Position numbers and translations under genes: made by a program
Notes under the pieces: model-generated
What the model was told of the DNA's origin: nothing
The model's database searches: none
Seen by the model: only the letters and a program-made list of their open reading frames with translations
Shown here: positions 1 through 44,713 of the stretch, piece after piece
How positions within the stretch are numbered: position 1 is the stretch's first letter
Layout of the letters: each line of letters begins with the position of its first letter
Assembly: GCA_030739735.1 (NCBI GenBank)
Contig: JASLYQ010000023.1
Location: 1-44,713, forward strand
DNA: 44,713 nt
Direction: 5' to 3'
Source: Alphaproteobacteria bacterium
GTDB lineage: Bacteria; Pseudomonadota; Alphaproteobacteria; UBA7887

Positions 1-48
1 GAAGTTGGGGACGGTTTAAAGTGGACAAATCCGTTCTGGATCCATGTC

Positions 49-282
49 TTAGGTCTCAAGAGATTTGTGCACCTGTATCACTTCTTCCTTGGGCAATTTG
101 TGGTATGCGGCGCTGAAGTTCTCCTTGTGCCTTCCGAGGCGCACGGAGAGCTTGCTGCTATGGCCGTGGGTTAGCTCGGCGCCGAACTCCTCGAACATGC
201 TTTCCACGCCGGGCACTGAGAGATTGGCGCTGATGGGGTGGGGGAAGAGCCCGCGCAGAGCCTTGCGGTGGCAATGATTTAC
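49..282 (-). pseudogene. HicA-like toxin remnant (mRNA interferase family)
   Basis: The translated minus frame ends in about 78 residues that resemble the HicA branch with an N-terminal H-R-K-x-L motif: HPISANLSVPGVESMFEEFG, then GAEL, a Ser/Lys/Arg strand segment, and a Lys-Glu-rich tail before the stop. HicA toxins are small double-stranded-RNA-binding-like mRNA interferases normally paired with HicB. No ATG, GTG or TTG start sits at the expected N-terminus. The only long in-frame extension runs back through the terminator of the next gene, so the gene is probably decayed. No HicB partner is visible between here and the window edge. The family call rests on pattern resemblance only. Confidence 0.45.
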
Positions 283-367
283 CGATGGTTTCCAAAGTAG
301 AGAAGGGTCGCCTAGCGTACCATCGCGACGGAATCGGGCAATGACATAGATTTGCCTGCACCCAATG

Positions 368-404
368 AAAAGGGCTCCGGCCACGTCTTGCCGGAGCCCT
401 TTTT
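368..404 (-). terminator. Rho-independent terminator, bidirectional
   Basis: A perfect 10-bp stem (GGGCTCCGGC / GCCGGAGCCC) with an 8-base loop has A4 on one side and T5 on the other, so it can work on both strands. It lies 13 bases past the stop codon of the PuuD-like gene on the minus strand and most likely ends that transcript. Confidence 0.85.
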
Positions 405-417
405 GTATCATCTTGCC

Positions 418-918
418 CTAATAGAGGTTCTGCGCCGAGACCATGGCGTAGAGCATGGGGATCGACAACATGGTGTTGGTGCGCGAGGCTAGCATCGCCA
501 TGCGGGCGGCCGCGGGCTTGGCATCTGCCTCTGCCTCGACGAGGCCGAGCGCGATCTGTTGCTTTGGCCAGATGATGAACCAAACATTGGCGGCCATGAT
601 CACGCCTATCCACATGCCAAAGCCGATGGTCGCATGCTTGCTGACATTGTCAGTCAGACCGAGCGCCAGCGCTTGGCCGATGTAGCGGTTGAGCGCCGCC
701 AGTATCAGGCCCGTCGCCACCGTCGATAGCGCTGCCCAGCGGAACCAGAACAAAGCTTCTGGCGCGATGTACTTACCCACGGCTGGCTTCAGATCATCCG
801 GGATCTTCGGCATGGTCGGAGCCTGAACGAAGTTGAAGTACCACAACAGCCCGATCCACATGATACCGCTCAGCACATGCAGCCAGCGAAAGAAGAAGGC
901 CCAGTATTCGTATTCCAT
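418..918 (-). CDS. PuuD-like (urate hydroxylase N-terminal domain) membrane protein
   Basis: This is a 166-residue integral membrane protein with about four hydrophobic helices (near residues 7-28, 55-78, 90-115 and 140-162). The N-terminal part (FFFRWLHVLSGIMWIGLLWY) is typical of the urate hydroxylase PuuD N-terminal domain family, in which conserved His/Trp helices are thought to bind haem. Full-length PuuD is about 400 residues and carries a cytochrome c domain; this protein lacks it and belongs with the short stand-alone members, so urate oxidation should not be assumed. The start at 918 was chosen because GGAGGGG lies just upstream; a longer frame to 1008 has no such site. A 34-residue membrane peptide gene ends 19 bases upstream and is probably cotranscribed. 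Its terminator follows directly. Confidence 0.75.
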   Translation of the reverse strand: MEYEYWAFFFRWLHVLSGIMWIGLLWYFNFVQAPTMPKIPDDLKPAVGKYIAPEALFWFRWAALSTVATGLILAALNRYIGQALALGLTDNVSKHATIGFGMWIGVIMAANVWFIIWPKQQIALGLVEAEADAKPAAARMAMLASRTNTMLSIPMLYAMVSAQNLY

Positions 919-937
919 TGCTCCCCTCCTGTCCGAT

Positions 938-1042
938 TCAGGCGCCGCCGCCGGCAATGGCGCAAACCAAACACACCATGGCGACTGTGATGACCAATCC
1001 CATGGCAATTGTCATGGGTAACGATTCGAGTGGATTTTTCAT
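938..1042 (-). CDS. 34-residue single-pass membrane peptide
   Basis: This short frame starts with ATG after a good ribosome binding site (AGGAGAG, about 8 bases upstream). It encodes a charged N-terminus (MKNPLESLP), one hydrophobic helix with two Cys residues (around MVCLVCAIAG) and stops after a Gly/Ala tail. It precedes the PuuD-like gene by 19 bases on the same strand, so the two are probably one operon. The function is unknown. A role as a small accessory subunit of the PuuD-like membrane protein is only an inference from position. Confidence 0.6.
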   Translation of the reverse strand: MKNPLESLPMTIAMGLVITVAMVCLVCAIAGGGA

Positions 1043-1145
1043 GTAGTGTCTCTCCTACTCGCGTCCCTTCGCGGCTCGGCCGCGAATTGAAATTATTCTT
1101 TACCTTAGAACCTTTCCAGTCCTGAGGGAACCCGTTTGGTCGACC

Positions 1146-2594
1146 TCAGCGCCGCCAGAAGCTGGGCAGGAAAAGTACCAGCACGGTGAACAACTCTAGC
1201 CGCCCTAGCAACATGGCGGCGGCCAGCAACCATTTGGCGGAATCGGATAGGCTCGAGAAATTGCCGCTCGGCCCGATTACCTCGCCAAGCCCAGGCCCGA
1301 CATTCGCTACCGCCGTCGCGGCCCCGCTTATGGAAGTGAGAAAGTCGTGGCCGTGTAGGGAGAGCCCCAGCGCCACCACGGCAAAGGCGGCGAAGAACAG
1401 GAAGTAAAAGCCAAGCACTGCACCGGTGACCGCCTCGGTGATCGGCTTGCCGTTATACTGCGCGCTGACCACGCCGTGTGGTCGCAGCATCTGTGCAATT
1501 TGGATTCGCGTTGTTGTGAGCAGTACCTGGAAGCGGAAGATCTTGATGCCGCCAGTGGTGCCTCCCGTACAACCACCGACGAACATGAGAAAGAACATGA
1601 CAGTGAGCGCCAGTGAGCCCCATTGGCTGTAATCTGAGGCGCTGTAACCCGTGCCGGTCATGACCGATATGGTGTTGAATGCGGAAAGACGCAGCGCGGT
1701 CAATGGTGGCATCTCCAGGCGGAAGAAGGTCCACATCGTCATAAGGACCACCATGGATCCGGCGATGCCCAGGAACCATCGCACCTGGCTGTCGCGCAAC
1801 AGATCGCGGAAGTTTCCACGCAGCGCTGCGACATAGAGCACGAAGGGTAGAGAGCCGAGAATCATGCCGACGGTGATGATAACGTCGACATGCGGGTTGG
1901 CGAACTGGCCTATGGAGCCGTCGACGGTCGAATATCCGCCCGTGGCAATGGTGGTCATGGCATGGCAGATAGCATCGAAGCGATCCAGACCCGCAAGCCA
2001 AAGCAGTAAGGCCCAGAGCAGGGTCAGCAGCATATAAGCGAGGCCGATTCCACCAGCCACCTGGGCTGCCCGGGGCAGGGCCTTTGCCGACTGGTCGGAG
2101 GACTCAGTGCGAAAAAGCTGCATGCCGCCGATGCGCAGGATCGGCAGGATAGCCACCGCCATGACCACGATGCCGATGCCGCCGAGCCATTGCAGCAGGG
2201 CGCGCCAAAGTAAAATGCCGGGCGGCGCATCGTCGAGCCCGCTGATTACGGTGGAGCCAGTGGTGGTGAGTCCCGACATGGCCTCGAAATAGGCATCGGC
2301 ATAGGAGAGGTCGAGGCCGGAAAAACGAAACGGCAGGCTAGCAAAAGCGGTCAGCACCACCCAGCTTGCGGTGGTTAGTACGAAGGTCTGCTGTACGCTA
2401 ATCGAGAAGTTCGGACGCCGGAATGCCAGCACTAGCCCGACGCCCACGAAGAGCGTAGTAGCCGACGCTGTGGCAAAAACCCGCCAATCAGGCTGCTCGG
2501 CGGCAAGCTCCGCCAGCGCCGGCAATGACATGGTCAACGCCAGGATGATCAGCAAGATGCCGATCACGAACAGCAAAGGGCGAAAGTCCAGCAC
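1146..2594 (-). CDS. trkH: TrkH/KtrB family potassium uptake protein
   Basis: This is the K+-translocating membrane subunit of a Trk-type uptake system, 482 residues, the usual length for TrkH. The four pore-loop filters are visible in order: TTTGST, ATGGYS, TGTGYS and a final loop around AVANVGPGLG, each between hydrophobic helices. The GTG start at 2594 gives the family-typical N-terminus (M-LDFRPLLFVIG); a longer frame reaching 2750 overlaps folE and has no homology-like content. The gene begins 29 bases downstream of the folE stop, so translational linkage is likely. The cytoplasmic NAD-binding partner TrkA is not in the window. Confidence 0.92.
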   Translation of the reverse strand: MLDFRPLLFVIGILLIILALTMSLPALAELAAEQPDWRVFATASATTLFVGVGLVLAFRRPNFSISVQQTFVLTTASWVVLTAFASLPFRFSGLDLSYADAYFEAMSGLTTTGSTVISGLDDAPPGILLWRALLQWLGGIGIVVMAVAILPILRIGGMQLFRTESSDQSAKALPRAAQVAGGIGLAYMLLTLLWALLLWLAGLDRFDAICHAMTTIATGGYSTVDGSIGQFANPHVDVIITVGMILGSLPFVLYVAALRGNFRDLLRDSQVRWFLGIAGSMVVLMTMWTFFRLEMPPLTALRLSAFNTISVMTGTGYSASDYSQWGSLALTVMFFLMFVGGCTGGTTGGIKIFRFQVLLTTTRIQIAQMLRPHGVVSAQYNGKPITEAVTGAVLGFYFLFFAAFAVVALGLSLHGHDFLTSISGAATAVANVGPGLGEVIGPSGNFSSLSDSAKWLLAAAMLLGRLELFTVLVLFLPSFWRR

Positions 2595-2623
2595 GGCCTC
2601 AGCCGCGAACAGCTGGCCGCGGT

Positions 2624-3250
2624 TTAGCGGTTGCCGTGAATCATGCCCAGAAACTCTCGTCGCGTCGTCGCGTCGTCGCGGAAGGCGCCGAGCATGCGGC
2701 TGGTCTTCATGGTCACGCCGCGTTTGTTTACCCCGCGCGTCGTCATGCACTGATGCTCGCCCTCGATCACCACGGCCACGCCCTTGGGCTTGAGAACGTC
2801 GCTGATGGCATCGGCGATCTGTACCGTCATTTTTTCCTGGATCTGGAAGCGTCGCGCATAGACATCGACCAAACGCGCCAACTTGCTGATGCCGACGACC
2901 CTGTTGGCGGGCAGGTAGGCGACGTGGGCGACGCCGATGATCGGCGCCATGTGGTGCTCGCAGTGGGAGGAGAAGTCGATATCGCGTAGAACCACCATCT
3001 CGTCATAGCCCTCGACCTCCTCAAAGGTGCGCTCGAGCAGCTCCGTCGGGTCCGTATCGTAGCCGGCGAAGTATTCGCGATAGGCGCGCACCACCCGTTT
3101 CGGTGTGCCTTGCAGGCCTTCGCGGTCAGGGTCGTCCCCAGCCCACAGCAACAGCGTGCGAACGGCGGCCTCGGCCTCTTCCTGGCTGGGGCGAGCCGTA
3201 CTCAAGAGCTCCCGTTCTGTTGGCGTCGGTGCGATCTCGAGTTTGTTCAT
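2624..3250 (-). CDS. folE: GTP cyclohydrolase I
   Basis: FolE converts GTP to 7,8-dihydroneopterin triphosphate and formate, the first step of folate biosynthesis (and of queuosine and pterin routes). The protein has 208 residues. The zinc ligands are visible as Cys97 and His100 in [11 protein letters not shown] and Cys168 in [10 protein letters not shown], with spacing identical to the Escherichia coli enzyme. The [20 protein letters not shown] block that follows is the family core. A GAGGAG ribosome binding site lies about 9 bases before the ATG at 3250. trkH follows on the same strand. The upstream neighbour is a radical SAM gene on the same strand, separated by 128 bases. Confidence 0.96.
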
Positions 3251-3378
3251 CGTATGGCTGGCTCCTCAATGGATGTGACCGCAGGCACTACCGTCGCCTT
3301 CATCATGTATCATCGCCTGTTTCCACAAGACCGTACATAGCCTGTTCTAAGCGAGTATGCTTGTCCAGTCCTGTCACC

Positions 3379-4335
3379 TCAGCCGGTGCTACAGGAGCCG
3401 CCGCCGAGTACACAAAACTGGGCGCAATAAGGATGATTCAACATGACCTTGTCCGCCGCGTCGGCCAGGCTCGCACCCATGGCGAAGTCGCGGTCATAGG
3501 GTAGTAGCGTGCAGGCCATAACCTCCGGCGTACCCCCCTTCGGCTTCACCACCATACGTGAGTGCGCGCACATCATCTGGTGCGGCCCGAGGCTGAGATG
3601 GTCCCAGCAGTTAACGCTGATTTCGGGCACGTCCGCGCTCTCGTCCATCTCGGGAAACAGCATTAACGCGGCGGGATCTCCAGCGTCGAGAGCGAGGCCG
3701 AGGTCGGCGAACAGCCGCCGGTAGCCGTCGCGCATCCGTGCCTCAGACTCACCCCAGCGTAAGCGGCCGGCGACGGCGATCGTAAAGCCGTTGTGGGCTA
3801 GCCATTGCAGCCCGTCGAGGGTCAGTTTCCAGGTGCCGGGCCCGCGCTCCTGCTCGTGCAGGGTCGCACCAAAATGATCAAGCGAAACACGTAGCACTAG
3901 ACGCTCATCCCAGTGCGTGCCGAGCGGCTGCAGGTGCTCGACATATTTCATCATGGGACGCATGGCATTGGTCAGAATCAGCACCCGGAAGCCAGACTCT
4001 AGGCATAGCTTGGTACTGTCCAGCAGGTCCGGGTTCATGAAGGGTTCACCGCCCGTAAAGCCGATCTCACCCGTCGGCAGTCCCAGCGCCGAAATCTCGT
4101 CGAGGTACGACCGCACTTCGTCCAGCGTGATGTAGACTAGGCGGTCGTTGCGTGGGCCGGACTCAATATAGCAATGCCTGCAAGTGAGATTGCACCGCGT
4201 GCCCGTGTTGAACCAAAGCGTATCTAGGGTGCCCAATGCCACATGAGCGCGCGGAATCGCTTCGGCGGTGTGGCTGGAATTTTGGAATTTTTTGGGATCG
4301 AGCGCGGGATCGAGTAGGGGCAGGGCAGACGGCAT
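3379..4335 (-). CDS. Radical SAM protein with Cys-rich C-terminal region
   Basis: This 318-residue protein carries the radical SAM CxxxCxxC cluster motif at Cys48, Cys52 and Cys55 (TGTRCNLTCRHCY) and the SAM-binding GGEPF element. The C-terminal third has further Cys residues (NCWDH, MMCAHS, MACTLL, PYCAQFC, GSCS) arranged like a SPASM/twitch-type domain that binds an auxiliary Fe-S cluster. Such enzymes modify peptides or small molecules through a 5'-deoxyadenosyl radical. The substrate is not indicated by the neighbours: there is no precursor peptide gene nearby and folE lies downstream. The start is uncertain: ATG at 4335 is preferred; an in-frame GTG at 4347 sits too close to the AAGGA site. 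Confidence 0.8.
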   Translation of the reverse strand: MPSALPLLDPALDPKKFQNSSHTAEAIPRAHVALGTLDTLWFNTGTRCNLTCRHCYIESGPRNDRLVYITLDEVRSYLDEISALGLPTGEIGFTGGEPFMNPDLLDSTKLCLESGFRVLILTNAMRPMMKYVEHLQPLGTHWDERLVLRVSLDHFGATLHEQERGPGTWKLTLDGLQWLAHNGFTIAVAGRLRWGESEARMRDGYRRLFADLGLALDAGDPAALMLFPEMDESADVPEISVNCWDHLSLGPHQMMCAHSRMVVKPKGGTPEVMACTLLPYDRDFAMGASLADAADKVMLNHPYCAQFCVLGGGSCSTG

Positions 4336-4486
4336 AGGCTCTCGCACTTCCTTTCACGGGCTCGCCGACAAACGGCCCTTTCGCAACAGGTAGAGGGTCG
4401 TGATGACAGCAGCCTTTGTCAACTGCGCTCGGGCCGAGTCACAGTTTCGGGAAGAGAAAGGGAGCACTGCGAAACAACGTGCTCTC

Positions 4487-4515
4487 TTGCTCCAGATCGG
4501 TCAAACCGCTACGAT
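4487..4515 (+). promoter_or_regulatory. Sigma-70 type promoter of tRNA-Gly
   Basis: TTGCTC (-35) and TACGAT (-10) are separated by exactly 17 bases, and the -10 box ends 12 bases before the first base of the tRNA. This is assigned by position and consensus only. Confidence 0.5.
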
Positions 4516-4527
4516 TCCTGCCATAGA

Positions 4528-4602
4528 GCGGGCGTAGTTCAGTGGTAGAACGTCAGCTTCCCAAGCTGAATGTCGTGGGTTCGATCCCCATCGCCCGCTC
4601 CA
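4528..4602 (+). tRNA. tRNA-Gly (CCC anticodon)
   Basis: The cloverleaf is complete. The 7-bp acceptor stem is GCGGGCG/CGCCCGC, the anticodon arm is TCAGC-TTCCCAA-GCTGA with anticodon CCC, the T arm holds GGTTCGATCC, and CCA is encoded at the 3' end. It reads GGG codons. A low-GC, gene-poor block follows immediately. Confidence 0.96.
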
Positions 4603-5030
4603 AATTCCCAAATATATTCAGCATGTTGAGAAATTCTCTATAATATTTTTCCAACTAATTTTTTAGTCGCTTCCAAATTTTTGCTCTCGTTTTGTTCTCA
4701 AAACGAGACATCTCCTGACCAGTTTGCCAGCCTGATTCAGGTTTGGCTGAGTGCGCCCAGACATCACGGTGCGTGTCTTCTGTCAGCTGGTAGTCCTGTT
4801 ATTACTAATCTGTGGCCCCCGCATTGCGGCCTTCGGTCAGACCAAAACGGCGCAGGTCGTGGGACTGTAGTTTGTTGAAAATATGCTGTGATAATTATAT
4901 AGCATGCTAAGATGCCAAAATTTTCAGCGCTATAGGGCTGTTTCTTTGGCTCATACACCACCAGCTGGGTTCTGTCATTGCGTGCCATAGCGTGGCTTAG
5001 GTGGGGGATTTTCTCACCACCGTTCTCAGC
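4603..5030. other. Low-GC intergenic block downstream of tRNA-Gly
   Basis: These 428 bases are visibly richer in A and T than the flanks, especially 4610-4690 and 4875-4930. They contain only short frames that resemble no family I recognise (for example a 74-residue minus frame at 4764-4988). I see no integrase, no repeat of the tRNA 3' end and no clear terminator. It may be the scar of an element that once used the tRNA gene, but nothing proves this. Confidence 0.4.
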
Positions 5031-7211
5031 CTATTTCTTTCTGCGCCGCCGTTGTGGTCCTTTCTTTGGCTTCGGCCTCTCCTCTATCCCCCCATCCAGA
5101 GAGAAGCGTAGGCTCCCCGTTAACGCGTCGGCTTCTGCCAGCGTCACTTCCAAGGTATCACCTAGCTGTATCGCCTTTCCACTGCGACTGCCGACCAGGC
5201 GTTGGTGGGGCTCGTCGTGATCCATGTATTCTGGGAAATCTCGCATGGGGATGAGGCCTTGGGCGCCGGTGTCGGCTAGCTCGACGAAAAGGCCGAAGCG
5301 GGTGACGCCGGAGACGCGGGCGGGAAAGCTCGTGCCGACGCGTTCCGCAAGAAAGCGGGTGGCGAAGCGGTCGATGGCGTCGCGCTCGGCCACGGTGGCG
5401 CGGCGCTCGGTGTTGGAGATGGCCTCGCCAATCTCCGCCATTTCGGACGCGGCGCCCTTGGGCAGGCCACCCGCGCCCAAGCCCAAGGCGGAGATCAGGG
5501 CGCGGTGTACGAGCAGGTCTGCGTAGCGCCGGATCGGCGAGGTGAAGTGGGCGTAACGCTCCAGATGCAGGCCGAAATGGCCGATATTGTCTGGTGAATA
5601 TTCAGCCTGGCTCTGGCTACGCAGCACGGCCATGGTGACGGTCTCGGCCTCGGGTTTTCCGGCGGCCTGTTCGAGCAGCTTGCCGAACTGCTTCGGCACT
5701 AGCCGGCGGCCGCGCGGCAACTTGTAGCCGATGCCGTTGAGAAATTCGCGCAAGGTCTCCAGCTTGTCGTGCGGTGGCTGGTCGTGGATGCGGAACATGC
5801 AGGGTGCGCGGTGTGCGATCAGCGTCGTCGCGGCGGCCACATTGGCGGCGATCATGAACTCTTCCACCAGTCGGTGGCTGTCGTAGCGTGGGCGCGTCTT
5901 GATTGCCGTCACGTTGCTGTCGTCGTCGAGATAGACACGGCGCTCGGGCATGTCGAAGTCGAGGCTGCCGCGCTGCTTGCGCGCCGCGCGCAGGGCGTGG
6001 AAGGTGCCGTAAAGCGCCGCGCCACTCTCGTCCAGGACGTCGCCGTCAGCGTCCTCTTGGAGGCCGCGATAAGTCAGCCGCGCTGCCGAGCGCATGAGCC
6101 CGCGGGCGAAGCGATGGCTCAGCATCTTTCCTTCGGCATCCACGGTCATATGGCAAGCTATGCAGGCGCGCTGGGCCTTTGGCAGTAACGAGCAAAGGTC
6201 GCTCGACAGCGCCTGCGGCAGCATTGGCACGACCATGTCGGGCAGATAGACTGAGTTGCCACGCTTGCGCGTCTCGCGGTCGAGCGCATCGTCCGGGCGG
6301 ACGTAATGGGCAACATCCGCGATCGCCACGACCAATCGCCAACCGCCGACGTTGGCCGGGTCGGGATCGGGCTTGGCGAAGACAGCATCGTCATAATCGC
6401 GCGCGTCGTCGTCATCGATCGTCACCAGCGGCAGCGCGCGCAGGTCCTCGCGTGTGCCGAGGCTTACTGGCTTGGCGTCGTTGGCCTGGGCGATGGCGGC
6501 GGCGGGGAAGTCGTGTGGCAAGTTGTGATTGGCAATGACCAGGGTCGAGATGCCCTGCGGCCCGCCGAACGGCCCCAGGCTCTCGACCACACGCCCCTGG
6601 GGCAGGCCCATGCGCCGGGTACCTTTGGTCTCTACGACCACGAGATCGCCAACAGCCGCTGTCATGGCGTCGCTGTCGGCAATGAAGATCTCGCTCTTCT
6701 GGCGCCGGTCGCTGGGGCGCACGCACCCACTGATGCCACCGGGAAGGCGCGCGTAGACGCCGATAACGCGCTTCGGTTGCGCATCGAGCACGCGGATGAC
6801 ATTGCCGTCATAGCGGTCTTTGCCGCGTCGCTTGACCTTGACCAGCACTCTGTCACCGATGCCCGGTGCCCCCTGGTGGCCGCTGCGGGTGGAAATGGTG
6901 ATGCGTGGCGGCGGGCCGCTCGCCTCCCATGTAGCGGGGCGGGCCGTGGGCATGCCGTCGTTGTCGATGACGTCCACTTCGGCTACGACCACGGACGGCA
7001 GCTCGCCGGGCTTGCCGAGGCGGCGGCGATCGCCGGCGATCAGGCCGTCGCCGGCCATCTCGCGCAGCAGGGACTTGAGGGCTACGCGTTCGGGGCCCGA
7101 TACGCCGAAGGCGCGTGCGATCTCACGCTTGCCGACCTTGCCGTCGGCGCCCTCAACAAACTCGAGGATCTCCGCCCGGGTCGGAAGGTCGCGTTTTCGA
7201 TTACTTGGCAC
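5031..7211 (-). CDS. rnr: Ribonuclease R (3'-5' exoribonuclease)
   Basis: RNase R degrades structured RNA processively from the 3' end and is needed for mRNA and rRNA turnover. The protein has 726 residues. In order: an N-terminal winged-helix segment (about 10-60), cold-shock type OB folds (about 70-220), the RNB catalytic domain with the Asp cluster in TIDDDDARDYDD (265-275), an S1 domain near the C-terminus (SFPARVSGVTRFGLFVEL), and a basic Lys/Arg tail. The start codon is GTG at 7211, inside the last codons of topA (11-base overlap), so the two are translationally coupled. Confidence 0.95.
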   Translation of the reverse strand: MPSNRKRDLPTRAEILEFVEGADGKVGKREIARAFGVSGPERVALKSLLREMAGDGLIAGDRRRLGKPGELPSVVVAEVDVIDNDGMPTARPATWEASGPPPRITISTRSGHQGAPGIGDRVLVKVKRRGKDRYDGNVIRVLDAQPKRVIGVYARLPGGISGCVRPSDRRQKSEIFIADSDAMTAAVGDLVVVETKGTRRMGLPQGRVVESLGPFGGPQGISTLVIANHNLPHDFPAAAIAQANDAKPVSLGTREDLRALPLVTIDDDDARDYDDAVFAKPDPDPANVGGWRLVVAIADVAHYVRPDDALDRETRKRGNSVYLPDMVVPMLPQALSSDLCSLLPKAQRACIACHMTVDAEGKMLSHRFARGLMRSAARLTYRGLQEDADGDVLDESGAALYGTFHALRAARKQRGSLDFDMPERRVYLDDDSNVTAIKTRPRYDSHRLVEEFMIAANVAAATTLIAHRAPCMFRIHDQPPHDKLETLREFLNGIGYKLPRGRRLVPKQFGKLLEQAAGKPEAETVTMAVLRSQSQAEYSPDNIGHFGLHLERYAHFTSPIRRYADLLVHRALISALGLGAGGLPKGAASEMAEIGEAISNTERRATVAERDAIDRFATRFLAERVGTSFPARVSGVTRFGLFVELADTGAQGLIPMRDFPEYMDHDEPHQRLVGSRSGKAIQLGDTLEVTLAEADALTGSLRFSLDGGIEERPKPKKGPQRRRRKK

Positions 7212-9750
7212 TACCGGCGCGTTTGCGCTTGGACTTCGCCTTGCGCTTGACTGGCGCCCGCTTGTTTTTGCCTTTCTTGGCCGACTTGTCGGCGATCAGG
7301 GTGAGCGCGGTCTCCAGCGTCACGCTGTCCGGGTTCTCGCTTTTCGGCAGGGTCGCATTGATGCGGCCGTGCTTGACGTAGGGACCGTAGCGGCCGCTGA
7401 ACAGCGCTACGTCGCCGTGGTCGTCCGGGTGCTTGCCGAGCACCTTGAGCGGCTTCGCACCACCGCGTCCGCGCGAGGGCTCGGCGAGCAGGGCCACGGC
7501 GCGGTTGATGCCGATGGTGAGTACGTCGTCGTCGGCCATGAGCGACTTGAAGGCCTTGTCATGCTTCACGTAAGGCCCATAGCGGCCTATGCCGGCGCTG
7601 ATCATCTCGCCGCTCTCGGGATGTGGCCCGATGTTGCGGGGCAGGGCGAGCAGGCCGAGGGCCACGTCAAGATCGACGTCATCCGGGCCCGTGCCTGTGG
7701 GCAGGGACGAGCGCTTAGGCTTCTCACCGTCGGCGGCTTCGCCGCATTGCACGTAGAGGCCGTAGGGACCCTTGCGCAAGGTTATCTCGGTGCCATCAGA
7801 ATCGTTACCAAGCACCATCGGTTTCTCGGCCAGGGCGTCGTCGGTAGCATTCTCGCCATTGGCCCCGACCAGGGGGCGCGTGAAGCGGCATTCCGGATAG
7901 GCGGAGCAGCCGATGAAGGCGCCGAACTTTCCGAGCTTGAGGCTGAGCTGGCCCTCGTTGCAGCGCGGGCAGACGCGTGGGTCTTTGCCATCGCTGTTCT
8001 CCGGGAAGATACGCGGTCCCAGCACCTGGTTTAGGGTGTCGAGGATCTCGCGCACGCGCAGGTCGCTAATCTCGGTCACGGCCAGGGAGAAGGCCGACCA
8101 GAACTCGCGCAGCACGCCTTTCCACTCCAACTCGCCGTTGGAGATCTGGTCGAGCTGATCTTCGAGACGCGCCGTGAAGTCGTATTCGACATAATGCTGG
8201 AAGAAGTTTTCCAGGAAGGCGGTGACCAGTCGGCCGCGGTCCTCCGGCTGAAAGCGTTTCTTCACCAACGTGACATAGTCGCGGTCCTGCAGCACCGAGA
8301 TGATGCTGGCATAGGTCGAGGGCCGGCCGATGCCGAGCTCCTCCATGCGCTTGACCAGCGAGGCCTCGCTATAGCGCGGTGGTGGCTCGGTGAAATGCTG
8401 TTCCGGTGTGGCGTCTGTCAGGCCCAGAGCATGGCCCTTGTCGACATTGGGCAGGCGGTGGTCTTCGTCGTCGTCCTTGGCGGGATCGTCGCGGCCTTCG
8501 GTGTAGAGCTTGAGGTAGCCGTCGAAGGCGACCACGGAGCCCGTTGCGCGCAGGCCGACGCTACCGTCCGCAGCGTCGATATCGAAGCGCACCTGGTCGA
8601 ACACAGCCGACGCCATCTGGCAAGCCACGGTGCGGTTCCAAATCAGCTCGTAGAGCCGCGCCTCATCGCGGGCCAGGCTCATCTCGTCGGCAACGCGCGC
8701 CGGATCGGTCGGGCGGATTGCCTCATGTGCCTCCTGGGCGTTCTTCGAGCGCGTCTTGTAGCGCCGCGGCTGCTCCGGCAAATAATTTTTGCCGTAGAGC
8801 CCGGCGACGACAAGCCGCGTTGCCTCCAGGGCTTCGCTCGACAATGTCACGGCATCGGTACGCATGTAGGTGATGAGGCCGCCCTCGTAGAGCGTTTGCG
8901 CGACGCGCATGGTGTGCTGGGCAGAATAGCCGAGCTTGCGTGCAGCCTCCTGCTGCAGGGTCGATGTGGTAAAAGGCGGGGCCGGATTACGCCGCACCTG
9001 CTTGCGCTCGACTTTGGTGGCGTTGAAGTTGCCCGCTTTGACGCGCTCCACCGCGTCGGCAGCCGCGGCCTTGTCGGGCAGGGCGAACTTGTCCAGCTTC
9101 TTGCTGTCGAGCGTGACGAGACGTGCGCTCAACGCTGCGCCAGAAGGTGTTGTTAGCGCTACGTCGACGGTCCAGTACTCGCGGCTCTTGAATACCTCTA
9201 TCTCCATCTCGCGATCGACAACGAGGCGCAGTGCTACCGACTGTACGCGTCCGGCCGAGCGGCTGCCCGGGACTTTGCGCCAGAGCACGGGCGAGAGCGT
9301 AAAGCCGACCAGGTAGTCGAGCGCGCGTCGCGCCTGCTGGGCGTTGACTAGGTCCATGTCGATGTTGCGCGGGTTGGCCACGGCGTTGAGAACAGCATCG
9401 CGGGTGATCTCGTGAAAGACCACGCGCTGGGTCTGGGGCTGGGTTAGGGCGCCCTTCTTCTCCAGGTGATTGAGCACGTGCCAGGCGATGGCTTCGCCCT
9501 CGCGATCGGGGTCGGTGGCGAGCACGAGTCGGTCCGACTCCTTGACTGCGTCGGTGATGTTCTTAAGGCGCTTGGCCGACTTCGGATCGGCCACGTAGTC
9601 CATGGCGAAGTCTTCATCCGGACGGACCGAGCCGTCCTTTGATGGCAGATCGCAGACATGCCCGTAGGTGGCGAGCACGCGGTAGTCCGAACCCAGATAT
9701 TTTTCAATGGTGCGGGCTTTTGCCGGCGACTCAACAATCACGACGTTCAT
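7201..9750 (-). CDS. topA: DNA topoisomerase I
   Basis: This type IA topoisomerase relaxes negative supercoils. The protein has 849 residues. The Toprim domain begins at residue 1 (VIVESPAKARTIEKYLG) with the metal-binding DPDREG at 80-85; the catalytic Tyr is Tyr295 in GGLITYMRTDAV. One four-Cys zinc finger (CPRCNEGQL ... GCSAYPEC) is followed by three C-terminal repeats built on GPYVKH or GLYVQC, and a long Lys/Arg tail. Alphaproteobacterial TopA proteins usually have this layout. A remnant of dprA lies upstream on the same strand, where an intact dprA normally precedes topA. Confidence 0.96.
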   Translation of the reverse strand: MNVVIVESPAKARTIEKYLGSDYRVLATYGHVCDLPSKDGSVRPDEDFAMDYVADPKSAKRLKNITDAVKESDRLVLATDPDREGEAIAWHVLNHLEKKGALTQPQTQRVVFHEITRDAVLNAVANPRNIDMDLVNAQQARRALDYLVGFTLSPVLWRKVPGSRSAGRVQSVALRLVVDREMEIEVFKSREYWTVDVALTTPSGAALSARLVTLDSKKLDKFALPDKAAAADAVERVKAGNFNATKVERKQVRRNPAPPFTTSTLQQEAARKLGYSAQHTMRVAQTLYEGGLITYMRTDAVTLSSEALEATRLVVAGLYGKNYLPEQPRRYKTRSKNAQEAHEAIRPTDPARVADEMSLARDEARLYELIWNRTVACQMASAVFDQVRFDIDAADGSVGLRATGSVVAFDGYLKLYTEGRDDPAKDDDEDHRLPNVDKGHALGLTDATPEQHFTEPPPRYSEASLVKRMEELGIGRPSTYASIISVLQDRDYVTLVKKRFQPEDRGRLVTAFLENFFQHYVEYDFTARLEDQLDQISNGELEWKGVLREFWSAFSLAVTEISDLRVREILDTLNQVLGPRIFPENSDGKDPRVCPRCNEGQLSLKLGKFGAFIGCSAYPECRFTRPLVGANGENATDDALAEKPMVLGNDSDGTEITLRKGPYGLYVQCGEAADGEKPKRSSLPTGTGPDDVDLDVALGLLALPRNIGPHPESGEMISAGIGRYGPYVKHDKAFKSLMADDDVLTIGINRAVALLAEPSRGRGGAKPLKVLGKHPDDHGDVALFSGRYGPYVKHGRINATLPKSENPDSVTLETALTLIADKSAKKGKNKRAPVKRKAKSKRKRAGSAK

Positions 9751-9807
9751 GGTGCCGGCTCGAAATAGGGTGTGCTCACGTCCGTTAGCTCATTTCGCAA
9801 GGCGTTG

Positions 9808-10075
9808 TTATTTCGGAAAAATCGTTCTGCTACTATCGCGGTGCACGTCTCCCGTCAGCTCCAGCTCCAGTGCCAGGATCATGACCTTGGCGGCTGTTAA
9901 GTGACACTGGCGCACCAGTTCGTCAACACCCAGCGGGGTGCCACCGCGCAAAGACAGCAGCGTCTCGTGCTACGCGTCGGAGGGTATGGCAAGGCTCGCG
10001 TTGGGCCCCGCGTGGTAGCTTTGTGAGGTCCGGACGGTGTGCTGCGGCAAGAGCCTCGGTGACGTCGGCCACGCC
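9808..10075 (-). pseudogene. dprA: 3' remnant of dprA (DNA processing protein A)
   Basis: The minus strand upstream of topA encodes a recognisable DprA C-terminal winged helix: VDELVRQCHLTAAKVMILA followed by LELELTGDVHR, ending at a TAA (9808-9810). Its frame is closed by TAG three codons upstream of the recognisable part. Further upstream, in another frame, ADVTEALAAAHRP matches the segment that normally joins the DprA Rossmann domain to the winged helix. The catalytic Rossmann part is missing altogether; the Rid gene begins at 10153. DprA loads RecA on incoming single-stranded DNA in natural transformation, and that function is lost at this locus. Identification is by motif and by the conserved dprA-topA order. 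Confidence 0.75.
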
Positions 10076-10152
10076 AGGTCCCCGTTTATCCGAACACCCA
10101 GTGCTATCCCGACAAGAAGGTGGCTCGCCGACTCCAATTCCTGAGACGGGCT

Positions 10153-10569
10153 CTAGGAACCGCCATGTTCCGGCGGCTCGGGGATCACGGCGGTGGCTTC
10201 GATCTCGATCATGCCCGGCGAATCGAGCAAGTCAGTCACAAAGAGCATCGACATGGCTGGGTAGGAGCGGCCCATCAGCTCGCGCCAGATGCCCCCGAGC
10301 TGCGGTCGGGCGGCGAGATAGGCGTCCTTGTCGACGCAAAAGCAGGTCATGCGGCAGATGTGCTCGGCGTTGCCGCCGGCCTTACGCACGACGGCGAGGA
10401 CGTTCTTCACGGCCTGCGCGAATTGGGGTATCAGCTCGGCGCTCTCGAACTTCTGGCTCTCGTTCCAGCCGACTTGCCCGGCAACGAAAAGGAGTCGTCC
10501 GGCGGGGGTGAGGATGCCATTGGCATAGCCGATCGGCTTGCTCCAGCCGTCGGGCTCGATTGGCGTCAT
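10153..10569 (-). CDS. Rid/YjgF/UK114 family protein lacking the catalytic Arg
   Basis: This 138-residue protein has the Rid fold pattern: GQVGWNE near the N-terminus, QAVKNVLAVVRKAGG in the middle, and PGMIEIEATAVIPE near the end. Enamine/imine deaminating RidA carries an Arg in the segment just before the last strands (P-x-R-S/T). Here that segment reads YPAMSMLFV, so the Arg is replaced by Met. This is a feature of the non-RidA subgroups, whose substrates are largely unknown. ATG at 10569 is preceded by GGGAGGA; a longer frame to 10665 would run into the divergent promoter. It is transcribed divergently from the bcr operon 111 bases away, so a shared control region is likely. Confidence 0.85.
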   Translation of the reverse strand: MTPIEPDGWSKPIGYANGILTPAGRLLFVAGQVGWNESQKFESAELIPQFAQAVKNVLAVVRKAGGNAEHICRMTCFCVDKDAYLAARPQLGGIWRELMGRSYPAMSMLFVTDLLDSPGMIEIEATAVIPEPPEHGGS

Positions 10570-10615
10570 GAACGCGTCCTCCCGTACTCGTGTGGTTGTC
10601 ATTGCGATTAAAAAC

Positions 10616-10627
10616 GTATTATAGTAC
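10616..10627. promoter_or_regulatory. Candidate operator dyad between the Rid gene and bcrC
   Basis: GTATTATAGTAC is an imperfect palindrome (GTA-N-TATA-N-TAC) in the AT-rich centre of the 111-base divergent intergenic region. Its place between two start codons suits a regulator controlling both directions. No regulator gene is adjacent and the site does not match a consensus I can name. Confidence 0.3.
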
Positions 10628-10680
10628 GACAATACCATTATTACTGTCGGAAATCTCAGTCTCACTAGGTGCAGCCAGCC

Positions 10681-11844
10681 ATGTCGATAACCGATATCGT
10701 CGATCGCTGCGAGGCCCTATTCGAGGATCTCTCCTTTGCGGCAGTGCGGGAATGGAAGGCAGCGGCGCCCGATCGCAAGGCGATCGGCTACATGCCGATC
10801 TACGTGCCGCTGGAGATCATTCACGCCGCCGGTATGCTACCCGTGGGGATTCTCGGTGGTGGTGATCATCTCGAGGTGATCCACGGCGACGCCTATTACC
10901 AGAGCTACATTTGCCGTATTCCACGCTCGACCATCGAGCTTGGCCTGACCGGGCGTCTCGATTACCTCGATGGCATGCTGTTTCCCAGCATATGCGATGT
11001 GATCCGAAATCTCTCGGGCATGTGGCAGCTGCTGTTCGAGGACAAATATGTCCGATATTTCGACGTGCCCCAGAATTTCACTGATGCGGTCGGCGGTAAC
11101 TATTACCGCCACGAACTGGAGGTTCTGCGCGACGATCTCGCAGGCGTCGCCGGACGTGAGATCACAGACGCGGCTCTGAACAACTCGATAGGCGTCTACA
11201 ACGAGAACCGTGCTGCGGTGCGCGCGCTTTACGATTACCGCGCCGAGAAGCCCTGGCAGGCGCTGACATCGGAAGTCTATCTGTTGCTCCGCGCGGGCAT
11301 GGTGTTGCCAGTCGAAGAGCATACCGTGCTGATCGGCGACTATCTCGACGCCGTGCGTGCTGAGGACAGGCCAATGCGCGACAACTGCCGCGTCGTTCTG
11401 ACAGGCGCCTTCTGCGAGCAGCCTCCCCTTGGCATGATCCGGTCCATCGAGATGGCCGGCTGCTATGTCGTCGATGACGACCTCATGTTGGTGAACCGCT
11501 GGCTGACCGAAGAGGTGGTGGGCAACGGCGACCCACTGTCCAGCCTGTCGGCTGCCTTTCTGCACCATTCTATGGAGACCTCCGCGAAATATGTGCCAGA
11601 CCGCGCAACCAAGGGCCGCCATCTTGTCGATGCTGTGCGCACCTCACAGGCTGAAGGCGTGGTTTTCGCCTCACCCAGCTTCTGCGATCCCGCGCTGCTC
11701 GACAGACCAATGCTGCAGCATGTTCTGACGGGGGAGAACATTCCTTACACAGCCTTCAAATATGCCGAGAACTCCGGCCAGATGCAGCCGATCCGCGAGC
11801 AGGCGGGAACCTTCGCAGATTCGATCAAGCTATGGAGTGCATGA
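10681..11844 (+). CDS. bcrC: Benzoyl-CoA reductase subunit C (class I, Thauera/Rhodopseudomonas type)
   Basis: This is one of the two substrate-reducing subunits (the B and C subunits, homologous to the 2-hydroxyglutaryl-CoA dehydratase D component). The protein has 387 residues, the usual size. Cys78 (SYICRIP), Cys105 (FPSICDVIR) and Cys335 (SPSFCDPALL) occupy the positions expected for Fe-S ligands. Class I reductases drive two-electron Birch-type reduction of benzoyl-CoA to cyclohexa-1,5-diene-1-carbonyl-CoA at the cost of ATP. It opens the four-gene operon in the Thauera order C-B-A-D. The start is ATG at 10681; an upstream in-frame GTG at 10669 has no ribosome binding site. The stop overlaps the bcrB start (ATGA). 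Confidence 0.9.
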   Translation: MSITDIVDRCEALFEDLSFAAVREWKAAAPDRKAIGYMPIYVPLEIIHAAGMLPVGILGGGDHLEVIHGDAYYQSYICRIPRSTIELGLTGRLDYLDGMLFPSICDVIRNLSGMWQLLFEDKYVRYFDVPQNFTDAVGGNYYRHELEVLRDDLAGVAGREITDAALNNSIGVYNENRAAVRALYDYRAEKPWQALTSEVYLLLRAGMVLPVEEHTVLIGDYLDAVRAEDRPMRDNCRVVLTGAFCEQPPLGMIRSIEMAGCYVVDDDLMLVNRWLTEEVVGNGDPLSSLSAAFLHHSMETSAKYVPDRATKGRHLVDAVRTSQAEGVVFASPSFCDPALLDRPMLQHVLTGENIPYTAFKYAENSGQMQPIREQAGTFADSIKLWSA

Positions 11845-13130
11845 TGAACGCGACAGCGGACCCGGTGGTGCAAAAAGAAGATTCGATGTGGCGCCAGAAG
11901 GCGATGATTAACGCCAATTACACGGCGCTCGCCAATGCGCATGAGGAAGATAGGAAGGTCGTCTCGACTTTTGTGCCGGGAAACCTCAACGAGTTGCTGA
12001 TGTGTTTCGACTTCGTGCGCAACCTGCCTGAGACCAACGCGCTACAGGCGGCGCTGCGCAAGCAGAGCGGGCGCCTGGTGCTCGACGCCGAGCGCAACGA
12101 CCATTCCGAGGACGTCTGCACGTACGTCAAGGCCGACATCGGCATGATGATGCAGGGCATCGGTCCGACCGGGGAGACGATGCCCACTCCCGACCTGCTG
12201 ATGCTTTCCTATACGGGCTGCTTCACCTTTATGAAGTGGTTCGAGCTGGTCCGTGAGCACTATGGTTGCGAGACGACCATGCTGCACATTCCCTATCAGG
12301 GCGATGGTGTGATCACGCAGAATATGCGTGACTATGTGGTCAAGCAACTCAAGGAAGACGTGATCCCGGTACTCGAGCGAATCAGCGGTATCAAGTTCGA
12401 TATCGACCGGCTTCGGGAATACCTTAAAGAATCTGTTAAGGCCGAGGAGGACCTGGTTTGGGTGCTCGAATCGGCCAAAAATAAGCCCTCGCCGATCGAC
12501 GCCTATTTTGGTGGCGTCTATTACATTGGGCCGATCTTCACGGCTTTCCGCGGCACGCCAGAGGCCACTGACTATTACCGTACCCTGCGCCAGGAGATCG
12601 CTGAGCGTGTGGCGGCCGGGAAGGGTCCGATCACGCCCGAGGGCGAGCTTGACGATGAGCGCTTCCGCCTGGTCGTCGAGGGCCCGCCGAACTGGACCAA
12701 CTTCCGTGAGTTCTGGAAGATGTTCTACGATGAGGGTGCTGTGGTCGTCGCCAGCACCTATACTAAAGTCGGTGGCGTCTACGATTTCGGCTTTCGCCAC
12801 GACCCAGACAACCCGCTGGAGAGCCTCGCTGAATATTGCCTTGGTTGCTACACGAATCTCAACCTGCCATCGCGTATCGATATGCTCTGCAAGTATCTTC
12901 AGGACTACGAGGCCGATGGTTTACTCATCAACTCTATCAAGAGCTGCAACAGCTTCTCTGCTGGCCAACTGCTGATCCTGCGCGAAGTCGAAGAGCGTAC
13001 GGGCAAGCCAAGCGCCTTCATCGAGACCGATCTGGTCGATCCGCGCTATTTCTCGGCCGCCAACGTCAAGAACCGCATCGAGAGCTATCTGCAGATGCTC
13101 ACTCAGAAACGCGCTCGCTCGGCGGCCTGA
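11844..13130 (+). CDS. bcrB: Benzoyl-CoA reductase subunit B
   Basis: This 428-residue partner of BcrC in the ring-reducing half of the enzyme has many segments typical of true aromatic-ring reductases rather than general dehydratase homologues: VVSTFVPGNLNELLMCFD, SYTGCFTFMKWFE, AYFGGVYYIGP and EYCLGCYTNLNLPSR. Cys126, Cys332, Cys335 and Cys368 (INSIKSCNSFSAG) are candidate ligands for its Fe-S cluster. Start: of ATG codons at 11832, 11841 and 11844, the last overlaps the bcrC stop as ATGA and has GGAG six bases upstream. The substrate could also be a substituted benzoyl-CoA (3-hydroxy or 4-methyl), which sequence alone does not decide. Confidence 0.92.
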   Translation: MNATADPVVQKEDSMWRQKAMINANYTALANAHEEDRKVVSTFVPGNLNELLMCFDFVRNLPETNALQAALRKQSGRLVLDAERNDHSEDVCTYVKADIGMMMQGIGPTGETMPTPDLLMLSYTGCFTFMKWFELVREHYGCETTMLHIPYQGDGVITQNMRDYVVKQLKEDVIPVLERISGIKFDIDRLREYLKESVKAEEDLVWVLESAKNKPSPIDAYFGGVYYIGPIFTAFRGTPEATDYYRTLRQEIAERVAAGKGPITPEGELDDERFRLVVEGPPNWTNFREFWKMFYDEGAVVVASTYTKVGGVYDFGFRHDPDNPLESLAEYCLGCYTNLNLPSRIDMLCKYLQDYEADGLLINSIKSCNSFSAGQLLILREVEERTGKPSAFIETDLVDPRYFSAANVKNRIESYLQMLTQKRARSAA

Positions 13131-13145
13131 GGAGAGAGACGCGAC

Positions 13146-14459
13146 ATGGACTGTTACATCGGCATCGATCTCGGGTCGACTACTACAAAGGCCGTAGTGC
13201 TCGACACCAATGACGAGGTTCTCGGCCGCGGCATCACAAATTCACGGTCGAACTATGACATCGCGGCGCAGATCGCCAAGCAGGAGGCATTGATTGACAC
13301 CCGGTTTAACCTCTTCCGGCGCTCGCTGATCGACGTGGAGTCGTTGCGCGGACGCCAGGACGCTTTTCTCGATTTGCTCGAGCGCAGTTTCCGTCTGGAG
13401 CAGTATCTCGAGCAGCTGGCCGATCTGCGTGACACCTGCGAGGGCAACGTGACAGAGCAACGCTTTGGCGAGCGCAGCGATGCCCTACGCGAGGTCTTGC
13501 GCGCGTTGTTCGGCCGGCTTTTTGCCGACGCTCCAGCTATGTTCGCGCCGGGAGTGGATCGTAAGTCAGATTTTTTCCGCGATATCGCTGGCTCGCGCTA
13601 CCAGGCCGTGGGCGAAGAAGTGGCGGCGGCGGCAGATCTGGAATTCGATGCCGTACTCAATGTCTACGACCGCTCCATCATTGACGTGGAGAACCGCATC
13701 TCAAATGAGTCGGAGAGCGCCAAGTTGAAGCGCGCGCTGGACCGCGCCTTTACCGAAGCGACCGATCTGGCGGCCTCCGAAGAGGCCATCCGGGCACCGG
13801 TCACGGGAGTGCTCGATATCGCGCTCGACGAGACCTACACCGTCGGTACCGGCTATGGGCGTGCTCGCCTGCCGTTTTCGAAGGAGCACATCCGCTCCGA
13901 GATCCTCTGCCACGGGCTCGGTGCTCATCGCATGTATCCGAATACCGCCACCGTGCTCGACATCGGCGGCCAGGACACCAAGGCGATACAGGTGGATGCC
14001 GATGGTATCGTCGAGAACTTTCAGATGAACGACCGCTGCGCTGCCGGCTGCGGGCGTTATCTCGGCTACATCGCGGACGAGATGAATGTCGGCTTGCACG
14101 AGCTCGGGCCGATCGCCATGGAGGCGACGCGCCCGGTGCGCATCAATTCCACCTGCACCGTCTTTGCCGGTGCCGAGCTGCGCGACCGCCTAGCGCTTGG
14201 TGAGAAGCGTGAGAACATTTTGGCGGGTCTGCATCGGGCGATCATTTTGCGGGCAATGTCGACCTTGTCGCGCTCAGGCGGCGTCAGCGATGAGTTCACC
14301 TTCACCGGCGGCGTGGCCAAGAATCAGGCCGCGGTGGATGCCCTCAAGGCGCTGGTGAGGGAGAACTATGGCGAGATCACCATCAATATAAATCCCGAAT
14401 CCATCTATACCGGCGCGCTCGGTGCGGCGACCTTCGCTGTCCGTGCTGGAGAGGCATGA
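13146..14459 (+). CDS. bcrA: Benzoyl-CoA reductase subunit A (ATPase/activator)
   Basis: This is one of the two ATP-hydrolysing electron-activating subunits of the BadF/BadG/BcrA/BcrD family (ASKHA fold). The protein has 437 residues. The phosphate loop [14 protein letters not shown] is at 7-20, the long insertion characteristic of the BcrA/BadF branch spans about 50-215, and a second nucleotide motif [12 protein letters not shown] lies at 271-282. Cys298 and Cys302 ([13 protein letters not shown]), with Cys337 nearby, would supply the [4Fe-4S] cluster shared at the A/D interface. It takes electrons from ferredoxin and passes them to BcrBC with ATP hydrolysis. A strong GGAGAGAG site lies upstream. 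One base separates its stop from bcrD. Confidence 0.93.
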
Positions 14460-14460
14460 C

Positions 14461-15306
14461 ATGACCGTCACCGCAGGCATCGACATCGGCACGGGCGCCG
14501 TCAAGGTGGTGATCTTCGACTGCGACGGAGAGCAGAATAGATGGCTTGCTAAGCGCGTAGACCGCTTGCGTCGCCGAGACCCGATGGTCCTTGCTGAGAG
14601 CTGCTATCAGGCGCTTCTTAAGCAACTTGGTCTAGGGCGCGATGAGGTGGCCTATGTCGCGACTACGGGCGAGGGTGAAAATATATCCTTCCGCACTGGG
14701 CATTTCTATTCTATGACCACCCATGCTCGTGGCGCCATTCACCTCAACCTCGGCGTACGCGCGGTGCTGGACGTCGGCGCGCTGCATGGCCGTGCCATCA
14801 GCATCGACGAGCGTGGCAAGGTTCTGTCCTACAAGATGACTAGCCAGTGCGCCTCTGGCTCCGGGCAATTTCTGGAAAATATAGCGCGCTATCTTGGAGT
14901 CGCGATCGATGAGATTGGGAAGCTGTCACTGCAGGCGAATGACCCGGAAAAGGTTAGCGGTATATGTGCCGTGCTCGCCGAGACAGACGTCATCAACATG
15001 GTCTCGCGCGGCATCACGACGCCCAACATCCTGCGCGGCATCCACGTCTCTATGGCCGGACGCCTAGCCAGGCTCTTAAAGGCGGTCAAGGTTCCGGCCG
15101 GCGAGACGGTGCTGGTGACCGGTGGCTTGGCGTTGGACGATGGGTTGATCGGGGCGATGCGCGACGAAATCGCAGATCGGAAAGTTGACGTGGCGATCGA
15201 AAGCAACCCGGATTCGATCTATGCCGGCGCCATAGGCGCCGCGCTGTGGGGCGCCTTTAGACACGAGAAGTTGGTCCATCTCGGCCAGTTGGCGGAGGCC
15301 TCTTAG
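14461..15306 (+). CDS. bcrD: Benzoyl-CoA reductase subunit D (ATPase/activator)
   Basis: This 281-residue protein is the shorter ATPase partner of BcrA. Visible elements are the phosphate loop AGIDIGTGAVKVVIFD (5-20), the second nucleotide motif VLDVGALHG (102-110), the cluster ligands Cys130 (MTSQCASGSGQF) and Cys169 (GICAVLAETDV), and the family C-terminus AGAIGAALWGAFRHEKL. A GGAGAGG site precedes the ATG at 14461. This is the last gene of the operon. No ferredoxin, dienoyl-CoA hydratase or ferredoxin-reducing enzyme follows, unlike in Thauera, so these must lie elsewhere if the system works. Confidence 0.93.
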   Translation: MTVTAGIDIGTGAVKVVIFDCDGEQNRWLAKRVDRLRRRDPMVLAESCYQALLKQLGLGRDEVAYVATTGEGENISFRTGHFYSMTTHARGAIHLNLGVRAVLDVGALHGRAISIDERGKVLSYKMTSQCASGSGQFLENIARYLGVAIDEIGKLSLQANDPEKVSGICAVLAETDVINMVSRGITTPNILRGIHVSMAGRLARLLKAVKVPAGETVLVTGGLALDDGLIGAMRDEIADRKVDVAIESNPDSIYAGAIGAALWGAFRHEKLVHLGQLAEAS

Positions 15307-15485
15307 AAGCTCACACGGGTCTGGCCGGTGATATAGACCAAGTCCACGTGCCGCGATCTATCGATTTCAATATAGATCAACGACTTAGCGGAACGCTAGT
15401 TACACATCGTGCGGCACTTGAAGTCGAAATTTATTAACCCGATAATTTTTGTGGGTATGAGATCTCGGCAACGTTGGGGTGTGGC

Positions 15486-16160
15486 TTAGTCGAAGCCGAC
15501 GTAGCGCACAAAATCGTCATTAGGTGCACGCCGCGAGACCACGTCGTTGGCGGCGAAATCATCATTGGGGTAGCCCATGGCGATGCAAATCATTATGACC
15601 TGATCGTCGGGGATTTGTGCGTGCTCGCGCACCACAGCCGATTGCATGATGCCTTGGCCGTTGATCACTGTGCCGAGGCCCTTCGACCAGGCGGCCAGCA
15701 CCAGGCCGTAGGTGACGGCGCCGAGATCAAAATGGCTGATAGTGGCGGGCTCCAGACACTTGTTATAGGTCATAACGACGGATATCGGAGCGTCGAACTG
15801 GCGGAAGCCGCGCATCACCCAATCCTGGCGCTTCTCGGCGTCGTGACGGGCGATGCCCATGGCCTCGAAGAGCTGCACAGCAATCTCAATTTGGCGTTGG
15901 CGGTGAATGCCCTCATAGCCGTCACGCACCGGGATCTCGCGCTGTACCTTGGCGCCGGCTAGCATGCGTTCGCTATTGCCTCGGCGGATGTTCTCCAGAG
16001 GTTTGCCGGTGACAATATGAAATTGCCAGGGCTGGGTGTTCATCGACGACGGTGCTCGTTTGGCGATGTCAATGATCTCTTCGATCACTGCTCGCGGCAC
16101 CGGGTCCGGCTTATAGCCGCGAATGCTGCGCCGATCGCGCACCAGTCTCTCGAAGTCCAT
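15486..16160 (-). CDS. Nitroreductase family flavoprotein
   Basis: This 224-residue FMN-dependent oxidoreductase of the nitroreductase fold contains the FMN-binding N-terminal motif RDRRSIRGYKPDPVP, the conserved RAPSSMNTQPWQFHIV segment, and the C-terminal CIAMGYPND element. Members reduce nitro groups, quinones, enones or act on other substrates; this sequence does not show which. Two starts are possible: ATG at 16160 (behind AGAGG, chosen) or ATG at 16196, which lies in the scar of an IS3-type transposase. It is the last gene of a minus-strand operon with the LarA-like gene and two small genes, and it converges on bcrD. Confidence 0.85.
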   Translation of the reverse strand: MDFERLVRDRRSIRGYKPDPVPRAVIEEIIDIAKRAPSSMNTQPWQFHIVTGKPLENIRRGNSERMLAGAKVQREIPVRDGYEGIHRQRQIEIAVQLFEAMGIARHDAEKRQDWVMRGFRQFDAPISVVMTYNKCLEPATISHFDLGAVTYGLVLAAWSKGLGTVINGQGIMQSAVVREHAQIPDDQVIMICIAMGYPNDDFAANDVVSRRAPNDDFVRYVGFD

Positions 16161-16192
16161 TGCCTCTGACCTGGGCCCCTTGGCTCCCTCAC

Positions 16193-16345
16193 TCATAAGG
16201 AGAGTCCTGGTTCTGCATAACGCATTGTCGAAGGGTTGGCACGCGCGCCGTGCGCGGGGCCATCAAGTCGCTCAAGCGCTCGGCGCGCCTCTGCGGGCGT
16301 GTCTCCTTTGAGCGCCGAGTGCGGGCGGATGGTGTTGTAGTCGTG
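16193..16345 (-). mobile_element. 3' tail of an IS3-type transposase (OrfB), inserted in ytoQ
   Basis: One minus frame reads HDYNTIRPHSALKGDTPAEA followed by RRALERL, the C-terminal signature of IS3-family integrase-type transposases, and stops at 16193-16195. The DDE catalytic core and the upstream end are absent, and only about 50 residues remain. The frame begins exactly where the YtoQ similarity of the neighbouring frame ends (16345), so the element interrupted ytoQ and was then deleted except for this tail. No intact inverted repeat could be recognised. Confidence 0.7.
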
Positions 16346-16545
16346 GCGCCCTTGCGGTCGTGCCAGAAGGCGTCTGGCTCGGACCCGAGAATGGTCGTGC
16401 CGCAGTCGTCCGAATCCTCGTGGACACAGACCGGCGCATCGATGCGCACGGGCAGGCTGGCGTCTGCGACGCCTCTCGCGATTCGCTCACGCCAGTCGCT
16501 GTGAATTTCGCCCGAGAGGTAAACAAACCAGGTGCGCTCTTCCAT
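16345..16545 (-). pseudogene. ytoQ: YtoQ family protein, truncated by an IS remnant
   Basis: The first 67 residues (FVYLSGEIHSDWRE near the start, then LPVRIDAP and ILGSEPDAFWHD) match the N-terminal half of the YtoQ family, whose members are about 145-150 residues. From 16345 on, the reading frame no longer resembles YtoQ and the DNA encodes an IS3 transposase tail in another frame; the fused frame stops at 16189. The second half of the fold is therefore lost. The biochemical function of YtoQ is not established. It lies 13 bases downstream of the small alpha/beta-barrel gene in the same operon. Confidence 0.75.
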
Positions 16546-16558
16546 ATCTCTCACCGTC

Positions 16559-16843
16559 TTAGAGATTGGCAATAAATCCGCGATAGGGTTGGGTGCCGTA
16601 GATATCAAAGCTGAGCATGCCAAGTTTTGCGAGTGGCAGGCTTTCGAGCTTCTCGCGCGCCTCGTCTTCGCTCGCGGCCTCAAGCACAATAATAGCGCCC
16701 TTGCCGTCGGTGCGGCTATAGAGCTCGCGGAAGCTCTGCTCGGCAAACAAGGTCAGGGCACGGTGCGCCTCCGCCTCCAGATGCGGCGCAAAGTCCTCCG
16801 CCGAATGCTCTGTCGAGCGCTGCGCGATGGCGATAACTTTCAT
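16559..16843 (-). CDS. Small dimeric alpha/beta-barrel protein (YciI/muconolactone-isomerase-like)
   Basis: The gene encodes 94 residues with the pattern beta-helix-helix-beta-beta-helix-beta of dimeric alpha/beta-barrel proteins: KVIAIAQRST, a helix rich in Ala/Glu/Arg, GAIIVLEAASEDEAREKLES, then SFDIYGTQPY. YciI-like and muconolactone-isomerase-like members often act as small catabolic isomerases or as ligand-binding proteins. No catalytic residue can be assigned. It lies 11 bases downstream of the LarA-like gene and is almost certainly in its operon. Confidence 0.6.
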   Translation of the reverse strand: MKVIAIAQRSTEHSAEDFAPHLEAEAHRALTLFAEQSFRELYSRTDGKGAIIVLEAASEDEAREKLESLPLAKLGMLSFDIYGTQPYRGFIANL

Positions 16844-16854
16844 GACCCAGTGCC

Positions 16855-18132
16855 CTATGCTGCCGCGTCGAGATCCATCGTGACAGGTTCGCTCATCAGC
16901 TCCATGCGCTCGTGCGTGCGCACCTCGTCGAGCAGTGGCTCGCTGACCGCGATCTCGTCCAGTTTCAAGGTGTTCTTGATGCGCACAATGCGCGCGTCTT
17001 GTGGCGCAACGCCGGTTAAAGTTTTCACGGCCAGCGCCACCGCCTCGCTGTTGGTCTTCATAGCGATGGGGATGTAGGCGCCGTCAAGATAGGTCGAGGT
17101 GACGACGTTGGCGTAAGTGTAGTTGAAGTCGATGCGGCTCAGCAGGTGCTGGGTGATCACGTCGGCGCAGCCAATGCCGCTAGCATTGCCCTTGGTGGCG
17201 TCGGTGAGGTCCAGCAGAACGATCTTCTTCACGCGCGGATGCTCAAAGCCTGCAATGCCACGGGCGTTGCGGCCGGTGATATTGGGGTCGAAGCCGGCGC
17301 CACTAATCTCCTTGCCGATCTCGTCGATGACCAGCACGTCGATATCGTCGATCTGGATGCGGCCCATCAGCGACTTTGCCTTTGCTTGCAGCTCGGCCTC
17401 GCGGTCGAACAAGGAGACTGCCGACAGGCCCTCGACGATGGCGGTCGCGTCATAGGCATCCTCGACCATACCGATGCCGAAGAGGAAGGGTCTATTGTCT
17501 ATGATGACTTGGGCCGCGGCCGGCAGCACGGTGCCGAAATCGCTCATGCTGTTGCCGCCGTGCAGCGCCGTGGCGCCGTTGATCTTGCCCATGCCGATGG
17601 TGAGCATCTTGGTGATGCCGCTCTCGATCGCGGCGCGATAGCTGGTGTGGGGCTTAATGCGATTGATCACGACAACGCCGTCGGCCTCGCTGGCGTAGCG
17701 GTCCATGTGCACTTCAGTGCCGTTCTTGAGTGTGCCGAGGACGACAGTGTCCATGGTGCAGCGTATCGGCGCGCCTACCTCGTCCTCGGTAATGCCGTAA
17801 CCAGCGAGAACGCTGCGCTGGCCTTCGAGGGTTCCGCCCCCGTGGCTGCCCATGGCCGGGAAGATGAAGGGCTCGGCGCCGCGCGCCTTGAGGCCCGCAA
17901 CGAGCGCTTTCACCGCGGTCTGAATATTGTTTACCCCGCGGCTCCCAACCCCGACGGCTATGCTGGCGCCAGGCTTGATGCTCTCGCCCACCCCCGGCTT
18001 GTCAAGTTCCGCCGTGACCGCCGCGGCCACGTCCGGCAGCGCGTGATCGTCAAAAAGCTGGCGCACCCGCGCCATGCGCGGCAACGGCAGATCCAGCCCG
18101 CCCGCCATATTGAACTGAAGGTTCTCGAACAT
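16855..18132 (-). CDS. LarA-like protein (lactate racemase domain, DUF2088)
   Basis: This 425-residue protein of the LarA superfamily contains PAMGSHGGG (His97), NRIKPHTSYR (Lys160, His162), SGITKM (Lys175) and ALHGGN (His191). The 16-residue distance from Lys175 to His191 equals that between Lys184, which holds the nickel-pincer nucleotide, and the nickel-ligand His200 in Lactiplantibacillus LarA, so cofactor binding is plausible. Known members racemise or epimerise alpha-hydroxy acids, but the family is broad. The genes that make the cofactor (larB, larC, larE) are not in the window. It heads the minus-strand operon that ends in the nitroreductase. The ATG at 18132 has only a weak ribosome binding site. 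Confidence 0.75.
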   Translation of the reverse strand: MFENLQFNMAGGLDLPLPRMARVRQLFDDHALPDVAAAVTAELDKPGVGESIKPGASIAVGVGSRGVNNIQTAVKALVAGLKARGAEPFIFPAMGSHGGGTLEGQRSVLAGYGITEDEVGAPIRCTMDTVVLGTLKNGTEVHMDRYASEADGVVVINRIKPHTSYRAAIESGITKMLTIGMGKINGATALHGGNSMSDFGTVLPAAAQVIIDNRPFLFGIGMVEDAYDATAIVEGLSAVSLFDREAELQAKAKSLMGRIQIDDIDVLVIDEIGKEISGAGFDPNITGRNARGIAGFEHPRVKKIVLLDLTDATKGNASGIGCADVITQHLLSRIDFNYTYANVVTSTYLDGAYIPIAMKTNSEAVALAVKTLTGVAPQDARIVRIKNTLKLDEIAVSEPLLDEVRTHERMELMSEPVTMDLDAAA

Positions 18133-18589
18133 GTCTCTGCCCCATTTTCTGTGAGAGCGCCCAACTGAGGAATCTTAAGCCAACGGGGCCGGCGCTGTCG
18201 ATGCGAAAGTGGGGCCAGGATTGGTGGCATCACGGTGAGGCGATACAATCGATAGAATTTGCCGTTTGGCTATCGCAATGACCTGACCGAGCGGAACCTC
18301 GTGCCGCTTCGCCTTGCGGTAAACGGCTACTGGCTTCCCAGTATGTATTCACTCATCCACATAATATGGGCCTTGGTCGCTGGCGACCTCTCGGAAGATC
18401 GCTCTGTCTACGTAAAATCTCATTGCTTAAATAAGTTTCTCTTCCCGGAATTGGACGACAATCAACACGCATACTTGCGCTACACGACTTGCGCGAAGTT
18501 GATGACGGTGAAGTCGGTAGCGGATCCGTTTTGAGGGCAACCGTCGACTCAGGGTGCCGACCGCCCTTTCTCGTCAGCGATAAAGCTCC
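18133..18589. other. Intergenic region, no recognisable gene
   Basis: These 457 bases separate the LarA-like operon from the NIPSNAP gene, both on the minus strand. The base composition is closer to 50 percent GC than that of the neighbours. A 91-residue plus frame (18259-18534) and shorter minus frames show no family resemblance and no good ribosome binding site. The promoter of the LarA-like operon should lie in the part near 18133. Confidence 0.4.
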
Positions 18590-18907
18590 CTACGGATGCG
18601 GCCCCCACGGTGCCGCCAGCATGAGCTTGTTCTCTTGGGTTTGGATGAGGGGGCGAAAGCTGCGGGCGAAGGTCATGAAGGCCTCGTCGTCGTAGATCTT
18701 GGCCCAGAAAGCGCGGCGGTCGGCATCGTCGTCGAACTTCCAGACGTGGATGATCTGGTTGAGCGCGCCGATATCGCCCGTGAAGTATCCCACCAGCTTA
18801 TCCTGATAGGGCTCGATAGCCGGCCAGCCGAGGCTCTGGTAGACTTCCACTGCTTCGGCCAGCTTGCCGACTTGCAGGGTGTAAGTGCGCAGCTCGTAGA
18901 TCGCCAT
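18590..18907 (-). CDS. NIPSNAP family protein
   Basis: The gene encodes 105 residues that begin MAIYELRTYTLQVGKLAEAV, the diagnostic N-terminus of NIPSNAP proteins, and continue with a central VGYFTGDIGALNQIIHVW segment and a C-terminal strand. These are dimeric alpha/beta-barrel proteins of unsettled function, often found beside acyl-CoA catabolic genes, as here (an acyl-CoA dehydrogenase starts divergently 93 bases away). ATG at 18907 is preceded by GGAGGG; a longer frame to 18964 is not supported. Confidence 0.85.
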   Translation of the reverse strand: MAIYELRTYTLQVGKLAEAVEVYQSLGWPAIEPYQDKLVGYFTGDIGALNQIIHVWKFDDDADRRAFWAKIYDDEAFMTFARSFRPLIQTQENKLMLAAPWGPHP

Positions 18908-19000
18908 CGTCGTTGCCCTCCGTTTGCGGTCCGGAATCCTTGACGCGCAGCGCGCGTGAGTCAAGGTTAGGGCCCTGATGACCTAGCGTGGAGTGAGGCG

Positions 19001-20137
19001 ATGGCTGATGGTGGCGTATACACGGCCGAACACGAGGCCTTTCGCGACCAGGTGAAGCGCTTTATCGCGCGCGAGATCACCCCGTATCACGACAACTGGG
19101 AGAAGGCTGGCGAGATCGACCGCGACTTGTGGCACAAGATGGGCGCGGCGGGGTTGCTCTGCTGCGCCGTGCCAGAGGAATATGGTGGCCCCGGCGCTGA
19201 TTTCTCCTATTCTGCCGTGGTGCTGGAGGAGCTGGCGAAGGCCAATGCCTCGGGGCCCGGCGTCGGTGTGCACTCGGATATCGTCACGCCATACATTCTC
19301 CACTATGGCTCCGACGAACAAAAACAGGAGTGGTTGCCCAAGCTTGTGAGCGGTGAGGCCGTCGGTGCCATCGCCATGACCGAGCCCGGGACGGGCTCCG
19401 ACCTGCAGGGCGTGCGCACCAGCGCTATCGAAGATGGCAACCACCTCGTGGTTAACGGCGCCAAGACCTTCATCACCAACGGCCAGCAGGCGGACGTGAT
19501 CATCGTCGTCGCCAAGACCGATCCGAGCCAAGGCGCCCACGGCACTAGTCTAGTGCTGGTCGAGCGCGAGCGCGAAGGCTTCAGCCGCGGTCGCAATCTC
19601 GAGAAGATCGGCTTGAAGGCGCAGGACACCTCCGAGCTCTTCTTCGACAATGTGCGGGTGCCCAAGACCAACCTACTCGGCGAGGAGGGCAGGGGCTTCG
19701 AATATCTTATGTCCGACTTGCCGCAGGAGCGTTTGATCATCGCGCTCGGCGCCGTCGCTCACGCTGAGGCCGGGCTCGACTGGACCATCGAATACGTCAA
19801 GGGCCGCAAGGCCTTCGGCAAGGCCATCGGCGATTTTCAGAACACGCGCTTCCGCCTCGCCGATGTCAAGACTGAGGTGACCATCGGCCGCGCCTTCGTC
19901 GAACAGTGCCTGGAAAAGCACATGAACGGCGGGCTCGACCCCACCACCGCGGCCATGGCCAAGCTGTGGACCACGGAGATGGAGAACCGCGTGCTCGATA
20001 TCTGCCTGCAATTGCACGGCGGCTATGGCTATATGTGGGAGTATCCCATCGCCCGTGCCTGGGCCGACGCCCGTATTGCCCGCATCTACGGCGGCACCAA
20101 CGAGATCATGCGCGAGCTTATCGGCCGCTCGCTGTAA
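19001..20137 (+). CDS. Acyl-CoA dehydrogenase, long-chain (LCAD) type
   Basis: This 378-residue flavoprotein catalyses alpha,beta-dehydrogenation of an acyl-CoA. The FAD-binding signature AMTEPGTGSDLQG (125-137) and the end pattern IYGGTNEIMRELIGR are present. The usual catalytic Glu of the medium-chain branch (Y-E-G-T) is Gly here. Instead Glu243 in SDLPQERLIIALG sits where LCAD and isovaleryl-CoA dehydrogenase carry their base, so this is a catalytically complete LCAD-type enzyme. It is the first of three tightly packed genes (thiolase and the FadJ-type protein follow), together a beta-oxidation set. Chain length, or dicarboxylic acyl-CoA such as pimeloyl-CoA, cannot be read from sequence. 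Confidence 0.9.
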   Translation: MADGGVYTAEHEAFRDQVKRFIAREITPYHDNWEKAGEIDRDLWHKMGAAGLLCCAVPEEYGGPGADFSYSAVVLEELAKANASGPGVGVHSDIVTPYILHYGSDEQKQEWLPKLVSGEAVGAIAMTEPGTGSDLQGVRTSAIEDGNHLVVNGAKTFITNGQQADVIIVVAKTDPSQGAHGTSLVLVEREREGFSRGRNLEKIGLKAQDTSELFFDNVRVPKTNLLGEEGRGFEYLMSDLPQERLIIALGAVAHAEAGLDWTIEYVKGRKAFGKAIGDFQNTRFRLADVKTEVTIGRAFVEQCLEKHMNGGLDPTTAAMAKLWTTEMENRVLDICLQLHGGYGYMWEYPIARAWADARIARIYGGTNEIMRELIGRSL

Positions 20138-20159
20138 AGCCCCAAGGGGAGATCACGAC

Positions 20160-21368
20160 ATGACCGACGCCTATATCTACGACGCCGTTCGCACTCCGCG
20201 CGGCAAGGGCAAGAAGGACGGCAGCCTGCACGAGGTGACGCCGATCCGACTCGCCGCCCAGGCGCTAACCTGGATCCGCGACCGCAACGATCTCGACACG
20301 GCCGAGGTCGACGACATCGTGCTCGGCGTGGTCGAGCCGGTGGGGGAGCAGGGGGCCGATATCGCTCGCGTCGCTGCGCTGCATGCGGATTACGACGAAA
20401 GCGTCTCGGGCGTGCAGATAAACCGCTTTTGCGCCTCGGGCCTCGAAGCCGTCAACATGGCGGCTGGCCAGGTGATGAGCGGCCAATCCGATCTCTCCAT
20501 TGGCGGCGGCGTCGAATCCATGTCGCGCGTGCCTATGTTCTCGGGTGGCGGTGCCTGGATGGCCGATCCGGAAGTGGCCTTCAAGACCTATTTTGTGCCG
20601 CAAGGCGTCTCGGCCGACCTCGTGGCCACCAAGTACGGCTTCAGCCGCGACGACGTCGACGCCTATGCGGTCGAATCCCAAAGACGCGCCAAGGCTGCGT
20701 GGGATGCAGGCTATTTCGAGGGCAGTGTGGTGCCGGTGACCGATCAGAATGGTCTCACTGTGCTCGATTACGACGAATACATGCGGCCCCAGACCACGAT
20801 GCAGAGCCTGGCTTCGCTCGATCCCTCGTTCAAGGATCAAGGCGAGAATTACGGCTTCGATGGCGTTGCCATCCAGCGCTATCCGGAAGTTGAGCGTATT
20901 ACCCATGTGCATCACGCCGGCAACTCGTCCGGCATCGTCGATGGCGCCGCGGCGGTGCTCGTCGGCAACAAGGAGATCGGTGACAAGCTCGGCCTTAAAG
21001 CGCGCGCGCGTATCCGCGCCTTCTCTTCGATTGGCTCGGAGCCGACTATCATGCTCACCGGGCCCAGCGCGGCGGCCGAGAAGGCGCTTAAGCGAGCTGG
21101 TATGACCCCGGAGGACATCGACCTCTACGAGCTCAACGAGGCCTTCGCCGCCGTGGTTCTGCGCTTCATGCAGACGCTCGATGTTCCACAGGATAAGATG
21201 AACGTCAACGGTGGTGCTATCGCCATGGGCCATCCGCTCGGCGCCACCGGCGCCATGATCCTCGGCACCTTGCTCGACGAGCTCGAGCGGCGCGACCAGG
21301 AAGCCGGGCTGGCCACGCTTTGCGTCGGCGCTGGCATGGGTACCGCAACCATCATCCAGCGCATCTGA
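20160..21368 (+). CDS. Acetyl-CoA C-acyltransferase (thiolase)
   Basis: This 402-residue thiolase cleaves 3-ketoacyl-CoA with CoA to release acetyl-CoA. The nucleophile Cys91 lies in NRFCASGLEA, followed by NEAFAAV, the His of AMGHPLGATGA, and the C-terminal Cys in LCVGAGMG, so all catalytic elements are present. ATG at 20160 follows GGGGAGA; a longer frame from 20025 lies inside the preceding gene. One base separates its stop from the next gene, indicating one transcript with the acyl-CoA dehydrogenase and the bifunctional enzyme. Confidence 0.93.
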   Translation: MTDAYIYDAVRTPRGKGKKDGSLHEVTPIRLAAQALTWIRDRNDLDTAEVDDIVLGVVEPVGEQGADIARVAALHADYDESVSGVQINRFCASGLEAVNMAAGQVMSGQSDLSIGGGVESMSRVPMFSGGGAWMADPEVAFKTYFVPQGVSADLVATKYGFSRDDVDAYAVESQRRAKAAWDAGYFEGSVVPVTDQNGLTVLDYDEYMRPQTTMQSLASLDPSFKDQGENYGFDGVAIQRYPEVERITHVHHAGNSSGIVDGAAAVLVGNKEIGDKLGLKARARIRAFSSIGSEPTIMLTGPSAAAEKALKRAGMTPEDIDLYELNEAFAAVVLRFMQTLDVPQDKMNVNGGAIAMGHPLGATGAMILGTLLDELERRDQEAGLATLCVGAGMGTATIIQRI

Positions 21369-21369
21369 C

Positions 21370-23505
21370 ATGATCGACTACGAGAGCGCCGACGGCGTTG
21401 CGGTCATTTCCTGGAACATGGGCGCACGCACCATGAACGTGATCAACGACAAATCCTTGGCGGCCTTTGCTGAGGCTGTGGATCGCGCGTTGGGCGACGA
21501 GGCGGTAACGGGTATCATCATCACATCGGCCAAGCTCGACTTTCTCGCCGGTGCCGATCTCGGCTCGATGTTACAGGCCGACGATGCGGCCGAGATGTTT
21601 GAGCGCGTGCGGGCCATCCAGCTACTGCTGCGCAAGCTCGAGACCGGCGGTAAGCCGGTCGTCGCGGCTCTGCCTGGCACCGCTGTCGGGGGCGGGCTTG
21701 AGATTGCGCTTGCCTGCCATCGTCGCATTGCTGCCGCAAATCCCAAGGCCAAGTTCGGCCAGCCGGAAGTGACTGTCGGGCTGTTGCCGGGAGCCGGGGG
21801 CACTCAGCGCCTGCCGCGCCTGATCGGTGCCCGCGCGGCCATGCCGCTTCTGGTGCAGGGCCGCAATCTCGATGCCGAAACGGCGCTCAAGGCCGGCATT
21901 CTCGATGACGTGGTGCCGGCGGACGAACTGATGAGCGCCGCCCGTGCCTGGTTAGACAGTGAGCCCGAGGCCATCAATCCGTGGGACCGCAAGGGCTATC
22001 GTATTCCCGGCGGCGCCGTCTGGGGTCCCGGCGCCATGGAGACTTTCGTCGCTGGTAGCGCCATGGCGCATGACAAGTCACGTGGCAACTTTCCTGCTGT
22101 GCAGGCCATCATGTCTAGCGTCTACGAAGGCCTGTTGGTCGATATCGATACGGGCCTGAAGGCCGAGGCGCGCTGGTTCACCAAGCTCGTCTGCGGGCCG
22201 GTCGCAAAGAATATGATCCGCTCACTGTTCTTTGCCATGGGCAATGCTAATAAGCTCCGCAACCGGCCTCAAGATGTTGAGAGACAGAGCTACAGCAGGG
22301 TCGGCATACTCGGAGCTGGCATGATGGGCGCTGGAATTGCCCACACCTCGGCCGTGGCCGGGTTGGAAGTGGTGCTGCTGGACACCGATTTGGACCTTGT
22401 CGCGCGCGGCAAGAGCTATAGCCAGGGTCTGCTCGACAAGCGTGTTGAGGGCGGGCGCATGAGCGCCGACGCGCGCGATGCAGTATTGGCGCGTATCCAT
22501 CCGGCCACCGATTTTGCCGACCTTGCCGGCTGTGACCTGGTCGTGGAAGCGGTATTTGAAAACCGTGCCATCAAGGCCGACGTCACGGCCAAAACCGAGG
22601 CGGTGATTGCCGAGGATGCCATCTTTGCCTCCAATACCTCGACGCTACCGATCACGGGTCTTGCTGAGGCTAGCACCCGCCCGGCCAACTTTATTGGCCT
22701 GCATTTCTTCTCGCCAGTGGACAGGATGCCGCTAGTCGAGATCATACGCGGTGAGGCGACCAGTGATGCGACCCTGGCGCGCGCCATGGACTATGTGCAG
22801 CGCATCCGCAAGACCCCCATCGTGGTCAACGACAGCCGCGGCTTCTACACAAGCCGCGTCTTCGGCACATATGCTCGTGAAGGCATGGCAATGTTAGCCG
22901 AAGGTATATCCCCAACCCTGATCGAGAACGCAGGGCGCATGGTCGGCATGCCGGTCGGTCCACTTGCCGTCAGTGACGAGGTTTCTATCGAGCTTATGTA
23001 TAAGGTTGCAGTACAAACAAAAGCCGATTTGGGAGACGCCTATAAACCGTCCGTTGGCGAAGAGGTTATGGAGGTTATGGTCTCCCGGTACGTGCGCATG
23101 GGACGGAAGGCGGGCGGCGGCTTTTACGAGTACCAGAAAGACGACGGTAAGCGCCTCTGGTTCGGTCTGGCCGAGGCGTTCCCGCTCGCTGCCGAACAGC
23201 CCGATGTGGAGGAGGTGAAGGAGCGTCTGCTTTATGTCCAGGCCATCGAGACTGCGCGCTGTCTCGAGGAGGGTGTGCTGACCGACGCTGCAGACGGTGA
23301 TATTGGGTCTATCCTAGGCTGGGGCTTTCCGGCCCATACCGGTGGTACGCTATCGCTGATCGACATGATGGGTGTGGCCGATTTTGCCACCGCCTGTGAC
23401 CGTCTCGCCCAAGCCCATGGCCCTCGCTTCACCCCACCCAAGCTACTGCGCGATATGGCCGCGATAGGCGCCCGCTTCCACGACGACAGCAAGCTCGCGG
23501 CTTAA
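21370..23505 (+). CDS. fadJ: Enoyl-CoA hydratase/3-hydroxyacyl-CoA dehydrogenase, FadJ-type fusion
   Basis: The protein has 711 residues. The N-terminal crotonase domain (about 1-190) has the oxyanion-hole segments LAGADLGSM and GTAVGGGLEIALAC and both catalytic Glu residues (Glu111, Glu133 in GQPEVTVGLLPGAGG). A linker is followed by the NAD-binding 3-hydroxyacyl-CoA dehydrogenase (GILGAGMMGAGIAH at about 313-326, catalytic GLHFFSPVDRMPLVE) and a C-terminal helical domain (about 495-700). It performs the two middle steps of beta-oxidation. Similar fusions appear both in fadJ operons and in the pimelate (pim) operon as PimF. The fadJ symbol names the architecture rather than the proven substrate. 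Confidence 0.92.
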   Translation: MIDYESADGVAVISWNMGARTMNVINDKSLAAFAEAVDRALGDEAVTGIIITSAKLDFLAGADLGSMLQADDAAEMFERVRAIQLLLRKLETGGKPVVAALPGTAVGGGLEIALACHRRIAAANPKAKFGQPEVTVGLLPGAGGTQRLPRLIGARAAMPLLVQGRNLDAETALKAGILDDVVPADELMSAARAWLDSEPEAINPWDRKGYRIPGGAVWGPGAMETFVAGSAMAHDKSRGNFPAVQAIMSSVYEGLLVDIDTGLKAEARWFTKLVCGPVAKNMIRSLFFAMGNANKLRNRPQDVERQSYSRVGILGAGMMGAGIAHTSAVAGLEVVLLDTDLDLVARGKSYSQGLLDKRVEGGRMSADARDAVLARIHPATDFADLAGCDLVVEAVFENRAIKADVTAKTEAVIAEDAIFASNTSTLPITGLAEASTRPANFIGLHFFSPVDRMPLVEIIRGEATSDATLARAMDYVQRIRKTPIVVNDSRGFYTSRVFGTYAREGMAMLAEGISPTLIENAGRMVGMPVGPLAVSDEVSIELMYKVAVQTKADLGDAYKPSVGEEVMEVMVSRYVRMGRKAGGGFYEYQKDDGKRLWFGLAEAFPLAAEQPDVEEVKERLLYVQAIETARCLEEGVLTDAADGDIGSILGWGFPAHTGGTLSLIDMMGVADFATACDRLAQAHGPRFTPPKLLRDMAAIGARFHDDSKLAA

Positions 23506-23858
23506 CCCTCCAACACCGAGTTTGTCGCCGGCAGTGCCGTGCCGAGCTCGCTTATTCGCGATCATCCGGCCCGGCCAAGCCCGGGCATCCTGCCGCTACG
23601 GCAGTGCCGCGCGGGCCATCGGCAGGTGTTGTGTGATAATGCGCCGGTGCGGCCTCACCCCTTTATCCTCGGCCTCGGGAAGAGGCGCGCGCCAGGCGCT
23701 CGAGCGAAAAGGACCCAAGGTGATACGCGCGATTGCGGTTCGGGATCAATTTCACCGACAGCCGCTCCCCAGGACGAGTGTATGGCATTAATCCAGGTTA
23801 AGGACCGAAATCCTTACCCCTGCAGTGTCGAGGTGACTCGCGACAAGGAGGGAAGAAC
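23506..23858. other. Intergenic region without recognisable gene
   Basis: These 353 bases separate the fadJ-type gene from the small membrane peptide. A 117-residue plus frame crosses it but has Arg/Pro-rich, shadow-like content and no family resemblance. No clear terminator with a T-run was found behind the fadJ-type gene. The promoter of the small gene probably lies here. Confidence 0.35.
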
Positions 23859-23972
23859 ATGGATTCCACCGAGGCTCTCTATCTCATCTTGATACTCGTC
23901 GCCTTCAGCGCTTTTGCCGTGACGCTCGCCTGGGCCAACCATAAGGCACCCGGCGACCATCTGAACAAGTAA
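23859..23972 (+). CDS. 37-residue single-pass membrane peptide
   Basis: ATG is preceded by a near-perfect ribosome binding site (AAGGAGGGAAGAAC). The peptide has an acidic start (MDSTEAL), one hydrophobic helix (YLILILVAFSAFAVTLAWA) and a polar tail (NHKAPGDHLNK). The layout recalls short cytochrome oxidase accessory peptides, but no oxidase gene is nearby and I assign no function. It converges with the acyl-CoA synthetase gene, whose stop lies 11 bases away. Confidence 0.65.
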   Translation: MDSTEALYLILILVAFSAFAVTLAWANHKAPGDHLNK

Positions 23973-23983
23973 AGCCTACAGCC

Positions 23984-25624
<1,641 letters not shown>

Positions 25625-25657
25625 GGCATTCTCCTCAGGTAGCGGGGTCGTCTTCGT

Positions 25658-26518
25658 CTATTGAAAGACGGGTGGCTTGCCGCAGACGCTGATACGCCAA
25701 ACCAGACGCTCGCTGCCGGGGCCGTCGGGCCGGCCGATGGGCGTTGCCGAGTGCAGCGTCATCTGCGTGTCCCACATGGCGATATCGCCAACCTCGTAGG
25801 CATGCTGATAGATGTACTTGTCCTGCAACACATGCGCTTTCAACTCGCTGATCAGCGCTAGCGCTTCATCGTCCGCCATGCCCTCGATGGCGTAGGCCGT
25901 GCCGGCTACCGCGTAGAGCGCTTTCTCGCCGGTCACCGCATGCTTGCGCACCAGGTGGTGCGGCACCGGCGGTACTTTCTCTGCCTGGCGCTCGTTTAAC
26001 CGAGCGATGCCGATCTCGCTATCCTGGCCTGAGGTGGCGCCGTAGAAATGCATGGCGACAAGATCGTCGATACGCGCACGCGTCTCCGCGTCGAGGTCAT
26101 CATAGGCTGCCTTCATGTCGGCCACGCGAGTTTGACCGCCGACATCGGGCACCTTGCGCGCATAAAGCATGGTCGCGGTGGCGATATTGGCGTCGTAGGA
26201 TTGGTCGGTGTGCCAGAAGGCGGCGGCATTGCGGTTGATGTCGTCTGCGGCCCAGTCCGCGGTATTGCCGAGCGCCATCATCTCGGGATAGTCCGGCATG
26301 CGCGCGGTATTGACCACATGTGTGATCGGAGTTCCCCACTGGCGACCGAACGCGAGATAGGCCTCCTTGGCGCAGTCCTGGCCCTTGAGCACGATGACGC
26401 GGTTCTCGTAGAGCGCCTCGGCTAGCTGGCGAAAGGTCGCATCATCGATTCCCGCCGCCACATCCACTCCATACACCGCTACGCCGAACGGCCCGTCAAA
26501 CGCCTCGAAGCGAATCAT
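25658..26518 (-). CDS. TauD/TfdA family 2-oxoglutarate-dependent dioxygenase
   Basis: This 286-residue non-haem iron oxygenase carries the iron-binding facial triad as His103 and Asp105 in FWHTDQSYD and His256 in MTLHSATP, and an Arg near the end (LVWRISV) suits 2-oxoglutarate binding. Relatives hydroxylate taurine, 2,4-D, carnitine precursors and many other substrates, so the substrate here is unknown. The active form needs oxygen, which is worth noting beside a benzoyl-CoA reductase that needs low potential. The ATG at 26518 follows GAGTGAGGACA; a GTG three codons earlier is less likely. It probably forms a transcription unit with the acyl-CoA synthetase. Confidence 0.85.
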   Translation of the reverse strand: MIRFEAFDGPFGVAVYGVDVAAGIDDATFRQLAEALYENRVIVLKGQDCAKEAYLAFGRQWGTPITHVVNTARMPDYPEMMALGNTADWAADDINRNAAAFWHTDQSYDANIATATMLYARKVPDVGGQTRVADMKAAYDDLDAETRARIDDLVAMHFYGATSGQDSEIGIARLNERQAEKVPPVPHHLVRKHAVTGEKALYAVAGTAYAIEGMADDEALALISELKAHVLQDKYIYQHAYEVGDIAMWDTQMTLHSATPIGRPDGPGSERLVWRISVCGKPPVFQ

Positions 26519-26870
26519 TGTCCTCACTCCATTTTTATATGGCGTCTCGCGTCGCCGTTAAGCATTCTCCGCAGCTAGCTCGCCGCCGTCAATCGTTGCC
26601 GACACATAGGCGCTATTTTCGGCTGTGTCGGGAGCATCATGATGCGATGGGCGAGAGCGTGCGGCTCAGCGGCGAATAGCGGTCGGTGGTGCGATGCCTG
26701 AAGTGTGTGCGCCTTCGACGATGGCTTCTTCATCTTGCGCCACGGCTTCGCCGACGCTGGTCGTTCATGTCGAGGATGACCTGTTCATGCTGAGCGCCGA
26801 CGGCATGTGAAATTCCACGGCGGCGGCAGGCCCGTGACCTGGGACGATCGCTATGTGGGACTATTTCTGG
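26519..26870. other. Intergenic region, possibly degraded coding DNA
   Basis: These 352 bases lie between hemB and the dioxygenase, both on the minus strand. On the plus strand there are broken, protein-like stretches (for example VVHVEDDLFMLSADG up to a stop near 26810, then GGGRPVTWDDRYVG in another frame), but I cannot assign them to a family. No RNA gene or clear terminator was recognised. Confidence 0.3.
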
Positions 26871-29146
<2,276 letters not shown>

Positions 29147-29150
<4 letters not shown>

Positions 29151-30190
29151 GTGAGCCAGAAGTTCTGTTCGCTGTAAAAGGTGACCGTGCTAGCATCACC
29201 CTCAATCGTCCCAAGGCGCTGAACGCTCTGAACCACGCCATGGTGTTGGAGATCACTGCCCGGCTGCACGACTGGGCGGGCGACGATGCCGTGCGCGAGG
29301 TAGTGATCAGTGGCGCCGGCGAGCACGCCTTCTGCGCTGGTGGCGACGTTGTCGGTATCGCCAAGCGCATCCTGGCCGGCGAGGTGGGCACGGGTTTGAG
29401 CGCCAACTTCTTCCGCGAGGAATATCGCCTCAACCGTATTATCCGCACCTATCCGAAGCCCTATCTGGCGATCCTCGACGGCATCACCATGGGCGGCGGT
29501 GTAGGGCTCTCGATCCATGGTCGCTACCGCATCGCCACCGATCGCACGGTGCTGGCGATGCCCGAGATGGCTATTGGCTTTTTTCCCGATGTCGGGGGCG
29601 GCTATGCTCTGGCACGGTTTCCGGGAAAATCTGGCCTTTACATGGCGCTGAGCGGCGCCCGAGCGCGAGCTGCTGACTGCCTTTATGTCGGAGCTGCGAC
29701 GCATTATGTCTCGGATGGTAATTTGGCAAAACTGGTCGACGCCATCAACTCGGCACCGATCGAGACGTTGCTCGATACTTATGCCGAGGATCCAGGATCG
29801 CCACCGATGCGTGAACGGCAGGCGCAGATCGATCGCTGCTTTGCCGGTGGCAGCGTGGAGGCTATCCTGGCGGCGCTCGACGCTGAGGGTGGCGAATGGG
29901 CCGAGAAGACGGCAGCGACGCTACGCCATGTCGCGCCGCTCAGTCTCAAAGTGGCTCATCGCCAGCTGACAGAGGCTGCAGGTCTGGAATTCGATGCCAA
30001 CATGGTGATGGAATACCGGCTCTGCCAGCGCTTCATGGCTGACCACGACTTTTGCGAAGGCGTGCGTGCAGTGTTGATCGACAAGGACAAGGCGCCGGCG
30101 TGGCGGCCGGCAAGCCTCGATGCTGTCGGTGATGAGACTGTAGATGCCTATTTCGCGCCGCTCGGTGAGCGCGATCTGACATTCGACTAA
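29147..30190 (+). CDS. 3-Hydroxyisobutyryl-CoA hydrolase
   Basis: This 347-residue crotonase-fold enzyme hydrolyses 3-hydroxyisobutyryl-CoA and so frees the acid before oxidation, avoiding build-up of reactive methacrylyl-CoA. Diagnostic segments are [11 protein letters not shown] near the N-terminus, [20 protein letters not shown], and [20 protein letters not shown], which is typical of this hydrolase rather than of simple enoyl-CoA hydratases. It is the middle gene of the operon. No separate methacrylyl-CoA hydratase lies in the operon, so that step must be done by another crotonase. Confidence 0.9.
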
Positions 30191-30201
30191 GGGAGGACCG
30201 C

Positions 30202-31086
30202 ATGCAGATCGGTTTTATCGGTGTGGGAAACATGGGTGGACCTATGGTGCGCAACCTGCTCAATGCTGGCGATGCGGTGATGGTCTTCGACGTTGCGTCC
30301 AAAGCGGTCGCTGCAATCGTCGTCGATGGTGCCGTAGCTGTCGAGTCGCCGGCTGCTGCGGTTGAGGGCGCCGAGATGGTCATCACCATGCTACCGGCCG
30401 GCACCCAAGTGCGCGAGGTCTATTGCGGCGATGGTGGAGTGATAGCTGCGGCGGCGCCGGGTACCGTGCTAATCGATTGCTCGACGATCGATGTCGAGAG
30501 CGCGCGCGAGATCGCGGCGGCGGCTGATGCGGCCGGTCTCTCCATGCTGGATGCGCCGGTTTCCGGCGGCGTTGCCGGCGCTTCGGTGGCAGCACTCACC
30601 TTCATGGTCGGTGGCGCGGCGGAGGCTTTCACAAAGGCCGAGCCGGTATTGGCCAAGATGGGACGCACGATCGTCCATGCCGGTCCTAGCGGCAACGGCC
30701 AGGTGGCAAAGATTTGTAACAACATGATCCTCGGTATCTCCATGATAGCCCTCTGCGAGGCCTTCACGTTGGCTAAATCGCTTGGCCTAGAGGCACAAAC
30801 CCTGTTCGATATCTCGTCGAATGCGTCCGGGAGTTGTTGGGCTATGCTCAACCACCTGCCGGTAGCTGGAATCGTCGAGACGGCCGCGTCGAATAGGAAT
30901 TTTGTGCCGGGTTTTGCAACGGACATGATGCTGAAGGATCTGCGGCTTGCCCAACAGGCGGCTAACGCCAGCGGTACTGCCACGTCATTGGGCGCCGAGG
31001 CAGCAGCCCTTTACGGTATCTTCAGCGCTGCCGGCAATGGTGGCCTCGACTACTCCGCAATCATAAAAATGATTGCCGGAAAGTGA
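30202..31086 (+). CDS. mmsB: 3-Hydroxyisobutyrate dehydrogenase
   Basis: This 294-residue member of the beta-hydroxyacid dehydrogenase family oxidises 3-hydroxyisobutyrate to methylmalonate semialdehyde with NAD. The Rossmann motif GFIGVGNMGGPM is at 4-15, the substrate motif DAPVSGGVAGA at 117-127, and the catalytic Lys170 lies in GNGQVAKICNNM. GGGAGGA lies seven bases before the ATG. It ends the valine operon; methylmalonate semialdehyde dehydrogenase (mmsA) is not in the window. Confidence 0.92.
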   Translation: MQIGFIGVGNMGGPMVRNLLNAGDAVMVFDVASKAVAAIVVDGAVAVESPAAAVEGAEMVITMLPAGTQVREVYCGDGGVIAAAAPGTVLIDCSTIDVESAREIAAAADAAGLSMLDAPVSGGVAGASVAALTFMVGGAAEAFTKAEPVLAKMGRTIVHAGPSGNGQVAKICNNMILGISMIALCEAFTLAKSLGLEAQTLFDISSNASGSCWAMLNHLPVAGIVETAASNRNFVPGFATDMMLKDLRLAQQAANASGTATSLGAEAAALYGIFSAAGNGGLDYSAIIKMIAGK

Positions 31087-31367
31087 AGGGTAACGGTATG
31101 ACAACCCAAGACAGATAAAATTCTGGACCGACTACATCAATCACAACCAAAACTAAGCGGGTCTCCCGCTCCTTGAGCTTTCTTCTGCCGCTCACTCTGC
31201 TGCGCTCTTGTGCTGTTGGCCGAAACGAATATCGCAGCCAACTCGCACCATAATTTTTCGATAATCTCGCTTTTGTTGACTATAGACGGTCTCAGCCGGG
31301 CGGTTTTGCGCTGGCTTGTGAATTGACCGAGGCTATAGTCTCAGCCCTATTGCTATGGGAGGACAGT
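31087..31367. promoter_or_regulatory. Leader of the SDR gene with a repeated CTATAG...TCTCAGCC element
   Basis: After mmsB a short hairpin (AGCGGG-TCT-CCCGCT, 31155-31169) lacks a T-run, so it is only a weak terminator candidate. Closer to the SDR gene the sequence CTATAG-ACGG-TCTCAGCC (about 31280-31297) recurs as CTATAG-TCTCAGCC (31333-31346). The spacing and position suit repeated operator sites, but no known consensus is matched. Confidence 0.3.
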
Positions 31368-32123
31368 ATGCGCGGACTCGAAGATCGTGTGGTTATCGTC
31401 ACGGGCGGCGGTGGTGGTATCGGTGGTGCGACGGTGCGGCGTTTTACCGATGAAGGTGCCAAGGTTGCGGTATTAGACCGAGAAGGCGGCGCAGCGGCGA
31501 CAGTCTCGGGCACGGCTCCCGGCAGCAAGGCCTACGCCTGCGATATCACCGACTATGATGGTGTCGCCGCGTCCGTGACCGCGGTCGAGGCTGAGTTCGG
31601 CCCGGTCGATGTCCTCGTGAACAATGCCGGCTGGGATCTCTTCAAGCCGTTCGTGGCGACAGAGCCGGAGGATTGGCAGAAACTTATCGCGATCAATCTG
31701 GTTGGCGTGCTTAACATGATCCATGTGACCCTACCCGGCATGGTAGAGCGCGGCTATGGACGCATCGTTTCTGTGGCCTCAGACGCGGCCCGCGTCGGCT
31801 CCTCCGGAGAAGCCGTCTATGCCGCCTGCAAGGCGGGCATGCTGGGGTTGTCCAAAACACTCGCGCGCGAGCACGCCCGGCATGGGGTAACGGTCAATGT
31901 GGTCTGCCCGGGACCGACGGAGACCAACCTGCTTGCCGAAGTTGCCGCCGGTTCGCGCAACCCGGAGAAATTACAAGAGGCCTTGCGTCGCGCTATCCCC
32001 ATGGGGCGGTTAGGCCAGCCCAACGACTTGCCAGGCGCCATATGCTTCTTTGCCAGCGACGACGCTGGTTTCGTCACTGGCCAGGTGCTCAGTGTTTCCG
32101 GCGGTCTGACGATGGCCGGCTGA
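31368..32123 (+). CDS. Short-chain dehydrogenase, BadH-like (2-hydroxycyclohexanecarboxyl-CoA dehydrogenase family)
   Basis: This 251-residue NAD(P)-dependent short-chain dehydrogenase has the cofactor motif TGGGGGIG (12-19), NNAG (85-88) and the triad Ser138, Tyr151, Lys155 (YAACK). Several segments, including [32 protein letters not shown] and [17 protein letters not shown], are those of BadH, which oxidises 2-hydroxycyclohexanecarboxyl-CoA in the Rhodopseudomonas benzoate route. BadH relatives also occur where no such route is known, so the substrate is an inference supported by the bcr operon and by the convergent glutaryl-CoA dehydrogenase four bases away. GGGAGGA precedes the ATG at 31368. 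Confidence 0.8.
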
Positions 32124-32127
32124 CGCT

Positions 32128-33345
<1,218 letters not shown>

Positions 33346-33354
33346 GAAGCTTTC

Positions 33355-33957
33355 CTACTCGACGTGAAAGGAGTTGGCGATGGCGACGAGATGGCGTAGG
33401 CGCTTTTTATTCATCGTGGCGATGCGCGTGTAGTACCAGACGCCGTCAAGCTCTTGGAGCCGAAGCACTAAGTACCACCCGAGCGGCCCGATCGTAAAAC
33501 GGCATGCCAACTCATCATAGACACCGACCGCGTTCTCGCCGCGGCGTTGAACGTCGCAGTACTTGAGCGGCGCCTGACCAAGGCGATGGAGATGGTCCAT
33601 CGCCGCCTGCAGAATCTCGGTGAGGGGTTCGAAGGCGGGATCCGCAAGGGGGCTGTCCGGCGCATTGAGAACGCTCTCTACATCGGCCACTTCCGTATCG
33701 TTAAGAAACGCGGTCATGCGCCCGTCGAGCCAGTCGGCTGGATAGGCAATATTCTCCGAGAGCGGGCGCATCTCAATACTGCTGAGCTGTGAGAAGGCAC
33801 CGGGCTCGGGCATGACCCGCAGCACAGCGATATGCTCGCCCGCCGCATCTGTCTCTCGCACGACCTCGTGCTGAAAGCCTTCGGGAATCTTGAAAGTCTG
33901 TCCTGCCGCAGGTGTGGCGGCGAACAAAATCAGAGCAAGCCAGAACATATGCCGCAT
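33355..33957 (-). CDS. Hypothetical exported protein
   Basis: About 200 residues, beginning with a typical signal peptide (MFWLALILFAATPAAG, cleavage probably after AAG-Q) and followed by a soluble domain of mixed strands and helices with one Cys pair (KYCDVQ, ELACRF). I do not recognise a family. Of three nearby ATG codons (33960, 33957, 33948), 33957 is best placed relative to GGAGG. It sits between dihydroorotase and glutaryl-CoA dehydrogenase on the same strand, and neither neighbour explains it. Confidence 0.65.
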   Translation of the reverse strand: MRHMFWLALILFAATPAAGQTFKIPEGFQHEVVRETDAAGEHIAVLRVMPEPGAFSQLSSIEMRPLSENIAYPADWLDGRMTAFLNDTEVADVESVLNAPDSPLADPAFEPLTEILQAAMDHLHRLGQAPLKYCDVQRRGENAVGVYDELACRFTIGPLGWYLVLRLQELDGVWYYTRIATMNKKRLRHLVAIANSFHVE

Positions 33958-33991
33958 CATAGCCTCCAAGTAGCGACCGCCGCCTGTGCCT

Positions 33992-35317
33992 TCAAGCGTC
34001 GAAACGCACCGCCGCACCCGACGGGTCTCCCAAAAGCTCGCCGTCGCGCATTACCTCACGGCCGCGGATGATCGTTGCCATTGGCCAGCCGGTCAGTGCG
34101 CGGCCTTCGAACGGGCTCCAGCCGCATTTGCTCGCCAACCAGTTGTTTTCGATGTGGCGCTGCGCCTTGAGGTCGACCAAGGTCAGGTCGGCGTCGTTGC
34201 CGGGAAGGATGGCGCCCTTGCCATGGGTGCGATAAAGGCGGGCCGGAGCGCTGCAAAGCAGATCCACCAAGCGGTTAAGGCTAAGGTGGCCGGCTGCAAC
34301 ATGGTCGAGCATGAGCGGCAGCATGGTTTGCACTCCCGGCATGCCTGACGGGCTTTTGGGATAGGGTTTTGCCTTCTCTTCGCGGCTATGGGGCGCGTGG
34401 TCAGAGCCGATCACATTTACGACGCCGTCTGCCAAACCCTGCCACAGAGCCTCGCGGTGGCGCGCCTCGCGGATCGGCGGGTTCATCTGGGCTAAGCTGC
34501 CGAGTTCGGCGTAGCAGGTAGGAGCCTCAAGGGTGAGGTGTTGCGGCGTGCACTCCACACTTACCCAATCGGGACGCCTGCGCAGCATCGCCATTTCCTC
34601 CGCTGTGGTGACATGAAGCACGTGCACGGGCCGGCGCGTCTCTTCCGCCAGGCGTAACAAGCGCTCGGTCGCCAGGCGCGCGGTCTCGACATCCCGCCAC
34701 TGCGGATGCAGGGCCGGATCGTCACCGCTTTCAGCAAGGGTGCGGCGCTCTCTGAGCCGGGTCTCATCCTCGGCGTGGACGGCAACCCGACGGCTACCCG
34801 AGCGCAGGACGCACTCCAGTGTCTCGTCGTCGGCGACTAGCAGGCTGCCGGTGGAGGAGCCCATGAAGATCTTAACGCCGCAGCATCCGGGTAGCTTCTC
34901 TAGCTCAGGTAACTTTTCAATATTCTCCTTACAAGCACCGATGAAAAAAGCGTAATCTGTCCACGATCTACCGTCGGCGCGAGCCAGCTTGTCTGCCAAG
35001 GTCTCAGCCGTTGTGGTGGCCGGGAAGGTGTTGGGCATCTCGAAGATCGTGCAGACGCCGCCAAGCGCCGCTGCCGCGGTGCCACTGGCCAGGTTCTCTT
35101 TATGCTCAAGGCCGGGTTCGCGGAAATGGACCTGGCTGTCGATGATGCCGGGCAGCACATGCAGCCCGCGTGCGTCGATTGTGTGCTCAGCCTTGGCGTC
35201 GCCGAGATTGCTGATTTCTACTATGCGGCTGCCGACGATACCGATATCGGCATGGCCGTGACTGACGTTGGTGACTACCGTGCCGCCGCGGACGACGAGA
35301 TCGAAGTGTTGTGCCAT
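33992..35317 (-). CDS. pyrC: Dihydroorotase (class I type)
   Basis: This 441-residue amidohydrolase is predicted to interconvert carbamoyl-aspartate and dihydroorotate in pyrimidine synthesis. The bridging Lys149 (GVKIFMGSSTG), His181 (VHAED), His235 (VLHVTT) and Asp306 (GSDHAPH) are in place. The N-terminal metal motif, normally HxH, reads DSQVHFREPG, so the first His is Gln62 and only His64 remains. I recall the same substitution in other alphaproteobacterial members, so it may mark a subfamily with a mononuclear or altered metal site, or a different amidohydrolase activity. The AsnC-type gene lies 31 bases upstream on the same strand. Confidence 0.82.
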   Translation of the reverse strand: MAQHFDLVVRGGTVVTNVSHGHADIGIVGSRIVEISNLGDAKAEHTIDARGLHVLPGIIDSQVHFREPGLEHKENLASGTAAAALGGVCTIFEMPNTFPATTTAETLADKLARADGRSWTDYAFFIGACKENIEKLPELEKLPGCCGVKIFMGSSTGSLLVADDETLECVLRSGSRRVAVHAEDETRLRERRTLAESGDDPALHPQWRDVETARLATERLLRLAEETRRPVHVLHVTTAEEMAMLRRRPDWVSVECTPQHLTLEAPTCYAELGSLAQMNPPIREARHREALWQGLADGVVNVIGSDHAPHSREEKAKPYPKSPSGMPGVQTMLPLMLDHVAAGHLSLNRLVDLLCSAPARLYRTHGKGAILPGNDADLTLVDLKAQRHIENNWLASKCGWSPFEGRALTGWPMATIIRGREVMRDGELLGDPSGAAVRFDA

Positions 35318-35348
35318 GGCCGCAGTCTACCCTGCGGCGAGCCCGACG

Positions 35349-35591
35349 TCAGGTAAAAGCCTTGAAGGTAATGGTGGTGAAGGTATCCGAAACGCCATTG
35401 ACGCTATGAATACGCTCGTTGATGAAGTGCCCGATGTCACTGTTATCTGCTAGGTAGGCCTTGATCAGCAGGTCGTACTGGCCCGAGGTGGAATAGACCT
35501 CGGAAACCTCGTCGAGATTCTGCACGAGGCTATCGGCGACCGCATAGGCCTTGCCGAGTTCACACTTGATATTGATAAAAATAGTCTGCAT
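35349..35591 (-). CDS. Stand-alone Lrp/AsnC ligand-binding (RAM) domain protein
   Basis: This 80-residue protein consists only of the alpha/beta ligand-binding domain of Lrp/AsnC regulators: QTIFINIKCELGKAYAVADS, then a VYSTSGQYDLLIKAYL strand pair and a C-terminal strand. The DNA-binding helix-turn-helix is absent. Such stand-alone domains bind amino acids and may associate with full-length regulators. It lies between the DEAD-box helicase (13 bases upstream) and dihydroorotase on the same strand. Confidence 0.85.
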   Translation of the reverse strand: MQTIFINIKCELGKAYAVADSLVQNLDEVSEVYSTSGQYDLLIKAYLADNSDIGHFINERIHSVNGVSDTFTTITFKAFT

Positions 35592-35604
35592 GGCGGATCT
35601 TCGT

Positions 35605-36996
35605 TCAACTAGCTGTGCGCGCCGGTCTCAGCATGAACGCGGGTACGTGATCGCCCATGCCGGTGACCGGGGCGTCCTTCTTCGGCTTCACCGCTGCCTT
35701 GCTCTTACTCCGGTTGCTGCGACCGGGCCTACGTTCTTTAGCTGTTGCCGTCGGCGCTTCCACTGCGACTTCGGGCTTTTCCTTCGTCTTCTCTTCAGGT
35801 TCCACTGCGGTTTTCGATTTTGCCTTCGTCTTCTCTTCCACCTCACCGTCTACCTGTGGCTTGGCGGCGGGGGCGACCGGAGCCTCGAGCGTCCCTTGCG
35901 GGATTTCGTGGCCAATTAGATCAGTGATTGCCTTGAGAAACTTGGCGTCACGCGGCGTGCCGATTGTAAAGGCACGTCCGGTGCGGCCTGCCCGTCCCGT
36001 GCGACCGATGCGATGAACATAGTCTTCCGGGTGAATGGGCACGTCGTAATTGAAGACGTGACTGAGGCCGGCGATGTCAAGTCCGCGGCTCGCGACATCG
36101 GTCGCCACCAGCAGGGTGATGGCTCCCTCCTTGAACGCCGCCAAAGTCTCCATGCGCGATGTTTGCGCCATGTCGCCATGCAAACCTGCCGCAGACAGGC
36201 GGTGCCGCTTGAGCGAGCGCGAAAGCTCGTCCACCTCCTTCTTTAGATTACAGAAGATTAGTGCATTCTCGACCGGCTGCCTTTCTATCAGTAAGCACAA
36301 TGCCTTGCGTTTGTCGCGTACCGTACTCATGACTAGAAACTGATCGACCATGTCCGGGGGCGAGGCGGGCGGTGCGACGGTAATCTCCTTCGGCGACACT
36401 AGAAATTTATCCGCCAGACGACGGATTTCCTTCGGCATAGTGGCCGAGAACATCAAGGTCTGACGGATCGGCTGCAGCAGGCTAACGATGCGCTCCACAT
36501 CCGGGATGAAGCCCATATCAAGCATGCGGTCGGCTTCGTCGATCACCAATACCTTGATGCCGGTCAGCAGGACGTTACCGCGTTCGAACAGGTCGATTAA
36601 TCTACCGGGCGTGGCGATCAGAACATCGACGCCACGCTCGAGCGCACGCTGCTGATCGCCCATCGATATGCCGCCGATCAGCAAGGCCATAGATAGCTTG
36701 TGATACTTGCCATAAACATTGAAATTCTCTGAGATCTGGATCGCCAACTCACGCGTTGGCGTGAGGATTAGCGAGCGCGGCATGCGAGTGCGTGCTCGGA
36801 CAGTGCTGAGAATATCGATCATTGGCAATGTGAAAGATGCTGTCTTTCCGGTGCCGGTTTGTGCGCACCCCAGAACATCGCGACCCTGCAAAATAACCGG
36901 GATCGCTTTCTCTTGTATTGGGGTGGGGCGCTGGTAGCCGGCGTCTTCGACGGCTCGCAATGTTTCCTGGCCGAGGCCGAGGGATTTAAAATCCAT
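35605..36996 (-). CDS. DEAD-box ATP-dependent RNA helicase (RhlE-like)
   Basis: The protein has 463 residues. The RecA-like core shows the Q motif (PTPIQEKAIP), Walker A AQTGTGKT (45-52), PTRELA, VIDEADRMLDMGF, the SAT motif and the final HRIGRTGRAGRTGR, all intact. A basic, low-complexity tail (about 370-463; PAAKPQVDGEVEEKTKAKSK-like repeats) probably binds RNA. These enzymes unwind rRNA or mRNA duplexes in ribosome assembly and cold adaptation. The symbol is left open because RhlE, CsdA and related types are hard to separate by eye. Confidence 0.92.
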   Translation of the reverse strand: MDFKSLGLGQETLRAVEDAGYQRPTPIQEKAIPVILQGRDVLGCAQTGTGKTASFTLPMIDILSTVRARTRMPRSLILTPTRELAIQISENFNVYGKYHKLSMALLIGGISMGDQQRALERGVDVLIATPGRLIDLFERGNVLLTGIKVLVIDEADRMLDMGFIPDVERIVSLLQPIRQTLMFSATMPKEIRRLADKFLVSPKEITVAPPASPPDMVDQFLVMSTVRDKRKALCLLIERQPVENALIFCNLKKEVDELSRSLKRHRLSAAGLHGDMAQTSRMETLAAFKEGAITLLVATDVASRGLDIAGLSHVFNYDVPIHPEDYVHRIGRTGRAGRTGRAFTIGTPRDAKFLKAITDLIGHEIPQGTLEAPVAPAAKPQVDGEVEEKTKAKSKTAVEPEEKTKEKPEVAVEAPTATAKERRPGRSNRSKSKAAVKPKKDAPVTGMGDHVPAFMLRPARTAS

Positions 36997-37222
36997 GTAC
37001 GCTGTTTGATGCTTTTCTGTCTAGCGGTTGGACCGCTTGGTCCGGGGCGTTTAGAACGCTATTTACATTCCAAGCTAGAATATCATGTTTTAGCGCAGGA
37101 AAATCAACATAAATTCCGATCAACAGAACATCATCCTATGTTCTGGCTTGCTTTGTCATGCTGCAGTTTGGGCGGTTCAGATTGCGCTACTTAGATCAGT
37201 TTTAGGCATCACTATCACAGAC

Positions 37223-38010
37223 TTTTTGAAGGCGGACACTATGGTCGCCATGGTTGCCGGCGTTATTGCGCGCTAGCGAAATGCTGGCGCGCTTGAACTC
37301 TGATAAGTTCGCTGTCGTCATGTCCAGTGTATAGAATATCGACGCGGTATGTATTCTGGAGGGCTGTATTCTATAAAGCATCGTCCAGTCCTTCGACATC
37401 GATGGCCACCGTAATGAGACCGCGATCCGCATCGTTATCAGCATCTATCCTGGCGGTGACAACCATACCAATGGGCTGATCCGTAAGATTGACACTGCCC
37501 TGTATCAGGTCACGGCAGAAGGGTACGATCCCTATGGCCTTGCGACGTAGAGATGCACGCGACGGTAAGGAGACAGAGCCAGTTGAAATAGGGACTACAG
37601 ACCAACAAAGATAAGAGTTAATTGTTATCCGACTAACAATAATACCTCAATACCAAAGGCAGGAAGATTATCGGAGGTGAGACCCAGGTGTGCCGGTAGC
37701 ATCTTGAGCGAGTTGTTGGTTAAAGGCGGTAAGCTTGCCTTTGCGCGACACCTGCTCGAACTTCAGATCACCAAAAGCATGAAACTGAATCAAATTGATA
37801 GCGCCAGTGAATTTCTTGAAGGCCTGTACGCGCTTGGCGTTGCGTTGGTCATTGGCAATTTCGGCACCGGTTTTTCTGCCTCACCACCTCAAGTACTTCT
37901 CGGTGCAGCAGCTGAAGATCGATGAGTCTTTTTGTTGATAGCTTGTCAGAAGATCCCAGCGGCGACGCCATTGTCTAAGCCATCAGTGCGGTCGCCAATG
38001 CCACGTTCGG
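37223..38010 (+). pseudogene. Decayed diguanylate cyclase/phosphodiesterase (GGDEF-EAL)
   Basis: In one frame from 37278: LARLNSDKFAVVMSSV is a GGDEF-site relic (normally ARLGGDEFAV) and a stop follows. The same frame continues with FDIDGHRNETAIRIVISIYP and TNGLIRKIDTALYQ, the end of a GGDEF domain. From 37677 in that frame: HLLELQITKSMKL and ALGVALVIGNFGTGFS, the central EAL core (normally ...DDFGTGYS). A shift near 37876 continues with HLKYFSVQQLKIDESF, and another near 37937 with SEDPSGDAIV. Several stops and frameshifts plus loss of key residues make the gene dead. It once made or degraded cyclic di-GMP. Confidence 0.88.
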
Positions 38011-38131
38011 CAATCTCTTGAACCATATCGATGGTGCAAATAATTCCCTCAGAAAAATCGGGCTTGGGTCCTAGGTGGGGACCGGTAGGTGAGCGCGTAA
38101 GCCGTGCCCAGCAATCAAATCTCGTTTTTGC

Positions 38132-38653
38132 CTAGAACATGCGCCGGGCCATGTCGCGCAGCAGCAGAACGAAGGTCTTGTCGCCGGTGCCACTACCGCG
38201 GGCGACCTTGCTCTCGATACTGACAAGGGGCGTGCCGGCAAGACAGAACGCCATCAGAGTGCGAATACTCTCACCGACCGTGATGGAGGAAATGCGTCCC
38301 CGGCTACGGCAGATGCGTTGCGCAGATGCAGTCTTCGGTGGATCGAAGGCGACGACCATGAAGACGTCGTCGCGCAGGCCAGTCGTGCGTCGTGTCGCGA
38401 AGGTTACGTCGCGGCCCGGAAAGGCGCTTTGCAGTGAGGATGAGACTACGTTGGCCAGAGTCGCCGGGGCGATGCCGAAGGGATTGCCGACAATAAAGGT
38501 GGGCACGGCGCGGCTGTCCGTGCCGCCGGCGATGAGATAGCTCGTCGCATTCGGGCGGAAGACCTTGTGGTTGTAGATGCGTTTGTCACCGAGCGCACAG
38601 GCGCTAGCCAGCAGCGCCGTCAGGGTCAGAACGATGATTGTGCGTGCGCTCAA
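38132..38653 (-). CDS. Hypothetical lipoprotein
   Basis: This 173-residue protein has a signal peptide and lipobox (LTALLASAC, Cys near residue 19), so it is probably anchored in a membrane facing the periplasm. The rest is a soluble domain of no family I recognise, with two further Cys residues (QRICRSRG, MAFCLAG) that could pair. It appears to start with TTG at 38653, overlapping the parE stop codon (TTGA), which suggests translational coupling to parE; no other start fits the signal peptide. Confidence 0.7.
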   Translation of the reverse strand: MSARTIIVLTLTALLASACALGDKRIYNHKVFRPNATSYLIAGGTDSRAVPTFIVGNPFGIAPATLANVVSSSLQSAFPGRDVTFATRRTTGLRDDVFMVVAFDPPKTASAQRICRSRGRISSITVGESIRTLMAFCLAGTPLVSIESKVARGSGTGDKTFVLLLRDMARRMF

Positions 38654-40626
38654 ATGTCCAGATCCCGATCGTCCACCAAGGCGGCGTGCTCTTGAATGAA
38701 TTGCATGCGCTTTTCTGGATTTCGGCCCATCAGTTCGTCGACCCGGCGCGCCGTTGGTCGTTCCTCCTCTTCGTCGATGTTGATGCGCAGCAGGGTGCGG
38801 GTGGCCGGTGCCATGGTGGTGGTCTTGAGCTGTGCCGGCGGCATTTCGCCCAAGCCCTTGAAGCGACTGACCTCGACCTTTGAGTTCGCCTTGAACTCGC
38901 TGGCCAGCAGCCGCTCGCGATCGGCGTCGTCGTGGGCATAGACCGTCTGCGCGCCATGGGTGAGGCGGTAGAGCGGGGGCTGGGCAAGGAACAGATGGCC
39001 GCCGCGCACCAGATCCGGCATGAGGCGGAAAAAGAATGTCATCAGCAGCGAGGCAATATGGGCTCCATCGACATCGGCGTCGGTCATGATAATGACGCGC
39101 TCGTAGCGCAGGCGGTCCTCGCGATAGGAATCGCCGGTGCTACAGCCGAGTGCCTGGATCAGGTCGTTGAGTTCCTTGTTACTGCGCAGTTTATCGGCCG
39201 AGGCGGAGGCGACATTGAGGATCTTGCCGCGTAAGGCCAGGATTGCCTGGGTCTCGCGATTGCGCGCCTGCTTGGCCGAGCCGCCGGCGGAATCGCCCTC
39301 AACGAGGAAGACCTCGGTGCCCACCGCACCGCTGCGCGTACAGTCGGAGAGCTTGCCTGGGAGGCGCAGCTTGCGGGTGGCGGATTGCCGCGCGACCTCC
39401 TTGTCCTGGCGTCGCTTGAGGCGCTCGTCGACCCTGGCCAGCACATGGGTGAGCAGGGCGTTGGCGGCCTCTGGGTCGCTCGCCAGCCAATGCTCGAAAT
39501 GGTCCTTGAGCGTGGTCTCCAAAAGCTTTGCCACTTCCGGCGATGCCAGCTTTTCCTTTGTCTGTCCCTGGAACTGAGGGGCAGCTATGAACAGCGACAA
39601 GAGCCCGCAAGCCTCGGCCATCACGTCGTCGGCGGTGATCTGTGCTGCGCGGCGGTTGCGCGCCAGCTCACCATAAGCGCGCATGCCTTTGCCCAAGGCG
39701 CTCCGCAGGCTCTGCTCGTGGCTGCCGCCCAACGGCGTCGGTACGGTGTTGCAGTAACTTGAGAGGAAGGCGCTACCGCCGTCGCTTGGCCAGGCGATGG
39801 CCCATTCGATGCGCCCCTTTCCGCCGGCGAGCTTGGCCTCACCGACGAAGGGCAGGGCAGTTACTGTGGCGCCGCCGTTGAGCGTGCCGGCGAGATAGTC
39901 CGCGAGGCCGCCTGGGAAATGCAGTACGGTCTTTTCAGGAATGTCGTCGCCACTGCCGAGAAGCTGGGGGGCGCAGCGCCAGCTCATCTTGACGCCGCGG
40001 AAGAGGTAGGCCTTGGAGCGTGCCATGCGGTATAGATTGGCAGGGCGAAAGCGGGCCTGCTCGGTGAAAATGGTGGTGTCGGGCCGGAAGCTGATGCTGG
40101 TGCCGCGTCGGTTCTGAATCGCGCCGATCTTTTCCAGCTTGCCTTGCGGCTCGCCCCGACAATAGCTCTGGCGCCACAGGTTGCGGTCGCGCGCCACCTC
40201 GATTGTCAGGGTCTCGGCGAGAGCGTTGACCACCGATAGTCCGACGCCGTGCAGCCCGCCCGCTGTCTCATAGGACTTGCCGGAAAACTTGCCGCCCGAA
40301 TGCAGTGTGGTGAGGATCACTTCCAATGCCGACTTCTTTTTGAACTTGGGGTGCACGTCGACCGGGATGCCGCGGCCGTTATCGCGCACCGTGACCGTTC
40401 CGTCGGCCGCAAGCTCAAGGTCGATGGTGCTTGCCTGACCCGCCACCGCCTCGTCCATGGCATTGTCGAGCAATTCCGCGACAAGGTGATGCATGGCACC
40501 CTCGTCGGTGCCGCCGATAAACATGCTGGGCCGACGGCGGACGGGCTCGAGCCCTTCGAGAACCTCGATGTCGCTGGCTGTATAGTCGCCCGTGGTTTTG
40601 CCCGCCGCGTCGAAAAGATCTGGCAT
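38650..40626 (-). CDS. parE: DNA topoisomerase IV subunit B
   Basis: The 658-residue ATPase subunit of topoisomerase IV decatenates daughter chromosomes together with ParC (not in the window). The GHKL ATP-binding motifs are ELLDNAMDEAVAG, DNGRGIPVDVHPK and GGLHGVGLSVVNAL. The Toprim metal motifs VEGDSAGGSA and IMTDADVDGAHI are present, as is the C-terminal end typical of ParE rather than GyrB (short, without the GyrB insert). ATG at 40626 gives the standard N-terminus; a longer frame to 40668 has no support. The ribosome binding site is weak. Confidence 0.93.
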   Translation of the reverse strand: MPDLFDAAGKTTGDYTASDIEVLEGLEPVRRRPSMFIGGTDEGAMHHLVAELLDNAMDEAVAGQASTIDLELAADGTVTVRDNGRGIPVDVHPKFKKKSALEVILTTLHSGGKFSGKSYETAGGLHGVGLSVVNALAETLTIEVARDRNLWRQSYCRGEPQGKLEKIGAIQNRRGTSISFRPDTTIFTEQARFRPANLYRMARSKAYLFRGVKMSWRCAPQLLGSGDDIPEKTVLHFPGGLADYLAGTLNGGATVTALPFVGEAKLAGGKGRIEWAIAWPSDGGSAFLSSYCNTVPTPLGGSHEQSLRSALGKGMRAYGELARNRRAAQITADDVMAEACGLLSLFIAAPQFQGQTKEKLASPEVAKLLETTLKDHFEHWLASDPEAANALLTHVLARVDERLKRRQDKEVARQSATRKLRLPGKLSDCTRSGAVGTEVFLVEGDSAGGSAKQARNRETQAILALRGKILNVASASADKLRSNKELNDLIQALGCSTGDSYREDRLRYERVIIMTDADVDGAHIASLLMTFFFRLMPDLVRGGHLFLAQPPLYRLTHGAQTVYAHDDADRERLLASEFKANSKVEVSRFKGLGEMPPAQLKTTTMAPATRTLLRINIDEEEERPTARRVDELMGRNPEKRMQFIQEHAALVDDRDLDI

Positions 40627-40736
40627 TCTGGTCTCGCTGCCCCGTTTAGGCGTATCCGATGACACCAATCATATGGTACACGGCGAACGTTTCAAAACAA
40701 CATGTAGTGCAATCGCCCCAAGGCGGTACATATTCG

Positions 40737-41546
40737 TTAGTAAGATTTAGAAAAGCTGCGAGCTGGCGGTGGCGGTGGTGCGTGAGCTTGTGCCGGTGGC
40801 GGTGGCGGTGGCGGTGGCGGTAGTACGATGGCACTCGGCCGCGGGGTTGGTATCACCGGCACGGCCGTATCGCGTGCCAAATGGCCGTCGCCGCCCTCGA
40901 CCACTACGCCATCAGCTATCTCGCTTTCGTCAGGGATCTTGCCGAGGCCAGGATCCAGCGGCACGACCAGGCCTGCCTGGACAACCGCCTCGCTGCTTGT
41001 GGGGCCGACCACAGCCGTCTGACCGGGGCTTGCCAGCACCGGTTCGCCGCCAAATGGCGCAATGATCACCTGGCCTTCAAACACAGCAACGGCGGTGCGC
41101 CCGCTCTCCGTTACGGTTACCACGAAGTCGGTGCCGCGAATGCCTATCATGGCAACCGGGGTCTCGATCAGCACCTGCTCCGGCGGCAGGTCGCCGCTGA
41201 TGAAACGCATGGTACCAACGGCGATGCCAAGCACGAACTCGCCCGTGCCTTGGTCGGGGTCGTAGATCAGACGATCGAGCACGATCATCGAGCTCTGGCC
41301 AACCCGAAGATCGCTTTCGTCAAGGAAGCGAATACGCGTCGAGGCCTCAGCCAGTGTCTGCACCAGCTCGTCGGAGACGACACTGCCACCAAGGTCGAGA
41401 CGGGCGGTCTGGCCGCCAGGCGGCGTGCCGTAGGCGTCGCGGTTGAGCTCGATCACCGATCCGATGGTTTGGGCCAATGCCGGCGTTCCGAGCACGCTGG
41501 CAAGAAAGACCGCGCTCATTGCTGCGCTGTATATCCATACACGCAT
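40737..41546 (-). CDS. FecR-domain exported protein with polyproline tail
   Basis: The gene encodes 269 residues: a signal peptide (about 1-25, ending ALAQ), then a FecR-type beta domain (about 30-185, with TPVAMIGIRGTDFVV), then a low-complexity C-terminus with a run of about nine prolines and further PPPPP. Stand-alone FecR-domain proteins are exported and of uncertain function; there is no sigma factor or TonB receptor gene beside it, so iron signalling is unlikely. The polyproline is encoded by a GGTGGC repeat that could vary in length. Its first codons and upstream region are duplicated before glnA. Confidence 0.75.
   Translation of the reverse strand: MRVWIYSAAMSAVFLASVLGTPALAQTIGSVIELNRDAYGTPPGGQTARLDLGGSVVSDELVQTLAEASTRIRFLDESDLRVGQSSMIVLDRLIYDPDQGTGEFVLGIAVGTMRFISGDLPPEQVLIETPVAMIGIRGTDFVVTVTESGRTAVAVFEGQVIIAPFGGEPVLASPGQTAVVGPTSSEAVVQAGLVVPLDPGLGKIPDESEIADGVVVEGGDGHLARDTAVPVIPTPRPSAIVLPPPPPPPPPAQAHAPPPPPARSFSKSY
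40794..40821. repeat. GGTGGC microsatellite inside the FecR-domain gene
   Basis: Four to five units of GGTGGC follow each other here and encode the proline run on the minus strand. Six-base units keep the frame, so slippage would change the proline number without killing the gene. Confidence 0.7.
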
Positions 41547-41672
41547 AGCTATCTCAATCCCTGATCACGAATCGTGGTGAAGTATAGTTGCATTCGCCGC
41601 GCCAGGCATATGATAATGCATCACCCCGCCGGTTGAGAAGGTGCGCCGCGTCGCTGTTCCGTCGGCCGGCGT
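41534..41672. repeat. 139-bp imperfect direct repeat, copy A
   Basis: The copy covers the first codons of the FecR-domain gene and its upstream region. Blocks such as CATACACGCATAGCTATCTC and GCATTCGCCGCGCCA are shared exactly with copy B at 42259-42397, 725 bases away. Both copies have the same length and differ by scattered substitutions and small indels. Confidence 0.88.
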
Positions 41673-42086
41673 TGTGCCTGGGTTGGTTCTTGGCCACAGA
41701 GGTGCCGGGTGCGTTGGACGCGATGGCGCGAGACATGCCGGGAATGTCGACGATCGGCACCCTTCGGCGACGTACATGTCCAACACCAAATCCAATTGGC
41801 ATGGTACGCTCCTCTCTACGCTCCGACACCACCCTGTGCGGCGCCGTGTTGTTTTGACCAACCAGCAGATATGCCAAAAGGCGTGATGGAGGAGTGACGG
41901 CTGTCACAAAGCAGTCTTATTAGGGTACTGAGATGCCGATTTACCTGAGAGCCACAGCCGGGATAGCGGCATCCATATCGGCAGTAATCAGTATGCCGAT
42001 GCAGCCGATGCAAAAGGTCCCCGCTGCAGTCATCTTGCCGGGATAAATGATGCAACGGCGCTGGTGCAAAACATCAAAGAAAGGGG

Positions 42087-42248
42087 CGAAAAGCGATCCT
42101 GCTCATCGCCAAGCCCGACCGGCTAGCCAGAGCAGCCTTCGTCGTCACCAACCTGTCCCGCCCCGCTGAGCGAGTGGTGGCTTTCTACAATCAACGAGGT
42201 GGCAAAGCGAAGCAGTACATCAAGGGAGGCAAGAACGCGATTAAATGG
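42087..42248 (+). mobile_element. IS1380-family transposase fragment
   Basis: The 54-codon plus frame carries VTNLSRPAERVVAFYNQRG, then KQYIKGGKNAIKW, the conserved late part of IS1380 transposases. It lacks the rest of the enzyme on both sides. It ends 10 bases before repeat copy B, so the junction of the two marks a past rearrangement. Confidence 0.75.
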
Positions 42249-42258
42249 ATACCGCATG

Positions 42259-42397
42259 TCCATACACGCATAGCTATCTCAACCCCTGATCACGGATCAT
42301 GGTGAAGTAATAGTAGCATTCGCCGCGCCAGCATATGACAACGCACCGCACCGCCGGTTGAGGCGGCGGGCCGCGTCGCTGTGCCGTCAGCCGGCGT
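42259..42397. repeat. 139-bp imperfect direct repeat, copy B
   Basis: This second copy includes a relic of the FecR gene's first four codons (minus strand ATGCGTGTATGG) cut off by the IS1380 scrap, and its other end meets the glnA stop codon. It is best read as what is left of a duplicated FecR-gene 5' end. Confidence 0.88.
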
Positions 42398-43806
42398 CAG
42401 ACCGAGTAGTAGAGGTCGAACTCGATTGGGTGCGGCGACATTTCGAAGGCCTGCACCTCCTCGCGCTTGAGGTCGAGGTAGCCCTCGATCTGGCTGGTGC
42501 TGAAAACGTCGCCGGCCGTCAGAAACTCGTTATCCGCTTCGAGCACATCGAGCGCCTCGCGCAGGCTGCCGCATACCGTCGGCACCCCCTCCAACTCTTC
42601 CGGCGGCAAGTCGTAGAGGTCCTTGTCCATAGCATCACCCGGGTCGATCCGGTTGCGGATGCCGTCAATGCCTGCCATCAGCATCGCCGCGAACGCGAGA
42701 TAGGGGTTCGCTGCCGGGTCCGGAAAGCGCACCTCGACACGTTTGCCCTTGGGGCTGGTGGCGAAGGGGATGCGGCAAGCGGCTGAGCGGTTAAGCGCCG
42801 AATAAGCTAGCAGCACCGGCGCCTCGAAGCCCGGCACCAGACGTTTGTAGCTATTAGTGGTTGGGTTGGTGAAGGCGTTGAGTGCCTTGGCATGCTTGAC
42901 GATGCCGCCGATGTAGTGCAGCGCTGCCTCGGAGAGGTCAGCATAGCCGGAGCCGGCAAAGAGGGGCGAGCCGTCCTTCCAAATCGACTGGTGGCAGTGC
43001 ATGCCCGAGCCATTGTCGTCGACCACAGGCTTAGGCATGAAGGTCGCGGTCTTACCGTAGGCATGAGCGACCTGATGAACGCAGTACTTGTAAATCTGCA
43101 GTTCATCGGCGCATTGCACTAAGGGCGCAAACTTGATGCCGAGTTCGTTCTGGCTGGGCGCCACCTCGTGATGGTGCTTCTCCATGTCAAGGCCCATCTC
43201 CATCATGGCGCTGACCATCTCGGAGCGTAGATCTTGCATGGAGTCGACCGGCGGTACCGGGAAGTAACCACCCTTGGCGGCGGGCCGGTGTCCCATATTG
43301 CCACCTTCCAAGTCGGATCCTGTGTTGTAAGGGCCTTCCTCCTCGTTGACGCTGTACATGGTGTGGTTCTGCGAGACCTTCCAGCGCACGTCATCAAAAA
43401 CGAAGAACTCGGCTTCCGGCCCAAAATAGGCGGTATCGCCGATGCCTGAGGACTTGAGGAAGGCTTCCGCCTTGGCGGCCGTCGAGCGCGGGTCGCGTTC
43501 ATAGGGTTGGCCCGTGGTTGGCGTCAGCACGTCGCAGACGACGATCATGGTCGGCTGGGCGGTGAAGGGGTCGAGTACAGCAGATCCCGGATCGGGCTTC
43601 AGCATCATGTCCGATTCGTTAATCGCGCGCCAACCGGCGATTGAGGAGCCGTCGAACATAATGCCGTCCTCGAACAGGTCCTCATCGACTGCGGAGGTGG
43701 GCTGTGAGGTGTGCTGCCACTTGCCGCGGGGGTCGGTGAAGCGCCAGTCGATGTAGGCGACCTCGTTTTCCTTGATCATCTCGAGAATTTTTTTGACGTC
43801 GGACAT
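42397..43806 (-). CDS. glnA: Glutamine synthetase, type I
   Basis: GlnA makes glutamine from glutamate and ammonia, the main ammonia-assimilation step. The protein has 469 residues, standard for the dodecameric type I enzyme. Visible are [10 protein letters not shown], the ATP/metal segment [28 protein letters not shown], the loop [15 protein letters not shown], and Tyr398 in [10 protein letters not shown], the adenylylation target, so GlnE control is expected. It lies 100 bases downstream of glnB on the same strand in the usual alphaproteobacterial order and is probably driven partly from the sigma-54 promoter before glnB. Confidence 0.97.
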
Positions 43807-43906
43807 GAGCTATATCTGCCTTGCTGTGATGTCGTGGCTCGGGGGTCGTAGCGCGGGGCGAGCGAGCGATCGGTCGCGCGTGCTGCCGCCGCGTGCGTTT
43901 GCGTGC

Positions 43907-44260
<354 letters not shown>

Positions 44261-44319
44261 TTAGTTCGTGTGTGGTACCCTGCAGGGCCGACTGCGGAAG
44301 TGCAATCTATTGTGCCAGA

Positions 44320-44336
44320 AGCACGGACCGTGCCAA
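44320..44336 (-). promoter_or_regulatory. Sigma-54 promoter of glnB-glnA
   Basis: On the minus strand TTGGCACGGTCCGTGCT matches the -24/-12 consensus (YTGGCACGrNNNTTGCW) with one mismatch and exact spacing of the GG and GC elements. It lies about 75 bases upstream of the glnB start. NtrC-dependent expression under nitrogen limitation is the usual pattern for this operon; NtrC sites were not resolved. Confidence 0.75.
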
Positions 44337-44458
44337 AGCATAAGATTCGGTAATTCCTTGCGGATCGTGCGGCGGCGCAGGGGAAAGCGGCTTTCAGGCT
44401 GCTTAGATTTTAATCATTTGGCCTAACGAATAGGCAGGGCAGGCTCCTCCCGCCACCC

Positions 44459-44487
44459 TTGACGCTCGGCCACGAACCGCCTACAAG
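44459..44487 (+). promoter_or_regulatory. Sigma-70 type promoter of tRNA-His
   Basis: TTGACG and TACAAG are separated by 17 bases, and the -10 box ends 10 bases before the tRNA. This is a near-consensus stable-RNA promoter, assigned by sequence and position. Confidence 0.65.
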
Positions 44488-44497
44488 CCGGCCCGAC

Positions 44498-44575
44498 GGC
44501 GAGTGTAGCTCAGTTGGTTAGAGCGCCTGACTGTGACTCAGGAGGCCGGCGGTTCGAGACCGCTCACTCGCCCCA
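44498..44575 (+). tRNA. tRNA-His (GTG anticodon)
   Basis: The cloverleaf has acceptor stem GCGAGTG/CACTCGC plus the extra G at position -1 paired with C73, the mark of tRNA-His. The anticodon arm is CCTGA-CTGTGAC-TCAGG with anticodon GTG, the T arm holds GGTTCGAGACC, and CCA is encoded. The remaining 138 bases of the window are AT-rich and show no recognisable gene. Confidence 0.97.
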
Positions 44576-44713
44576 TTATTTCAAGAGCTTATGGCTAACG
44601 TCGTCTATATGGAACGTTTCGGGTACCGCGTGGGTGCCATTCCATATATTTTCCATCACAGGCGCTTGGTATTAAACCAGCACAAATTGTTGAGCATTTC
44701 CAAACCACCACCT

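Follow-up and report, generated by a model that had tools for sequence, protein, structure and literature searches.

The window analysed here is the whole contig C23 (JASLYQ010000023.1, 44,713 nucleotides) of the draft genome of Alphaproteobacteria bacterium GCA_030739735.1 (G000), an assembly of 2.64 Mb in 69 contigs with 98.8% completeness and an estimated contamination of 0.15%. The comparison set for its order (UBA7887) comprised nine genomes of a single family. In the window, topA and rnr stand beside a remnant of dprA, which is followed by a block of rid, bcrCBAD, and a nitroreductase-family gene and then by an insertion sequence (IS) remnant and a truncated ytoQ. Among known RNA families, two tRNAs and nothing else were found in the window. 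The features are as follows.

5031-7211, minus strand: rnr (RNase R; Pfam RNB and CSD2), the end of the ancestral row, located after topA in relatives.
7201-9750, minus strand: topA (Pfam Topoisom_bac), 73% identical to that of the sister genome G002.
9808-10005, minus strand: dprA pseudogene stub, winged-helix end, with an in-frame TAG at 9970-9972 and the frame end at 9808-9810 (PF17782, tblastn, and shuffles).
10006-10090, minus strand: probable decayed dprA linker in another frame (frameshift); a weak feature, with the same motif in two relatives.
10091-10152, no strand: left junction, where recognizable dprA is gone, up to the rid stop at 10153.
10153-10569, minus strand: rid (RidA-like, L-PSP family; PF01042), a companion of bcr clusters elsewhere.
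10596-10665, no strand: predicted divergent rid/bcr promoter region, by consensus matches only (2 versus 0.3 expected).
10681-11844, plus strand: bcrC (TIGR02263, 647 bits; cut-off, 421).
11832-13130, plus strand: bcrB (TIGR02260, 780 bits; cut-off, 487).
13146-14459, plus strand: bcrA (TIGR02259, 691 bits; cut-off, 578).
14461-15306, plus strand: bcrD (TIGR02261, 455 bits; cut-off, 313).
15486-16160, minus strand: nitroreductase-family gene (PF00881), the right end of the block.
16167-16352, minus strand: IS remnant at the right junction, a putative transposase C-terminal piece plus the IS end (rve_3, E 6.6e-5, below the cut-off).
16345-16545, minus strand: truncated ytoQ (PF11071, profile positions 1-59), cut after about 60 of 140 profile positions.

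Upstream of topA, only the winged-helix end of DprA remains, and the rid-bcrCBAD block begins within about 150 bases. The translation of 9808-9969 matched the DprA winged helix PF17782 (E 1.4e-9; 38.3 bits, cut-off 22.9), and with an intact relative's DprA as the tblastn query, the match was limited to 9835-10005 and ran through the TAG at 9970-9972. The stub DNA aligned with the 3' end of dprA from the sister genome G002 with a score of 112 (best of 200 shuffles, 43), and the translated alignment reached 145 (best of 300 dinucleotide shuffles, 58). Besides, the stub probably extends to about 10090 in another frame, in which VADVTEALAAAHRP lies opposite ADDV/AEDV of intact DprA, a resemblance that is not significant alone. 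The TAG and the frame change interrupt any reading frame for DprA, and the winged-helix core VDELVRQCHLT is well preserved. The profile, tblastn, and shuffle results agree with the original prediction that only the winged-helix end of dprA, with a stop and a frameshift, is left before topA.

The DprA Rossmann domain (PF02481) had no match anywhere in the 98.8% complete genome, and the second, full dprA that the prediction had proposed to look for was absent from G000 in a genome-wide search. Since the Rossmann domain is essential to DprA function (PMC6533540) and is absent here, the stub is a pseudogene. We also sought a sigma-70-type promoter inside the stub, as a reason for its retention upstream of topA, and obtained no match. 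A literature search on dprA decay near topA found nothing with the terms used.

The gene order in relatives is pyrB-pyrC-plsY-dprA-topA-rnr. In G003 (86% complete), pyrB, pyrC, plsY, dprA, and topA are contiguous, separated by gaps of a few to 55 bases. In the sister genome G002 (83% complete), whose contig starts within dprA so that the 5' part of the gene is out of view, an intact DprA C-terminal part lies 5' of topA, and rnr follows topA. In G000, pyrB-pyrC-plsY is located on a different contig (C4, 78.9-82 kb), where four bases separate the end of plsY from tauD, which is convergent with it and precedes gltD and gltB (both named by length and sequence start, not by family search); no 5' dprA piece was found beside plsY on C4. 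The row is split between plsY and dprA in G000, with the plsY half and the topA half on separate contigs of the 69-contig assembly that are not physically joined, and the left junction suspected by the original prediction is thus real.

If C23 and C4 are assumed to be colinear, at least 34.6 + 78.9 = 113 kb lies between the plsY and stub halves. The genes in this interval include hemB, a gyrB-type gene, glnA, tRNA-His, and gltBD, and the interval looks like chromosomal backbone rather than an imported island. Because the halves would be separated by some 113 kb or more that contains core-type genes, a compact insertion is unlikely, provided that the contigs are colinear. Of the earlier proposal of an insertion or rearrangement, the junction is therefore supported by the split row, and the insertion in compact form is not.

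The rid gene and bcrCBAD are divergent. All four Bcr subunits, encoded in the stretch of about 10669-15306, are full length and exceed their curated equivalog cut-offs, and every cysteine invariant across 78 rows in BcrC, BcrB, and BcrA (the three subunits covered by this test) is kept in G000. From these sequence features, the bcr genes look intact. Of 83 bcr loci, 39 have a rid homologue in the neighbourhood. Its usual position is about 6.4 kb upstream of bcrC, separated from it by had, oah, and dch, and this pattern indicates that rid belongs with bcr.

The other junction of the block, also proposed for a search by the original prediction, exists at the right edge in the form of the IS remnant at 16167-16352. 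Its rve_3 match reached 23 bits on a fragment, against a cut-off of 26.5. The IS is multicopy in G000 and has a sharp common end: copies on C2 and C30 end within 0 to 1 base of 16167, one further copy has the same edge as 16352, and the nitroreductase gene starts seven bases from the terminus at 16167. Some copies are located at contig ends (C2, C7, and C30), and the element probably broke the assembly. The left junction, on the dprA side, yielded no IS copy. The presence of an IS remnant truncating ytoQ to the right of the block makes an IS-mediated rearrangement plausible. The larA neighbourhoods of relatives, in which we sought the state before the IS, were uninformative, as larA was common and ytoQ was not adjacent to it. 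The gene at 16855-18132 encodes a nickel-pincer-cofactor-dependent isomerase of group 22 (NF052515), which has a second copy on C11 and is widespread in the family.

Among the relatives, G001, G004, G006, and G008 are without dprA and have plsY directly before topA. In two of these, the bcr-free G004 and G001, a decayed winged-helix stub remains between plsY and topA (L053, 7872-7934, and L051, 9958-10062; 0 of 300 shuffles reached the score in each case); these stubs are shorter than that of G000 and also broken. The candidate stub of G008 was borderline (7 of 300 shuffles), and in G006 and G007 the motif was in the right place but not above chance. In G003, bcr lies on contig C36 and an intact dprA stands in the row with topA on C115, and the sister G002, in a genome 83% complete, gave no bcr match. 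In the TopA tree, G000 groups with G002 (99/97) and then with G003, and the dprA-less G001, G004, G006, and G008 lie on a separate long branch, implying that the dprA losses in G000 and in those four genomes are independent. The Bcr tree unites G000 and G003 with a third alphaproteobacterial genome (L122), with moderate support (80/92). The most economical interpretation is that the lineage probably carried bcr before dprA broke in G000, the alternative being separate gains, given that G002 has no bcr match.

We consider it likely that the organism's own chromosome was rearranged, with a split of the row between plsY and dprA, and that bcr was not the cause of the dprA loss. Under this explanation, the row from pyrB to rnr would have been parted so that the plsY side came to abut tauD-gltD-gltB and the topA side to abut rid-bcrCBAD; about two thirds or more of dprA, including the whole Rossmann domain, would have gone, with the winged-helix end left to decay. 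The bcr genes would probably already have been present in the lineage, the loss of dprA in bcr-free relatives would be a separate matter, and the IS remnant cutting ytoQ suggests that the rearrangement was IS mediated.

In the insertion form of the original prediction, instead, a single insertion with rid-bcrCBAD would have gone into dprA, destroying the gene and introducing benzoyl-CoA reductase. Gene breakage at both edges of the block, with the dprA stub on the left and ytoQ and the IS remnant on the right, is what such an event might leave, and the sister G002 has the dprA end next to topA with no bcr found. However, the far edge of the block does not carry the plsY side, which lies next to gltDB on a different contig, and what is broken at the right edge is ytoQ, not plsY-dprA. 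In addition, dprA has also been lost in relatives without bcr, of which G001 and G004 have the stub beside topA, and such decay in relatives without bcr is one of the two observations that the original prediction had named as refuting it; G003, with whose bcr that of G000 groups, keeps dprA. A destruction of dprA by incoming bcr is thus not supported, and we regard the single insertion as unlikely. A different order of events within the rearrangement explanation deserves more weight and is quite possible, even if we do not favor it: dprA may have decayed to a stub first, the later rearrangement having used a neutral site. G004 and G001, with a like stub and plsY still next to topA in the absence of any rearrangement, are consistent with this order, although the decay would then have to be recent and lineage specific, because G002 and G003 keep the dprA end or the whole gene.

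Two further explanations appear very improbable. The stub could still encode a small functional winged-helix protein, as the preserved VDELVRQCHLT core and the persistence of related stubs in two lineages might suggest, but it has an in-frame TAG, a frameshift, and no good start codon, and the stubs of the bcr-free relatives are shorter and also broken. Equally hard to credit is an artefact of assembly or binning. The draft is fragmented into 69 contigs, and some of their ends fall within IS copies; nevertheless, the stub decayed in place, topA groups with that of the sister G002 and bcr with that of a genome of the same family, and the estimated contamination is 0.15%. We therefore return to the rearrangement of the organism's own chromosome as the preferred explanation. 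It removes from the annotation a tempting but wrong causal link, in which the gain of aromatic degradation led to the loss of transformation. Evidently, topA and rnr can be retained when the dprA-topA row is split and dprA disappears, and winged-helix dprA stubs persist in two or more separate lineages within one small order.

The gene content around the reductase was also unusual with respect to had and oah, the ring-processing genes that are normally found together with bcr. Genome-wide model searches of G000 found neither had (best score, 105.6; cut-off, 338.65) nor oah (best score, 91.5; cut-off, 464.45), and the bcr-bearing G003 (86% complete) yielded generic relatives only. Both models were passed by the control genomes G009 and G052. 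The dch gene of G009 passes TIGR03189, and no dch adjoins bcr in G000. Among the weak matches in G000, enoyl-CoA hydratases on C15 and an alcohol dehydrogenase on C18 were considered as stand-ins for Oah and Had and were rejected as generic, falling below all specific cut-offs. In L122, korAB and a ferredoxin adjoin bcrCBAD, and had, oah, and dch are absent within its 19.5 kb. An Rrf2 regulator, a GNAT acetyltransferase, a rubrerythrin-like gene, and korAB are located near bcr at 2744-6809 of L122; Rrf2 and GNAT homologues are kept beside bcr in L062 as well.

Oah has been described as highly conserved among bacteria with this pathway (PMC5742626). A tentative and rather doubtful reading of the gene content is that, in a small group of uncultured Alphaproteobacteria (G000, G003, and L122), a class I benzoyl-CoA reductase that looks intact outlived Had, Oah, and probably Dch; its product would in that case enter some other, undescribed downstream route, or the enzyme would act as a reductase on a different CoA ester. 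The lack of Had and Oah matters for claims of anaerobic aromatic degradation made from genes, since bcr genes alone would read as a full pathway.

Compared with known systems, the stub resembles DprA (Smf; PF02481 plus PF17782) in its winged-helix end and, like dprA in related Alphaproteobacteria, lies 5' of topA. It differs in the missing Rossmann domain, the stop, and the frameshift; it is a pseudogene, not DprA. A dprA pseudogene at a rearrangement breakpoint is real but ordinary, a further case of something known. The element at the right edge is like IS3-type insertion sequences in its putative transposase C-terminal YNTIRPHSAL piece and in having several copies with a common terminus, but only about 186 bases are left here, and the family assignment is tentative. 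The bcr block resembles the class I benzoyl-CoA reductase cluster of the Thauera/Magnetospirillum type in that bcrCBAD exceed the cut-offs, the cysteines are kept, and rid is nearby. It differs from that cluster in that had, oah, dch, korAB, and the cluster ferredoxin do not adjoin bcr in G000, where had and oah are found nowhere in the genome.
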